Below, piece after piece: positions 1-64,000 of a DNA stretch of 64,000 bases. The DNA comes from Chloroflexota bacterium. Its GTDB lineage: Bacteria; Chloroflexota; Limnocylindria; P2-11E. The notes under the pieces are model-generated. The model made no database searches. It saw only the letters and a list, made by a program, of their open reading frames with translations, and was not told the DNA's origin. A program made the translations under genes and the position numbers. The stretch spans positions 1 through 64,000 of the forward strand of contig JACQAT010000005.1 of assembly GCA_016194865.1 (NCBI GenBank). The letters are read 5' to 3'. Numbering within the stretch: position 1 is the stretch's first letter; the number at the start of each line of letters is the position of its first letter.

Positions 1-69
1 TCGCGCGAGTTCGGCAACGCTGCGTCCCTCTCGCAAGTGAGCCTCGACCAGGTACCGCGCCTTGTCCAT
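1..69 (-). mobile_element. IS481-type transposase, N-terminal start only (runs off window)
   Basis: Minus-strand ATG at 69 gives MDKARYLVEAHLREGRSVAELAR, like the N-terminal HTH of IS481-type transposases; TIR-like sequence at 91-110 matches the one at 2581-2600. Confidence 0.6.
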
Positions 70-90
70 TCGGAGACCCCCTCCACTCGG

Positions 91-110
91 TGTCTCCTAT
101 GTCTTGACAC
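91..110. repeat. Putative IS481 terminal inverted repeat
   Basis: tgtctcctatgtcttgacac; its reverse complement GTGTCAAGACATAGGAGACA aligns with ctcaggacatcgtagacatc at 2581-2600. Confidence 0.5.
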
Positions 111-159
111 AGTTGTCGCCGATGTGCTGGTATCCCACACCTCCTGGCTCACATGCGAT

Positions 160-765
160 CTATCGCGCGGCGGAGTTGCGACGGGCCACGACGAGCGTAT
201 CCACGCCCGTGACCGCCTGGCCGTGGACCTCCGACCGCTGCGGGATGCGGTCCGCGCGCTCCACGTCGAGCCTGGTCAGGTCCGCCGCGATCTCCTCGGG
301 GGTGAACAGGATCTCGGGGCGCTTCGGCCCGGGCGCGTTCGGCGGGTTGGTGCGATCGTGCCCGACCACGAGGAGCGTCCCACCGGGCGCGAGTGCCGCT
401 GCGGCGCGGGACAGGATCGTCCTCCGCTCGACCGGCGGCAGGTGGAGATAGAGGATGACCACGAGATCGAATGACACCGGCGTCGGCTCGTACGCCCGAA
501 GGTCCGCGCTGACCCACTCCACCTCGACCTTCCGGGCCATGGCCTCCGAGGTCGCCTTGCGCAGGGCGACGTCCGAGAAGTCGACCGCCGTCACGCGCCA
601 GCCGCGCTCCGCGAGCCAGATGGCGTCGGCACCTTCGCCGCAGGCGAGGTCGAGCGCGCGGCCGGGCCGCAGGTCTCGGGTGATTCCCACCAGAGAGGGG
701 TTCGGCTCCGCCGACCACACGCGCTCCGCGGACGCGTAACGCTGGTCCCAGTCCGCGCTCTTCAC
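160..765 (-). CDS. Class I SAM-dependent methyltransferase
   Basis: MKSADWDQRYAS...ALDLACGEGADAIWLAERGWRVTAVDFSD: SAM motif I. Confidence 0.85.
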   Translation of the reverse strand: MKSADWDQRYASAERVWSAEPNPSLVGITRDLRPGRALDLACGEGADAIWLAERGWRVTAVDFSDVALRKATSEAMARKVEVEWVSADLRAYEPTPVSFDLVVILYLHLPPVERRTILSRAAAALAPGGTLLVVGHDRTNPPNAPGPKRPEILFTPEEIAADLTRLDVERADRIPQRSEVHGQAVTGVDTLVVARRNSAAR

Positions 766-918
766 TATCTTCTCCTTGCGGGATCGTAACGTCGCGAGGC
801 TCCGTGTCGCCAGCCTCGTGAACGTGCGTGTCCTCGGCGTCAGTGGCGCTCGAAAGCGGAGACCACTTCTTCTCTGTCCACCAGACCAGCTGCTTGATCT
901 TGTCGTCCTTTCCGCCGC

Positions 919-1161
919 TCAGCCCGATGGTCCTCGATCGATCAGCGCGGCGATCTTGCGTCGTAACTCCGTCGACGGAGGCGATCCCGGGGAGGCCGCC
1001 ATGAGCGCGGCGCGGACCGCTAGAAGGGACCGGTACAGCGACGGACAGGTGGCGCACGTCGCGATGTGAGCGAATATGTCGGATCGCTCGATCGTGGTCA
1101 GCCCGCCGTCGAGCAGGTCGTTCGCGAGCGCGCGCGCTTCCGCGCAGGAGAGCTGCGTCAT
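919..1161 (-). CDS. Putative anti-sigma factor (zf-HC2-like)
   Basis: MTQLSCAEARALANDLLDGGLTTIERSDIFAHIATCATC: His/Cys pattern; overlaps the end of the ECF sigma gene. Confidence 0.7.
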   Translation of the reverse strand: MTQLSCAEARALANDLLDGGLTTIERSDIFAHIATCATCPSLYRSLLAVRAALMAASPGSPPSTELRRKIAALIDRGPSG

Positions 1162-1694
1162 CTGCTGGCGCCGCCGAGCAGCGTCACCAGCGCCCGCCTG
1201 CCGCGCCGGAGGTGCGACTTCACGGTCGGGAGCGGCGCGTCGAGCACTTCCGCGATCTCTCGAAGCTTCCAACCCTGGGCGTCGTGCAGCATCACGACAG
1301 AGCGCTGCGCCGGGGTAAGGCTCGCGAGCGCGTCAGCAAGCTCCTCTCGATTCGCGATCGCCGCTTCGACGTCCGTCGCATCGACGGTGTACCGAGGATC
1401 GTCCCACAGCGCATCGAGGGCATCCTCCGCGACAGCATTGCGGCGACGTACACGCGACGCGATGACGTCGTTGCAGCGGTTCACCAGGATCCGATGGACC
1501 CACGTGCAGACATCAGCGTCACCACGGAACGAGGTGCGTCCCGCGATGGCCCGCTCCGCGACGTCCTGTACCACGTCCTCCACGTCCTGCTCGTTGCCGA
1601 GCATCGAGCGCGCGATCGCCACGAACCTCCCGAGCCGTTCGGTCAAGCAGGTGGTGAGCTCGTCGGTCACGGCTCGGGTGCCGAACTTCACGTC
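1158..1694 (-). CDS. ECF RNA polymerase sigma factor
   Basis: GNEQDVEDVVQDVAERAIAG...TWVHRILVNRCND...LTPAQRSVVMLHDAQGWKLREIAEVLDAPLPTVKSHLRRGRRAL; start uncertain. Confidence 0.85.
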   Translation of the reverse strand, partial: DVKFGTRAVTDELTTCLTERLGRFVAIARSMLGNEQDVEDVVQDVAERAIAGRTSFRGDADVCTWVHRILVNRCNDVIASRVRRRNAVAEDALDALWDDPRYTVDATDVEAAIANREELADALASLTPAQRSVVMLHDAQGWKLREIAEVLDAPLPTVKSHLRRGRRALVTLLGGASR

Positions 1695-1849
1695 CTGGAA
1701 CCTTGGACGGTCGGCACGCGATGAAGGACGCGGCCGCTCCCCATCGCGACTTACGTTAGGCCATCGTCCATGCATCCTTCTTGGGCCTTCGGCGGTCTAA
1801 GAGAGCAGGAAGGACGCCCGATCGGCGTCCTCGGATGGAGGCACTTCGC

Positions 1850-2113
1850 ATGCGTGCATCGACACAGATCAACTGGTTCGCGGCGTCGGGGTTCGGACAG
1901 TTCATGGCCAGCACCACTGGTCGCGTGTTCCGGATCGTCGCCGGGCTCGTTCTCATCGCGATCGGTCCGCTGATCATCGGCGGTCCCATCGGCTACGCCG
2001 TGGCGGTGGTCGGACTGGTCCCGCTCCTCGCCGGCCTGACCGACACCTGCGTGATCAGCGTGATCTTCGGCGGCCCATTCAGTGGGGCCAAGATCAGGGC
2101 GTATCACCGCTAG
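1850..2113 (+). CDS. YgaP-like / DUF2892 inner-membrane protein
   Basis: Two hydrophobic segments (FRIVAGLVLIAIGPLIIGG...AVAVVGLVPLLAGLTDTCVI). Confidence 0.6.
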   Translation: MRASTQINWFAASGFGQFMASTTGRVFRIVAGLVLIAIGPLIIGGPIGYAVAVVGLVPLLAGLTDTCVISVIFGGPFSGAKIRAYHR

Positions 2114-2580
2114 GGTCGATCGCCACTGTTGCGCCATTTGAGCGTGGTAGAGGCTGAGTGCGGCCGCGTCTACGATCGCGAAGGAGTCGCGCTCCGCGGC
2201 CCGGAGAGGTCGCCAGCCTGATGTCGGTTCTCCGGGCTATCCCCTCGGGCGTCGGCGGGCGCGACGCGACGGCTCAGCTCGTCGTAGTGCTCGATCAGTA
2301 GGTCCAGCAAGCTTTCCTTCGAGTTTTCGGACCCTCCTCGGTTCAAATAGTGTCTCGGAGGGATCACCAAGCAATCGAGCGCTTATCTAGTTGTCCGTAC
2401 CTGGTGAGTTTACTTACCTGTCCCGGACGGATGTCAGAGAACGCGCAAACGCTATTGGTAAGGAACGATGGCAACCAAGCGCCGCGCCCGCGGCTATCGC
2501 ACCACCGAGCTTCATCGCGGTCGCGTACCTCATCGTCGGCAGGCTCGAGTTCGCCACCCACACGAGATAGCGAGGAGCCT

Positions 2581-2712
2581 CTCAGGACATCGTAGACATC
2601 ACGCCGACTGCCGCTGGTAGTCGCGCGACGGATCGAGAACCAGCTCCCGCAGCAGCTCCCCGTCTTCGGTGACGATGCGCACGTCGCGGTCGGCGACGAA
2701 CAGCACGATCGG
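2581..2712 (-). pseudogene. IS481 transposase C-terminal remnant plus element end
   Basis: Minus-strand reading PIVLFVADRDVRIVTEDGELLRELVLDPSRDYQRQSA*, stop at 2599-2601, followed by TIR-like sequence. Confidence 0.55.
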
Positions 2713-2714
2713 CT

Positions 2715-2825
2715 TTGGACGATGGGCTCACGGCTGACGCCCTGGTCGCCGCCGCGGATGCGCGCATGTACGCGGACGAAGTCGAAGGGCAGGCGCATCG
2801 TCGGCGGCGCGAACGAGGCGCTCTA
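2715..2825 (+). pseudogene. GGDEF-domain C-terminal remnant
   Basis: MDDGLTADALVAAADARMYADEVEG resembles the terminal helix of GGDEF domains; no upstream GGDEF domain is present. Confidence 0.45.
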
Positions 2826-2860
2826 GCGGGTATCGTTCCTCTTCTACACGGAGGGGAACG

Positions 2861-3034
2861 ATGGCGAGTGGCGGCAAATGCCCGGAGTGCGACGCGGATG
2901 TCACGGTCGGCGCCGATTCGGTCAAGGGCGAGATCGTCCTGTGCCCGGATTGCGGCGCCGAGCTGGAGGTCCGCGAGACCGCGCCCGTGACCCTCGCGCT
3001 CGCGCCGGAGGCGGAAGAAGACTGGGGTGAGTAG
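2861..3034 (+). CDS. lysW: LysW amino-group carrier protein
   Basis: 57 aa: MASGGKCPECDADVTVGADSVKGEIVLCPDCGAELEVRETAPVTLALAPEAEEDWGE; CPxC...CPDCG zinc site and C-terminal EDWGE; directly upstream of lysX; absent from the ORF track. Confidence 0.93.
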   Translation: MASGGKCPECDADVTVGADSVKGEIVLCPDCGAELEVRETAPVTLALAPEAEEDWGE

Positions 3035-3070
3035 TCCTCGCGCCTCGCGGCGCTGCGGTCTGCTCCCATG

Positions 3071-3098
3071 CGTCACGCTCCCTGCCGGGAGCGTGACG
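3071..3098 (+). promoter_or_regulatory. Perfect 12-bp hairpin between lysW and lysX
   Basis: CGTCACGCTCCC-TGCC-GGGAGCGTGACG, ending one base before the TTG at 3100. Confidence 0.7.
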
Positions 3099-3099
3099 C

Positions 3100-3978
3100 T
3101 TGAGTAGTAGCCCCACCGTCGGCGTGCTGCTGTCGCGGGTGCGCGTCGAGGAGAAGCTGCTGCTCGAGGAGCTCGAGAAGCGGCACGTCCCCACGAAGGT
3201 CCTGGACGATCGCGAGGTCGTGTTCCACCTCGAGACGAAGCCCGACCTCGCCGTCGACGTGGTCGCGGAGCGCTGCATCCAGCACAGCCGCGCGCTCTAC
3301 GCGCTCGCGGTGCTGAATACCTGGGGCATCCCGACGGTCAACACCTTCGAGGTCGCCGACGTCTGCGGCAACAAGCTGATCACGACGCTGCGGCTCATCG
3401 CGAACGGCGTGCCGTCGCCGCGCACCCGCCTCGCGTTCACGCCGGAGTCCGCGATCGCCGCGATCGAGGAGCTCGGCTATCCGGCCGTGCTGAAGCCGCT
3501 GGTCGGCTCCTGGGGCCGCCTCATCTCGCGCGTGAACGACCGCGACGCGGCGGAGAGCGTCCTCGAGCACAAGGAGGTGCTCGGGACGTACATGCACTCC
3601 ATCTATTACGTGCAGGAGTACGTGCCCAAGCCGCAGCGCGACATCCGGGCCTTCGTCGTGGGTGATGAGACGATCGCCGCGATCTACCGCACCTCCGAGC
3701 ATTGGATCACCAATACCGCGCGCGGTGGGAAGGCCACGAACTGCCCGGTCACGCCGGAGCTCGGCGATCTCTGCGTCCGCGCGGCTCGAGCCGTCGGCGG
3801 CGGCGTCGTCGCGATCGATCTGCTCGAAGCGCCCGAGGGGCTCGTGGTGAACGAGGTCAACTACACGATGGAGTTCCGCAACTCCATCGACACGACCGGC
3901 GTGAACATCCCGGGCCGGATCGTCGACCACATCCTGAACGTGGCGAAGGCCGGTCCGAGCACCCCGAGCATCCCGTGA
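3100..3978 (+). CDS. lysX: LysX/ArgX family LysW ligase (ATP-grasp)
   Basis: [16 protein letters not shown]...[24 protein letters not shown]. Confidence 0.9.
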
Positions 3979-5006
3979 GCGGCGTGCGCGTCGGGATCTG
4001 CGGCGCCGCGGGCTACGCCGGTGGCGAGCTGCTGCGGAACCTCCTGTCGCATCCGCGGGTCGGCGAGATCGTCGCGGGCAGCATGACGCTCGCCGGCAAG
4101 CCGGTCACGGCCGCGCACCCGAATCTGCGCAAGCGGACCGACCTCGCGTTCGTGCCCTACGAGTCGGTGCGCGACTGCGACGTGCTGTTCCTCTCGCTCC
4201 CGAACGGCTCGCACCGCTTCGACGAGCTGGGGAGGACCTCGAAGATCGTGATCGATCTCTCGAGCGACCATCGCCTGCGCTCAGCGAAGGCGTACGCCGA
4301 GTGGTATGGCCTCGCGCATCCCGCACCAGAGCATCTGAAAGATTGGATCTACGGGATCCCGGAGCTGCATCGCGCCGAGATCGCGAAGGCGACGCGCGTG
4401 ACCGGAGCGGGCTGCAACGCGACCGCCACGATCCTCGCGCTGCTGCCGCTCCATCGCGCCGGGCTTATCGACCTGGCTCGACCGGTCGTGGTGGAATGCA
4501 AGGTGGGCTCGAGCGAGGGTGGGCGCGAGGCGAGCGAGGACTCGCATCATCCCGAGCGCGTCGGCGTGGTGCGGTCCTTTCGCCCGGTGGGGCACCGCCA
4601 CACCGCGGAGGTCGAGCAGGAGCTTCCCGGGGTCCGCGTGCAGCTCTCCGTCACGGCGGTCGAGCTGGTGCGCGGCGTGCTCGCCACGGCCCACGTCCCG
4701 GTGCGATCCGGCCTGGATGACAAGACACTGTGGCGCGCCTATCGCGAGTGCTACGCGGATGAGCCCTTCGTGCGGATCGTGAAGGACCGCAGCGGCATCT
4801 TCCGCTACCCCGAGCCGAAGCTCGTCGCCGGGAGCAACTTCGCCGACGTCGGCTTCGCGCTCGACCCACGCGGCGATCGTGTGGTCGCGCTCTGCGCCAT
4901 CGACAACCTGATGAAGGGCGCCGCCGGCAATGGCGTGCAGGCGATGAACGTCGCCTGCGGCTTCGATGAGGACGCGGGCCTCACGTTCCCCGGATTGCAC
5001 CCCTAG
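3975..5006 (+). CDS. lysY: LysW-aminoadipyl/glutamyl phosphate reductase (LysY/ArgC-like)
   Basis: [21 protein letters not shown]...[21 protein letters not shown] start overlaps the lysX stop. Confidence 0.88.
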
Positions 5007-5786
5007 ATGCCGCTCCGCGCGGTGATCAAGGCGGGCGGCTCGGCGGGGGTCGATCGCGACGCGGTCGCCGACCTCGTCGCCGATGTCGCGCGGACCGATG
5101 AGATCGTGCTGGTCCACGGCGCGTCGGCGGAGACCGACCGGCTGTCGGTCGCCCTCGGCCACCCGCCGCAGACCGTGCTCTCGCCCTCCGGCCATCAGAG
5201 CCGCCGCACGGACCGGCGGACACTCGAGATCTTCGCGATGGCGGCGCTCGGGGTGGAGAACTTCCTCTACGTCGAGAAGCTGCAGAGCCGCGGCATCGAC
5301 GCGTACGGGCTCTCCGGGATCTCCGGCCGGCTGCTCGTCGGCACGCGCAAGGTCGTCCGCGCGGTCCTCGACGGCAAGACCGTGCTCCTGCGTGACGACC
5401 ACACGGGGACGATCGACAGCGTGAACGTGCCACTGCTCGCGCAGCTCCTCGGCCCCGGCCGCGTGCCGGTCGTCGCGCCGCTCGCGCTCTCCGAGAAGAG
5501 CGAGGCGCTCAACGTGGACGGCGATCGGGTCGCGGCGCGCATCGCGGTCGCGATCGACGCCGACGCGCTGCTCATCCTGACGAACGTGCCCGGCCTCCTG
5601 AGGGACGTGAACGATCCCTCGAGCATCGTCGCCGAGACGACGGTGGCCGAAGCGGAGACGCTCGCGCACGGCCGCATGAAGAAGAAGATCCTCGCCGCGC
5701 GCGAAGCGATCGAGGGCGGCGTCGACGAGGTCGTCATCCGCAGCGCGCAGGGCGACCCCGCGATCCGCACCGTCATCCGCTCGTGA
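5007..5786 (+). CDS. lysZ: LysW-aminoadipate/glutamate kinase (LysZ/ArgB-like)
   Basis: AVIKAGGSAGVDRD...LNVDGDRVAARIAVAIDADALLILTNVPGLL. Confidence 0.88.
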   Translation: MPLRAVIKAGGSAGVDRDAVADLVADVARTDEIVLVHGASAETDRLSVALGHPPQTVLSPSGHQSRRTDRRTLEIFAMAALGVENFLYVEKLQSRGIDAYGLSGISGRLLVGTRKVVRAVLDGKTVLLRDDHTGTIDSVNVPLLAQLLGPGRVPVVAPLALSEKSEALNVDGDRVAARIAVAIDADALLILTNVPGLLRDVNDPSSIVAETTVAEAETLAHGRMKKKILAAREAIEGGVDEVVIRSAQGDPAIRTVIRS

Positions 5787-6937
5787 GCGCCATCGAGCGC
5801 GAGTCCGCGCACACCTCCGGCCTCTACCAGAAGCGCGACCTGGTGATCGTGCGCGGCAGGGACGCGACGCTCTGGGACGCGGATGGACGCGAGTACATCG
5901 ACTGCGTCGGCGGGCAGGGCATCGCCAGCCTCGGCCACGGCAACACCGCGGTCGCCGACGCGATCGCCGCGCAGGCGCGCACGCTCGCGTCGGCGACCGA
6001 GCTCTTCTACAACGATCGCCGCGCCGAGCTCTACGACGCGCTCGCGCGCATCCTGCCACCCTCGCTCGATCGCTTCTTCCTGTGCAACAGCGGCACCGAG
6101 GCCGTCGAGGGCGCGCTGAAGTTCGCCAAGGCCGCGACCAAGCGGAGCGGCGTCGTGGAGACGATGCGCGGCTTCCACGGGAAGACGATGGGCTCGCTCG
6201 CCGCGACCTGGGGGCCCGAGTATCGCGAGCTCTTCGGGCCGTTCGTGCCGGGGTACTCGCACGTGCCCTTCAACAAGCCGGAGGCGCTCGACGCGGCGAT
6301 CACGACCGACACGGCCGCGTTCATCGTCGAGCTCGTCCAGGGCGAGGGCGGCGTCCGGCCGGCCACGCAGGAGTTCATCGCCGAGTCCGCGCGGCTCTGC
6401 CGCGAGCGCGGCGCGCTGCTCGTGATCGACGAGGTGCAGACCGGCTTCGCGCGGACCGGCACGATGTTCGCGCTCGAGCAGTACGGAGTGGCGCCGGACA
6501 TCCTCTGCCTGGCGAAGGCGATCGCCGGCGGGATGCCCATGGGCGCGATCGCGTTCTCGCGCGCCGTCGGCGAGCTGCCGAAGCGCTCGCACTCGACGAC
6601 CTTCGGCGGCAATCCCCTCGCGTGCGCCGCCGCCGTCGCGTCGATCGCCGAGATGGTGCGCCTCGATCTCCCGGCGAAGGCGCGCGAGCGCGGCGCGCAG
6701 CTGATGGCCGGGCTCTCGTCGATCAGCTCGCCGAAGGTGCGCGAGGTTCGCGGCCTCGGTCTCCTCGTCGGGATCGAGCTCAAGGAGCAGGCCGGCCCGA
6801 CGATGAAGGCCTTGCAGGATGCGGGGGTGCTCGTGCTCGGCGCCGGTCCGACGGTCGTGCGCTATCTGCCTCCGCTGGTGATCAGCGCGCAGCAGATCGA
6901 CCGCGTCGTCGAGGCCACCCGTAAGGCGCTCTCGTGA
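5783..6937 (+). CDS. lysJ: LysW-linked aminotransferase (LysJ/ArgD-like, class III PLP)
   Basis: [18 protein letters not shown]...[44 protein letters not shown]. Confidence 0.88.
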
Positions 6938-7992
6938 CGCACGACGACGTCGCGCTGGTACGCGGCCTCGTCGAGATCCCGAGCCTCTCGCGGCACGAGG
7001 GCGAGGCGGTCGAGTGGCTCGTGGGCCGGATGCGCGAGCGCGGCTTCCGCGCCACGGTCGACGATGCCGGCAACGCCGTCGGCGAGATCGGCGACGGGCC
7101 GCGGCACGTCGTCCTGCTCGGCCACATCGACACCGTGCCGGGCGAGATCCCCGTCGCGATCGAGGATGACGAGCTCGTCGGCCGTGGGGCGGTGGACGCG
7201 AAGGGCCCGCTCGCCGCGTTCGTCGCCGCGGCGACCGAGCGCGTGCCCGGCCTGCGCGTCACCGTCGTCGGCGCGGTCGAGGAGGAGTCGCCCACGAGCG
7301 CCGGCGCGCGTCACCGCGCGACGCTTCCCTCACCGGACTGGTGTGTCATCGGGGAGCCATCCGGGTGGGACGGCATCACGATCGCCTACAAGGGCCGGCT
7401 GGTGCTCCGCGTGGCGCTCGAGCGGAGCGCCCGCCACGGGGCCGCGCCCGGTCCCACCTGCAGCGAGGAGGCGCTCCTCGTATGGGAGCGCATCCGCGGC
7501 GCGGCGTTCGCGCTGACGGAGAGCAAGGACGGATTCGAGCGCCTCGACACGCGTCTGGAGGGGATGACGAGCGGCGGCGACGGGCTGCGCGAGCGCGCCG
7601 AGCTGCGCGTCGGCTTCCGCGTGCCGCCCGGCCTCGCCATCGCGACGCTGGAGGATCTCGCGCGCGCCGCGGTCGCCGAGCATGTGGGGAGCCGGGCCAC
7701 GGTCGAGCGCGTCGCGGCGGAAGAGCCGGCGCGCACGAGCCGCGCGACGCCGCTGGCGGGCGCGTTCGCGAAGGCCATCACGAGCGCGGGCGCGACCCCA
7801 CGCTTCACGCAGAAGAGCGGGACGAGCGACATGAACATCCTCGCGCCGGCCTGGGGCTGTCCGATGGTCGCCTACGGGCCCGGCGACTCGGCATACGACC
7901 ACACGCCCGTGGAGCGTCTCGCATTGGCCGATTACGCGCGCAGCATCGTGGTGCTGAAAGACGTGCTGCGGAGGGCCTCGGCGGTACCATGA
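6934..7992 (+). CDS. lysK: LysW-lysine/ornithine hydrolase (LysK, M20 family)
   Basis: [15 protein letters not shown]...[29 protein letters not shown]; last gene of the lys operon. Confidence 0.87.
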
Positions 7993-8019
7993 CGCCGCCC
8001 TGAGGGGCGGGGAGGGCCG

Positions 8020-10029
8020 ATGCTCGCGAGGCGGCAGCAGCGTCAGCGCGTCGTGATCGCGGGGATGACCCTGGTGGCGATCGTGCTGGCCGCGCTCGCC
8101 ATTTCCGCCGACATCCTCGGGCCCAGCCTGCAGAATGCCGTCTACGACTTCACCATCACCAGCTTCCCGGCGAAGGTGAAGAACCAGGTCACCATCGTCG
8201 CCATCGACGACAAGACGATCGATGCCTACAAGCAATATCCGCTGCCACGGAACGTCTACGCCGACCTCCTGAGCGCGCTGCGCACGCCCGGGCGAACGCC
8301 CACCGTCGTCGCCTTCGACGTGGGCTTCTACGAGCCGTCCGGCAACAACGCGGCCGACGCGGCGCTCGCCGCCGCGATCAAGGCCTCGGGGAACGTCGTC
8401 CTCGCGATGCAGGGCCCCGCCGGCGCCGGCACGCGGACCGAGGGCGCGATGCGCTTCTCGGCGCTGCAGCTGCCGATCTCCGCCTTCCGTGACGGTGCCG
8501 CGGCGCTCGGCGCGGTCAACGTGAACGCCGACGAGGACGGCCGCGTCCGCGACGCGCAGATGATCATCCAGGGACCGCAGGGCGAGCGCTACTACGCGCT
8601 GCCGCTCGTGGCGGTCGCACGTCACCTCGCGTCGCTCAAGCAGTCCACCGGCGACGAGCACGGCATCCGTGTCGAGGCCGGCCGCATGATCCTGCCGGGC
8701 CGGCCACCGCAGGTCGCCGACCGCGTCATGCCGCTCGACCGCGGCGGCGGGATGCCCGTCTACTACGCGGCGCCGCCCGCGACGCCGCTGCGTGACCAGA
8801 AGGGTTTCTGCGCTGTTCCGGGGGAGTACTGCGTCGTGTCGATGACCGATGTGATCAGCGGGGCTGTGCCGGCGGCGCTCCTCTCGAACCGCCTCGTCTT
8901 CGTCGGAGCGCATTCCGTTTCGGCGGTGCCTGACGACTACCCGGTGCCGAACAGCGCCGGCAGCAAGATGTACGGGGTCGAGATCTGGGCCAACACCGCA
9001 CAGTCCATCCTGACCGACCGCTTCCCGGTGCGCCATCAGGGATTCCTCACCACGCTGCTCGGCGCGGCCGTGCTGACGCTCGCCGGCATCCTGCTGGTGA
9101 CCCGCTTCCGGCTCCTCGGATTCTTCATCGGCCTCGGGCTCCTCGCCGTGTACGCGGTGCTTTCGATCGCCGTCTTCGCGGCGCAGACGTCCGGCGACCT
9201 CGGGACCGGGCCGGTCGAGGTGCCCTCCATCGGGTATGTCGTGCCGGCGGTCTTCTGGTGGGTCATCGCGCTCGGCTACGTCCTCGTCGAGGAGCAGGTG
9301 ACGCTCCAGCGCACCCAATCGACCTTCGGCCGCTTCGTCACGCCCGCGATCGCGCGCACGATCATGGAGCGAGAGGAAGCGGGCAGCCTCGCCCTCGGTG
9401 GCGAGGCGAAGCAGGTGACGGTGCTGTTCGGCGACATCCGTGGCTTCACCACGATGTCCGAGGGCATGTCGCCGGGACAGCTGCTCGATACGCTGAACCG
9501 CTATTTCGATGGGATGGTCGACGTGGTCAACAAGTACAACGGGACCGTGAACAAGTACAACGGCGACAACATCATGGTCCTGTGGGGCGCGCCGCTCGAG
9601 GTGCCGGATCACGCGCGAAACGCCGTGGAGTGCGCGCTCGAGATCCAGCGCTTCATCGTGACCGAACGCGCGAAGGGTGGCCCCGACGTCTCCTTCGGCT
9701 TCGGCATCAATACCGGGCCGGTGGTGGCGGGCTTCCTCGGCGCCAAGGGCCGCATGGAGTACACGGTCATCGGCGATACCGCGAACGTCGCCTCACGACT
9801 CACCTCGGCGGACATCGCGCGCCGCGACCAGGTCGCGGTCAGTGCCGCGACGCTTGCCGAGCTCGGCGACGACGTCACGACGGTGGACCTCGGAGAGATC
9901 GCCGTCAAGGGCCGCGCCGGCGCGGTGCGCTGCTATCAGGTGGATCGCCTCGGCGCGCTCGCGAGCCCGAATCCCGCGCCGCCGCCGGAGCGTCCCATCG
10001 GCGCCGCGGTCGTGGCAGGATTCCACTGA
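8020..10029 (+). CDS. CHASE2 sensor and class III adenylate/guanylate cyclase
   Basis: N-terminal CHASE2-like region, TM helices, cyclase domain VTVLFGDIRGFTTMSEGMSPGQLLDTLNRYFDGMVDVVNKYNGT...GDTANVASRL. Confidence 0.88.
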   Translation: MLARRQQRQRVVIAGMTLVAIVLAALAISADILGPSLQNAVYDFTITSFPAKVKNQVTIVAIDDKTIDAYKQYPLPRNVYADLLSALRTPGRTPTVVAFDVGFYEPSGNNAADAALAAAIKASGNVVLAMQGPAGAGTRTEGAMRFSALQLPISAFRDGAAALGAVNVNADEDGRVRDAQMIIQGPQGERYYALPLVAVARHLASLKQSTGDEHGIRVEAGRMILPGRPPQVADRVMPLDRGGGMPVYYAAPPATPLRDQKGFCAVPGEYCVVSMTDVISGAVPAALLSNRLVFVGAHSVSAVPDDYPVPNSAGSKMYGVEIWANTAQSILTDRFPVRHQGFLTTLLGAAVLTLAGILLVTRFRLLGFFIGLGLLAVYAVLSIAVFAAQTSGDLGTGPVEVPSIGYVVPAVFWWVIALGYVLVEEQVTLQRTQSTFGRFVTPAIARTIMEREEAGSLALGGEAKQVTVLFGDIRGFTTMSEGMSPGQLLDTLNRYFDGMVDVVNKYNGTVNKYNGDNIMVLWGAPLEVPDHARNAVECALEIQRFIVTERAKGGPDVSFGFGINTGPVVAGFLGAKGRMEYTVIGDTANVASRLTSADIARRDQVAVSAATLAELGDDVTTVDLGEIAVKGRAGAVRCYQVDRLGALASPNPAPPPERPIGAAVVAGFH

Positions 10030-10529
10030 TGGCGATCGACGACAAGGTCGCGTTCGTCATGGTGAAGCTCGGTCACCTCTCGTTCGAGAAGGATCGCGAC
10101 CAGTACCTGCGCTCGCTGATCGAGCTCTGCGGGCAGGCCGTGGACGCCGAGCGGGTGACCGTCTACGTCGTCGATCATCCGAAGGGGGAGCTGTGGTCAC
10201 GGGTCGCGCAGCGCCACCCGCAGGAGATCCGCCTGCCGCTCGGGCAGGGCATCGCCGGACTCGTCGGCAAGTCCGGCGAGACCATCAACGTGCCGGACGC
10301 ATACGCGGACCCGCGGTTCGACCGTGAGACCGACAAACACAGCGGCTTCCGGACGCTGAACACGCTCGTGGTCCCGGTGTGGTCGACCGACGGCAAGCGC
10401 GTCGTCGGCGTGATCCAGGTGCTGAACAAGCGCGACGGCTCGTTCGAGCGGGGCGACCAGATGCTGCTCGAGCGCATCGCCGGCAACGTCGCGCCCGTCC
10501 TCGAGCAGCTGACCGCCGCGACCGCATGA
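10029..10529 (+). CDS. GAF domain protein
   Basis: DAERVTVYVVDHPKGELWSRVAQRHPQEIRLPLGQGIAGLVGKSGETINVPDAYADPRF. Confidence 0.85.
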   Translation: MAIDDKVAFVMVKLGHLSFEKDRDQYLRSLIELCGQAVDAERVTVYVVDHPKGELWSRVAQRHPQEIRLPLGQGIAGLVGKSGETINVPDAYADPRFDRETDKHSGFRTLNTLVVPVWSTDGKRVVGVIQVLNKRDGSFERGDQMLLERIAGNVAPVLEQLTAATA

Positions 10530-11716
10530 GCGAAAGGCTCGAGCGCCGGATCCGCAAGGACGACCCGGCCAAGCTCGAGGTCATCCTCGACGTCACGCGC
10601 CGGCTCATGTCGGTCACCGACCTCGACGCGCTGCTCGAGCTCATCGCGCAGGCGACGACGCAGGTCCTCAAGGCGGATCGCGCGACGATCTTCCTCGTCG
10701 ACGCGGATCGCGGCGAGCTCTGGTCGAAGGTCGCGCTGGGCGGGGTGCAGGAGATCCGCTTCCCGGTCGGCGCGGGGATCTCGGGTGAGGTCGCGCGCAC
10801 CGGAACGATCATCAACATCCCGGACGCCTATGCCGATCCGCGCTTCCTGCGCCGCTTCGACCAGGTGACGGGCTACCGGACGCGCAACCTGCTCACGTTC
10901 CCGATGACCGGCGCCCAGGGCACCGTCATCGGCGTGTTCCAGGTCCTCAACAAGGCGGAGGGCCCGTTCACGAAGGAGGACGAGGAGACCCTCTCCTCGC
11001 TCGCGTCCTCGGCCGCCGTCGCGGTCGAGAACGCCCAGCTCCTCGCGGCCCAGCGCAAGCTCTGGCTGTCGCTCGTCGAGACGCTCGCGGTGACCATCGA
11101 CGCGCGCGACCAGCAGACCGCCGGTCACAGCCGCCGCGTCACGCGCTACGCGGAGATCATCGGCCGCGCGATGGGGTGGCAGGGTCCCCAGATCGAGCGC
11201 CTGCGGACCGCCGCGCTGCTGCACGACTACGGCAAGATCGCGGTCCGCGACGGCGTGCTCCAGAAGCCGGGCAAGCTCGATGACAAGGAGTTCGCCTACA
11301 TGAAGGCGCACGCGGAGAAGACCGGCGAGTTCCTCGGCTACCTCGAGTTCCCGAGCGACATGCGCGAGGTGCCGCTCATCGCCGCGCAGCACCACGAGCG
11401 CATGGACGGCAAGGGTTACCCGAGCGGCCTGCCCGCGAGCCAGATCCTTCCCGGCGCGCGCATCGTCGCGGCGGCCGACATCTTCGACGCGCTCACCGCG
11501 CGCCGGTACTACAAGCCGCCCTATCCGGTCGCGAAGACGCTGGAGATCATGGACGGCATGGCCGGCGATCACCTCGATCCGCTCGTGGTCGCCGCGGTCC
11601 ACCGCGCGCTGCCGGAGCTCGAGGCCGCGGTCGAGGAGCTGAAGTCGACGTGGCCGGAGGCGGTGGACGCCGAGGCCGAGCTGTCCGAGCGCGATCAGCC
11701 CGCGGGGAGCCGATGA
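10526..11716 (+). CDS. GAF and HD-GYP domain protein
   Basis: GAF domain then LLHDYGKIAVRD...QHHERMDGKGYPSGLPASQILPGARIVAAADIFDALTARR. Confidence 0.9.
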   Translation: MSERLERRIRKDDPAKLEVILDVTRRLMSVTDLDALLELIAQATTQVLKADRATIFLVDADRGELWSKVALGGVQEIRFPVGAGISGEVARTGTIINIPDAYADPRFLRRFDQVTGYRTRNLLTFPMTGAQGTVIGVFQVLNKAEGPFTKEDEETLSSLASSAAVAVENAQLLAAQRKLWLSLVETLAVTIDARDQQTAGHSRRVTRYAEIIGRAMGWQGPQIERLRTAALLHDYGKIAVRDGVLQKPGKLDDKEFAYMKAHAEKTGEFLGYLEFPSDMREVPLIAAQHHERMDGKGYPSGLPASQILPGARIVAAADIFDALTARRYYKPPYPVAKTLEIMDGMAGDHLDPLVVAAVHRALPELEAAVEELKSTWPEAVDAEAELSERDQPAGSR

Positions 11717-12534
11717 AGATCCGCTTCTGGGGCACCCGTGGCTCCATCCCGACACCGGGCGAGCGCACCGTCCGCTACGGCGGCAACACCGCGTGTGTCG
11801 AGGTGCGCGACAACGCCGGCGCGCTGCTCATCCTCGACGCGGGCACCGGGCTGCGCGAGCTGGGCCTCTCGCTCAACGGCGATGAGCTGAAGCGCATCGA
11901 TCTGCTGCTCTCGCACCTCCACTGGGACCACATCCAGGGCATCCCGTTCTTCAAGCCCGCGTACGACCGGAAGACGGAGTTCCACATCCACGGCCCGAAG
12001 CAGCGGCGTGCCGTGCGCGACATGATCGGCGTCGGCATGGACGATCCGTTCTTCCCGGTGGACCTGGACGGGCTCCCCGCGAAGCTCGAGATCCACGACC
12101 TCGACGCCAACATCTCGATCCAGATCGGCTCGTACACCGTGCGCACGGCGCCGGTGTTCCATCCGGCACCCACGCTCGCGTATCGCGTGGAGGCCGACGG
12201 GAGATCGCTCGTCTACGCGACCGACACGGAGGATCCGTTCTCCGGCCGGGACAATCCGATCGTGACGCTCGCGAGCGGCGCGGACACGCTGGTCCACGAC
12301 GCGCAGTACACCATCGCTGACTACAAGAGGACCTGGGGCCATTCGACGATCGACGCGGCCATCGAGGTCGCGGCGAAGGCCGGCGTGAAGCGACTCGTGC
12401 TCTACCACCATGATCCCGATCGGGCGGACGCGCAGCTCGACGCCATCGGGCGCGAGTCGAGCGCGCGCGCGACCTTCGTCAAGCCGGGCCTCGAGGTCGT
12501 CGTCGCGCGAGAGGGCCTCGAGCTCACGATCTAG
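11713..12534 (+). CDS. MBL fold metal-dependent hydrolase
   Basis: MKIRFWGTRGSIPTPG...LLLSHLHWDHIQGIPFFKPAY. Confidence 0.88.
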   Translation: MKIRFWGTRGSIPTPGERTVRYGGNTACVEVRDNAGALLILDAGTGLRELGLSLNGDELKRIDLLLSHLHWDHIQGIPFFKPAYDRKTEFHIHGPKQRRAVRDMIGVGMDDPFFPVDLDGLPAKLEIHDLDANISIQIGSYTVRTAPVFHPAPTLAYRVEADGRSLVYATDTEDPFSGRDNPIVTLASGADTLVHDAQYTIADYKRTWGHSTIDAAIEVAAKAGVKRLVLYHHDPDRADAQLDAIGRESSARATFVKPGLEVVVAREGLELTI

Positions 12535-12551
12535 CGAAGGGGAGCAGCCAG

Positions 12552-12887
12552 ATGGACGTCAACGCGGTGCTCAGCGGTGCGCGCGACGCCATGAGCGTGA
12601 AGCGCGTGTTCGGCGAGGCCTACGAGAAGGACGGCGTGACGGTGATCCCCGTGGCGAAAGTGAGCGGCGGGGGAGGTGGCGGCGGCGGGCCTGCGGACAC
12701 CGGTGGCGGCGCGGGCTTCGGCCTGTCGGCACGGCCGGTGGGCGTCTACGTCATCAGGGACGGCGAGGTGACCTGGAAGCCCGCGCTCGACGAGACGCGC
12801 GTGGCGCTCATGGGCATGCTCGTGCCGATCATCGCCCTGCTGACGCTGCGTTCGGTCGCGAAGGCGATCTTCCGGAAGCGCCGCTGA
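12552..12887 (+). CDS. GerW/YtfJ-like protein
   Basis: VFGEAYEKDGVTVIPVAKVSGGGGGGGG...GFGLSARPVGVYVIRDGEVTWKP. Confidence 0.8.
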   Translation: MDVNAVLSGARDAMSVKRVFGEAYEKDGVTVIPVAKVSGGGGGGGGPADTGGGAGFGLSARPVGVYVIRDGEVTWKPALDETRVALMGMLVPIIALLTLRSVAKAIFRKRR

Positions 12888-13903
12888 TGCCCGCCAGAGC
12901 GGCTGCGCCTGGTAAGAAGACGACGACCGCGAAGAAGAGGACCGTCGCGAAGACCACGCGCAAGAAGCGTGGTCCGGCGGATGCGCGCGGGCCCGAGCCG
13001 AAGGAATCGCCGCTCGCGCTCGACGACGCGTCGATCGCGGATCTCGTGCGTCAGGTGGAGAAGGCGGGCGGCGCGCCGATCGGAGCCCTGCGCGATCCGT
13101 ACGCGAACCGGCCGCTGCTGCTCGCGAGCCTGCCGCTGCGGGCCATCGAGGCGACCTCGTTCCAGCGCGATCTCTCGCGTACGCACGCGGACAAGCTCGG
13201 CATCGCGATCGGCTCGGCCGGGATCTTCCTCGACCCGGTCATCGCCGTCGCGACGTCGGAGGGCTTCCGCTCGCCGAACGGGCGGCACCGCCTCGCCGCG
13301 GCGAAGCAGCTCGGCCTGCGGACGGTGACGGCGCTGCTCGTGCCCGACGAGGCGGTCATGTACCGCATCCTCCCGCTCAACACCGAGAAGGCGCACAACC
13401 TGCGCGACCGCAGCCTCGAGGTCATCCGCATGGCACGCCAGATCGCGAAGGATCGGCCGCGCACGAAGGAGAAGGACGAGGCGACGACCTTCGAGTCGGC
13501 GATGCTCCTCACGCTCGGCTGCGCGTACGAGAAGCGCTCGCGCTTCGCGGGCTCCGGCTACCAATCCATGCTGCGCCGCGTGGACCTGTTCCTCGACGCG
13601 ACCGTTCCGGCGGCGCTGCGCCAGCGCGAGCAATGGGCGCAGCGGCTCATGGACATCGACGACCGCGTCGCCGCGCACGTGAAGGTGTTGCAGGAGCGCG
13701 GCTTCAAGAGCCCGTATCTGCGCACGCTCATCGTCGCCCGCATCAACCCTGTTCGTTGGGTCCCACAGAAGCGGGGCGCCCCGCCTCCGATGACGATGGC
13801 CGAGGCGCTGACGCGCATGACCGCCTCGGTGCGCAGGTTCGATCCGGGATCGGTGAAGCAGCAGGACCTCGCGCTGGTGGCGGCGATCTCGAGCGACGAG
13901 TAG
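12887..13903 (+). CDS. ParB N-terminal (ParB/sulfiredoxin-like) domain protein
   Basis: LPLRAIEATSFQRDLSRTHADKLGIAI...SPNGRHRLAAAKQLGLRTVTALLV; Lys-rich N-terminus. Confidence 0.75.
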   Translation: MPARAAAPGKKTTTAKKRTVAKTTRKKRGPADARGPEPKESPLALDDASIADLVRQVEKAGGAPIGALRDPYANRPLLLASLPLRAIEATSFQRDLSRTHADKLGIAIGSAGIFLDPVIAVATSEGFRSPNGRHRLAAAKQLGLRTVTALLVPDEAVMYRILPLNTEKAHNLRDRSLEVIRMARQIAKDRPRTKEKDEATTFESAMLLTLGCAYEKRSRFAGSGYQSMLRRVDLFLDATVPAALRQREQWAQRLMDIDDRVAAHVKVLQERGFKSPYLRTLIVARINPVRWVPQKRGAPPPMTMAEALTRMTASVRRFDPGSVKQQDLALVAAISSDE

Positions 13904-13916
13904 GGCGCTACCTCGG

Positions 13917-13999
13917 TGGGCGAGGAGGGATTCGAACCCTCACGCTCTTTCGAGCACCAGACTCTAATTCTGGAATGTCTGCCATTTCATCACTCGCCC
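13917..13999 (-). tRNA. tRNA-Leu (anticodon UAG)
   Basis: Minus strand folds as GGGCGAG acceptor, CCAGA-AUUAGAG-UCUGG anticodon arm, long variable arm GCUC-GAAA-GAGC, GGGUUCGAAUCCC T arm, CUCGCCC. Confidence 0.93.
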
Positions 14000-14006
14000 G
14001 CGGGGA

Positions 14007-14906
14007 CTAGCGTACCCGGGCTTCGATCCCCGATAGCCGCTCGATCGCCTTGATGAGCGCGAGATTGCCCTCGCCGCCGCCGCCGTCCTTCTGGAGCGCG
14101 GTGTAAAGGGCGTGCGCCAACGACGTCCCCGGGAGGGGCACGTGGTCCGCGTACGCGGCGTCGAGCACGAGGCGCAGGTCCTTCTGCTGCAGGTCGATCA
14201 TGAAGCCGGGCTTGAAGTCGCCGGCCAGCATCTTCGGCGCGTAGTTCTGCATCGCCCACGACGAGCCGGCGCCGCCCGCGATGACCTGGCGCGTCTTCTC
14301 GAGGTCGATCCCCTGCGCGGCCGCGAACACGAGCGCCTCGGAGACGCCGAGGTTGTTGATGGCGACCGCGATCTGGTTCGCGAGCTTGCAGGCCTGGCCC
14401 GCGCCGTGATCGCCGATGTGCACGATCGTCTTGCCCAGCGTCTGGAGCAGCGGCATCGCGCGCGCGACATCGTCCGCCTCGCCGCCGATCATGATCGCGA
14501 GGCGCGCCTCGATCGCGCCGATCTCGCCGCCGGAGACGGGCGCGTCCAGCGTGCGGAAGCCCTTCTCCCGCGCGCGGTCGGCGAACGCGCGCGTCGCGAG
14601 CGGCGAGATGGTGCTCATGTCGATCGCGAGGAGCCCCGTTCGCGCGCCCTCCGCGATCCCGTTCGGTCCGAAGGTGACCGCCTCGACGTCGGGCGAGCTC
14701 GTCACCATCGTGACCACGATGTCGCTGCGCTCGGCGACCTCCTTCGGGGTCGCGACGACGGTCGCCCCCTCGGCCTTCAGTGGCTCCGCGCGCGCGAGCG
14801 TGCGATTCGTCGCGGTGACGGCGAAGCCGGCCTTGAGCGCGTTGCGCGCCATCGGCAATCCCATGATCCCGAGCCCGACGAATCCGACGCGGGCGCGCTC
14901 AGGCAT
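14007..14906 (-). CDS. NAD(P)-dependent beta-hydroxyacid dehydrogenase (3-hydroxyisobutyrate dehydrogenase-like)
   Basis: VGFVGLGIMGLPMARNALKAGF...LDAPVSGGEIGAIEARLAIMIGG. Confidence 0.88.
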   Translation of the reverse strand: MPERARVGFVGLGIMGLPMARNALKAGFAVTATNRTLARAEPLKAEGATVVATPKEVAERSDIVVTMVTSSPDVEAVTFGPNGIAEGARTGLLAIDMSTISPLATRAFADRAREKGFRTLDAPVSGGEIGAIEARLAIMIGGEADDVARAMPLLQTLGKTIVHIGDHGAGQACKLANQIAVAINNLGVSEALVFAAAQGIDLEKTRQVIAGGAGSSWAMQNYAPKMLAGDFKPGFMIDLQQKDLRLVLDAAYADHVPLPGTSLAHALYTALQKDGGGGEGNLALIKAIERLSGIEARVR

Positions 14907-15237
14907 CGGGGTCGATGTCCTCGCCGACGTCATCCGCGCGCAGGAAGACCGAACGAGTGCCGCCGTCCGACTGCACGAGGTAGGTGAGCTCATCGCTCTC
15001 GTCGACGTTGACCGACGCGAGGAGCTTGTCGTCGGTGATGTGCACGAACCCGCTCGATCGCTGGAGCTCGTTCGCGATCGCCTCGGAGAGAGAATCCTCC
15101 TCATAGGCGTCCTTGATCAGCGCGCGGGCCTTCTTGACGAGGGCGAAGAACTCGAGAGGCTCCAGCTGGTCCTCGTGCATCAACAGCACGGCGCTGCCCA
15201 CATCCTCGTCGCCGTCGTGGATCTCATAAAAGAACAT
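14899..15237 (-). CDS. Hypothetical acidic protein
   Basis: 112-aa ORF, 8-nt overlap with the downstream gene. Confidence 0.6.
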   Translation of the reverse strand: MFFYEIHDGDEDVGSAVLLMHEDQLEPLEFFALVKKARALIKDAYEEDSLSEAIANELQRSSGFVHITDDKLLASVNVDESDELTYLVQSDGGTRSVFLRADDVGEDIDPDA

Positions 15238-15273
15238 CGGGGTGGCTGAAAGCCTAAACTAGGCGTCTCCCAT

Positions 15274-16773
15274 ATGAACGAGACACCTTCGACGACCGCG
15301 CCCGCCACGCCCGCGTCGTTCCGCTACACCCTGGCACGTGAGCCCGGGTCGCGCGTGAAGCTCGTCGTGGACGTGGATGCCGATCGCGTCAAGGCCGCGG
15401 CAGACCGCGTGTTCGGCCGTCGCGTGCGGCAGGCCAACATCCCCGGCTTCCGGCCGGGCAAGGCCCCGAGGGCGATCTACGAACGGACCTACGGCAGCGA
15501 GCATCTGTGGCACGAGGCGGCCGAGGACGTCATCGACGAGACCTACCGCGAGATCGTCCAGCGCGAGGACCTGCATCCGCTCGACCAGCCCGAGGTGGAG
15601 CTCGGCGAGCACGGCGAGGGCAAGCCGGTCGCCTACACCGCGACGATGCCGGTGAAGCCCGAGGTCGAATTCGGCGACTACGCGGCACACGGCCAGACGG
15701 TGCAGCCGACCGCGGTCACGGATGAGGACGTCGAGCGGACCATCGCGGGCATGCGCGACCACCACGCCGAGCTGAAGCCTGTCGAGCGCGCGGCGCAGAA
15801 GGACGACGTGGTCACGGTCGACATCGACGCGGTGCTCGATGGCAAGGCGATGCCGCCGCTCGGGCGCGGCGCGCACCTCGAGCTCGGGCGCGAGTACGCG
15901 ATCCCCGGGCTCAGCGAGGGCCTGATCGGCGCGAGCGCGGGCGAGACGAAGACGCTCGAGCTCACCTTCCCCGAGACCGCGGATGACGACGTGAAGGGGA
16001 AGACCGGCACCTTCACCGTGAAGGTCGCGCAGGTCTCCGAGAAGCTGCTGCCCGCGCTCGACGACGAGTTCGCGAAGACCGTCGGCACCACCGACATGGG
16101 CACGCTGCGGAACGCGGTCCGCAACGAGCTCGCGCACAGCGCGTTCCACCAGGCCCGCGACGAGGCCGCCGAGAAGCTCATGGACCACCTGCTCGCGAGC
16201 TCGACCGTCGAGGTGCCCGAGATCCTGGTCCATGACGAGCTCGACCACCTGATGGCCGATCTCAAGTCGCGCCTCGCGGAGCAGGGCCTCACGCTCGAGC
16301 AATTCCTGCTTCAGGCGCGCAAGACCGAGGACGAGATCCGCGCCGACTGGCGCGAGGCGGCCGAGCGGCGCGCGAAGTCCCTGCTCGTGCTCGACGCGCT
16401 CTCGACGAAGGAGAACGTGACCATCTCCGGGACGGAGCTCGCGCAGGAACTGGCACTCATGCCGCTCGCGCAGCAGGACCCGCAGGCGCTGCGCGACCCG
16501 GCGGTCCTCGCCTCGCTCGCGCGCTCGATGCGCAATCGCAAGCTCGTCGATAAGCTCATCGGCCTCGAGGGTCCGGACGCGGAGCGCGAGGCGATCAAGG
16601 CCGCGGGCGGCACCGGCGAGACGGGCCACGAGCCCGCGGACGCGGCCCCATCGCTCGTCGTTCCCGACGCGGTCACGGAGCCCACGGGCAGGCTCATCGT
16701 CCCCGACGCGAAGGAGACCAGCGACGCGACGCCGGAAGGCCGCGAAGCGATCCGGGGCCTGCTGAAGGGCTAG
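15274..16773 (+). CDS. tig: Trigger factor
   Basis: VRQANIPGFRPGKAPRAIYERTYG; FKBP-like middle domain; C-terminal chaperone domain. Confidence 0.92.
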   Translation: MNETPSTTAPATPASFRYTLAREPGSRVKLVVDVDADRVKAAADRVFGRRVRQANIPGFRPGKAPRAIYERTYGSEHLWHEAAEDVIDETYREIVQREDLHPLDQPEVELGEHGEGKPVAYTATMPVKPEVEFGDYAAHGQTVQPTAVTDEDVERTIAGMRDHHAELKPVERAAQKDDVVTVDIDAVLDGKAMPPLGRGAHLELGREYAIPGLSEGLIGASAGETKTLELTFPETADDDVKGKTGTFTVKVAQVSEKLLPALDDEFAKTVGTTDMGTLRNAVRNELAHSAFHQARDEAAEKLMDHLLASSTVEVPEILVHDELDHLMADLKSRLAEQGLTLEQFLLQARKTEDEIRADWREAAERRAKSLLVLDALSTKENVTISGTELAQELALMPLAQQDPQALRDPAVLASLARSMRNRKLVDKLIGLEGPDAEREAIKAAGGTGETGHEPADAAPSLVVPDAVTEPTGRLIVPDAKETSDATPEGREAIRGLLKG

Positions 16774-16783
16774 CCCGAGCGGC

Positions 16784-17833
16784 TCACGTCGCGTACTGCT
16801 TGAACCACTCGATCGTCGCCTGCCACGCCTTCTGCGCCTGATCGGCGACGTAGCGCTCACCGGTGTCGTTGTGGAACGCGTGGTTCACGCCGGGGTACAC
16901 CGTCGTCTTGTACGGGCGCCCGGTCTTCTTGAGCTGCTCCTCGATCTGCGGCGCGGTGCTCGTGATGCGCGTGTCCAGCTCGGCGTAGACCGCCGAGACC
17001 GCGGCCTTCGTCGTCGCGAGCCCGGCGATGTTCGCCGGCGCGGGTCCGTAGAACGGCGCCGCCGCCTTCACGTCGCCTCCCGCCACCAGAAGGTTCCACA
17101 CCGTGCCGCCACCGAAGCAGAAGCCGGTGACCGCGAGCGCGTCCGCCTTGACGTTGGCGTGCGCCTTGAGGAACTCGAGCGCGGCTTTGAGGTCGGCGGT
17201 CATCGCGTCGGGTGTCGTCTTGGCGAGCTCGGCCGAGTACGTCCCGCCGAGCTTCTCGGCGCCGCCCTGGCGCGACAGCAGGTCGATCGAGAGGCCGGTG
17301 AACCCCGCGGTCGCGACGCGGCGGACGACATCCTGGATGTGGGGCGTCAGCCCGACGTTCTCGTGCACGACGAGCACCGCGGGGTACGTGCCCTCGGCCT
17401 TCGGCCGCGCCAGGTAGCCGATCAACACGGCGCCGTCGGCGCCCTTGATCGACCCGGGAGAGACGGGACCGGCGGTGATCCGCGGGTCGTCGGCCTTGAC
17501 GGTGACGCCGTCGGGGCCGCTGCGCGCGGCCGGCGGGAGCGCATAGGGGCTGGCGGCGGCCGTCGCCACGGCGGTCGGGCTGGCGACGCGGTTCGAGGCG
17601 GCGGCGGTCGCGGACGGCGCCGTCGTCGCGGCGGGGCTGCAGCCGAGCGTCGGCAGGACCGCCAGCGTCACGGCGAGGCTCCCGGTGATCCAGGTGACCT
17701 TCCGGAGCATTTGACGACGTGAGATCAGACCGTCGTTGAAGTCCTCGATGTGCTCCTGGATGACGTACAGCTGGAGCGGGGTCCAGTCCGGGTGCGCCGG
17801 GTCGATGTTCTGGTCGCCCCTGTGACCGCCCAC
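16784..17833 (-). CDS. Dienelactone hydrolase family protein, secreted
   Basis: ISRRQMLRKVTWITGSLAVTLAVLPTLGC export signal; VLVVHENVGLTPHIQDVVRRVA; VTGFCFGGG; GVNHAFHND; GTG start likely. Confidence 0.88.
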   Translation of the reverse strand: MGGHRGDQNIDPAHPDWTPLQLYVIQEHIEDFNDGLISRRQMLRKVTWITGSLAVTLAVLPTLGCSPAATTAPSATAAASNRVASPTAVATAAASPYALPPAARSGPDGVTVKADDPRITAGPVSPGSIKGADGAVLIGYLARPKAEGTYPAVLVVHENVGLTPHIQDVVRRVATAGFTGLSIDLLSRQGGAEKLGGTYSAELAKTTPDAMTADLKAALEFLKAHANVKADALAVTGFCFGGGTVWNLLVAGGDVKAAAPFYGPAPANIAGLATTKAAVSAVYAELDTRITSTAPQIEEQLKKTGRPYKTTVYPGVNHAFHNDTGERYVADQAQKAWQATIEWFKQYAT

Positions 17834-17870
17834 GTGTCCACCTCCCACGCCTGCGCCGGGTCTCTCTGTA

Positions 17871-19019
17871 CTACGCCTCGACGGGCACGGCGGATGCGAT
17901 CTTGGCCGCCAGCTCTCGGAGCGTCGCGGCGCCGGTGGAATCGGGGCCGGCCAGGACCAGGGGCTTGCCCTGGTCGGCGGCGTCATCGAAGAGCGGTGTG
18001 CACGGGATCACCAGGTCCGGCTTGCGACCGAAGAATTGCTCGATCTGCTCGTAGTCGAGGCCTCGGGTCCCGGTGCGGTTCAGCACGAGCAGCGTCCGCT
18101 CGCGCGGGTACTGCAGCTTCGTCAGCACGAAGATGACGTCGAGCGCCGCCTTGAGGGAAGGCAGGTTCGCGTTCGTGACGACGACGACGCCATCGGACGC
18201 GTCGAGGGCGGCGAGGGTGATCTGGGAGAAGGTCGCCGCGCTGTCGACGATCACATAGTCGGCTCTCGCCTTGAGCCGGTCGATCGCCTGCTGGACATTC
18301 GTGATCGAGACGAGCTCGGCCGCCTCCGGCCGATCGGAGGCGCTCACGAGCGTCACTCCGCTCGCGTGCTCCTGAACGAAGTTCGAGAAATACGCGTCAT
18401 CCTGGTCGGCGAGAACGTTATCGCCGATGTCCGCGAGCGTCCGCTCGGGCTTCAGGTCGAGCAGCATCGCGGCGTTCGGGAATTCGAGGTTCAGGTCGAA
18501 GACCGCCGTCCGGTAGGAGCTCGAGGTACCGAGCGCGACCGCGGTGTTGACCGCGAGCGTCGTCGCTCCGGTGCCGCCCTTTCCGTGGAGGAACAGAACG
18601 ACTTTGCCCTGTCGCGCGACCGCGCCGGCCGCGGCGGGCGCCGCCGCCGAGCGGCGCAGCAGCGTCTCGACCTTGGCCGCGAGCACCGCCATCTCGACCG
18701 GCTTCGGCACGTAGTCGTCGACGCCGACCTGATAGCCGGAGAGGATGTCCTCGGCCTGCTTGCGGGCGGAGAGCATGACGATCGGGATGCGCGAGGTCTT
18801 GTGGTTCTCGCGCAGCCGGCGCGTCAGCTCGAGGCCGTTCATGTACGGCATGTTCACGTCGGTGATGACCAGGTGGGGGAGCTCCTGCCGTACCAGCTTC
18901 AGCGCCTCCATGCCATCGGGCGCGACGAGCACGTTGTAGCCGCGGCGCTGCAGGAACGTCGAGACGAGCTTGCGGATCTGCTCCTCGTCGTCGGCGAAGA
19001 GGATCTTCTCGCCTGCCAT
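17871..19019 (-). CDS. Response regulator receiver fused to ParA/CpaE-like ATPase
   Basis: ILFADDEEQIRKLVSTFL...LVITDVNMPYMNG, then VVLFLHGKGGTGATTLAVNTAVAL. Confidence 0.88.
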   Translation of the reverse strand: MAGEKILFADDEEQIRKLVSTFLQRRGYNVLVAPDGMEALKLVRQELPHLVITDVNMPYMNGLELTRRLRENHKTSRIPIVMLSARKQAEDILSGYQVGVDDYVPKPVEMAVLAAKVETLLRRSAAAPAAAGAVARQGKVVLFLHGKGGTGATTLAVNTAVALGTSSSYRTAVFDLNLEFPNAAMLLDLKPERTLADIGDNVLADQDDAYFSNFVQEHASGVTLVSASDRPEAAELVSITNVQQAIDRLKARADYVIVDSAATFSQITLAALDASDGVVVVTNANLPSLKAALDVIFVLTKLQYPRERTLLVLNRTGTRGLDYEQIEQFFGRKPDLVIPCTPLFDDAADQGKPLVLAGPDSTGAATLRELAAKIASAVPVEA

Positions 19020-19027
19020 CGGTCGGC

Positions 19028-19399
19028 CTAGCCCGTCTTCGTCGTGAACTCGTCGACACGCGCGCGGAGATCCGCCATGGTGAACGGCTTTGCCAGCACT
19101 CCCGCCGCGCCGTGCCGGGAGGCCTCCTCGACCTGCGCGCGCTGCACGCTCGCGGTCATGAACACGATCGGGATGTGCGAGATGGTCGGATCGGCCTTCA
19201 CGGCGTCACCGAGCTGGTAGCCGTCCATTCCCGGCATCGACACGTCCGAGAAGATCACGTCCGGGTGCTCCTTGCGGATGAGCCGCAGGCCGGATGCGCC
19301 GTCGGGAGCGAGGTGGATCTCGTGCGCGAGGGAGCGCAGAGCGGCACGGATCAGCTTCTGGATCATGACGTCGTCCTCGCAGAACACGAGCTTGCTCAC
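19028..19399 (-). CDS. Response regulator (single REC domain)
   Basis: VFCEDDVMIQKLIRAALR...VIFSDVSMPGMDGYQLG. Confidence 0.88.
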   Translation of the reverse strand: MSKLVFCEDDVMIQKLIRAALRSLAHEIHLAPDGASGLRLIRKEHPDVIFSDVSMPGMDGYQLGDAVKADPTISHIPIVFMTASVQRAQVEEASRHGAAGVLAKPFTMADLRARVDEFTTKTG

Positions 19400-19415
19400 G
19401 GACTAAGCGTAAGCG

Positions 19416-21941
19416 TCACACGGCCTGCGTGAGCGCCGCAAGGGGGACCTTGAAATGGAACACCGAGCCCTTGCCGACCTCGCTCTCGACCCACGCCCGC
19501 CCGCCGTGCATCTCCACGATCTGACGCACGATCGGCAGCCCGAGCCCGGTCCCCTGGATGTGACGCGTCGCGGTCGATTCGATGCGCGAGTAGCGCTCGA
19601 ACACCTTCTCGAGCGCCTCTGCCGGGATCCCGAGGCCGTGGTCCGTGACCGTCACCTCGACCGAGCCGGCGTCGGCGTGACTGGCGATGCGGATATCACC
19701 GCCCTTGGGCGAATACTTGACCGCGTTGCTCAGCAGGTTGGTGACGACCTGCGTGAGCTTGTCGAGGTCACCTGAGAAGACCGGGAGCCGGTCGTCGAGA
19801 TCGAGCTCGATCGGGTGGCGCGGTGAATTGGGCCGGACGCGACCGGCGACCTCGCGGATGATCGCGTTGATGTCGACCTCTCCGCGATGCAGGAGCATGC
19901 GCCCCGATTCCATCCGGTCGAGGTCGAGCATGTCCGTGATCATCCGGTTGAGGCGCAGCGCATCCTTGTTGATATCGGACGCGAACTCCTTGATCTCGGC
20001 GGGCGTGAGGTCCTCGTCGCGCATCATTTCGCTGAATCCCTGGATCCCCGTGAGCGGCGTGCGGAACTCGTGGCTCACGATCGAGATGAAGTCGCTCTTC
20101 GCCATGGAGAGCTGCTCGAGCTCACCGACCGCGGCGCGCTGTTGCTCGAACGCCTCGGCCGCGGTGAGGGCGCTCACGGCCTGGTCGGCGAACAGCGTGA
20201 GCAGGTGGCCGTCCTCCTCCGTGTAGCGGCCGACGGCATCGAAGGAGCGCACCACGATCGCGCCGATCGGCTCCCCGCTGCGGACCAGCGGGACCGCGAT
20301 GGCGGCGCGGAGCCCGGCGGCGATCGACTCCTTCGTCGCGCCGGGCCAGGTCTGGTAGTCGTTCACGATCACCGGCGCGATCCGCTCGAACGCCGATCCC
20401 GCGGCGCCCTGGCCCACGCGAAGGATCCGCGTCGCGTCCTTCTCCTTCATGTTGAAGTCGCGCACGTTCCTCAGGACCTTCGCCTCGGGGACCCAGATGA
20501 AGAGGCTCGCGCTGCCCTGACCGAGCAGCTTCACGGCGTTCTTCAGGATCTCGTCGAGGATCACCCGTGGATCGGTCTGTCCCGCCAGCACGGCGGAGGC
20601 ATGGTGGAGCAACAGCATCCGCTCGCTCTCGCGCTGGCGGGCCTGGAACAGCCGCGCGGTCTCCATCGCCGCGCGCAGCTCGTGCCCGACGGCCTCCAGG
20701 AGGTGCACCTCGTCGCCCGTCCAGGTGCGCGGGCGTCCCACCTGCGTCGCGACGAGCGCACCGACCAGCTGGCCCGCGACCGCGATCGGCACCGCGATGC
20801 TCGCGCGTGCCTCGCCGCCGCCGCGCTGGCGCTCCTCCGGCGACGCCTGGCGATCGGCCCTCTCCAGCTCCCAGTCGTGCACGACGATCGTGCGGTTCTC
20901 GGCCGCCGCCTGGCGGGCGATGCGTCCGCGCTGCGAGCCGATCGGGAAGCGCGTCACCCCCGGGGCGGCCCAGCAGTAGGCGACGCGCAGGTCATCGCTC
21001 GTCGCGCCGGTCGCGACGACGACACGCGAGACGTTCAACGCGAGGCCGACCTCTTCGCCCGTCCGTCGAAGCACCTCGTTGGCGTCGAGGCTCGCGCGCA
21101 CCGTCTTCGCGACCTTGTTGACGACCGCCTCGCGGTCGGCGCGCGCCTCGGCCTCGGCGATCGAGCGTGCGTTCTCGAGCGCGCCGGAGATCGTGTGCGC
21201 GAGGAGCGCGACGAGATCGAGGTGGCTCGGCGCGAGCATGTTCGCCTCGGGGTGGCGCAGCATGAGCACTCCCACGAGGCGCGTGTTCGACACGAGAGGC
21301 AGGAGCGCGAACGTGCGTACCGAGACGAGCGGCGGGAAGCGCGCCACGAGCGCGCGCCAGGCGCGATCGTCATCGTCCGTCTGCGTCAGGACCAGCGGTA
21401 GACGCTCCGTGATCACCTGCCCGCGGATCTCGATGGGTAGCGTCTCGAGCGGGTAGCGGTCCGTCGGCAGCTCACCGGAAGCGGGCCCGTCCTCCATGGG
21501 GATGCAGAACGCGCCCGCGTCGTCGTCGAGCTCGAGGAACCCCACCGTCATGCCCTTCGGCAGGGCCTCGCGGATCGCGCCGAGCGACGAGCGGATGATC
21601 TCCTGCCGCGAGTGCTTCCCGGACAGCTGGCTCGCGAGACCCGACACGAGCGCGAGCTCGGCAGCGCGTCGCTCCTCGATCCCCAGAGCGGCCGTCACGG
21701 CCGTGGCGATCCGATAGGCGATCAGCGCCGCGATGAGGCTGAATGCCAGGTACAGCAGGAAGCTGATGAGGTGACGGTCCGCCGTGCTCAGAACGAACTG
21801 GAGCGGGTCTCCGGGCACGTTGATGAGGCGCGCCACGACGAGCTCGGCCGTGAACAGGAGCGAGATGACGACGTACACGACGATCGCGTAGGCCACCGAC
21901 GCCGCCATGTAGATCGCCAGGGTGCGCGGAAGCCGTCTCAC
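19416..21941 (-). CDS. Membrane histidine kinase with GAF domains
   Basis: N-terminal TM helices, GAF repeats, DFISIVSHEFRTPLTGIQGFSEMM, HATPase ATRHIQGTGLGLPIVRQIVEMHGG. Confidence 0.9.
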   Translation of the reverse strand: MRRLPRTLAIYMAASVAYAIVVYVVISLLFTAELVVARLINVPGDPLQFVLSTADRHLISFLLYLAFSLIAALIAYRIATAVTAALGIEERRAAELALVSGLASQLSGKHSRQEIIRSSLGAIREALPKGMTVGFLELDDDAGAFCIPMEDGPASGELPTDRYPLETLPIEIRGQVITERLPLVLTQTDDDDRAWRALVARFPPLVSVRTFALLPLVSNTRLVGVLMLRHPEANMLAPSHLDLVALLAHTISGALENARSIAEAEARADREAVVNKVAKTVRASLDANEVLRRTGEEVGLALNVSRVVVATGATSDDLRVAYCWAAPGVTRFPIGSQRGRIARQAAAENRTIVVHDWELERADRQASPEERQRGGGEARASIAVPIAVAGQLVGALVATQVGRPRTWTGDEVHLLEAVGHELRAAMETARLFQARQRESERMLLLHHASAVLAGQTDPRVILDEILKNAVKLLGQGSASLFIWVPEAKVLRNVRDFNMKEKDATRILRVGQGAAGSAFERIAPVIVNDYQTWPGATKESIAAGLRAAIAVPLVRSGEPIGAIVVRSFDAVGRYTEEDGHLLTLFADQAVSALTAAEAFEQQRAAVGELEQLSMAKSDFISIVSHEFRTPLTGIQGFSEMMRDEDLTPAEIKEFASDINKDALRLNRMITDMLDLDRMESGRMLLHRGEVDINAIIREVAGRVRPNSPRHPIELDLDDRLPVFSGDLDKLTQVVTNLLSNAVKYSPKGGDIRIASHADAGSVEVTVTDHGLGIPAEALEKVFERYSRIESTATRHIQGTGLGLPIVRQIVEMHGGRAWVESEVGKGSVFHFKVPLAALTQAV

Positions 21942-21958
21942 TCGACGATTATGTTGCC

Positions 21959-22285
21959 GTGGAAGAGGAAAGCGAGATGGCGGTCATCTGGGCGGAGCAT
22001 TGGGCCGAGACGCTCGCGCGGGTGGACGTCATCCGGAAGCTCGCCCTTGCTGTGGCCGCCGGGTCCATGGCGGACGACACGCTGTCCCCGCAGCGGGCCC
22101 AGGCCCGCTTCGAGGCCCACGCGCTGGCGGGCTCGTGCGCCATCTTCGGACGCCACGAGGGGTCGCGGATCGCGCTCGAGATCGAGGCGCGTCTCGACGA
22201 GCCCGGCCCTCTGTCGGGTGAGGACGGTGAGCGGCTCGTGACCCTGGTCGATGCGCTTCGTCACGCCCTTGACACGGAGAGCTGA
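21959..22285 (+). CDS. HPt-domain phosphotransfer protein
   Basis: [32 protein letters not shown] (HxLxGS motif); next to HK/REC genes. Confidence 0.65.
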
Positions 22286-22329
22286 GCCCGACAATGGGTA
22301 CACTTTCAGTGCGATCCGCGGAGGTGTCG

Positions 22330-23007
22330 ATGATGCAGGCGAATCTCGTCCCGATGGTGGTGGAGCAGTCCGGCCGCGGAGAGCGCGCGTACGACATCTT
22401 CTCGCGGCTCCTCAAGGACCGGATCATCTTCGTCACCGATCAGATCGAGGACGGGATGGCGAACCTGGTCATCGCCCAGCTGCTCTTCCTCGAGTCGGAG
22501 GACCCGGAGCGCGACATCTACCTGTACATCAACTCGCCCGGAGGCGTCGTCACCGCCGGCCTCGCGATCTACGACACGATGCAGTACCTCAAGGCTCCCG
22601 TGAACACGGTCTGCATCGGCCAGGCGGCCTCGATGGCCGCGGTGCTCCTGATGGCCGGCTCCAAGGGCAAGCGCTACGCGCTCCCGAACGCGCGGATCAT
22701 GATCCACCAGGGCTCCGGTGGATTCCGCGGCAACACCCCGGACGTGATCATCCAGGTGAAGGAGCTCGAGACGCTCGTCGACAAGCTCACGAAGATCATG
22801 GCGCACCACACCGGTCAGCCGCAGGAGACCATCCGCGCCGACTCCGATCGCGACCGTTTCATGTCCGCCGAAGAGGCGAAGAAGTACGGCATCATCGACG
22901 ACGTGTACGTCGGCAAGGAATCGCTCATCTCGATCGCCAAGGCGGAAGGCGAGCTGCGCCCGGTGAAGGACAAGGAAAAAGACAAAGAGCCGGTCCAGGT
23001 CCGTTGA
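22330..23007 (+). CDS. clpP: ATP-dependent Clp protease proteolytic subunit
   Basis: [29 protein letters not shown]...[19 protein letters not shown]...[11 protein letters not shown]...MIHQGSGG. Confidence 0.95.
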
Positions 23008-23008
23008 T

Positions 23009-24283
<1,275 letters not shown>

Positions 24284-24335
24284 CGACGGCCCGGCCCGCC
24301 CGCCTATCCTGCTCGGACGAGCGGGGGAGGTGGAC

Positions 24336-25430
24336 ATGCGAAGCCTGATCGCGATCCTGTCCGCGTGCGCGATCCTCGTCATTTCCTGTGGCGGTGCGAG
24401 CACCAGCGGCGCGTCGCCCGCCGCGAGCGCCGCCGCGTCGGCCGCGGTCGCCGCGAACAGCGGCCCGTGTGGAGCCAAAGGCTCGGGGTCGCTCACGATC
24501 CTCGGCACACCGCAGGAGGAGTACATCCAGGGCATCGCCAAGGCCTTCGAGGCCGAGTGCGGCATCAAGACGAGCTACGTCCGCCTCTCGAGCGGCGAAG
24601 CCGTGGCGAAGCTCACTGCCGACAAGGCGAACCCGCAGTTCTCGGTCTGGTGGGGTGGACCCGCGGATGGCTACATCGCCGCGAACAACACGGGTCTCAT
24701 CGAGGCCTACAAGCCCAAGCTCTTCGACAAGATCCCGGCGCAATACCGCGACGCCAATGGCGTGTGGACCGGCATCTACGTCGGCGCGCTCGGCCTTGCG
24801 GTGAATACGAAGATCCTCGCGGCGAAGAATCTCCCGGAGCCCGCGTCCTGGGCGGATCTCGCGAAGCCGATCTACAAGGGTCAGATCTCGATGGCGCACC
24901 CCGCCTCGAGCGGCACGGCCTACACGATGGTCGCGACGCAGGCGTTCCTCAACAACAGGGACATCGAGAAGACCTTTGCCTATCTGAAGCAGTTCCACTC
25001 GAACGTGCTCCAGTACCAGAAGACCGGCGCGGCACCGGCCCGGCTCGCCGGCCAGGGCGAGGTCGCGATCGGCGTTGTGTTCTCGCATGACACCGTCGCG
25101 GCGATCGACGAGGGCTTCAAGGACCTCAAGGTCGTCTTCCCGTCGGAGGGAACCGGCTACGAGATCGGCGGCGAGGCGCTCGTGAAGAACGCCCCGGATC
25201 CCGTCGCAGGCAAGACGTTCCTCGACTGGGCGCTCGGGGTCAGGGCGCAGGAGCTCGCCGCGACGTTCAAGGCCTACCAGATCCCTACCAACCCGGACGC
25301 GAAGGTGTCGGATAAGTCCGTGAAGCTCTCGTCCGTGAAGACCGTGACCTACGACTTCCAGTGGGCCGGCGACAACAAGAAGGCCATCGTCGACCGCTTC
25401 TCCAACGAGGTGGCTCCAGCTCCGAAATGA
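24336..25430 (+). CDS. Fe3+/2-AEP-type ABC transporter substrate-binding lipoprotein
   Basis: Lipobox LVISCGG; SLTILGTPQEEYIQGIAKAFEAECGIKTSYVRLSSGE. Confidence 0.85.
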   Translation: MRSLIAILSACAILVISCGGASTSGASPAASAAASAAVAANSGPCGAKGSGSLTILGTPQEEYIQGIAKAFEAECGIKTSYVRLSSGEAVAKLTADKANPQFSVWWGGPADGYIAANNTGLIEAYKPKLFDKIPAQYRDANGVWTGIYVGALGLAVNTKILAAKNLPEPASWADLAKPIYKGQISMAHPASSGTAYTMVATQAFLNNRDIEKTFAYLKQFHSNVLQYQKTGAAPARLAGQGEVAIGVVFSHDTVAAIDEGFKDLKVVFPSEGTGYEIGGEALVKNAPDPVAGKTFLDWALGVRAQELAATFKAYQIPTNPDAKVSDKSVKLSSVKTVTYDFQWAGDNKKAIVDRFSNEVAPAPK

Positions 25431-27070
25431 TCGCGATCCGGCGCGATCCCGCCGCCGCGCTCCTCGCGGTCGTCGCGGCGGCGGGCATTGCGCTCGCACT
25501 CCTCTATCCCCTCGGGGCGGTCATGCGCGAAGCGGTCTTCGACGACCGAGGCGTCACCGACATCGCTCCCATCACGAGGATCTTCTCGTTCCCGGTCCCG
25601 CGCCAGATCATCCTCAACACGCTCCTCATGGGGTCGTTGGCCGGTGCCCTCGGGACGGTACTCGGGTTCTGCTTCGCGCTCGCGACGACGCGGGCAGCAC
25701 GAGGTCCGGTGCGGACGCTTCTCCACTACAGCGCGCTGCTTCCGCTGGTCGCCCCGCCGTTCGCGCTCGCGCTCTCCACGATCTTCCTGTTCGGCAGGCA
25801 GGGACTGGTGACTCGCGGCCTGTTCGGCCTCGAGGCCGACCCCTACGGTCTGTCGGGCCTGCTCTTCGTCCAGACGATCACGTTCTTCCCGGTCGCGTAC
25901 CTGATCTTCGACGCCCTGATGCGCCACCTGGATCCCGCGCTCGAGGAAGCGGCACTGAATCTCGGCGCGTCGCGCGGCCGGATCATGCGGACCGTCGTCA
26001 TCCCGCTGCTGCGACCGGGATTCGCGGCTTCGTTCCTGATCATCTTCGTCGAGTCGCTCGCCGATCTCGCGAACCCGCTCCTCATTGGCGGCGATTTCAA
26101 CGTGCTCGCTTCGAGCGCCTACCTCGCGATCATCGGCGAGTTCGACACGCGCAAGGCCGTCGCCTTCTCGGTCGTGCTGATGTTGCCCTCGCTGATCGCC
26201 TACTTCGCCCAACGGATCTGGGTGGGCGAGAGCTCCGTCGTGACCGTCACCGGAAAGCCTTCCACCGGTCGCGCGCGCACCCTCGAGGCGCGGTTCCGGC
26301 TCGCGTTGCTCGCGCTGACGCTCGCCGTCGCGGGACTCGTGCTGCTCCTCTACCTCGCGGTGGTCGCCGGCGCGTTCACCAAGCTGCTCGGGATCGACAA
26401 CACCGTCACGCTCGACAACTTTCGCAACGTCCTCGGCGGCATCGGGACGCGCGCGATGACCGACACGACCTTCCTCTCCGCCATCGCGGCGCCCATCGCC
26501 GCCCTCTCGGGCCTCCTCGTCGCGTATCTCGTGGTCCGCACCCGCGTTCCCGGCCGTATCGCTTTCGATTACCTCCTGATGCTCGGTGCCGCCGCGCCAG
26601 GCATCGTGCTCGGTCTAGGGATCCTGCTCGCCTTCAACCATCCTCCGCTGCTGTTCACGGGGAGCGCTGCGATCTTCGTCATCGCCTTCGTGCTCCGTAC
26701 GGCGCCGGTATCGCTGCGCAGCTGCGTGGCCGCGCTGCTGCAGATCGACCCCAGCCTCGAGCAGGCGTCGGCCAACCTCGGCGCGGGGGCTGCCACCACC
26801 TTCCGCCGCATCACCCTTCCGCTCGTGCGTCGCGCGCTGCTGTCCGGGGCGATCTTCTCGTTCACTCGCAACATGACCACGCTCTCGACGATCGCCCTGC
26901 TGGTCACGCCGAACTGGCGGATCATGACGGCGCAGATCCTCAACGAGATCGATGCGCAGCGGCTGGGCAACGGCGCCGCCTATTCGTGCATCCTCATCGC
27001 CATCGTGCTCGTCACCATCGTCGTCCTCGAGCGGCTCTTCGGCCGCGCCGCGGTCGAGGTGGGCGCGTGA
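25427..27070 (+). CDS. ABC transporter permease (fused, two permease domains)
   Basis: Two EEAALNLGASRGRIMRTVVIPLLRP / EQASANLGAGAATTFRRITLPLVRR EAA loops. Confidence 0.88.
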   Translation: MIAIRRDPAAALLAVVAAAGIALALLYPLGAVMREAVFDDRGVTDIAPITRIFSFPVPRQIILNTLLMGSLAGALGTVLGFCFALATTRAARGPVRTLLHYSALLPLVAPPFALALSTIFLFGRQGLVTRGLFGLEADPYGLSGLLFVQTITFFPVAYLIFDALMRHLDPALEEAALNLGASRGRIMRTVVIPLLRPGFAASFLIIFVESLADLANPLLIGGDFNVLASSAYLAIIGEFDTRKAVAFSVVLMLPSLIAYFAQRIWVGESSVVTVTGKPSTGRARTLEARFRLALLALTLAVAGLVLLLYLAVVAGAFTKLLGIDNTVTLDNFRNVLGGIGTRAMTDTTFLSAIAAPIAALSGLLVAYLVVRTRVPGRIAFDYLLMLGAAAPGIVLGLGILLAFNHPPLLFTGSAAIFVIAFVLRTAPVSLRSCVAALLQIDPSLEQASANLGAGAATTFRRITLPLVRRALLSGAIFSFTRNMTTLSTIALLVTPNWRIMTAQILNEIDAQRLGNGAAYSCILIAIVLVTIVVLERLFGRAAVEVGA

Positions 27071-28137
27071 CCGGGTTCCTCGCGCTCCGCGGTCTGGAGA
27101 AGCGCTTTCCCAACGGCACATTCGCGGTCGCCGGCGTCGACCTTGACGTCGCCGAAGGAGAGCTCGTAGCGCTGCTCGGGCCGAGCGGCTGCGGGAAGAC
27201 GACGACGCTCCGCTGCATCGCGGGCTTCGAGGATCCGACCGCGGGCACGATCGAGCTCGCCGGCCGGCGCATCGACACGCTGCCACCGAATCGGCGAGCG
27301 GCGACGATGGTGTTCCAGGGCTATGCGCTCTTCCCGCATCTCTCCGTGTGGGAGAACGTCGCATACGGCCTCCGCGTGCGCCGAGTCGATGCGGGCTCGT
27401 TGCGCGACCGGGTCGCTGCCGCACTCGCGTTGGTCGGGCTCGCGGGACTCGGCGATCGCCGTCCGGAGCAGCTCTCTGGCGGACAGCAGCAGCGCGTCGC
27501 GCTGGCGCGGGCGCTCGTGCTCGAGCCACGGCTCCTGCTGTTCGACGAACCGCTTTCCAACCTCGACGCGAAGCTCCGCGAGCAGATGCGGCTCGAGATC
27601 CGCGCCCTGCAGCAGCGCGCCGGCATCACCAGCGTCTACGTCACCCACGATCAGGCGGAGGCGATGACGCTCTCCGACCGCATCGCGGTGATGAGCGAGG
27701 GGCGCATCGTGCAGCTCGGCACGCCGCGGCAGATCTACGACGAGCCCGCGACGCGCTTCGTCGCCGACTTCATCGGTCACGCGAACTTCGTGAGCGGGAT
27801 CGTGCGCGGCATTCTTGGGCCGGGATCACTTGATGTCGAAGTGCTTGGTCGCGTGCGCCTGGTGTCCGCGGCGGCGGCGACGTATCGCGAAGGTGACGCG
27901 GTCGTGGTCCTGATCCGGCCGGAGGAGGTGCGCCTCGTCACAGATGACCGCGACGCGGTACCCGCGACCGTGCTGCGCGTCGGGTTCCTCGGGAGCAGCG
28001 CGATCTATCAGCTTCAGCTCGCCGGCGACGAGGTGCTCGCGACGGTGCCCATGGAGCGTGGAGTCTCCCTCCACTCACAGGGCTCGCGGGTCGGCGTGCT
28101 CGTGAGCGACGCCGCGCTCCGCGCTTTCGCCGGCTGA
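27067..28137 (+). CDS. ABC transporter ATP-binding protein (FbpC/PotA-like)
   Basis: LLGPSGCGKTTTLRCIAGFE; LSGGQQQRVALARAL; C-terminal TOBE-like region. Confidence 0.92.
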   Translation: MTGFLALRGLEKRFPNGTFAVAGVDLDVAEGELVALLGPSGCGKTTTLRCIAGFEDPTAGTIELAGRRIDTLPPNRRAATMVFQGYALFPHLSVWENVAYGLRVRRVDAGSLRDRVAAALALVGLAGLGDRRPEQLSGGQQQRVALARALVLEPRLLLFDEPLSNLDAKLREQMRLEIRALQQRAGITSVYVTHDQAEAMTLSDRIAVMSEGRIVQLGTPRQIYDEPATRFVADFIGHANFVSGIVRGILGPGSLDVEVLGRVRLVSAAAATYREGDAVVVLIRPEEVRLVTDDRDAVPATVLRVGFLGSSAIYQLQLAGDEVLATVPMERGVSLHSQGSRVGVLVSDAALRAFAG

Positions 28138-28172
28138 ACACGTTCGGCATGCGGTGTGCTGCGATCGAACGG

Positions 28173-28520
28173 ATGAAGATCCTGGTCCTCGAGGACGAGC
28201 CCGACCTCCTCGACCTGTACGAGCAGAGCCTCTCGCTCGCCGGTCATGAGGTCCTTCGCGCACGACACGGCCTCGAGGGGATCGCGCTGCTCGACCAGCG
28301 GCCCGAGCTCATCCTTGTCGACCTGATGATGCCGGTGATGGACGGCTACCAGTTCATCAGGCACCTGCGCAGATCCCCACAGAAGGACACGCCGGCCATC
28401 GTCCTCTCCGCGGTCGCCACGGGCGCGTGGAGCAAGCATGTCGGCGCGAACGGGTACATCCCCAAGCCATTCGACTACGACGCGCTGATCGCGACGATCG
28501 ACCGCTTCCGCGCTGCCTAG
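28173..28520 (+). CDS. Response regulator (single REC domain)
   Basis: MKILVLEDEPDLLDLYEQSL...LILVDLMMPVMDGYQFI. Confidence 0.88.
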   Translation: MKILVLEDEPDLLDLYEQSLSLAGHEVLRARHGLEGIALLDQRPELILVDLMMPVMDGYQFIRHLRRSPQKDTPAIVLSAVATGAWSKHVGANGYIPKPFDYDALIATIDRFRAA

Positions 28521-28564
28521 CGGCGTCGGCCCCTACGACGTAGCCGCAGGCGAAGACGCAGGAC

Positions 28565-28596
28565 GGTCACGGCACCGCGTTTGCGGTGCCGTGACC
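28565..28596. terminator. 14-bp perfect hairpin (terminator or regulatory)
   Basis: GGTCACGGCACCGC-GTTT-GCGGTGCCGTGACC; no clear U-tract. Confidence 0.6.
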
Positions 28597-28612
28597 ACCT
28601 ACCATCGCGCTC

Positions 28613-28954
28613 GTGCCTCGCCTGTACTTCGCGAGCCCCCGCGACCTCCCGCTCGCGCGGGCGATCCCCGGGGTCACGCGCCACGTCCTGCAGACGGAGC
28701 GGACGACCGTCGCGATCACCGACTACGAGCCGAAGACCGTCATCGAGACGCACAAGCACGACGCCGAGCAGACCGGCGTCGTCGTCAAGGGCAGCGTGGT
28801 GTTCGTGATCGCCGGAGAGCAGCGGATCCTCACGCCCGGGGACACCTATCGGGTGCCATCCGGCGCGTCGCACGGCGCGCGCATCCTCGAAGCGGCCGCT
28901 CGCGTGATCGAGGTCTGGTCGCCTCCGCGCGAGGACCTGCCGAAGGCGACATAA
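28613..28954 (+). CDS. Cupin domain protein
   Basis: KTVIETHKHDAEQTGVVVKGSVVFVIAGEQRILTPGDTYRVPSGASHGARI. Confidence 0.85.
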   Translation: MPRLYFASPRDLPLARAIPGVTRHVLQTERTTVAITDYEPKTVIETHKHDAEQTGVVVKGSVVFVIAGEQRILTPGDTYRVPSGASHGARILEAAARVIEVWSPPREDLPKAT

Positions 28955-28965
28955 TCCGAGCGTCC

Positions 28966-29175
28966 GTGCTGGTGATGTATTCCCTCGCCACGTGCCCCGT
29001 CTGCGTGAACGCGCGCCGCGAGCTCGCGGAGGCGGGGACCGCGTACGAGGATCGCGTGCTCGACGGCCGACCGGACCATCAAGCCGAGGTGCTGCGGCTC
29101 ACCGGCCAGCGCACGGTACCGGTGTTCGTGCGGGACGGCAGGGTGACGATCGGGCTGCACGGCGAGAAGGGGTGA
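28966..29175 (+). CDS. Glutaredoxin-like protein
   Basis: VMYSLATCPVCVNARRELAEAGTAYEDRVLDG...GQRTVPVFVRDGRV; GTG start likely. Confidence 0.75.
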   Translation: MLVMYSLATCPVCVNARRELAEAGTAYEDRVLDGRPDHQAEVLRLTGQRTVPVFVRDGRVTIGLHGEKG

Positions 29176-29194
29176 AGCTTCTGAGGTTCGCGCC

Positions 29195-29971
29195 GTGAGC
29201 GAGAAGAGCATCGTCCAGCTGTTCGATCTGTCGGACAAGGTCGCGATCGTGACGGGTGCGGGCGCGGGCATCGGACTCGGCATCGCGCGTCGCCTCGCGG
29301 AGGCGGGCGCCGCGGTCGTGATCAACGACGTTGACCTCGCGCGCGCGAAGTCCTCATGCGCCCGCCTGCGCGGTCGCGGCTACTCGGCGCTCGAGCCGAT
29401 CGCCGCCGACGTCGCGTCCGCGCACGGTGCGACGTCCCTCGTGGATGGCGCCGTCGCGCGCTTCGGCCGCGTCGACATCCTGGTGAACAACGCGGGCATC
29501 TACCCGACCTCGCCGTTCCTCGACACGAGCGTGGAGCTCTGGGACAGCGTCCTCGACACGAATCTGCGCGGGCCGTTCCTGTGCGCGCAGGCGGTCGCCA
29601 GGCAATTCGAGAAGCAGGGCCGCGGCGACGCGATCCTGAACATCACGAGCGTCGTCGGTCTCGTCGGCGCTGGTCCGTCCGCGGCCGCCTACAGCGCCTC
29701 GAAGGGCGGTCTCGTCGCCCTGACGAAGACGCTGGCCCGCGCGGTCGGCGCGTACGGCGCGCGGGCGAACGCGATCGCGCCGGCCGGCATCGAGACGGAG
29801 GGGACGAGCGGGATGTGGGACGTCGGCTTCGCGGAGCGCCGTCCGGTGCGGCGCTTCGGCACCCCGGACGACGTCGCCCTGACGGCGCTGTTCCTCGTGG
29901 CCCCCGCCTCCGACTACATCACCGGTGAGGTGGTGGTCGTCGACGGCGGCTACCTGTTGATGCAGGCCTGA
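29195..29971 (+). CDS. SDR family oxidoreductase
   Basis: VAIVTGAGAGIGLGIARRLAEAG; NNAGIYP; YSASKGG. Confidence 0.9.
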   Translation: MSEKSIVQLFDLSDKVAIVTGAGAGIGLGIARRLAEAGAAVVINDVDLARAKSSCARLRGRGYSALEPIAADVASAHGATSLVDGAVARFGRVDILVNNAGIYPTSPFLDTSVELWDSVLDTNLRGPFLCAQAVARQFEKQGRGDAILNITSVVGLVGAGPSAAAYSASKGGLVALTKTLARAVGAYGARANAIAPAGIETEGTSGMWDVGFAERRPVRRFGTPDDVALTALFLVAPASDYITGEVVVVDGGYLLMQA

Positions 29972-30009
29972 CACTCGCTACGGAGGGCGTCGCGTACCGT
30001 TAGGCCGGG

Positions 30010-33000
30010 ATGAGCGGCTCCCGCTCCGAGACGAGCCTCCTGCGCGACCCGATGCTGCTCGCGCGGATCGTGGGCGCCCTCGGCGGCGTCCTCTGGGTCG
30101 CGCTCGTCTGGCAGGTCGTCCTCCCGCTCGCCGCCCTCGGTCTCCTGCTACTGGTCGCCAGCTCCGTCTTCTGGGCGTCGTGGCGCGTCCGCCAGGGCCG
30201 CGATGCCGGCTTCCGTGGGATGCCGCTCCCCGTGGTCGCGGCGGACATGGCCGCCGCCGCGGTGTGGATGGCTGCCACCGCCAACGACCCCAACGGCTCG
30301 ATCTCGTTCGGGCTCGTGCTCGCCGCCGGCACGGAAGCGATCTTCCGTCTCGGTCGCAGGGGCCTGCCACTCATCGCGATCACCTACGCGCTCGGCCGCA
30401 TCGGGTCGGAGGTCGTGCGCGCCGCGTACGAGATGCCGTTCGACCTGGGCCGCGACCTGCGCGAAGCGTTCGTCGTCGCGCTCATCCTCATCATCGTCGG
30501 CGTCGTCGCGTCAACGTTCCGCAACGAGGAGCGGCGCTCGCTCCGCGCCCTCGAGCGCGCGCAGAGCCTCGAGCGCGTGGCGGCCGAGATCGGCACGCAG
30601 GTCGACCCCGAAGCCGTGCTGCTGTCGATCCCGCGCACGGTGCGCGGTGTGGTCGACGTCGATCATGCCGCGCTCATCGTCCACCGTGGGCACGAGTACG
30701 AGATCGTCGCGGGCGCGGGGACGGCCGAGGCGGTGGTCGGCGTGCGCGCGGGCGGCGATCAGGGCATCGTCGGCGACGTCGTACGCGAGCGTCGCAGCGT
30801 GCTGCTCGCCGACTATCAGGCGCATCCGACGGCCGTCCGCAGGGTGAAGGGCGTCGGTCTGCGCGCCGTCCTCGCGGTACCCATCTTCGTACAGCGCGAG
30901 ATCGCCGCGGTCCTGATGGTCGGCCGGCTCGCGGCAGACCGACCGTTCGATGACGAGGACCGCGTCGCGCTCGAGGGTTTCGCATCGCACGCCGCCATCG
31001 CGCTCACGAACGCCCGCGCGATCTACCAGGCCCGCCGCCTCGAGGTGGTGGGCCGAATGGTCGCGAGCGAGGGCAGCCCCGAAGAGGTCGTCGTCCGCCT
31101 CGCCGAGCACGCGGCGAGCGCCTTCAATGCCGAGTTCGTTCAGATCTCGGAGGTGCGCGGCGACCGCATCCGCGTGCTCGCCGCCATCGGCGCGGCGGCG
31201 CCGCTGGCCGATTCGCCGGAGCGGCCGATCGGCGTGCTGGCCCAACGGACCGTCTCCGCGCGCTCCCTCGTGGTCACCGACGACTACCTCACCGAGTACG
31301 GTGCCGGCATGACCGGGCTGCCGAAGCAGATCGGGCTGCACGCGGCCATGTCGGCTCCGGCGCTGATCGACGGCCGGGTCGCGGCGGTGTTCATCGTGGG
31401 AACGACCGATCCGGACCGCGCGTTCGATCTCATCGATCGTCAGGGGATGATCGCGTTCGGCGAGTCGACGGGCGCCGCCCTGCGCGCCGCGGCGCAGCGG
31501 CGCGAGCGAGAGCGCCGCATCCAGCGGCTGACGGCGCTGAACGGGCTCGCGGGCGAGCTGTCGCTGGTGCGCGACCCGCTCCGCATCGCGCGACTGGCCT
31601 GGGAGACCGCCGGCCAGCTGGTGCCCCGCGACGCCTTCTACGTCGCGCGCTACGACGACCGCACAAAGGATTTCCATTTCATCCTCCAGGAGGACAGCGG
31701 CAACGTCGAGGTGGAGGATCGTGCCGGCGATTCCTGGTCGGACGAGCTGCGCGTTCCGCTCGGGACCGGCCCGACGAGCCAGGTCGTGCTGACCGGCGAG
31801 CCCTACGTGACGCGCCGGCAGGACGATCCGGTCCAGCACGGCGCGCGCCGGTATGGATCGCCGCGGAAGAGCGCGTCGGCGATGCACGTGCCCCTGCGCA
31901 TCGCCGGCCGGACCGTGGGCGTGCTGTCGTCGCAGTCGTACACGCCGAACGCGTTCGACGACGAGGACGTCGCCGTGCTGCAGTCCCTCGCCAACCTCGT
32001 GGCCGCCGCGTTCGAGACGTCGGAGCATCTCGCGCGCATGCGCGAGCTGTACCTCGCGTCCGTGAAGGCGCTCGCGGCCGCGGTCGACGCGCGCGATCCG
32101 TACACACGGAGCCACTCGGCCCGGGTCGCGGCCCTCTCGCGGATCATCGCGGAGGAGATGCAGCTGCCGTCGGACGAGATCCGGCGCGTCCAGCTCGGCG
32201 CGCTGCTGCACGACATCGGCAAGATCGGCATCCCCGACGCGATCCTCAACAAGCCCGCGGCGCTGACCGACGAGGAGTGGGTGATCATGAAGACCCATTC
32301 CTCGCTCGGCGCGTCGATCCTCGCCGCGGTCGAGCCGCTGCGCGATCTCGTCCCCATCGTGAAGTGTCATCACGAGCGGAACGACGGCGGCGGCTACCCG
32401 GACGGTCTCCGGGGTGAGCAGGTGCCGCTCTCGGCGTACATCGTGTCGGCTGCCGATGCCTTCGAGGTCATCGTCTCCCGCCGCGCGTACAAGGCCGCGC
32501 AGACGATCGAGTACGCGGTGTCGGAGCTGTTGCGCTGCCGTGGCACGCAGTTCAGCCCCGTCGTCGTCGACGCGTTCCTCCGCGTCATCGAGCGCGACCG
32601 GGTCGAGGGCACGGTCAGGCTCGCCCGCGTCGGCTCGATCGAGCACGAGGACATCGAGGATGTGCCCGGTCCCGGCGAGGTCCTCGAGCGCTACGCCGCG
32701 CGCTCGCAGACGCGCACGCGGCAGCTGGCCATCCTGCAGCGGCTCGCGAGCGAGATCAGCGCGGTGCTCGACCTCGACGAGCTCGGCGGGCGCCTGCTCA
32801 AGATCGTCTGCGAGGCGAACGGCTACGAGAACGGCTTCCTCACGACGCTCGCCGAGAACGGCGAGCACCTCGTCGTGGTCGCGGCGAACGGACCATCCAT
32901 CGACTACGTCGGGCAGACGCTCGCGCGCGGCCAGGGGATCAGCTGGTGGGTGCTCGAGCACGGCGAGCTCCAGAACGTGCCCGACGTCCACGCCGACACG

Positions 33001-33678
33001 CGGTTCGTGGGACCGCCCGACATCCGCTCGAGCCTGATCGTGCCCCTCCGCATGGGCGATGAGCGCGTCGGGGTGCTCGGCATCGAGAGCACCCGCAGGG
33101 ATGCATTCACGCGGGACGACGAGGATCTCCTCACCGCGGTCTCGCACCAGATCGCGGCGTCGATCAGGGTCGCGCGGCTGCATCGCGCCGCGCAGACGGC
33201 GGCCACCACTGATGCGCTGACGGGCCTACCGAATCGCCGCGTCTTCCTCGACAAGCTCAGCGTCGGCGTCGCGCGCAGCGCCGACGGGATCGCTCTCTCA
33301 GTGGCCGTCGTCGACGTGAACCTGCTGAAGGCGGTCAATGACCATTGGGGGCATGCTGCCGGCGACAAGGCATTGGAGCTGATCGGGGAGGTGCTCGCCT
33401 CCGGCGTGCGCGGAGACGATACGGTCACGCGTATCGGCGGGGATGAGTTCGGGATCGTGTTCCCGGGGGCGCCGCTGCTCGCGGCCGAGCGGATCATGCG
33501 TCGGCTCGCTGAGCAGATCGCCTCGAGCGAGCTGGCCGACGGCAAGCCGCTGCCGACCATCGCCTGGGGGATCGCGAGCGCGCCGGGCGAGCACCTGACC
33601 GCCGACGCGATATTCGATGCCGCGGACAGGGCGATGTATCGGCAGAAGGAGCAGATGCGCCGGCGCTCCGCCGGATAG
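30010..33678 (+). CDS. Multi-GAF / HD-GYP / GAF / GGDEF signalling protein (1222 aa)
   Basis: N-terminal TM helices; several GAF domains; LLHDIGKIGIPDAILNKP...HHERNDGGGYPDGL; DALTGLPNRRVF...RIGGDEFGIVFP. Confidence 0.9.
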   Translation: MSGSRSETSLLRDPMLLARIVGALGGVLWVALVWQVVLPLAALGLLLLVASSVFWASWRVRQGRDAGFRGMPLPVVAADMAAAAVWMAATANDPNGSISFGLVLAAGTEAIFRLGRRGLPLIAITYALGRIGSEVVRAAYEMPFDLGRDLREAFVVALILIIVGVVASTFRNEERRSLRALERAQSLERVAAEIGTQVDPEAVLLSIPRTVRGVVDVDHAALIVHRGHEYEIVAGAGTAEAVVGVRAGGDQGIVGDVVRERRSVLLADYQAHPTAVRRVKGVGLRAVLAVPIFVQREIAAVLMVGRLAADRPFDDEDRVALEGFASHAAIALTNARAIYQARRLEVVGRMVASEGSPEEVVVRLAEHAASAFNAEFVQISEVRGDRIRVLAAIGAAAPLADSPERPIGVLAQRTVSARSLVVTDDYLTEYGAGMTGLPKQIGLHAAMSAPALIDGRVAAVFIVGTTDPDRAFDLIDRQGMIAFGESTGAALRAAAQRRERERRIQRLTALNGLAGELSLVRDPLRIARLAWETAGQLVPRDAFYVARYDDRTKDFHFILQEDSGNVEVEDRAGDSWSDELRVPLGTGPTSQVVLTGEPYVTRRQDDPVQHGARRYGSPRKSASAMHVPLRIAGRTVGVLSSQSYTPNAFDDEDVAVLQSLANLVAAAFETSEHLARMRELYLASVKALAAAVDARDPYTRSHSARVAALSRIIAEEMQLPSDEIRRVQLGALLHDIGKIGIPDAILNKPAALTDEEWVIMKTHSSLGASILAAVEPLRDLVPIVKCHHERNDGGGYPDGLRGEQVPLSAYIVSAADAFEVIVSRRAYKAAQTIEYAVSELLRCRGTQFSPVVVDAFLRVIERDRVEGTVRLARVGSIEHEDIEDVPGPGEVLERYAARSQTRTRQLAILQRLASEISAVLDLDELGGRLLKIVCEANGYENGFLTTLAENGEHLVVVAANGPSIDYVGQTLARGQGISWWVLEHGELQNVPDVHADTRFVGPPDIRSSLIVPLRMGDERVGVLGIESTRRDAFTRDDEDLLTAVSHQIAASIRVARLHRAAQTAATTDALTGLPNRRVFLDKLSVGVARSADGIALSVAVVDVNLLKAVNDHWGHAAGDKALELIGEVLASGVRGDDTVTRIGGDEFGIVFPGAPLLAAERIMRRLAEQIASSELADGKPLPTIAWGIASAPGEHLTADAIFDAADRAMYRQKEQMRRRSAG

Positions 33679-33711
33679 CGCCGGGTACACTTCGTCCCTA
33701 CCGGCACCACG

Positions 33712-33743
33712 ACGCCGCTCGTCCTTGGACGAGGCGGCGTTTT
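33712..33743 (+). terminator. Intrinsic terminator-like hairpin upstream of valS
   Basis: ACGCCGCTCGTCC-TT-GGACGAGGCGGCGT with one bulge, then TTTTGATTT. Confidence 0.65.
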
Positions 33744-33772
33744 GATTTCACGCGGAAAGGGAGGTCGCGCAC

Positions 33773-36502
33773 ATGACGAAGCAGCTGCCGCCACCCGCCT
33801 CAGCGCTCGGGCATGCCGAGAAGAACTTCAAGCCATCAGTCGTCGAGCGCGATCTCTACGCCTGGTGGGAGGAGAGCGGCTTCTTCACGCCTGCCCCCGA
33901 CGCGCAAGTGGGGGGTCCTCGGGGGACGACCACCGGGGGGCTTCGCCCCCCGAGCACCCCCCGCAAGAACGCGTTTGTGATGATGCTGCCGCTGCCCAAC
34001 GTGACCGGCGACCTGCACCTCGGGCACGCGCTCGGCTTCGGCGGGTACGAGGACCTCATGGCGCGCTGGCACCGGATGCGCGGCGAGCCGACGCTCTACA
34101 TGCCCGGCAACGACCACGCCGGGATCATCGCGCAGATCGTCGTCGAGAAGGAGCTCGCGAAGCAGGGCATCGGGAAGCAGGGGCTGACGCGCGAGCAGTT
34201 CCTCGCGGAGATGTGGAAATGGATGGACCACTACCGCCCGCGCAACAACGCGCAGCTGCGGATGCTGGGCTGCTCGCTGGACTGGTCGCGCGAGAACTTC
34301 ACCATGGCGCCCGACAAGCAGCGCGCGGTCCGCGTGCACTTCATCCGGCTGTACAGGAAGGGCCATCTCTACCGCGCCGACCGGATCGTGCACTGGTGCC
34401 TGACCTGCCGGACCACCTACTCCGACCTCGAGGTGCGGCACGTGGAGCGCACCGATCCGCTCTATTACGTCCGCTACCCCTGGGCCGACGGCGGGAAGGG
34501 GCTCCCCGACGTCGTGATCGCGACGACCCGGCCCGAGACGATCCTCGCGGACGTCGCGGTCGCGGTGCACCCGGACGACCCGCGCTGGAAGGACGCGATC
34601 GGGCATGACGTGCTCGTGCCCATCGCGGAGCGCAGGGTCAAGGTCATCGCCGACGAGGCGGTCGACCCCGCGTTCGGCACGGGCGCGCTCAAGATCACGC
34701 CCGGCCACGACCAGACGGACTTCGAGATCGGCCAGCGGCACGGGCTGCCGGTCCTGATGGTCATCGACACCAAGGGCCGCATGATGCCGAGCGCCGCCGT
34801 GCTCGCGGGACGCGACCGCAACAGCGGGCGCGTCGAGATGGTCGAGCGCCTGAAGAAGGCCGGGCTCCTGATGAAGGAGGAGCCACTGACGCACGCCGTC
34901 GGCGTGCACGACCGCTGCGACACGGTCGACGAGCCGCTGGTGATGAAGCAGTGGTGGATGCGCATGGCGCCGCTCGCCGCGCCCGCCATCGCGGCGGTGC
35001 GCGACGGTCGCATCCGCATCGTCCCGCCGAAGTTCGAGAAGGTCTACTTCAACTGGATGGAGAACATCCGCGATTGGTCCATCTCGCGCCAGATCTGGTG
35101 GGGCCATTCGATCCCGGCGTGGTTCTGCCGGGACTGCGACGAGGTCGTCGTGCCCGATGAGGACGCGCCCGACCCCACGCGCTGCCCGCGCTGCGGGTCG
35201 ACCGACCTCACGCAGGATCCCGACGTGCTCGACACCTGGTTCTCGAGCGCGCTGTGGCCGTTCTCGACGCTCGGCTGGCCGGATCGCACCAGGGATCTCG
35301 CGCGGTACTACCCCGGCGGCGTGCTCGAGACGGGCTACGACATCCTGTTCTTCTGGGTCGCGCGGATGATCATGATGGGCATCGAGCACATGGGCGACGT
35401 CCCGTTCCACACCGTGTACCTGCACGGCCTCGTGCGGACGGGGACGGAGAAGATGAGCAAGTCGAAGGGCAACGTGACGAGCCCCGTCGGCATCATCGAG
35501 GAGCACGGCGCGGACGCGCTCCGCTTCGCGCTCGTGAACGGCGTGTCCGCCGGCGCCGACAGCCAGTTCTCCGACGCCAAGCTCCAGAACGCGCGGAACT
35601 TCGGGAACAAGCTGTGGAACATCGGGCGCTTCATCCTGCGGCAGCTCGAGACGCATCCCAACGCGCTTCGCGGCTGGAGCATCGACCAGCGGCCTGAAGT
35701 CCACTCAGAGACCGAGCGCTGGGTGCTTTCGAGAACGGAAGCGACCGTGGCCGAGGCGACGCGCCTCATCGACCAGTACCTCTTCGGCGAGTACGTCGGC
35801 CTCATGCAGCAGTTCGTGTGGGGGGAGCTGGCCGACGTGTACGTGGAGCTCGCGAAGGCGGGCCTGCGGGATGACGCCCGACGGACAGAGGTCGCCCGGA
35901 CGCTCGCGTACGCGCTCGACCGCGTGCTGCGGCTGCTGCACCCGGTCATGCCGTTCATCACCGACACGCTGGCGCTCCAGCTCTGGCGCATGGGCACGAA
36001 GGCGGATCCCGCGCCGTCGCTGGTGATCGCGCGCTGGCCCGAGGCGGGCGCGCGCGACATCGATCTGGAGGATCGCTTCGCGCTCTTGAATGACGTGGTG
36101 AGGGCCGTCAGGAATCTCCGCCAGGAAGCGGGTGTCGATCCGGGCGCGCGCGCCACCGTTTCGTTGGGTGGCGACACGAAGGCCATCGCGTGGGCGGCCG
36201 CGAACATCGCCTCGCTCACGAACGCCGACGTGACGTTCGGATCCGGCGAGGGCAGCGCCGCGGTGGTGCGAACGGTCGAGGTCCGCGTCGCGGTGCCTCG
36301 CGACGCGGCCGGCGAGCGCGCGCGGATCGAGAGGGAGCTCGCCGACGGGCGCACGGCGCTCGCGCGGTCCAAGGAGCTCCTTGGCGGCCCGGCGTTCGCC
36401 GGGAAGGCACCGCCCGCCGTCGTTGACCGCGAGCGCGCGCGTCTGGCGGAGCGCGAGGAGCGGGTGCGCCTGCTCGAAGCGGAGCTGCGGCGACTCGGCT
36501 GA
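33773..36502 (+). CDS. valS: Valine--tRNA ligase
   Basis: PLPNVTGDLHLGHAL; GNDHAGIIAQ; EKMSKSKGNV; C-terminal coiled coil. Confidence 0.95.
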   Translation: MTKQLPPPASALGHAEKNFKPSVVERDLYAWWEESGFFTPAPDAQVGGPRGTTTGGLRPPSTPRKNAFVMMLPLPNVTGDLHLGHALGFGGYEDLMARWHRMRGEPTLYMPGNDHAGIIAQIVVEKELAKQGIGKQGLTREQFLAEMWKWMDHYRPRNNAQLRMLGCSLDWSRENFTMAPDKQRAVRVHFIRLYRKGHLYRADRIVHWCLTCRTTYSDLEVRHVERTDPLYYVRYPWADGGKGLPDVVIATTRPETILADVAVAVHPDDPRWKDAIGHDVLVPIAERRVKVIADEAVDPAFGTGALKITPGHDQTDFEIGQRHGLPVLMVIDTKGRMMPSAAVLAGRDRNSGRVEMVERLKKAGLLMKEEPLTHAVGVHDRCDTVDEPLVMKQWWMRMAPLAAPAIAAVRDGRIRIVPPKFEKVYFNWMENIRDWSISRQIWWGHSIPAWFCRDCDEVVVPDEDAPDPTRCPRCGSTDLTQDPDVLDTWFSSALWPFSTLGWPDRTRDLARYYPGGVLETGYDILFFWVARMIMMGIEHMGDVPFHTVYLHGLVRTGTEKMSKSKGNVTSPVGIIEEHGADALRFALVNGVSAGADSQFSDAKLQNARNFGNKLWNIGRFILRQLETHPNALRGWSIDQRPEVHSETERWVLSRTEATVAEATRLIDQYLFGEYVGLMQQFVWGELADVYVELAKAGLRDDARRTEVARTLAYALDRVLRLLHPVMPFITDTLALQLWRMGTKADPAPSLVIARWPEAGARDIDLEDRFALLNDVVRAVRNLRQEAGVDPGARATVSLGGDTKAIAWAAANIASLTNADVTFGSGEGSAAVVRTVEVRVAVPRDAAGERARIERELADGRTALARSKELLGGPAFAGKAPPAVVDRERARLAEREERVRLLEAELRRLG
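33907..33966 (+). repeat. GC-rich nested palindrome inside valS, read in frame
   Basis: ggggggtcctcggggg...ccggggggcttcgccccccgagcacccccc; 16-nt inverted arms differ at one base; encodes about 20 aa. Confidence 0.7.
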
Positions 36503-36595
36503 CCCGCACGCGGCGCTTTTGCGATCGCGAGCTATACCGAAGCACCACGCCGCCGATACCGCTCTACCACCGACACGGCGGCGTCGATCGTTAGG

Positions 36596-37012
36596 TTGGC
36601 TCATGTGAGAACGAGATCACGCTTCGCGCTGGTCGCTCACGACGGTCGCAAGGACGACCTGCTCCAGTGGGCGCGCTGGAACCACGAGCTGCTCTCGCGG
36701 GTGCAGCTCTTCGCGACCAAGCGGACAGGCGAGCTCGTCAGCGAGGCGACCGGCCTCCGCGTCAGCCTCCTCCAGAGCGGCGAGATGGGCGGGGACGCTC
36801 AGATCAGCGCGATGATCGTCAAGGGCGAGCTCGACGTGCTCGTGTTCTTCTGGGATCCGCTCGCGATCCAGCCGCACGCGGCGGACGTGCGCAGCCTGAT
36901 CCGGCTGGCCGTGCTGCACGACGTGGCGCTCGCGTGCAACCGGCGAAGCGCCGATCTGCTCGTCACCTCGCCGCTGCTGCTCGACACCCACCCCCTCGGG
37001 GCCATCGCCTAA
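36596..37012 (+). CDS. mgsA: Methylglyoxal synthase
   Basis: FALVAHDGRKDDLLQWA...SGEMGGDAQISAMI...VFFWDPLAIQPHAADVRSLIRLA. Confidence 0.88.
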   Translation: MAHVRTRSRFALVAHDGRKDDLLQWARWNHELLSRVQLFATKRTGELVSEATGLRVSLLQSGEMGGDAQISAMIVKGELDVLVFFWDPLAIQPHAADVRSLIRLAVLHDVALACNRRSADLLVTSPLLLDTHPLGAIA

Positions 37013-38637
37013 CCCGTGGCGTACAGCTCGTCGCCGAGCTTGCGATTCTCCTCGGGGTCGATGGGGACCGCGACGATCGAGGGCCCCTCATCGGCTAGCG
37101 CCCGCCTAAGCGTGGGTCCGAGGTCCGCGGCGCTCACCACTGCGTGGCCGGCGAGGCCGAAGGCCCGCGCGAGCTGGACCAGATCGGGATTCCCGAACGC
37201 GATGCCGCCGCTCCGTCCGAAGCGGCGTTCCTGATTGGCCTCGATGACGCCGTAGCGGCCGTCCACGAGCACGACGCAGACGAACGACGTCCCCAGGCGC
37301 TTCGCGGTCTCCAGCTCCTGCACGTTCATCAGGAACCCGCCGTCGCCGCAGAACGCGACGACCTTTCGCTCGGGGTACACGAGCTTCGCCGCGATCGCGC
37401 CCGGGAGCGCGATGCCCATCGGCGCGTAGCCGTTCGCGATGATCACGGTGTTCGGCTGGTGGGCCGGGAACAGCCGCGAGAGCCAGACCTTGTGCGCGCC
37501 GACGTCCGAGATGACGATGCCCTCGTCGGGCATGGCGGCGCGCAGCTCCGCGACGACGCGCCGTGGCCAGAGCGGGAACGCGTCGTCGCCGGGCACGCGC
37601 AGGTCGCGCGGCCGCGGTGAGATGGCGGCTCGCGGCTTGACCAGTGGCAGCAGCGCGTCGAGCGAATCCGCGATCTCCCCAACGACCTCGACGGCACTGA
37701 GGTAGCTCGCGTCGACCTCCGCCGGCGTGCTGTCGACGTGGACGACGCGCTTGCTGCCCTTCGGGTTCCAGAGCGAGGGCGCCCACTCGACGAGGTCGTA
37801 GCCGATCGCGACGACGAGGTCCGCCTGCTCGAGCTCCTCGAGGCTCGCCAGGTCCGCGCCCTTGCGCTGCAGGCCGACGGCGGGCAGCGCGTTCGGGTCG
37901 CGATCGTCGAGCGCGCCCTTCGCCATGAACGTGTGCGTCGTGGGAAGGCGGATCGCCGTGATGAACCGTCGCAGCGCGGCGACCGCGCTGTGTCCCGCGG
38001 CGTCGCGGCGAACGACGCCGTTGCCGACGAGCGCGATCGGGTGCGTCGCCTCGTTGATCGCGTCCGCCGCGCTCTTGACCGCGTCGTCGCGCGCGGCGCC
38101 GTACTTCGTGCGACGCACCTCGATGGGCCGCGCGCGCACCTCGCGCTCGGCGACGTCCTCGGGCAGCTCGACGTGCGTCGCGCCTGGCTTCTCGAGCCGA
38201 GCGAGACGGAACGCCTTGCGCATGATCTCGGGCGTCGTCTCGGGGAGCTCGATGCGCGCGTTCCACTTCACGACCGGCGCGAACATCGCGAGCACGTCGA
38301 CGTACTGGTGGGACTCCTTGTGGATCCGCTCGAGGCCGGCCTGCCCGGTGATCGCGACGAGCGGCGCGCGATCGAGCGTCGCGTCCGCGACGCCCGTCAA
38401 TAGATTGGTCGCCCCCGGACCGAGCGTGGCCAGGCACACACCGGGATAGCTCGAGAGGCGCCCGTAGACGTCGGCCATGAACGCGGCGCCCTGCTCGTGG
38501 CGCACGACGACCGACTGGATCTGCGCGCTGTCCTCGAGGGCGAGCCCCAGCGCGAGCGTCTCCTCGCCGGGCAGGCCGAAGACATGATGGACGCCCTCAT
38601 TCTCCAGGCAGCGGACGACGAGCTCGGCGACGTTCAC
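37009..38637 (-). CDS. Acetolactate synthase large subunit-like TPP enzyme
   Basis: VFGLPGEETLALGLALEDSAQIQSVVVRHEQGAAFMADVYGRLS; GDGGFLMNVQELETAKRL. Confidence 0.88.
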   Translation of the reverse strand: MNVAELVVRCLENEGVHHVFGLPGEETLALGLALEDSAQIQSVVVRHEQGAAFMADVYGRLSSYPGVCLATLGPGATNLLTGVADATLDRAPLVAITGQAGLERIHKESHQYVDVLAMFAPVVKWNARIELPETTPEIMRKAFRLARLEKPGATHVELPEDVAEREVRARPIEVRRTKYGAARDDAVKSAADAINEATHPIALVGNGVVRRDAAGHSAVAALRRFITAIRLPTTHTFMAKGALDDRDPNALPAVGLQRKGADLASLEELEQADLVVAIGYDLVEWAPSLWNPKGSKRVVHVDSTPAEVDASYLSAVEVVGEIADSLDALLPLVKPRAAISPRPRDLRVPGDDAFPLWPRRVVAELRAAMPDEGIVISDVGAHKVWLSRLFPAHQPNTVIIANGYAPMGIALPGAIAAKLVYPERKVVAFCGDGGFLMNVQELETAKRLGTSFVCVVLVDGRYGVIEANQERRFGRSGGIAFGNPDLVQLARAFGLAGHAVVSAADLGPTLRRALADEGPSIVAVPIDPEENRKLGDELYATG

Positions 38638-38641
38638 GTCG

Positions 38642-40039
38642 CTATTCGGCGGCCGCCACCTTGACGGGCTCCTTCGCCGGTCCGACCCACACGGTCTGGA
38701 TGTTCACGAACTCCTTGATGCCGTAGCTCGAGAGCTCGCGCCCGTACCCGCTGTTCTTCACTCCACCGAAGGGCAGCCTCGGATCGGATGCCACCATCCC
38801 GTTGATGAAGACCGATCCCGACTCGATCCGGTGCGTCAGCTCCTTCGCGAGCTTCATGTCACGCGTCCACAGCGCGGAGCCGAGGCCGTACGGCGAGCTG
38901 TTCGCGATGCGGACCGCCTCGTCCGCGTCCTTCACGACGCGGAGCGCCGCGACCGGGCCGAACGTCTCCTCCTTGAGGACCGGCATCTCGTCCGTCACGT
39001 CCGCGAGCAGCGTCGGCTCGTAGAACCAGCCCTTTCCGGGGCGTCGCTTGCCACCGACGACGACCCTCGCGCCCATCTTCACCGAGGCCGTGACCTGTCG
39101 CTCCAGCGTCGCGCGCAGGTCCTCACGCGCGAGCGGCCCGACCTGGGTCTTCGGGTCGAGCGGATCGCCGACGCGCAGCGCCTTGATGCCTTCCGCGAAC
39201 AGCCGCTCGAACTCCTTCGCGACGCCGCCTGTCACGAGGAAGCGCTTCGCCGCGATGCACGACTGCCCCGCGTTCTGATTGCGTGCGCGCGTCGCGGTCT
39301 GCGCGGCGGCGGCGATGTCGGCGTCGTCGAGGACGATGAACGGGTCCGATCCGCCGAGCTCGAGCACCGCCTTCTTGAGGTTGCGGCCGGCGAGCTCCGC
39401 GATGCGCGCGCCGGTGTCCGAGCTTCCGGTCAGCGTGACCGCGCGGATCCGGTCGTCGGCGATGAGCGGCTCGACCTGGGCGCCGCTCAGCAGCAGCGTG
39501 CGGAGCAGGCCCGTCGGGAAGCCGGCATCGCGCACGACCTCCTCGGCGGCGATCGCGCACTGCGGCACGTTGGAGGCGTGCTTGAGCACCGCCGCGTTGC
39601 CCGCCATGAAGGCCGGCGCGGCGAAGCGGAAGACCTGCCAGAAGGGGAAGTTCCAGGGCATGATGGCGAGGATCACGCCGAGCGGCCCGAACCGGACCAG
39701 GCTCTCGGACGCGTTCGTCTTCACGTGCTCGGTCTCGAGATACGCACCTGCCCGCTCGGCAAAATGCTCGGCGCCGAAGGCGCACTTCTCGATCTCGGCG
39801 ATCGCCTCGCTGATCGGCTTGCCCATCTCGAGCGTCGCGAGGCGCGCGTAGCGTTCCTTGCGCTCGCGCAGCAGGGTCGCGAGCGCGCGCATCGGTTTCG
39901 CGCGCGCCTCGATCGGCACGTCGCGCCAGGCCTCGAACGCGCTCTGGGCCTCGTGGAGCGCGGCCTCGACCTGGGCGGGCGTATGGGTCTCGTAGCGCTT
40001 GAGGGTCTCTTCGGTTGCTGGGTTGACTGATTCGATCAT
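38642..40039 (-). CDS. NAD(P)-dependent succinate-semialdehyde-type aldehyde dehydrogenase
   Basis: VLELGGSDPFIVLDDADI; NAGQSCIAAKRFLV; PFGGVKNSGYGRELSSYGIKEFVN. Confidence 0.9.
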   Translation of the reverse strand: MIESVNPATEETLKRYETHTPAQVEAALHEAQSAFEAWRDVPIEARAKPMRALATLLRERKERYARLATLEMGKPISEAIAEIEKCAFGAEHFAERAGAYLETEHVKTNASESLVRFGPLGVILAIMPWNFPFWQVFRFAAPAFMAGNAAVLKHASNVPQCAIAAEEVVRDAGFPTGLLRTLLLSGAQVEPLIADDRIRAVTLTGSSDTGARIAELAGRNLKKAVLELGGSDPFIVLDDADIAAAAQTATRARNQNAGQSCIAAKRFLVTGGVAKEFERLFAEGIKALRVGDPLDPKTQVGPLAREDLRATLERQVTASVKMGARVVVGGKRRPGKGWFYEPTLLADVTDEMPVLKEETFGPVAALRVVKDADEAVRIANSSPYGLGSALWTRDMKLAKELTHRIESGSVFINGMVASDPRLPFGGVKNSGYGRELSSYGIKEFVNIQTVWVGPAKEPVKVAAAE

Positions 40040-40139
40040 GTGACCTCTTTTTCGCGCTCGGCGCTTCGGCGCTGCCTCAGCGCCTCGACTGCCTGCTCAG
40101 GGCTGGTGGTCCTCGCTCGTCGGGCTCAGCCCTCCTCGC

Positions 40140-41471
40140 TCAGGGATTGTCTTTCAAGATGGCGTTCGCGCGCGCGCCGGCGTCCTTGAGGGCACGATCG
40201 AGGTCGGGGATGGGGCGAGTGGCGACGCTGACGAGCAGCTCCTCGATCACCGCGCGGATGTCGAGCGACCCGCGGACGTTGGGCTCCGGCACGCTCGCGC
40301 TCGCGAGGTCGAACGCCTGCTTGCCCTGGGTGTCGGTGCCCCAGACCCTCTTCAGCGCGTCTGTGGTCGACGCGCTCTTCCGCAGCGGCAAACCCGCGGT
40401 CGCGGCCGACCACTCGGCGGTCTGCTCCTTGTCGCTGAACCAGCGGACGAACAGCCAGGCCGCGAGCTGCTTCTCGGGCGTGCTCCGGTAGACGACGACG
40501 CTCGGCCCGTACGCGATCGTGCGGCCGCGTGTCGCGTCGCTCTGCGGCACGCTCTGCAGGCTCCAGGGGACGGGCGTGCGCATCGCCGCGGTCAGGAACG
40601 GGCGGAAGCTCGATGACTCGTGGACGAACGCGACCCTGCCGGCGGCGAAGTCCGTCTCGTAGTCGAAGCCCTTCGGCACGTACGCGACCTGCTCGCCCAG
40701 GAGCTTCTGGAAGAGCTGGAGCGAGTCGAGGCCCTCGCGGCCATCCCACGCGACGGTCCTGCCGTCGTCGCTCAGCAGCTTGCCGCCGCGCGACACGACC
40801 CACGACTCGAACGTCGACGCGCCGAGCGTGACCGCCCAGCCGGAGCGCGCGGCCCTCCCATCCGGGCCGCGCTTGGTGGCCGCGCGCGCGACGTCCTCGA
40901 ACTCGGACCACGTCCGCGGGGCGGTGCGGTTGATCTCGCGCAGCAGCGCGTCGTTCTGGTACATCGCCGCGATCGCGCGCTGGAACGGGAAGCTGAGCAG
41001 CTGCCCGCCGAACTGCACGTAGCGCTCGCCGTCGAGGAAGCTCTTGAAGAGATCGTCCTGGCTTGCCCTGTCGAGGCCGTTCTTGCGGCTGGCGACGTAG
41101 GGATCCAGCGGGACGACGAGCCCGGTCTTCTGCATGTCAGAGACGAAGGCCGCGTACGCGGTGCTGAGCTCGGGGAGCGTCCCCGCCTGCACCGCCGCGA
41201 GCGTCTTCTGCTGCGCCTGCGCATAGCTGCCCTGATAGATGGGGTGAACGGTGATCTTCTCGGGATTCGAGGTGTTGAACTTCGCGATCAGCGCCTGCAG
41301 GGCATTCTCATTGGCGCCCGTGAGCGAATGCCAGAACGTGATCTCGACCGGGCCGCTCAGCGTGATGTCGGCGATGGTCGTGGCCTGCGGCGCGGGTGGC
41401 GCGGTCTGCTGCTGCTGCTGCTCGGTGCAGGCCGACGCGAGGAGGACGATCGTGAGGAGGATGCGTCGCAC
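40140..41471 (-). CDS. Extracellular solute-binding protein (UgpB-like), paralogue 2
   Basis: Lipoprotein signal then VEITFWHSLTGANENALQALIAKFN; GTG start likely. Confidence 0.85.
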   Translation of the reverse strand: MRRILLTIVLLASACTEQQQQQTAPPAPQATTIADITLSGPVEITFWHSLTGANENALQALIAKFNTSNPEKITVHPIYQGSYAQAQQKTLAAVQAGTLPELSTAYAAFVSDMQKTGLVVPLDPYVASRKNGLDRASQDDLFKSFLDGERYVQFGGQLLSFPFQRAIAAMYQNDALLREINRTAPRTWSEFEDVARAATKRGPDGRAARSGWAVTLGASTFESWVVSRGGKLLSDDGRTVAWDGREGLDSLQLFQKLLGEQVAYVPKGFDYETDFAAGRVAFVHESSSFRPFLTAAMRTPVPWSLQSVPQSDATRGRTIAYGPSVVVYRSTPEKQLAAWLFVRWFSDKEQTAEWSAATAGLPLRKSASTTDALKRVWGTDTQGKQAFDLASASVPEPNVRGSLDIRAVIEELLVSVATRPIPDLDRALKDAGARANAILKDNP

Positions 41472-41506
41472 GCCTTGATTGTGCGTCCAACGGCGCGCGG
41501 AACGCG

Positions 41507-41534
41507 AAGGGCCGCTCCACAAGGAGCGGCCCTT
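41507..41534. terminator. 12-bp perfect hairpin between the two SBP genes
   Basis: AAGGGCCGCTCC-ACAA-GGAGCGGCCCTT. Confidence 0.65.
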
Positions 41535-41561
41535 CTCAACACCTGCGAGGGATACGCCGAG

Positions 41562-42905
41562 CTATTGGTTGTCCTTCAGGATCCGGTTCGCCTTGTCGCC
41601 CGCGACCTTGATGGCGTCCTCGGGGGTCGCCTTCTGCGTCGTGATCTTGGTCATCATCTCGAGGATCACGTCGCGGATGTCCTGCTGGCCACGGACGTTC
41701 GGCTCCGGCGCCGACACGCCGATCATGTCGAAGGCCTGCTTGCTCTGGGGATTCTTCGCCCAGAAGTCCTTCACGACCTGCTTGTCCGCCGCGGTCTTGC
41801 GGACCGGCATGTAGTACGAGGTCGTCGCCCACGACGCGGTCTGATCCGTCTCGCTGAACCACTTCACGAAGAGCCACGACGCGAGCTGCTTCTCGGGGGT
41901 CGTCTTGAGGACCGCGACATTCGCGCCGAACTGCACCGTCTTCGCCTTGGCCGGATCGGCCTGCGGGAAGTTGACGACGCTCCAATTGATCGGCGTCTTG
42001 AACGCCGCCTTCACGAACGGGAGCGAGGAGGTGCTCGACATGTAGTACCCGACCCGGCTCGCCGCGAAGTCATCCTGTCCGGTGAACCCGGGTGGTACGT
42101 ACGCGGAGCCGTCCTTGACCAGGCGGTCGACCATCTTGAGGGTGTCGAGCCCCTCCTTGCCGTTCCAGGCGACGGTCTTGTTGTCATCCGCCATCAGCTT
42201 GCCGCCGCGCGAGTACACCATCGCGTCGAAGTACGACGCGTCGGTCGGCACCGCCCAGCCGTAGCGGGTGACCTTGCCGTCGGGTCCCTTCTTCGCGAGA
42301 GCCTTCACGTTCGCCTCGAAGTCCTCCCACGTCTTTGCCGGCTGCTTGCCGATCTCTTTCAGGAGGTCGTCGTTCTGGTAGGTCACCGCGAGCGACTTGG
42401 TGAACGGCCATGAGAGGAGCTGGTTGTTGAACTGCTTGAAGCGGTTCGTGTCGTAGTAGCCCTGGTAGATGTCGTCCTGGCCGGCCTTGTCGAGGCCGTA
42501 CTTCTTGCTCTGGACGTAGGGGTCGAGGTTCAGCACGACGTCGGCCTTCATGTAATCGGCGACGTTGCTCTCGTAGGCGTGGATCAGGTCGGGAAGGGCG
42601 CCGGCCTGGATCGCGCCGAGGGCCTTCTGTCCGAGCTGGGTGTAGTTGCCCTGGACGAGGCCCGTGACGGTGATGCCCCTCTCCTTGCCGACGGTGTCGT
42701 TGAACTGCTTGATCGCGTTCTCGAGCGCCGACTTCTGCGGGTCACCCGTCAGCGCGTGCCACAGGGTGATCGACACCGGCGCCTTGAGCTCGACGCTGTC
42801 GATCGCGTTCGCCTCGGCCGTGGTGCCGCCGCCGCTCGGGCTACCGCCGCCGCATGCCGCGGCGACAAACAGGATGCTCGAGAAGATCGCCGCTTTCAGT
42901 CGCAT
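41562..42905 (-). CDS. Extracellular solute-binding protein (UgpB-like), paralogue 1
   Basis: Lipobox FVAAACGGG; VSITLWHALTGDPQKSALENAIKQFN. Confidence 0.88.
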   Translation of the reverse strand: MRLKAAIFSSILFVAAACGGGSPSGGGTTAEANAIDSVELKAPVSITLWHALTGDPQKSALENAIKQFNDTVGKERGITVTGLVQGNYTQLGQKALGAIQAGALPDLIHAYESNVADYMKADVVLNLDPYVQSKKYGLDKAGQDDIYQGYYDTNRFKQFNNQLLSWPFTKSLAVTYQNDDLLKEIGKQPAKTWEDFEANVKALAKKGPDGKVTRYGWAVPTDASYFDAMVYSRGGKLMADDNKTVAWNGKEGLDTLKMVDRLVKDGSAYVPPGFTGQDDFAASRVGYYMSSTSSLPFVKAAFKTPINWSVVNFPQADPAKAKTVQFGANVAVLKTTPEKQLASWLFVKWFSETDQTASWATTSYYMPVRKTAADKQVVKDFWAKNPQSKQAFDMIGVSAPEPNVRGQQDIRDVILEMMTKITTQKATPEDAIKVAGDKANRILKDNQ

Positions 42906-42956
42906 CTGTCCCTCCCTGTGCTTCGCGCTGCGCCTACCAGTTCGTACGTGCGAGCC

Positions 42957-43808
42957 TCATCCCCGGATACCTGTACGCGCCACCCCCTGGATCAGCTGCC
43001 GCTGCGCCACGAGATACAGCAGCACGATCGGCGCGACCACGAAGGTCGCCGCCGCCAGGAGCAGATGGTAGATGGAGTTGCCCTCCGAACGGAAGGAGTT
43101 CAGGCCCACCTGGATCGGCCGTACCTCGGGGCGGTTCGTCATGATCAACGGCCAGAGGAACGAGTTCCACGAGCCGAGGAACGTGATCAGTGCGACGGTC
43201 ACGAGGGCCGGCACCGAGAGCGGGAGCACCACACTCCAGAGGAAGCGCAGGTGGCCGGCCCCGTCGATGCGCGCCGCGTCGGCGAGCTCGCTCGGGATCG
43301 ACAGGAAGAACTGGCGCAGCAGGAAGATCGAGAAGGCGGTGGCGAGGAACGGGATGATCTGCACGGCGAGCGTGTCGACCAATCCGAGGTAGCGACGGCT
43401 CATGAGCAGGTAGTTCGGGATGAGGGTGGCCTCGCTCGGGATCATCAGCGTGGCGAGGAGCAGGGTGAAGATGACCGCCTTGCCCCTGAACTGCATCCGG
43501 GCGAACGCGTAGGCCGCGAGCACGGCTGTCACGATCTCGCCGAGCGTGACCGTGACGGCGATGATGATCGTGTTCAGGAAGAACGTGCCCCAGGGCTCTT
43601 TGCTCCAGGCCTCCGCGTAATTCTCCGGGTGGAGCGTCGTCGGGAAGAAGGTCGGCGGCGTCTCGATCGCCTCGAAGAATTCCTTGAGGCCGGTCGTCAC
43701 CATGTAATAGAAGGGGTAGGCGACCAGCAGGCCCGTGAGCGCGAGGACGACATGCCGCACCGGGAAGCGGAAGCGCATCGGGCGCGTCGCCCTGACCGAC
43801 CCGCTCAC
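42957..43808 (-). CDS. Carbohydrate ABC transporter permease (UgpE/MalG-like)
   Basis: ADAARIDGAGHLRFLWSVVLPLSVPALVTVALI EAA loop. Confidence 0.9.
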   Translation of the reverse strand: MSGSVRATRPMRFRFPVRHVVLALTGLLVAYPFYYMVTTGLKEFFEAIETPPTFFPTTLHPENYAEAWSKEPWGTFFLNTIIIAVTVTLGEIVTAVLAAYAFARMQFRGKAVIFTLLLATLMIPSEATLIPNYLLMSRRYLGLVDTLAVQIIPFLATAFSIFLLRQFFLSIPSELADAARIDGAGHLRFLWSVVLPLSVPALVTVALITFLGSWNSFLWPLIMTNRPEVRPIQVGLNSFRSEGNSIYHLLLAAATFVVAPIVLLYLVAQRQLIQGVARTGIRG

Positions 43809-44833
43809 GAATAGTGCACACGCCGGCCGAGCACACGGAACTGGATGAGCGTGAACAGCAGGATGATGAGCGTCAGCAGGAACGCCATCGCCGAACCGAG
43901 GCCGAGCTGCGTCTGCTGGAAGAACGTGCGGAAGATGAGCATCGTCGTCGTCCGCGTCGTGTCAAGCGGACCGCCGTTGGTCATGACGTAGATGGATTCG
44001 AAGGCACGCAAGGTACCGATCATGGCGATCGTGAAGACGAAGAAGGTCGTGGGAGAGAGGAGCGGAAGTGTGATCTTGGTGAAGATCTGCCGCTCGCTCG
44101 CGCCGTCGAGGCGCGCCGCCTCGTAGTACTCCGGCGAGATGTTCCCGAGCCCCGCCATGAAGATGACGACCTGGAAGCCGAAGAAGTGCCAGATATTGAA
44201 GATCGCGACGCCGATGAGCGCCAGGCTCGGGCCCCACGCCCAATCGGGCAGCGTCACCCCGGCGGCCGAGAATATCAGCTCGAACAGCCCGTGCGGCTCG
44301 TTGAACCAGTGCTGCGGACCGATCCCGACCAGTCCAAGGACCTCGTTCACGATGCCGAAGTTCGGGTGGAAGATGTAGCTGAAGATCGTGGCCGCCGCGA
44401 CCAGTGAGGTCACGTAGGGCAGATAGAAGAGCGTGCGGTAAAAGCTGCGGCCGCGGATCGGCTTGAACAGCAGGACGGCGACCGTCAGCGCCGCGGCCAT
44501 CGTGAGCGGGACCGTCAGCAACGCGAAGGTGAACGTCGTGGAGAGCGACCGCCAGAACTGCTCCGCGCGAGTGGGATTGGCGAAGAGGATGTCTGCGTAG
44601 TTATCGAGGCCACGGAACGCGCCCTGGACCACATCCCAGCGGAAGAGCGAGATATAGAGGGCGAAGAAGGTAGGGAAGATCTTGAACAGGCCGATGAGGC
44701 CGAGCGCCGGGAGCAGGAACAGATACGCCTGCAGATGCTCGATCAGGATGCGGCGTCGGCGGACCGGGGACATCGCCGGAGCGACCGAAACGACTCCCGC
44801 TGCCACCTGCTGCGATGATACGTCCGTGCCCAT
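43805..44833 (-). CDS. Carbohydrate ABC transporter permease (UgpA/MalF-like)
   Basis: YYEAARLDGASERQIFTKITLPLLSPTTFFVFTIAMIGT. Confidence 0.9.
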   Translation of the reverse strand: MGTDVSSQQVAAGVVSVAPAMSPVRRRRILIEHLQAYLFLLPALGLIGLFKIFPTFFALYISLFRWDVVQGAFRGLDNYADILFANPTRAEQFWRSLSTTFTFALLTVPLTMAAALTVAVLLFKPIRGRSFYRTLFYLPYVTSLVAAATIFSYIFHPNFGIVNEVLGLVGIGPQHWFNEPHGLFELIFSAAGVTLPDWAWGPSLALIGVAIFNIWHFFGFQVVIFMAGLGNISPEYYEAARLDGASERQIFTKITLPLLSPTTFFVFTIAMIGTLRAFESIYVMTNGGPLDTTRTTTMLIFRTFFQQTQLGLGSAMAFLLTLIILLFTLIQFRVLGRRVHYS

Positions 44834-45227
44834 CTACGACTATCGCTGCGACCATTGCGGCCACGTGTTCTCGCAGGTGCAATCGTTCCACGACGAGGCG
44901 CTCGAGAAATGCCCGAGCTGCGGAAAGAAGCCGCGCCGGCTCATCTCGACGCCGGCGATCATGTTCAAGGGCTCCGGCTGGTACTCGACGGACACGCGCA
45001 AGAAGGGCCCGTCGGAAGGCTCAGACGCGCCGGCCGCCCCGGCCGGTGACGCCAAAGCACCGGCGAAGGAAGGTGCGGGCGCGACGACGTCGGACGCAAA
45101 AACCTCGAATCGCGAGTCGTCAAATGGTGGATCGTCTGGAAAGAGCGAGAAGCCCGCCGGCGGAAAAACTTCTTCGAAAGACGGGTCGACATCGTCAAAA
45201 GGCTCGTCGTCCTCGAAAGAGAGCTGA
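44826..45227 (+). CDS. FmdB-type zinc ribbon protein with Ser/Lys/Gly-rich tail
   Basis: VPIYDYRCDHCGHVFSQVQSFHDEALEKCPSCGKKPRRLISTPAIMFKGSGWYSTD; GTG start. Confidence 0.88.
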   Translation: MPIYDYRCDHCGHVFSQVQSFHDEALEKCPSCGKKPRRLISTPAIMFKGSGWYSTDTRKKGPSEGSDAPAAPAGDAKAPAKEGAGATTSDAKTSNRESSNGGSSGKSEKPAGGKTSSKDGSTSSKGSSSSKES

Positions 45228-45253
45228 TCCTGCGGAGCGCGATCGCCTCCGCC

Positions 45254-45607
45254 ATGCGCCGGCCGCGCGACATCGGCACCATCCTGTCGGTGACGTCCAT
45301 CCACGGCGCCCTGGATACGGCGCTGGCCGAGGTGCTCGGCCGCGAGGGAAAGCGGGAGCTACGCCTCATCCCACGCCGGCCGTCGACGCCGCGGATCACG
45401 CGCCGCGCGGCCTTGGTATCGGCCGTGCTGTGGGAGGTCGCGAAGATCGCGTTCGCCTTCTTCACGAAGACGTTGGACTTCTTCCAGGCGTACGGCGCGC
45501 TCGCGCTCGCCGCGGGCCTGCTCACCTGGATCTATCTGACGGCGATCATCATCCTGATCGGCGCGGAGGTCATGAAGACGCAGAGAACATCGCGAGCGGT
45601 GGCCTGA
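45254..45607 (+). pseudogene. YihY/BrkB-family membrane protein, C-terminal fragment
   Basis: ALVSAVLWEVAKIAFAFFTKTLDFFQAYGALALAAGLLTWIYLTAIIILIGAEV matches only the C-terminal TM region of the family. Confidence 0.6.
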
Positions 45608-46356
45608 TGGACAGGCTCGAGCAGGCGGCGAGCAGGCTCCTCGAGGGCTGGAGCGCTCGTCTGTTCCGCGCGAAGCTCCAACCCGTCCAGCTCGCGAAGC
45701 GGGTCATCCGCGCGATGGAGTCGCACCAGACGATCTCGCTGGCGAAGACATTCGTGCCGAACTCGTACGTCATCTCCCTGTCGCCTTCGGACTTCGCGCA
45801 GTTCGAGCCGTACCGTCGCAGCCTCGAGCGCGATCTCGGCGAGGCGGTGCTCGGCGCCGCGCGCGATCGTGGCTTCACGCTGCTCGCGTACCCGAGCGTG
45901 GAGCTCGAGCGAGAGGACGACCTGGCGCCGGGCGACGTGCGCGTCGCCTGCGCCCTCGTCGACGCGACAGGGGAGGAGGTCGATCCCGCGAAGCAGGCCG
46001 CGAGGAAGACCGAGACCGGCCACACGATGGTCCTCGACCGCGACACGCTGCTGCGCGACCGCCCTCGCGCGCCCAGGGCCGCCCTCGAGCTCGTCGCCGA
46101 GCGCCGGCGCCTCGATCTCGGCGTCGACCCGCTGTCGATCGGCCGCGATCCGCAGAACGACGTCGTGATCCACGACCGGCGCGTCTCGCGCAAGCACGCC
46201 GAGATACGCCTGCGCCTCGGGCGCTTCACGCTCTACGACCTGCAGAGCACCAACGGCACGCTGGTCAACGGACGGCGCGTCGCCGAGGTCGTGCTGGCCG
46301 ACGGCGACAGGATCGCGATCGGGGGCAGCGAGCTCGTCCTCCATCAGGACGGGTAG
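45607..46356 (+). CDS. FhaA-like protein (DUF3662 and FHA domain)
   Basis: MDRLEQAASRLLEGWSARLFRAKLQPVQLAKRVIRAME; FHA: SIGRDPQNDVVIHDRRVSRKHAEI...LQSTNGTLVNG. Confidence 0.9.
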   Translation: MDRLEQAASRLLEGWSARLFRAKLQPVQLAKRVIRAMESHQTISLAKTFVPNSYVISLSPSDFAQFEPYRRSLERDLGEAVLGAARDRGFTLLAYPSVELEREDDLAPGDVRVACALVDATGEEVDPAKQAARKTETGHTMVLDRDTLLRDRPRAPRAALELVAERRRLDLGVDPLSIGRDPQNDVVIHDRRVSRKHAEIRLRLGRFTLYDLQSTNGTLVNGRRVAEVVLADGDRIAIGGSELVLHQDG

Positions 46357-46368
46357 ATAGGTAGAGAG

Positions 46369-46806
46369 ATGGAAGTGACCTTCGCCGTCCTGCTGTGGGG
46401 CGTGCGCATCGCCTTCCTGGTGCTGCTCTACCTGTTCCTCATCCGCGCGTTCGCCGCGCTGTGGCGCGCGATGCGCGTCGAGGAGGCGGTCGCCGCGAAG
46501 CCCACGGGTCTCGCGTTCCTCGTCGTGCAGAAGAGCCACAGCGGCGGGCCACGCAGCGGCGCGCGTCTGCCGCTGCGGGCGCTGACGTCCATCGGGCGCG
46601 ACGCGGGCAACGACGTCGTGGTGAACGACGACGCGGCGTCGTCGAAGCATGCGCTCGTCAGCTTCCGCGATGGCGAGTGGTGGGTCGAGGACGCCGGCAG
46701 CACCAACGGCACGGTCGTGAACGGGACGCGCATCACGGCGGCCGAGCGGCTGCACTACGGCGACGAGATCCTCATCGGGCGTGTCGCGATGCGGTTGGAG
46801 CAGTGA
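46369..46806 (+). CDS. FhaB-like FHA domain membrane protein
   Basis: N-terminal TM; SIGRDAGNDVVVNDDAASSKHALV...AGSTNGTVVNG. Confidence 0.88.
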   Translation: MEVTFAVLLWGVRIAFLVLLYLFLIRAFAALWRAMRVEEAVAAKPTGLAFLVVQKSHSGGPRSGARLPLRALTSIGRDAGNDVVVNDDAASSKHALVSFRDGEWWVEDAGSTNGTVVNGTRITAAERLHYGDEILIGRVAMRLEQ

Positions 46807-46807
46807 G

Positions 46808-46828
46808 CGCGCGGGCTACGCCCGCGCG
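46808..46828. repeat. 9-bp GC palindrome
   Basis: CGCGCGGGC-TAC-GCCCGCGCG. Confidence 0.5.
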
Positions 46829-46917
46829 GGCGAACACCATCAGCCTTGAGCAGGCATCGAGCCCCGGAGGCGAATGCCGACGGGGCGAGATGCGAGGACT
46901 GGAGCAGTGACGCGCCA

Positions 46918-48210
46918 GTGATCCGCATGCAGCCGCTCCGCCGGTTCGGGGAGCTGCGCCTGCTGGTGCTCGTGGCGCTGCTGCTCGTCACGGGTTTCGT
47001 CGCCGTCGTGGCGACGGAGCTCGCGAGCTTCGCGCCGGTGCAGCCGGTGGTCCCGCTGCTGTTCATCGCGCTCGCCGTCGCGCTGCACCTGTTCCTCGTC
47101 ACGATCGGCTTCCGCGGCGACCAGCTCCTGCTGCCGCTCATGCTCGCGCTCACCGCGATCGGTCTGATCGAAGTGGAGCGGCTCGCGTCGAACCTGCTCC
47201 TGCAGCAGCTGAGCTGGTGCGTCGTGGCGGCCGGCGTGTTCGTCGTCGCGATCCTCGTGCCACGCGATCTCAGCGTGCTCGCCCGCTACAAGTACACGTG
47301 GGCGCTGCTGGGCATCGCGCTCCTGCTCTCGCCGCTCCTTCCGGGGCTTGGCCGTGAGATCAACGGCGCGCGCATCTGGATCGGCGTCGGCTTCGCGCAG
47401 TTCCAGCCCTCCGAGGCCGTGAAGGTCCTGCTCGTCATCTTCTTCGCTTCCTATCTCGACGAGTACCGCGAGGTGCTGACGATGAAGCGGCTCGGCCCGC
47501 TTCCGCTTCCGCCGGTGCCCTACCTGCTGCCGATCATCCTCATGTGGGGCATGGCGATGGTCGTCATGGTGTTCGAGAAGGACCTCGGCGCGACGCTGAT
47601 CTTCTTCGGCATCTTCCTCGCGATGCTCTACCTCGCGACCGGACAGACCTCGTACACGCTGCTCGGCGCGTTGCTGCTGTTCGGCGGCGCGTACCTCGCG
47701 TACCGCTCGTTCGGGCATGTCGCGGTGCGCGTCGATACCTGGCTCGAGCCCTTCGCGGGTGACACGCGCTTCTCGAGCGGCTACCAGCTGGTGCAGGGGC
47801 TGTTCGCGCTGGGCAACGCCGGGCTGCTCGGCGCCGGGCTCGGTGGCGGCCTCCCGGAGCGCATCCCTGTCGTCTGGAGCGACTTCGTATTCGACGCGTT
47901 CACCGAGGAGACCGGCTTCCTCGGCGGCGCGGCGCTCCTCGCGCTCTATCTCGTGCTCGTCTTCCGCGGGATGATCATCGCGCTGCGCGCGCCGACGACG
48001 TTCCTGCAGCTGCTCGCCGGCGGCCTGTCGTTCATCATCGCGTTCCAGACGCTCGTCATCGTGGGCGGTAACGCGCGCCTGATCCCGCTCACCGGCGTGA
48101 CGCTGCCGTTCATCGCGTATGGCGGCAGCTCGCTCGTCGCGAACTTCCTCATCGTCGCCCTTCTCCTCCGCGTGAGCGACGTGACCGCGCGCGTGCGGGG
48201 CCCGGCATGA
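46918..48210 (+). CDS. FtsW/RodA/SpoVE family peptidoglycan polymerase
   Basis: Polytopic; FQPSEAVKVLLVIFFASYL; GNARLIPLTGVTLPFIAYGGSSLVANF; GTG start or ATG 46927. Confidence 0.9.
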   Translation: MIRMQPLRRFGELRLLVLVALLLVTGFVAVVATELASFAPVQPVVPLLFIALAVALHLFLVTIGFRGDQLLLPLMLALTAIGLIEVERLASNLLLQQLSWCVVAAGVFVVAILVPRDLSVLARYKYTWALLGIALLLSPLLPGLGREINGARIWIGVGFAQFQPSEAVKVLLVIFFASYLDEYREVLTMKRLGPLPLPPVPYLLPIILMWGMAMVVMVFEKDLGATLIFFGIFLAMLYLATGQTSYTLLGALLLFGGAYLAYRSFGHVAVRVDTWLEPFAGDTRFSSGYQLVQGLFALGNAGLLGAGLGGGLPERIPVVWSDFVFDAFTEETGFLGGAALLALYLVLVFRGMIIALRAPTTFLQLLAGGLSFIIAFQTLVIVGGNARLIPLTGVTLPFIAYGGSSLVANFLIVALLLRVSDVTARVRGPA

Positions 48211-49652
48211 CGCCGGTCGCCCAGAATCTGCGCGCTCTCACGCTCTCGCTCGCGCTCGCGTTCCTCGTCGCGTCGCTCGGCGTCGGGTACTGGACGCTCG
48301 TCGCGTCCGAAGAGCTCTCGCACGATCCGTTCAATCCGCGCCTCGTCGCGGCGACGCGCGATCGGCCGCGCGGCAACATCGTCGACGCAAAGGGTCGCGT
48401 GCTCGCATCGAGCCAGCCGAGCCCGCAGGGGAGCGCCCAGCGCTTCAGGCGCGTGTACGCCGATCGATCGCTCGCGCAGGTCGTGGGCTACGCCTCCTTC
48501 ACGTTCGGCGTGTCGGGCGCCGAGGGAGCCTATGGCGAGACGCTCGTGGGCCAGGATCCCGGCGATCCGGTCGGGCAGTGGCGCGCGCGCTATCTCGGCG
48601 AGCACGCCCCGCCGGCCACCGTCGTGCTCGGCATCGACCCCGCCGTGCAGCAGGCCGCCGCCACGGCGCTCGGCGCGAGGCGCGGCGCGATCGTCGCGCT
48701 CGATCCACGGACCGGAGCCATCCTCGCGTCGGTCAGCATGCCCAACTTCGACTCGGGCCTCGTGTCCGATCCGAGGACGGAGGAGCTGTCGTGGCAGCAG
48801 CTCAACGGGAACAAGGAGCGTCCGCTCATCAACCGCGTCACGCAGGGTCTCTATCCGCCCGGCTCGGTCTTCAAGATCATCACCGGCGCCGCGGCGCTGG
48901 AGAGCGGGTTCGATCCGAACGCGAAGGTCCGCGTCGACGACCCGTGGCGCGCCGATCCCTCGTGGGGCGCCTACGCGGTGCGCTCGGCGGCGAAGGCGCA
49001 CGGCGACTTCGACATGGCGCGCGCGTACCAGCAATCCGAGAACATCTACTTCGCGAAGGTCGGGCTGCAGATCGGCGGCGCGAAGATCGCCGAGTACGCG
49101 CAGCGGTTCGGCATCGGCAGCACGCCGAAGGTCGACCTGCCGGCCGCTGCGGGACAGGTCTCGAACAGCCGAGCGCTCGATCGGCCGACGCTGATCGCGG
49201 ACACGTCGTTCGGCCAGGGCGAGCTGCTCGTGTCGCCGTTGCAGATGTGTCTCCTCGCGGCCGCGATCGGCCGGAGCGGGGTCATGCCGACGCCGCACTA
49301 CGCCGTCGAGGTGCGTGACGCGCAGGGGCACGTGGTGCGTTCCATCACACCGGGGCCATCGGGTCAGGTCGTGCGACCTGACACGGCGCAGAAGCTGACG
49401 CAGCTGCTCGTCGGAGCGGTCGAGGCGCCGGGCGCGTTCGCCTTCGGCGCGAAGATCCCCGGCGTCAGCGTCGCCGGAAAGACCGGTACCGCGGAGAATC
49501 CGGCCGGCTCGCCGCACGGCTGGTTCATCGGCTTCGCGCCCGCGAACGACCCGACGGTCGCGGTCGCCGTGCTCATCGAGAACGCGACCGAGGGCGGCGT
49601 CGACGCGGCCCCGCTCGGCGCGGCTGTGATGCGGGCGGCACTTGGAAAATAG
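48207..49652 (+). CDS. Penicillin-binding protein 2 / PbpA-like transpeptidase
   Basis: RPRGNIVDAKGRVLA; YPPGSVFKIITGAAAL; VAGKTGTAENP. Confidence 0.9.
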   Translation: MTPVAQNLRALTLSLALAFLVASLGVGYWTLVASEELSHDPFNPRLVAATRDRPRGNIVDAKGRVLASSQPSPQGSAQRFRRVYADRSLAQVVGYASFTFGVSGAEGAYGETLVGQDPGDPVGQWRARYLGEHAPPATVVLGIDPAVQQAAATALGARRGAIVALDPRTGAILASVSMPNFDSGLVSDPRTEELSWQQLNGNKERPLINRVTQGLYPPGSVFKIITGAAALESGFDPNAKVRVDDPWRADPSWGAYAVRSAAKAHGDFDMARAYQQSENIYFAKVGLQIGGAKIAEYAQRFGIGSTPKVDLPAAAGQVSNSRALDRPTLIADTSFGQGELLVSPLQMCLLAAAIGRSGVMPTPHYAVEVRDAQGHVVRSITPGPSGQVVRPDTAQKLTQLLVGAVEAPGAFAFGAKIPGVSVAGKTGTAENPAGSPHGWFIGFAPANDPTVAVAVLIENATEGGVDAAPLGAAVMRAALGK

Positions 49653-49856
49653 CGCGCCGAGGGAGGGCTCCGCCCGACCGAGGATGGGCCCCCGGTAGCG
49701 CGGGGGCAGGGGCCCCCGGCGCGCAGCGCGCCGAAGGCAGCGCAGCGGACGGGGATCAAATGAACCAAGTGGGGGATTTTCGCGTTCTTTAAGCACATAC
49801 CCGCCACGCCGGGCGGGTCTGGCCGGTAGGCTATCGGTGGTGGGACAACGCGAAGC

Positions 49857-50846
49857 GTGCCGACTCGGATCATTGGGGGGACATTCGTGACGGACCTGAG
49901 CCAGCGCGCGAAGGCGGTCGTCGACAACGTCGAGCGCGTCATCTTCGGCAAGCACCACGAGGTCGAGCTCGCCCTCGTCGCGCTGCTCTGCCGCGGCCAC
50001 ATCCTCGTCGAGGACGTGCCGGGCACGGGCAAGACCGTCCTCTCGAAGGCCCTCGCTCGCTCGCTCGGCTGCACGTTCCGGCGTATCCAGTTCACGCCGG
50101 ACCTGCTGCCCTCGGACGTGACGGGCGTGTCCATCTATAACCAGCGCACCCAGGAGTTCCAGTTCCGGGCCGGCCCGGTCATGAGCCAGATCGTGCTCGC
50201 GGACGAGATCAATCGCGCGACGCCGAAGACGCAGTCCGCGCTCCTCGAGGCGATGGACGAGCAGCAGGTCACCGTCGACGGCACGACCTATCCGCTGCCC
50301 GACCCGTTCCTCGTCCTCGCGACGCAGAACCCGATCGAGTACGAGGGCACGTTCCCGCTTCCCGAGGCGCAGCTCGACCGCTTCTTCCTCCGCCTCCAGC
50401 TCGGCTATCCGAAGGAGCGCGAGGAGGTCGCGATCCTCGACGCGCAGCGCGTGCAGCACCCGCTCGAGACGATCTCGCAGGTGCTCAGCGCGGACGAGCT
50501 CCTCGACGCGCAGCTCCGCGTGAAGGACATCCACCTCGCCGAGCCCGTGAAGACGTACGTCGTCAGCGTCGTCACCGCGACGCGGTCACATCCCGACGTG
50601 TACCTCGGCGCATCGCCACGCGGCTCGCTCGCGCTCGCCCGCGCCGCGCAGGCGTACGCGGCGATCAACGGACGTGACTACGTCGTGCCCGACGACGTGA
50701 AGGCGCTCGCGGGTCCCGCGCTCGCGCATCGCCTCATCCTCCAGCCGCAGGCGCGGCTCAAGGATCTCGCCGCGACCACCGTCGTCGCCGAGGTGCTCGC
50801 CAGCGTTCCCGTGGAGCACGTCACCACCGCAGCAGCGCGCACCTAG
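49857..50846 (+). CDS. MoxR family AAA+ ATPase
   Basis: [43 protein letters not shown]; start may be GTG about 49887. Confidence 0.92.
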
Positions 50847-50850
50847 GGCC

Positions 50851-52062
50851 ATGCGCCCCTGGCACTTCGCGGTGCTGTGGCTCGCGCTCCTCGTCACCGC
50901 GATCGCGAGCGGGGTGGACCTCCTGTCGTACCTCTCGTACCTGCTGCTCTTCGTCGGCGTGACGATGTGGGTGATCTCGCGGATGACGCTCGAGGGGCTC
51001 TCCGTGAAGCGCGCGCTCGGACAGGCGTACGCGCATCTTGGCGACACCATCGAGCTCACCTACGAGCTTCGCAACGATCACCGCTTCGGCAAGCTGTGGC
51101 TCGAGATCTTCGAAGAGTCGAACTGGCCCGAACCGCTTCCCGGCCGCGTGCTCTCGATCGCCGGCGGCGGCAAGACGCGTCGCTGGAAGGTCCTGGTGAA
51201 GGCCGCGCGCCGCGGGCGGTTCCACCTCGGTCCGATCGTGCTGCGCAGCGGCGACCCGTTCGGCCTCTTCCAGACCGAGCTGCGCGTGCCGTCGAACGCG
51301 CTGGTGCTCGTGTACCCGCGCGTGGCGCAGCTCCCGTTCTGGCAGCTGCCGGGTTCGTTCCTCGAGGGCAACGTCCTCACCGGGCAGCGCTCGCTCCAAT
51401 CGACCTCGATGGTCATGGGCATCCGTCAATACCAGCCCGGTGACGCGGTGAACCGCATCCACTGGCCGTCGTCGGTCCGCCACCGCACGCTCCAGGTGAA
51501 GGAGTTCGAGCTCGACAAGACCGCCGACCTGTGGATCTACCTCGACCTCGAGCGCTACTGGCACCGCGGCCAGGGCGAGGAATCGACCGAGGAGCGCGCG
51601 GTGACCGTCGCCGCGAGCATCGTGCAGAAGGCGCTGCGCCAGCATCGCAACGTGGGTCTCGTCACCACCGGGACCCACGTCGAGGTGTTCCATCCGGACC
51701 GCGGCACCAAGCAGTTCGGCAAGCTGATGCAGTTCCTCGCCGAGGTGTCCGTCGCCGGATCGCGCGGGCTCGCCGAGACGATGATCGAGACGCTCCCGCG
51801 CCTGCGGCGCGGCGCATCGTGCGTGCTCATCACCCCGTCGCTCGACCGCGCGTGGGTGCGCCCCGCCGGCACGTTCCGTGAATCGTCGATCGCGACGCAG
51901 GCCGTCATCGTCGCGCCGCCGGTCGAGACCGACGAGCGCGATCGCGCCAGGCGCCACGCGCTCTTCGGGGAGCTCGCCGTCGCCGGCGTGAAGGCCGCCT
52001 ACCTCTCGCCCGGCTCCGCGGTCGAGGACCTGTTCCACGAAACGGTCGGGCAGACCGCGTAG
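50851..52062 (+). CDS. DUF58 domain protein
   Basis: IRQYQPGDAVNRIHWPSSVRHRTLQVKEFEL. Confidence 0.88.
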   Translation: MRPWHFAVLWLALLVTAIASGVDLLSYLSYLLLFVGVTMWVISRMTLEGLSVKRALGQAYAHLGDTIELTYELRNDHRFGKLWLEIFEESNWPEPLPGRVLSIAGGGKTRRWKVLVKAARRGRFHLGPIVLRSGDPFGLFQTELRVPSNALVLVYPRVAQLPFWQLPGSFLEGNVLTGQRSLQSTSMVMGIRQYQPGDAVNRIHWPSSVRHRTLQVKEFELDKTADLWIYLDLERYWHRGQGEESTEERAVTVAASIVQKALRQHRNVGLVTTGTHVEVFHPDRGTKQFGKLMQFLAEVSVAGSRGLAETMIETLPRLRRGASCVLITPSLDRAWVRPAGTFRESSIATQAVIVAPPVETDERDRARRHALFGELAVAGVKAAYLSPGSAVEDLFHETVGQTA

Positions 52063-54318
52063 ATGATCGCGACGGCGCTGCGCGCGCTGTTCCCGCCCAT
52101 CGCGTGGTCGCGGCTGCGCTTCCGAGGCGGGCTCGTCGCGCTGCCGATCTTCGTCGTGATGCAGCTCGTCTACCCCGCGTCGCTCGAGCAGGCCGAGTGG
52201 GTCGAGGCGACCTCCCAGTTCGCCGGTCTGGCGCTCTTCGCGCTCGCGCTCGGCACGGTCATCGGCAACGGCCGGCTGTCCGCGCGGCGCGCCAGCCTCG
52301 TCGGCGTGGTCAGCGGGGCCCTCGCGGTGTTCCTCTTCACCCTCGGCGTGAGCGACGCGGGTCCGCTGCACGCCCGCGCCGCCGCCCTCGGCATCAGGGT
52401 GAACAACTACCTCACGCAGGTCCTCGCGGGCGAGGCCGCGAGCGATCCGACGGTCTTCATCCTGTTCCTCGGCGCGTCGGTGTGGGCCTCGACGTTCGTC
52501 GGGTCGTTCGCGCTCGCGCGCTCGAAGCGCCTGTGGGACGCGATCCTGCTCTCGGGGTTCTGCCTCGTGGTGAACACGTCCCTGGCGCTCACGTCGCTGC
52601 TGCAGGACCTCGTGGTCTTCACGGTCTGCGTGCTGCTGCTGCTCGTGCGCCTCCACATGGTCACGCTGCAGGAGCGCTGGGCGCGGCAGAACATCGTGCC
52701 GACCGGCGAGATGGACTGGCGGCTGCTGCGCGGCGGCCTCACCTGGACCCTGGTCCTCGTGATCATGGCGGTCGCGACACCGCGCGTCGGCGCGGCCGAG
52801 CTCGTGAACAACGCGTTCGGCTCGTTCGAGGGCCCCTACCACCGCGTCGAGGCCGAGTGGCAGCGCTTCTTTGCCGGCGTCTCCGGACCGAGCCGCCTGC
52901 GCGGCGTGTCGTTCTCGGACTCGATCCGGCTCGGCCAGGCGCCGAACCTCGGCGACCGCGTCGTGCTCAACGTCGACGCCCCGGCGGGCCACTTCTGGCG
53001 CGCCGTCACCTACGACTTCTACACCGGTCAGGGCTGGCGCACGACCGAGCAGGACAAGGCCGACAGGATCGACCCGAGGTACAGCGGCCGCGAGAAGATC
53101 GACGTCACCTTCGACGTCGTCGTCCCGCACGCGAACATCCTGTTCGCGCCGAACGAGCCGACGAAGGTGAACATCCCGTTCCAGTTCCAGACGGGCGAGG
53201 ATCGCAACTACTCGACCTCGCTCCACGCCGTGAACCGCGCGCAGGCCGAGGGCCCGTACACCGTGACGGCGCTCGTCTCGACCGCGGACAAGGTGACGCT
53301 GCGCAAGGCCACGACCGCGTATCCGGCGTACATCAAGACGAAGTACCTCCAGCTGCCCACCAGCCTGCCGCAGCGCGTGAAGGACAAGGCGCACACGATC
53401 GCCGACGGCAAGGCGACGCCGTACGACAAGGCCGAGGCGCTCGAGACCTACCTGCGCCAGAACTACAAGTACTCGACCGTCGTCCGCGCGCCGCCCGCGG
53501 GCCGCGACCCGGTCGACTACTTCCTCTTCGACCTCAAGGAGGACTTCTGCGAGTACTTCGCGTCGTCCATGACCGTGATGCTGCGCGAGCTCGGCATCCC
53601 GGCGCGCATGGTCGAGGGCTTCTCGACGGGCACGTTCGATCCGGAGCAGGGCCGCTACATCGTGCGCGAGCTCAACGCGCACGCGTGGGTCGAGGCCTAC
53701 TTCCCGCAGTACGGCTGGATCGAGTTCGAGCCCACGCCGTCGGAGACGGTGTTCCCGCGCGTCGAGGACGTCACGTTGATCAACGACGGGAGCGCCGTGG
53801 TCGGTGAGAACGGTGCGGTCCGCGACGCCAACGACCCGGACGCGCTCGGGCGCGACGAGAAAGAGGGCGCGGGCCCGGACGGCAGCGACAGCAGCTTCGC
53901 CGGCGGCGTGCTGAACGTGGTGCGGGAGATCGACCCGCGCCCGGCCATCGCCGCGGTGCTGCTGCTCCTGCTCGGCCTGCTCGCGGCGTACGCGCGCTTC
54001 GAGCTGCGCTTCCGGGATCTCGCGCCGATCGACCGGGCATGGGCGAAGACGCGGCTGCTCGGCTCCTACCTCGGCCATGCCCCGGCCGCGTCGCAGACCA
54101 CCTACGAGTACGCCGACTCTCTCGGTCGCGCCGTGCCGGATGCGCACGGCCCGCTGCGCGACATCGCGCACGCGCGGGTCGTGGACCGCTACTCGAGGTC
54201 GGGCGTGACCGACGTCGAGCTCGACGCCGTGGAGAACGCCTGGGGCCGCGTCGCCCGGGCGCTCATCGCGCTCGTGCCGCAGCGGATCGTGCGGGCCATC
54301 GCGCGCTTCGTCCACTGA
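52063..54318 (+). CDS. Transglutaminase-like TgpA-type membrane protein
   Basis: N-terminal TM helices; DFCEYFASSMTVMLRELGIPARMVEGFSTG...ELNAHAWVEAYFPQYGWIEFEPTP. Confidence 0.9.
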   Translation: MIATALRALFPPIAWSRLRFRGGLVALPIFVVMQLVYPASLEQAEWVEATSQFAGLALFALALGTVIGNGRLSARRASLVGVVSGALAVFLFTLGVSDAGPLHARAAALGIRVNNYLTQVLAGEAASDPTVFILFLGASVWASTFVGSFALARSKRLWDAILLSGFCLVVNTSLALTSLLQDLVVFTVCVLLLLVRLHMVTLQERWARQNIVPTGEMDWRLLRGGLTWTLVLVIMAVATPRVGAAELVNNAFGSFEGPYHRVEAEWQRFFAGVSGPSRLRGVSFSDSIRLGQAPNLGDRVVLNVDAPAGHFWRAVTYDFYTGQGWRTTEQDKADRIDPRYSGREKIDVTFDVVVPHANILFAPNEPTKVNIPFQFQTGEDRNYSTSLHAVNRAQAEGPYTVTALVSTADKVTLRKATTAYPAYIKTKYLQLPTSLPQRVKDKAHTIADGKATPYDKAEALETYLRQNYKYSTVVRAPPAGRDPVDYFLFDLKEDFCEYFASSMTVMLRELGIPARMVEGFSTGTFDPEQGRYIVRELNAHAWVEAYFPQYGWIEFEPTPSETVFPRVEDVTLINDGSAVVGENGAVRDANDPDALGRDEKEGAGPDGSDSSFAGGVLNVVREIDPRPAIAAVLLLLLGLLAAYARFELRFRDLAPIDRAWAKTRLLGSYLGHAPAASQTTYEYADSLGRAVPDAHGPLRDIAHARVVDRYSRSGVTDVELDAVENAWGRVARALIALVPQRIVRAIARFVH

Positions 54319-54794
54319 GCGGGCCCGACCACCCGAACATCGAGCGCGTCCGCGCTCACGCGAGCGCCTGCGGCGTCGAGCTCCCGGTCAAGCGCTTCAG
54401 CGGGACGACGCGGACCGCCGAGGACGCCGCGCGCGAGATCGGCTGCGGCGTCGCGGAGATCGTGAAGTCGCTCGTGTTCGTCGCCGACGGGTCGCCGGTC
54501 GTCGTGTGCTGCTCGGGCGCCCAGCGCGTCGACGAGCAGCGTCTCGCTGCAGCGCTCGGCGCGTCGCGCGTGCGGCGCTCGACCGCCGACGAGGCGAAGG
54601 ACGCGACCGGCTTCCCGATCGGCGGCATCCCACCATTCGCCCACGCGACGCCGTGCCGCGTGCTCGTCGATCGTGGGCTGCTGGCGTACGAGACCGTGTG
54701 GGCCGCCGCCGGCCTGCATGACGCCGTGTTCCCGATCGCGCCGGCCGAGCTCGTGCGGCTGGCCGGCGCGACGCTCGCCGACGTCGCGGTCTGA
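54315..54794 (+). CDS. YbaK/EbsC family aminoacyl-tRNA deacylase
   Basis: AAREIGCGVAEIVKSLVFVADGSPVVVCCSGAQRVDEQRL...ATGFPIGGIPPFAH; only CTG fits as start. Confidence 0.82.
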   Translation: MSGPDHPNIERVRAHASACGVELPVKRFSGTTRTAEDAAREIGCGVAEIVKSLVFVADGSPVVVCCSGAQRVDEQRLAAALGASRVRRSTADEAKDATGFPIGGIPPFAHATPCRVLVDRGLLAYETVWAAAGLHDAVFPIAPAELVRLAGATLADVAV

Positions 54795-55723
54795 TGCGCG
54801 TCTTCGTCACCGGCGCGGCCGGCTTCGTCATGGGCGCCGTCGCGCGCGAGCTGCGCGCGCGTGGCGACGCGGTGGTCGCGCTGGTCCGCGATCCGGATAG
54901 GGCGGTCCGGCTGCGCGAGCTGGGCTGCGAGCTGGTGGTCGGCGACCTCGCCGCTCAGGCCGCGCTCGAGCGTGGCCTGAGCGGCGCGGCCGCGGCGATC
55001 CACGGCGCGGCGATCTACGAGGTCGGCATCTCGCGAGCGCGCCGATCAGCGTTGTTCGAGTCGAACGTGCGCGGCACCGAGCGCGTGCTGAGCGCCGCGC
55101 TCGCCGCGCGCGTCCCGAAGGTCGTGTACGTCTCGAGCGTCGTCGTGTTGGGCGACACGCACGGCAAGATCGTCGACGAGGCATATCGGCGCGATCCCGG
55201 CTACACGTCGTACTACGACGAGACCAAGCATCGCGCGCACGAGATCGCGCTGCGCTTCATCGAGCGCGGCCTGCCCTGCGTGATCGTCCAGCCCGGCCAG
55301 GTCTACGGCCCGGGCGATCACTCCGGCATCGGCGGCGTGCTCCACGACGCGAGCCGCGGCCGGCTGCCGGCGATCGTCTTCGCGGATCTCGGCCTGGACT
55401 TCGTCCACGTCGACGACGTCGCGGACGGCATCCTGCTCGCGCTCGATCGCGGTCGTGTCGGGGAGTCATTCGTGCTCGGCGGCGAGAACGCGACCGTGCG
55501 TGACGCGCTGCGGACCCTCGCGCGCGTGACCGGCCATCGCGCGCCGCGGATCGAGATACCGGCCGCGCCGCTCCGCGCCCTCGCCCCGTTCAGCTCGCGC
55601 CTGCGCGAGATCCTCTCATCCGCCGATGGCGTGACGTTCTGGGCGAGAGATGACAAGGCGAGACAGGAGCTCGGCTACGCGCCGCGCGATCTCGAGACAG
55701 GACTGCGCCAGACGTATCACTAG
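54794..55723 (+). CDS. NAD-dependent epimerase/dehydratase (extended SDR)
   Basis: VFVTGAAGFVMGAVARELRARGD; YYDETKHRAHE. Confidence 0.88.
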   Translation: MRVFVTGAAGFVMGAVARELRARGDAVVALVRDPDRAVRLRELGCELVVGDLAAQAALERGLSGAAAAIHGAAIYEVGISRARRSALFESNVRGTERVLSAALAARVPKVVYVSSVVVLGDTHGKIVDEAYRRDPGYTSYYDETKHRAHEIALRFIERGLPCVIVQPGQVYGPGDHSGIGGVLHDASRGRLPAIVFADLGLDFVHVDDVADGILLALDRGRVGESFVLGGENATVRDALRTLARVTGHRAPRIEIPAAPLRALAPFSSRLREILSSADGVTFWARDDKARQELGYAPRDLETGLRQTYH

Positions 55724-55758
55724 GGGCGGCGCCGGATCGGTATACACGCGGTCGCACG

Positions 55759-56649
55759 CTAGTGGCGGGGTGACGTCGGTCCTTCCCGGAGGAGGTCTAC
55801 GACCGCGTCCGACATCTGTTGGCCCGCGAGATCCTCGTAGTGGGAGAACGCGGGCGACGGATTGACCTCGAAGCAGTAAGGGGCGCCGTCGGCCCGGAAC
55901 TTCAGGTCGAGCCCCGCGATCATCAGGCCGAGCTCAGCCGCCAGATGTCGACAGGCGTCCGCAACAGTGCTGTCAAGCTCATGTGGCGCGTAGCGCACGT
56001 GCGAACCGTAGCGCTGCGCATATCGATAGTCGATCGTATCGGTCTCGATCGCGGTCGCGAAGACGTCGCGACCGATGACGTGGACGCGCACATTCAACCC
56101 CTCGACGAATTCTTGGAACTGCACCGGCGACCATCGAACTCGGCTCAGATCCGCGTCTCTCGTCAGTTCGGTCACGATCGAGCGCACCGAGCTGATCGAC
56201 TTGAACACCACCCGTGCGTGCTCACGAGCGAAGGCACGCACGCGGTCGGGGTCATTCGTTATCAGCGTGTCCGGCACGAGAAATCCCGCACGCGCGATCA
56301 CCTGCAGCTGCCCAGGTTTCGAGTAGTTGGTTGCCATGAGCGAAGGTCGGTTCACGACCAGAGCACCGGTGACTTCGAGCCAATCGGTGATCCGATCCAC
56401 GAACCGTTGCGCGGCATGGTCCGTTGGTACCGGACGCTCGAGCCGCGCGTACGCGGCAGAGCGCTCCCCCAGCGGGAACGCAGCACCATCCAGCACCAGA
56501 CACGCGTGGTCTGGTCCGTCGCCCTCCAGCCAGGCCCGGTCCGCAGGCTCATCCTGATCCGCGAAGACGAAGGGAACAGATGCATCCTTGAGTGCCCGCG
56601 CGGTAGCCCGTACAGGGCCATCGCGGCCGCTGCCGAAGAGGAATATCAC
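55759..56649 (-). CDS. RimK/MvdD-type ATP-grasp ligase (candidate RiPP-modifying enzyme)
   Basis: ARVVFKSISSVRS...VQFQEFVEGLNVRVHVIGRDVFATAIETDTIDYR...GLDLKFRADGAPYCFEVNPSPAFSHYEDLAGQQMSDAVVDLL; GTG start in a GTGA overlap with the upstream gene. Confidence 0.82.
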   Translation of the reverse strand: MIFLFGSGRDGPVRATARALKDASVPFVFADQDEPADRAWLEGDGPDHACLVLDGAAFPLGERSAAYARLERPVPTDHAAQRFVDRITDWLEVTGALVVNRPSLMATNYSKPGQLQVIARAGFLVPDTLITNDPDRVRAFAREHARVVFKSISSVRSIVTELTRDADLSRVRWSPVQFQEFVEGLNVRVHVIGRDVFATAIETDTIDYRYAQRYGSHVRYAPHELDSTVADACRHLAAELGLMIAGLDLKFRADGAPYCFEVNPSPAFSHYEDLAGQQMSDAVVDLLREGPTSPRH

Positions 56650-57347
56650 GATGCCGTTCGGGCGAGCTCGCGAAGGCGGGCCAGGAGCGCGTCTCCGCCA
56701 AGACGAAGGTCGGCGTCCAGCGACGCATCGGTGAATGTCCATCCCTCGGTACCGGCCACGAGTCGGATCTCGACGAGTTCGGTCTGCGTACGTTGGCAGA
56801 GCGCCCGCGCAGCGTCTCGAAGCTCGGCGGGCAACTCGACTCCCACGGACTCGCCGTAGAGCAGCAGCGCGTACATCGTGGGCCGTTCCTCGGTGACCTC
56901 GATCCCGGCGTCCCATGGGTCGCGCGTCTCGAAGCCTGCACGCCGCGCGAGCGTTCGCCACTGCGCCGGCGAGCGATACGGGCCGCGCGGCCCGGAGCCG
57001 ACAGGTCGGTTGAGCACGGGCCCTGGCAGGCAGTTCATCCAGCTCGCGAAGAGCGCGAGCGATTCCTCGTACGCATACTCGCGGTCGTCCTCAGTCGCAA
57101 GCGGCTGTGAGGGTGGGTGGTGGCGGTTCAGCACCAGACCGACGGTCTGCTCGGTGAGGTTCCGCCCGTCGGCGAGCTCGATGGTGAACGCATTCCGTTC
57201 GCCCGCGACCGTGTGCTCGATACGCAGAGCGCTTGCGAGCTCCCCTGAGCCCACGAGGTCGATGTCCGTGCCCATGGCTCGAAGCCGAAGATAGGCCCAC
57301 AGAGCGCTCTCGTCTCGACTGTCGCAGATCACCAGAGCGCGGCGCAT
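56646..57347 (-). CDS. Uncharacterised partner protein (pre-ATP-grasp-like, no evident catalytic core)
   Basis: MRRALVICDSRDESALWAYLRLRAMG...VGLVLNRHHPPSQ...YAYEESLALFASWMNCLPGPVLNRPVG...TDASLDADLRLGGDALLARLRELA. Confidence 0.7.
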   Translation of the reverse strand: MRRALVICDSRDESALWAYLRLRAMGTDIDLVGSGELASALRIEHTVAGERNAFTIELADGRNLTEQTVGLVLNRHHPPSQPLATEDDREYAYEESLALFASWMNCLPGPVLNRPVGSGPRGPYRSPAQWRTLARRAGFETRDPWDAGIEVTEERPTMYALLLYGESVGVELPAELRDAARALCQRTQTELVEIRLVAGTEGWTFTDASLDADLRLGGDALLARLRELARTAS

Positions 57348-57369
57348 CCCAGAACCGCGACGCTTGCTA

Positions 57370-58062
57370 CTACGCGCTCGTGTCCCGCGCGTCCTTCCGC
57401 AGCCGGGCCGACTCATCGCGATCCCGCAGCTCGGCCGCCACCGCGAGCAATGCGGCGCTGCTCGGATCCGCAGGCGTAGGTCCGACCCGCGGCCGCAACG
57501 TCGCGTCTATGAAGTGACGCAATTCGCCGCGCGCACTCGGCGTGTCGCCATCCTTGCCCTTGTCGCTGCTGTCCTTCGTGCTGTCCTTCGTCTTATGCGG
57601 GCCCTCGGTCGGGTCCTTGTCGGCGGAGTCCTTGTCGTCCTTGCTCGCCTTCGTGCGAAGCGCGCCTTGTTCACGCGGTCCTTTTTCGTCTGGCTTATCG
57701 CCAGGCTTGTCACGGGACTTGTCGTCAGGTTTATCCCAACTGTCGAGCTTGTCGCCCGGTTTCTCTTTGTCCTTGTCAGTCTTATCCCCGGGCTTCTCGA
57801 ATGGCTTCTCCGGCCTCGCGCTCGCGAACGGGAGCTCCGCCGCCTCACGCTCCTTGGGCTTGTCTCCGTCCTTCGTCTTGTGCGGACCCTCGCTCGGGTC
57901 CTTTGGGCCTGGATCCGTGATCGGCCGTGGAGGCTGTTCTCGCGCTTTCTCCGATACCTTGTCTCCGTCCTTCGTCTTGGGCGGACTTTCCCGCGGATCC
58001 TTGGGTGGATCCTCACGGCCCTTCTCGTGCGGCACCTTGGCAAACCGAGCCTGGCTGGCCAT
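57370..58062 (-). CDS. Repeat-rich hydrophilic protein, candidate multi-core RiPP precursor
   Basis: 230 aa, K/D/E/P-rich; three DPxExPxKTKDxxK repeats and four (E/D)KP(G/D)DK units; AAAGGA upstream of the ATG; ends 22 nt before the partner gene. Confidence 0.7.
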   Translation of the reverse strand: MASQARFAKVPHEKGREDPPKDPRESPPKTKDGDKVSEKAREQPPRPITDPGPKDPSEGPHKTKDGDKPKEREAAELPFASARPEKPFEKPGDKTDKDKEKPGDKLDSWDKPDDKSRDKPGDKPDEKGPREQGALRTKASKDDKDSADKDPTEGPHKTKDSTKDSSDKGKDGDTPSARGELRHFIDATLRPRVGPTPADPSSAALLAVAAELRDRDESARLRKDARDTSA

Positions 58063-58180
58063 CTCTGATCCTTTCCCGGCGCTGGCGCGCCCGAAACCCA
58101 CGCGCAAAGGGGTGGGCTTGACCGCTACGTCGTGAGCACCGAGGACAATAGGACCAGCGTCAAGTTCAACGTAGCGAGAG

Positions 58181-58501
58181 CTACGGTCGCTCCTCCTCGT
58201 CGTCGCCGTCGTCGTCGGACTCGAACTCGTCGGAGTAGAAGCCGAGCTCCTCGCCCTTGAACACCGTGACCAGGAAGTCCTCGCGCTCGGGGTCGTGCGT
58301 CTGCACGAGCTCCTCGTCGAGCTGGTCGATCAGCTGCTGGAGCTCGTCGTCCTGGAGGTCCACCTCGAGGAGCAGCGTCGCATTGACCTCGAAGCGGCCG
58401 TAATGCAGGTCCACGCGGCCGATGCGGCGCGCGCCGCCGTAGATGGCGAACACCTCGCTCGCCTCGGTGCGGACCGCGCGCTCGAACCTCGCTGCTTCCA
58501 T
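58181..58501 (-). CDS. Hypothetical acidic protein
   Basis: 106 aa ending EFESDDDGDDEEERP. Confidence 0.65.
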   Translation of the reverse strand: MEAARFERAVRTEASEVFAIYGGARRIGRVDLHYGRFEVNATLLLEVDLQDDELQQLIDQLDEELVQTHDPEREDFLVTVFKGEELGFYSDEFESDDDGDDEEERP

Positions 58502-58524
58502 GAGGGCTGGACTCTACACGCCCG

Positions 58525-60024
58525 CTAGACGCCGAGACGCGCGGTGCGGACCTCGACGATGTCGGCGTAGTGGCCGATGCGCTCGCGCACGGCGTCGGGG
58601 ACGGGGTCGTCGAGCGTCAGGATCATGAGCGCCTCGCCGCGCGGATTGCGCCGTCCGACCTGCATGGACGAGATGTTCACGTCGTTCTCGCCCAGGACGG
58701 TCCCGACGCGGCCGACGAGGCCGGGCTTGTCGGTGTGCTTCGTGAGCAGCAGGTGCCCCTCGATGGGCACGTCGACCCAGAAGCCGTCGATGCGGACGAT
58801 GCGCGGCTCGCCCTGCACGAGCGATCCCGCGACCTCGGTCCCGCCGACGCGCAGCGTGAGCAGGCTCGTGTAGCGCGCGGGCTCGAGCTCCTGGCGCTCG
58901 GCGATCGCGAGCCCGCGATCCTTCGCGAGCGCGAGCGCGTTCACGAGATTCACGCGCTGCTCCGAGAACTGCTCGAGCAGGCCCTTCACGCCAGCGGCGC
59001 GCAGCGGCTCCGGGTCGAGCTCGAGCAGCGTCCCCTGATAGACGAGCTCGAGGCTGCTCGGGCGGCCCTCGAGGAGCTGCGCGGCGAGCGAGCCGAGCCC
59101 CTCGGCAAGACGCAGCCACGCGGTGCCGCCCGCCTCTTCGCTCGGCGGGCGCGGCGCGTTCACCGCGTCGCGCGCGGGCCGGCCCTGCAGCACGTCGATG
59201 ATCTGGCGCGCCACGTCGACGGAGACGTTCGTCTGCGCCTCGACGGTCGAGCCCGCGATGTGCGGCGTGAGGATCGTGCGCGGCGCGGAGCGGAGGGGAG
59301 AGTCGGCCGGCAGCGGCTCGGTCGCGAAGACGTCGAGCGCGGCGCCTGCGAGCTCGTTCTTCTCGAGCGCGCTCGCCAGCGCCGCGGGGTCGACGACCTC
59401 GCCGCGCGAGCAGTTCACGAGGATCGCGGTCGGCTTCATCAGCGCGAGCGTCGTCGCGTTGATCATGCCGCGCGTCTTCTCGGTGAGCGGCGTGTGCAGC
59501 GAGATGACGTCGGCGTCGCGCAGCAGCTCGTCGAGCTCGACCAGGCGCGCGCCGAGCGCGCGCGCGCCGGCCTCGGTCGCGTACGGGTCGTGGGCGATCA
59601 CGTGCATCTCGAACGCGGCCGCGCGGCGCGCGACGAGCCCGCCCACGCGCCCGATGCCGATGAGCCCGAGCGTCTTCCCGCGCAGCTCGCGTCCCATGAA
59701 CGCGCTTCGCGTCCACTTCCCGGCCCGCACGCTCTGGTCGGCGTCGACCACCTTGCGCAGCAGCGCGAGCGACAGCGTGAGCGCGTGCTCCGCGGCGGCC
59801 CAGACGTTGCCGAACGGGGCGTTCACGACGTACACGCCACGCGCCGTGGCGGCCGGCACGTCGATGTTGTCGACGCCGACGCCGGCGCGACCGACCACCA
59901 TGAGCTTCTTCGCCGCGTCCAGGACCTTCGCGGTGACCTTCGTCTCGCTGCGCACGACGAGACCGTCGCTGTCGGCGACCTGCTTCAGGAGGTCGGCCTC
60001 GCTCAGTCCCGTCGCGACGCGCAC
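58525..60024 (-). CDS. serA: D-3-phosphoglycerate dehydrogenase (true N-terminus probably upstream)
   Basis: LGLIGIGRVGGLVARRAAAFEMHVIAHDPY; C-terminal ACT domain; in-frame upstream RPVVLVADPVAQEGIDLLREHCEV. Confidence 0.9.
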   Translation of the reverse strand: MRVATGLSEADLLKQVADSDGLVVRSETKVTAKVLDAAKKLMVVGRAGVGVDNIDVPAATARGVYVVNAPFGNVWAAAEHALTLSLALLRKVVDADQSVRAGKWTRSAFMGRELRGKTLGLIGIGRVGGLVARRAAAFEMHVIAHDPYATEAGARALGARLVELDELLRDADVISLHTPLTEKTRGMINATTLALMKPTAILVNCSRGEVVDPAALASALEKNELAGAALDVFATEPLPADSPLRSAPRTILTPHIAGSTVEAQTNVSVDVARQIIDVLQGRPARDAVNAPRPPSEEAGGTAWLRLAEGLGSLAAQLLEGRPSSLELVYQGTLLELDPEPLRAAGVKGLLEQFSEQRVNLVNALALAKDRGLAIAERQELEPARYTSLLTLRVGGTEVAGSLVQGEPRIVRIDGFWVDVPIEGHLLLTKHTDKPGLVGRVGTVLGENDVNISSMQVGRRNPRGEALMILTLDDPVPDAVRERIGHYADIVEVRTARLGV

Positions 60025-60097
60025 CTCGCAGTGCTCCCGCAGGAGGTCGATGCCCTCCTGCGCGACCGGGTCCGCGACGAGGACGACGGGTCTGTTG

Positions 60098-61291
60098 CTA
60101 ACGGCGGCTGCCGACCGGCGTCTTCGCCGGCGGCTGCGTTGCCTCCGCGTACGCGCGCAGCGCGGCGGTGATGGCGACGCCGGCCTCGACGGGCTGGTTC
60201 AGGTCCTTGAGCGTCAGCTCCAGCGCCGAGAGGAAGCCCAGCATGTCCTGCAGGGTCACGAAGCCCATGTGGCCGACGCGCGCGATCTGGCCCTCGAGCT
60301 TGCCCTGCCCGCCGGCGATGACCGTGTCGTAGTCGTCGCGCAGGACGCGCATGAAGTTGCGCGAGTCCACGCGCGCGGGCATGCGGAAGGAGGTGCACGT
60401 GGGGGAGGCGTGCGCCTCGTCGGCGAAGAGCCCCAGGCCCGCGGCCTGGATCCCGCGACGCGTCGCGAGGGCGAGGTCGCGGTGGCGCTTGATGATCGAC
60501 TCCAGGCCCTCCTCGGCCATCAGCCGCAGCGCCTCCTGCAGCGCGATGACCACGGTGTTCGCCGGCGTCGCCGGGGTCGAGCCGTGATCGAGCGCGTCCT
60601 TGTACGTCTGCAGGTTGAAGTAGAGCTTCGGCAGGTTCGAGCGATCGAATGCCTTCCAGGCCTTCTCGCTCATCGCGACCATCGACAGCCCTGGAGGCGC
60701 GCCCCAGGCCTTCTGGCTCGCGGTGACGCAGACGTCGATGCCCCACTCGTCGATCTCGAGCTCGACCGCGCCCGCGCCGGACACGCTGTCCACGATGAGC
60801 AGCCGCCCGGACTCGCGCACGACGGCGCTGATCTCCTTCAATGGGTTGAGCACGCCGGTCGAGGTCTCGTTGTGCGTGACGAGGACGGCCTTCGCGCCGT
60901 CACGCGCCTTCTCCTTCGCCAGCTCGTCGCGCACGAGGTCTGGCTCGACCGCGCGGCCCCACGGCACGTCGACGCGCCGCGCGTCCACGCCGTAGGCCCT
61001 GCAGATCTGGAAGAAGCGGTCGCCGAAGGCGCCGTTCACGAAGACGAGCACCTTGTCGCCGCTCGACAGGGTGTTCGCGACCGCGGCCTCCATGCCACCG
61101 GATCCGGAAGCGGTCAGCAGCAGCACGTCGCCCTTCGTGCGCAGGAAGTCCTGCAGCGCGCGGGTGATCGCGGCCATCAGCGCGGCGAACTCGGGGCCGC
61201 GGTGGTTGATCATCGGCCGCGCGGACGCGGCGAGCACCGCCTGGGGCACGAAGGTGGGGCCGGGGATGCGCAGGTTCTGAGGGCGGTACAT
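60098..61291 (-). CDS. Class V aminotransferase (alanine-glyoxylate/serine-pyruvate type)
   Basis: LRIPGPTFVPQAVLAASARPMINHRGPEFAALMAAI; VCVTASQKAWGAPPGLSMVAMS. Confidence 0.9.
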   Translation of the reverse strand: MYRPQNLRIPGPTFVPQAVLAASARPMINHRGPEFAALMAAITRALQDFLRTKGDVLLLTASGSGGMEAAVANTLSSGDKVLVFVNGAFGDRFFQICRAYGVDARRVDVPWGRAVEPDLVRDELAKEKARDGAKAVLVTHNETSTGVLNPLKEISAVVRESGRLLIVDSVSGAGAVELEIDEWGIDVCVTASQKAWGAPPGLSMVAMSEKAWKAFDRSNLPKLYFNLQTYKDALDHGSTPATPANTVVIALQEALRLMAEEGLESIIKRHRDLALATRRGIQAAGLGLFADEAHASPTCTSFRMPARVDSRNFMRVLRDDYDTVIAGGQGKLEGQIARVGHMGFVTLQDMLGFLSALELTLKDLNQPVEAGVAITAALRAYAEATQPPAKTPVGSRR

Positions 61292-61376
61292 GGGAGGAGG
61301 GCTCCTTCCGTTTCGCTCGTGCCTATGATGCCAGCGCCGGCCGCGTCAGACAACGCCGAAGAGAGGAAATGTTGAA

Positions 61377-62036
61377 CTGAAGTTCGCTGCTTCCATCCTC
61401 AACGCAGATTTCGGACGCCTCGCCGACGCCGTCCAGGCGGCCCAGGCGGCGGGCGCGGATTGGATCCACGTCGACGTGATGGACGGCCATTACGTGCCGA
61501 ATCTCACATTCGGGCCGAAGATGGTCGAGGACCTCCATCGCGCGACGACCCTGCCGCTCGACGTGCATCTGATGATCGAGCGTCCCGAGATCTGGGTCGA
61601 TCGCTTCGTCGACGCCGGCGCGTCGTACGTCACTGTGCACATCGAATCGACGGCGGATGCAGGGGGCGCGCTCGCGCGCATCCGCGAGCGTGGCGTGCGG
61701 CCCGGGATCACGCTCGTCCCCGAAACCCCGCTCGCGCGCATCCTTCCGTACCTCTTGAGCGTCGACCTCGTCCTCGTCATGAGCGTGAAGCCGGGATTCG
61801 GCGGTCAGCCGTTCATCGAGAGCTCCATCGACAAGATCCGCGCGCTGCGCGCGGAGCTCGATACGCGTGGTCTATCGCGCGTCGAGCTGGAGGTGGACGG
61901 CGGCATCAAGGCCGAGAACGCGAGGCGCGTCGCCGATGCGGGCGCCACCGTGCTCGTCGCGGGCTCCGCGATCTTCCTCGATCCGGCCGGCCCCCACGTG
62001 GCGCTCGCGAAGCTGAAGCGCGCGGCCTCGGGCTAG
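61377..62036 (+). CDS. rpe: Ribulose-phosphate 3-epimerase
   Basis: KFAASILNADFGRLADAVQAAQAAGADWIHVDVMDGHYVPNLTFGP...VMSVKPGFGGQPFI...EVDGGIKAEN; start codon non-canonical. Confidence 0.9.
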   Translation: MKFAASILNADFGRLADAVQAAQAAGADWIHVDVMDGHYVPNLTFGPKMVEDLHRATTLPLDVHLMIERPEIWVDRFVDAGASYVTVHIESTADAGGALARIRERGVRPGITLVPETPLARILPYLLSVDLVLVMSVKPGFGGQPFIESSIDKIRALRAELDTRGLSRVELEVDGGIKAENARRVADAGATVLVAGSAIFLDPAGPHVALAKLKRAASG

Positions 62037-62401
62037 TCCTCGTCCCCGAGCCCGAGCTCGTGTAAGCGTTCGTCCGAGATGCCGAAGTGATGCGCGATCT
62101 CGTGCACGACCGTGTCGCGGACGATGCGCGCCTGGATGTGCGGCGACGCGCTGATGGACTCGATCGGCCTGCGGAAGATCGTGATGCGGTCTGGCAGATA
62201 GGGCTCGTCCAGGCCGCGCTGCGTCAGTGGGACACCTTCGTACAGTCCGAGCAGCGTTCCGCCATCGGGCAGGCGCGCCGCATCTGGCTCGTCCTCGACG
62301 ATGATCTCGACATTGCGCATCCGTTCGCGGAACCGGGGCGGGAGATCGGCCAGGGCACGTCTGACGAGGCGTGCGAAACGGGCGCGCCGCAGGTCCGACA
62401 T
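62033..62401 (-). CDS. Zincin-like metallopeptidase family protein
   Basis: DTVVHEIAHHFGISDERLHELG. Confidence 0.85.
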   Translation of the reverse strand: MSDLRRARFARLVRRALADLPPRFRERMRNVEIIVEDEPDAARLPDGGTLLGLYEGVPLTQRGLDEPYLPDRITIFRRPIESISASPHIQARIVRDTVVHEIAHHFGISDERLHELGLGDED

Positions 62402-62410
62402 GCGGTCACT

Positions 62411-63019
62411 CTAGTCAACCTCTTGACCCTCGCCGCAGATGACGCGGAGCCGTCGCAGCGCGCGCGCACGCATGCGGCACACGCCGGACTCCGAGAGGCC
62501 GACGCGCGCGCCGATCTCCTTCAGCGTGTAGCCGCGTCCGAACGACAGCACGATCACCCGGCGCTCGAGCGCGGGCAGGCGGCGGACACAGGCGCGGACC
62601 CCCGCCCAGCGCGCGTCCTGCGTCGAGCGGCACACGGCAGCGGAGCGCTGCGGCGGCTCCAGTCCGTGCTCGAGGCAGCGATCGAGCGAGACCTCGAGGT
62701 ACGGAGGCGCGAGCTCGCTGTCGGCCGCGCGTGCCGCCTTGTACTCGCGCCGCGCGGTGCGCGTGAGCGGATCGCGGGCGCGCAGCGCGTCGAGCACCTG
62801 GCCGCGCACGCGACGCGCGGCGTATGCCCCGAACGGCGCGCCCGCCGTGGACCGGTAGCGCCGCGCCGCCTGGACCAGACCGAGGACGCCCCAGGCGATC
62901 AGGTCTTCGCGCTCCGCGCCGCGACAGCGTGGGTCGAGCGAGCGCGCCGCGACGGATCTCGCGTAGCCGAGGTGCGCGATGATGCGGTCGTCGATCGCCC
63001 CGTTCGGCTCCACATCCAC
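62411..63019 (-). CDS. Sigma-70 family RNA polymerase sigma factor (FliA/WhiG-like)
   Basis: DLIAWGVLGLVQAARRYRSTAGAPFGAYAARRVRGQVLDALR...LPALERRVIVLSFGRGYTLKEIGARVGLSESGVCRMRARALRRL. Confidence 0.85.
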   Translation of the reverse strand: MDVEPNGAIDDRIIAHLGYARSVAARSLDPRCRGAEREDLIAWGVLGLVQAARRYRSTAGAPFGAYAARRVRGQVLDALRARDPLTRTARREYKAARAADSELAPPYLEVSLDRCLEHGLEPPQRSAAVCRSTQDARWAGVRACVRRLPALERRVIVLSFGRGYTLKEIGARVGLSESGVCRMRARALRRLRVICGEGQEVD

Positions 63020-63080
63020 TCCCCTTGGCGCTCGCCGCGAACGTACGAGACGCGCCCATAGGTGTCAATAGCGAATTGAC

Positions 63081-63617
63081 ATGTTATCCACAGAAATGAT
63101 GGCGCTCACGCTCTTCGACCGCTACGCATACCCCGACTGGCTGCGACGGCACAGCCTGGCGGTCGGCCGGATCGCCATGGCGCTCGCGGCGGCGCACCGC
63201 CGCGCCGGCCACGACCTCGACCCCGACGCGGTCGGCCTCGCCGGGTACCTGCATGACATCGGCAAGAGCCCGCTCCTCGACGGCGACGGCCGGGATCACA
63301 ACCAGATCTCGGCGCTTGTGGTGAGCGCGCATGGCCACGCCGACCTTGCGGAGCTCGTGCGCCGGCACCCGGTCTACGCCTCGATGGACCCGGGGCTCGC
63401 CCCGCGGACCCTGGCGGAGCGCATCGTGCACTACGCGGATCGGCGTGGTCTGTTCGAGGTCGTCACACTCGAGGAGCGGATGGGAGAGCAGCAGGCGCGC
63501 GCCCCACAGTTCGTGCATCTGCGCGACGCGCAGCTGCGCGCGGTGCGCGAGATCGAGCGCAGCGTGTTCGACGGCCTGCCGTTCGGACCCGATCAGCTGG
63601 CTGAGCAGGTGACGTGA
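63081..63617 (+). CDS. HD domain phosphohydrolase
   Basis: RRHSLAVGRIAMALA...LAGYLHDIGKSPLLDGDGRDHNQISALV. Confidence 0.82.
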   Translation: MLSTEMMALTLFDRYAYPDWLRRHSLAVGRIAMALAAAHRRAGHDLDPDAVGLAGYLHDIGKSPLLDGDGRDHNQISALVVSAHGHADLAELVRRHPVYASMDPGLAPRTLAERIVHYADRRGLFEVVTLEERMGEQQARAPQFVHLRDAQLRAVREIERSVFDGLPFGPDQLAEQVT

Positions 63618-64000
63618 ACGCGAACAAGGACCGCCTGGCGCGGCGGATCGCGGAGCTGAGCGCCATCGGCGGGCACGGCGACGCGGTGACGCGGCTCGGC
63701 CTCACGCTCGCGGAAGCGCAGGCGCAGGAGCTCGTCGCGTCATGGCTGCGCGCGCGCGGCGCGGCGATCCGCACCGACGAGGCGCGGAACGTCTACGGGC
63801 GATTCGGTGGTCCCGGCCCCGCGGTGCTCGTGGGCTCGCATCTCGACTCCGTTCCCGAAGGCGGCCGGTATGACGGCGCGCTCGGCGTCCTCTGCGCGGT
63901 CGAAGCGGTCGACACCATCCTCGACGCGGGTCGCACCCTTCGGCGGCCGCTCGAGGTGGTCGGCTGGTGCGATGAGGAGGGCGCGCGGTTCGGCATCGGG
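63614..64000 (+). CDS. M20-type Zn-dependent hydrolase / N-carbamoyl-amino-acid hydrolase (partial)
   Basis: VLVGSHLDSVPEGGRYDGALGVLCAVEAVDTI...VVGWCDEEGARFGIG; runs off window. Confidence 0.82.
   Translation, partial: MNANKDRLARRIAELSAIGGHGDAVTRLGLTLAEAQAQELVASWLRARGAAIRTDEARNVYGRFGGPGPAVLVGSHLDSVPEGGRYDGALGVLCAVEAVDTILDAGRTLRRPLEVVGWCDEEGARFGIG

Follow-up and report, generated by a model that had tools for sequence, protein, structure and literature searches.

A Chloroflexota operon pairing a predicted graspetide-type ligase with a degenerate ATP-grasp homologue and a proposed repeat-protein substrate

The 64,000-nt stretch of Chloroflexota DNA analysed here (the window) holds three adjoining minus-strand genes, called A, B and C below, that raise the question of whether a charged repeat protein is the substrate of the ATP-grasp ligase encoded beside it and what the protein between them contributes. 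The initial annotation had proposed three tightly packed genes of a graspetide-like operon, and the open reading frames and coordinates (Table 1) match that layout: A and B are separated by a 22-nt gap, B and C overlap by 4 nt (GTGA), all three frames are intact, and the operon-like group contains these genes only. We put a probability of about two in three (0.68) on the reading that the operon encodes a graspetide-type protein-modification system, in which C, together with B, would cross-link Lys to Asp/Glu within the repeats of A and a conserved motif would dock the enzyme.

Table 1. Positions of the three genes and of the features discussed, in window coordinates
Feature	Position	Strand	Basis
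Gene A: disordered Lys/Asp/Glu/Pro-rich repeat protein, 230 aa, proposed precursor	57370..58062	-	ORF; carries clade-specific motif
Lys/Asp/Glu-rich repeat region of A, aa 13-172, proposed cross-linked core	57547..58026	-	Composition, K-to-D/E spacing
Repeat copy 1 of A, KDPRESPPKTKDGDK, aa 21-35	57958..58002	-	Protein and DNA repeats
Repeat copy 2 of A, KDPSEGPHKTKDGDK, aa 54-68	57859..57903	-	Protein and DNA repeats
Repeat copy 3 of A, KDPTEGPHKTKDSTK, aa 149-163	57574..57618	-	Protein and DNA repeats
FIDATLRPRVG of A, aa 184-194, proposed C-terminal docking motif	57481..57513	-	11/11 clade loci; sole genome site
Gene B: truncated ATP-grasp partner, predicted catalytically dead, 233 aa	56646..57347	-	Profile-profile match to C, Foldseek
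Gene C: predicted graspetide-type ATP-grasp ligase, 296 aa, GTG start	55759..56649	-	RimK Pfam, TIGR04187, PsnB by sequence and fold
DYRYA of C, residues 207-211, holding the DxR motif of graspetide synthetases	56017..56031	-	Alignment of eight clade ligases

The description of A as a highly charged, repeat-bearing protein agrees with its composition (34 Lys, 35 Asp, 18 Glu and 30 Pro; net charge 0) and with three copies of a 15-aa unit, KDPxExPxKTKDxxK, which appear in the DNA as 48-nt repeats of 77–85% identity. A also has four short units that follow the pattern [DE]KP..[DE]K. The repeat region contains 32 K, 28 D and 15 E in its 160 aa, and D or E is enriched at +3 from K (z 4.8). A had no family match in Pfam or NCBIfam, and Pfam found no peptidase in the window operon, whereas the relatives L002 and L016 (below) do have one. 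The earlier reading of A had overlooked a conserved docking-like motif at aa 184-194.

A ligase and its degenerate homologue

C was first described as a RimK/MvdD-type ATP-grasp ligase of roughly 296 aa with the FEVNPSPAFSHYE motif. The motif is present, and a graspetide type is supported by both sequence and fold: the best solved relative by sequence is PsnB, the plesiocin ligase (2e-22), and the AlphaFold model of C (pLDDT 87) matches the PsnB fold with a TM of 0.81. The best 31 structures in the fold search were graspetide synthetases, ahead of RimK, with PsnB, PruB and MdnC nearest. The HMM comparison suggested in the initial annotation returned a match to TIGR04187, the SAV_5884 graspetide maturases (8e-35), but all named maturase families remained under cut-off, with scores against cut-offs of 120.5/350 for TIGR04187, 66.8/475 for MvdD and 57.3/425 for MvdC. 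With scores so far under the curated cut-offs, the SAV_5884, MvdD and MvdC labels were dropped. In Pfam, C matched RimK (1.7e-07). Across eight aligned clade ligases, the elements SKP, K150, DYRYA and ExNP are invariant, and a 'DFR' motif related to DYR is described as critical for activity (PMC13097080). Judged by these residues, C is a catalytically complete graspetide-type ATP-grasp ligase with predicted activity.

RimK-type folds match C too (TM about 0.7), which lends some weight to a different activity. Instead of making internal staples, C and B might work in the manner of RimK or of a peptide-tagging ligase, extending A by amino acids or attaching it to the cell surface or to some other molecule. 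Graspetide synthetases nevertheless outscore RimK against C in sequence and in fold, and the DxR motif does not vary in the clade. We regard such tagging as unlikely, and return to it with the related loci.

The initial annotation had B simply as a partner protein, which is right as to its place between A and C but missed that it is a truncated ATP-grasp homologue. No family match to B was found in Pfam or NCBIfam. In a profile-profile comparison, however, B matched C with a probability of 96.9% (E 1.9e-10 over 238 columns), the ATP-binding centre being deleted, and B is without the catalytic Lys and ExN residues. Its best 26 Foldseek matches, obtained with a low-confidence model (pLDDT 60), were all graspetide synthetases. 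On these comparisons of sequence, B is derived from the family of C, has lost the ATP site and is catalytically dead. The partners in four related loci (L026, L027, L130 and L131) are near full length yet degenerate, so that the partners grade from a pseudo-enzyme of full length into the truncated form. No homologue of B was found on plasmids.

The motif, its carriers and the ligase clade

A search with C recovered an Acidobacteria locus with the same trio (L002). When 396 Acidobacteriota and 400 Chloroflexota genomes were searched with B profiles, L016, L024, L025, L026 and L027 came to light, and C-profile searches added L074, L129, L130 and L131. Together with the window these make eleven loci in two phyla, Chloroflexota and Acidobacteriota (L016 being listed as L016/L028). 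Their ligases form one clade (support 99/96) and score 320–506 bits, the next score being 192 and below. A pseudo-ATP-grasp and a motif protein accompany the ligase in 11/11 loci. One branch (95/89) has the A-B-C order, a truncated B and a C-terminal motif; in the other (97/85) the motif is N-terminal, the partner is near full length and the motif protein either follows C or is fused with it.

The motif, F[IV]-x4-RP-x-[VL], is found with exact spacing in all eleven loci: FIDATLRPRV (window), FITPEERPEL, FIQQSQRPDV, FITADERPPV, FIRPEERPPV, FIKPEERPEV, FIGIELRPDL, FIGGEDRPNV, FVGGEERPDV, FIPASERPTL and FISSALRPPV. The window copy, with no E before RP, is among the more divergent. The motif was first noticed in seven loci, and agreement among those seven is post hoc, as is a shuffle product of 6e-14, which we set aside. 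We relied instead on the four later loci, which were picked by ligase score alone and all have the motif, and on a pattern scan of eight genomes. The scan gave 44 sites against 43 in a reversed control, which is the chance level, and a site lay beside the ligase in each of the eight genomes. At about one site per megabase, a site would fall within 5 kb of any one ligase with a probability of about 0.005 (arithmetic from the scan). FIDATLRPRVG is the sole site in the window's 1.38-Mb genome. Of the 44 sites, 31 were read, and apart from those beside the ligases we found none by a Lys/Asp/Glu-rich stretch, and hence no further substrates with both the motif and such a tail. No comparable motif was found in the ligase-adjacent genes of 19 outgroup neighbourhoods; one unrelated gene about 2 kb from the ligase of an outgroup locus (L088) matches the pattern, which is within chance. 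The motif also differs from the published graspetide leader motif Phhx(1,2)h, of which no copy was seen in A. We take it to be a putative docking tag for the ligase.

The proteins that bear the motif differ widely. Repeat-only A proteins occur in the window and in L129, where the protein has about 465 aa. As carrier, L002 has a trypsin-like protease (weak Nal1_C and S7 matches), L016 an M43 metalloprotease (6.6e-14), L025 a putative metalloprotease (HELVE, judged by eye), L024 an Ig-like domain protein and L074 a kelch/GlxA-like protein. In L027 a PqqD-family protein (7e-18) has the motif at its N-terminal end, and a gene for a short KxxxE/D-rich peptide adjoins. In L131 (1454-2935) ligase and motif protein are fused in frame over 494 codons. 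Homologous ligases consistently without an adjacent repeat protein had been named as evidence against the original proposal; a motif protein is in fact adjacent or fused in every locus, and a Lys/Asp/Glu-rich repeat protein or peptide stands beside the ligase in 10/11, L131 having the motif and no clear repeats of this kind. K, D and E together make up 53–67% of the best 60 residues in the A proteins of the first six loci. Two expectations of the initial annotation have to be adjusted. Co-occurrence of KTKD repeats was not found, since KTKD is peculiar to this locus, and the FI-x4-RP motif is conserved in its place. In most relatives, moreover, the substrate would be a large protein tail rather than a peptide.

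These carriers bear on two alternatives. Enzymes with long, many-Lys tails would suit the intermolecular attachment considered above, while the RiPP-maturation radical SAM enzyme (TIGR03975, 9e-189) directly downstream of C in L028 argues against it. A might otherwise be an ordinary charged linker, disordered or helical, or a stress protein, present as a scaffold or neighbour only, with C modifying an unlinked peptide. Low-complexity Lys/Glu/Asp sequence arises easily, some tails could form charged single helices, and the PqqD-like, peptide-binding carrier of L027 would fit a motif that marks a delivery protein rather than a substrate. Set against this are the restriction of the motif, borne by carriers that have nothing else in common, to the neighbourhood of this ligase clade, the fusion of ligase and motif protein in L131, and the Pro-rich repeats of several loci (the window and L016), which are unsuited to a helix. 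We consider this second alternative quite improbable, and a purely helical charged linker was rejected as an explanation for the loci at large, several tails being rich in Pro. A as substrate remains the reading that we prefer.

Some loci showed features worth recording in their own right. About 600 bases from the tailed M43 protease, L028 has a tail-less, divergent M43 metalloprotease paralogue (7935-8825), which suggests that the tail was added separately to a family of proteases. In L027 (300-1500) the PqqD-family gene is followed by a MKYEQPLLLEHGALRDVTGTGVKYLKEKLEKDIKDVKEKLESDKVLF peptide gene with a lasso-like leader and then by an HPr-kinase-like gene, a possible cross of lasso-type recognition with graspetide chemistry. 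Outside the clade, an Acidobacteriota locus (L075:4977-6104) encodes a 375-aa DPK-repeat protein with about 50 Lys and 50 Asp, adjoining a graspetide-type ligase and an rSAM_ocin_1 enzyme and resembling a very large Lys/Asp precursor. A Burkholderia stagnalis plasmid (L008:3133-5642) encodes an M43 metalloprotease with a Thr/Asp-repeat tail (STDVHPTIPTVDLHVTIATAD...), followed directly by a graspetide-type ligase with no B; this locus lies outside the motif clade, and its protease is a further candidate for a precursor carried on a protease. A plasmid of the rickettsial endosymbiont Megaera polyxenophila (L009:4713-7908) has a graspetide-type ligase and two genes annotated as isopenicillin N synthase-like dioxygenases. 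Two Acidobacteriota loci (L081:4920-5375 and L082:3575-3943) encode small proteins with TETxT...SD repeated cores of plesiocin-type look beside their ligases. Haloarchaeal ligases (L003/L004; 35–37% identity), next to an M50-type peptidase and with neither B nor a repeat protein, were rejected as relatives of the operon, as were plasmid matches L007 and L012, whose neighbours are unlike A or B.

The earlier remark that codon texture is less GC-biased here than in the flanking genes was confirmed: GC at the third position is 0.74–0.79 in A, B and C and 0.88–0.97 in seven nearby genes. This markedly lower value points to recent horizontal gain of A-B-C by the host genome (1.38 Mb, 66% complete, phylum Chloroflexota), which we consider likely from composition and phylogeny. 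No relatives of B or C were found in 100 kindred genomes, and the nearest ligases to C in the tree are from Acidobacteriota. The same observations, along with the long branch of C and the divergent window motif, could also describe a decayed or non-functional acquired fragment. Intact frames, an operon-style overlap and the retained catalytic residues of C make decay highly improbable.

Predicted chemistry and what it would mean

The features by which graspetide systems are recognised are found together here: a ligase of the right family with ATP site and DxR, an adjacent candidate precursor with repeated donors and acceptors, and a conserved putative recognition sequence. In graspetides the residues that the ligase links to Asp/Glu are Ser, Thr or Lys (PMC13097080). 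Neither Ser nor Thr occurs in the tails of L002, L026 and L074, which leaves Lys as the only usual donor and makes Lys-to-Asp/Glu amides the simplest common product. The view of the repeats as ligase substrate holds insofar as A is likely to be modified, with an amide favoured over an ester. The strongest K-to-D/E spacing is +3 in the window, +4 in L027 and +5 in L002 and L026, with several in L016 and L025. A single Lys-to-Asp/Glu spacing common to all tails was sought and not found, and because spacing varies between loci, ring size is not predicted.

We infer that B is a partner subunit replacing one half of the ligase dimer, and that A is the substrate, with bonds mainly between Lys and Asp/Glu. 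C and its dead homologue would form a complex, probably where characterised graspetide ligases have a homodimer, and this complex would dock at the FI-x4-RP motif, which in A lies close to the C-terminus. ATP would be used to activate Asp/Glu side chains in the repeats, and joining these to Lys side chains would leave A with isopeptide (lactam) staples one after another. In our judgement C very probably modifies A; that the product consists mainly of internal Lys-Asp/Glu lactams is probable. More tentatively, at slightly less than even odds, ligase and pseudo-ligase may form a portable system that reads the tag at either end of unrelated proteins and ties a Lys/Asp/Glu tail with many isopeptide bonds. 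Stapled tails may serve in stiffening, protease resistance, surface attachment or protease inhibition.

The motif supplies candidate precursors for graspetide-type loci with a truncated ATP-grasp and odd peptidases, and works as a one-line search rule. Small-protein screens missed these candidates, which range from about 140 to 630 aa, mostly above the 150-aa limit, and are often enzymes. If the chemistry is as predicted, the operon would represent an encoded route to many covalent staples in the tail of a folded protein by way of a short transplantable tag, and a natural example of a recognition sequence functioning at either end. If the portable-tag reading also holds, the apparent 'peptidases' of such clusters would be substrates, which would explain why the precursors were never found.

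Relation to known systems

Plesiocin (PsnA/PsnB) is the nearest system by ligase, PsnB being the closest solved ligase to C, and both have repeated cores. Plesiocin is ester-forming with small Thr/Glu cores, and to our knowledge no pseudo-ligase has been reported for it. Microviridin clusters likewise encode two ATP-grasp proteins, MvdC and MvdD. Both of these are active, whereas here one of the two, B, has lost the ATP-binding centre and the ExN residues.

Corallotide (group 15, CorA/CorB/CorC; PMC13097080) resembles the proposed system in having a protein-sized precursor with several Lys...Asp repeats and a partner-aided ligase, and its Lys-Asp isopeptides form at KxxxD repeats of a 22-kDa precursor. 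It differs in that its partner is a 2OG oxygenase, hydroxylation is added and it is confined to Corallococcus (PMC13097080). Neither the 2OG oxygenase nor the beta-lactamase partners of group 15 are present in the operon, B being without a Pfam match. In rosaritide, the MirB ligase needs, and co-purifies with, the co-encoded MirC (PMC13097080), a partner dependence such as we propose for C, although MirC is a SurA-like chaperone unrelated to B. For fuscimiditide, an engineered leader shifted to the C-terminus still works for ThfB (PMC13003496). That placement was built by hand, while the motif described here is naturally C-terminal in one branch and N-terminal in the other.

The closest published loci are those of 'branch 8' in Makarova et al. 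2022 (PMC8939145), given there as a truncated inactive ATP-grasp with unrelated peptidases. In that work precursors were not predictable for this branch and the screen was limited to proteins of at most 150 aa. B fits that description, and so do the A proteins of L002 and L016 with their protease parts; the difference is that the peptidases are treated there as separate processing enzymes, while here they bear the repeat tail and the motif. Carter et al. 2026 describe groups with long repeat precursors and also a group whose varied protease neighbours are taken for enzymes of maturation or resistance. The initial annotation had recognised no described family. This stands, as far as our search reached, for the precursor motif, but not for the dead ATP-grasp partner, published in 2022 for one graspetide branch. 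In our literature search, with preprints and most subscription journals outside its scope, neither the motif nor tail-bearing proteases acting as substrates were found described. Both the class of ligase and the truncated partner have been reported before. What is new, as far as we have checked, is the family of substrates, a motif that occurs at either end, and the protein-tail reading.
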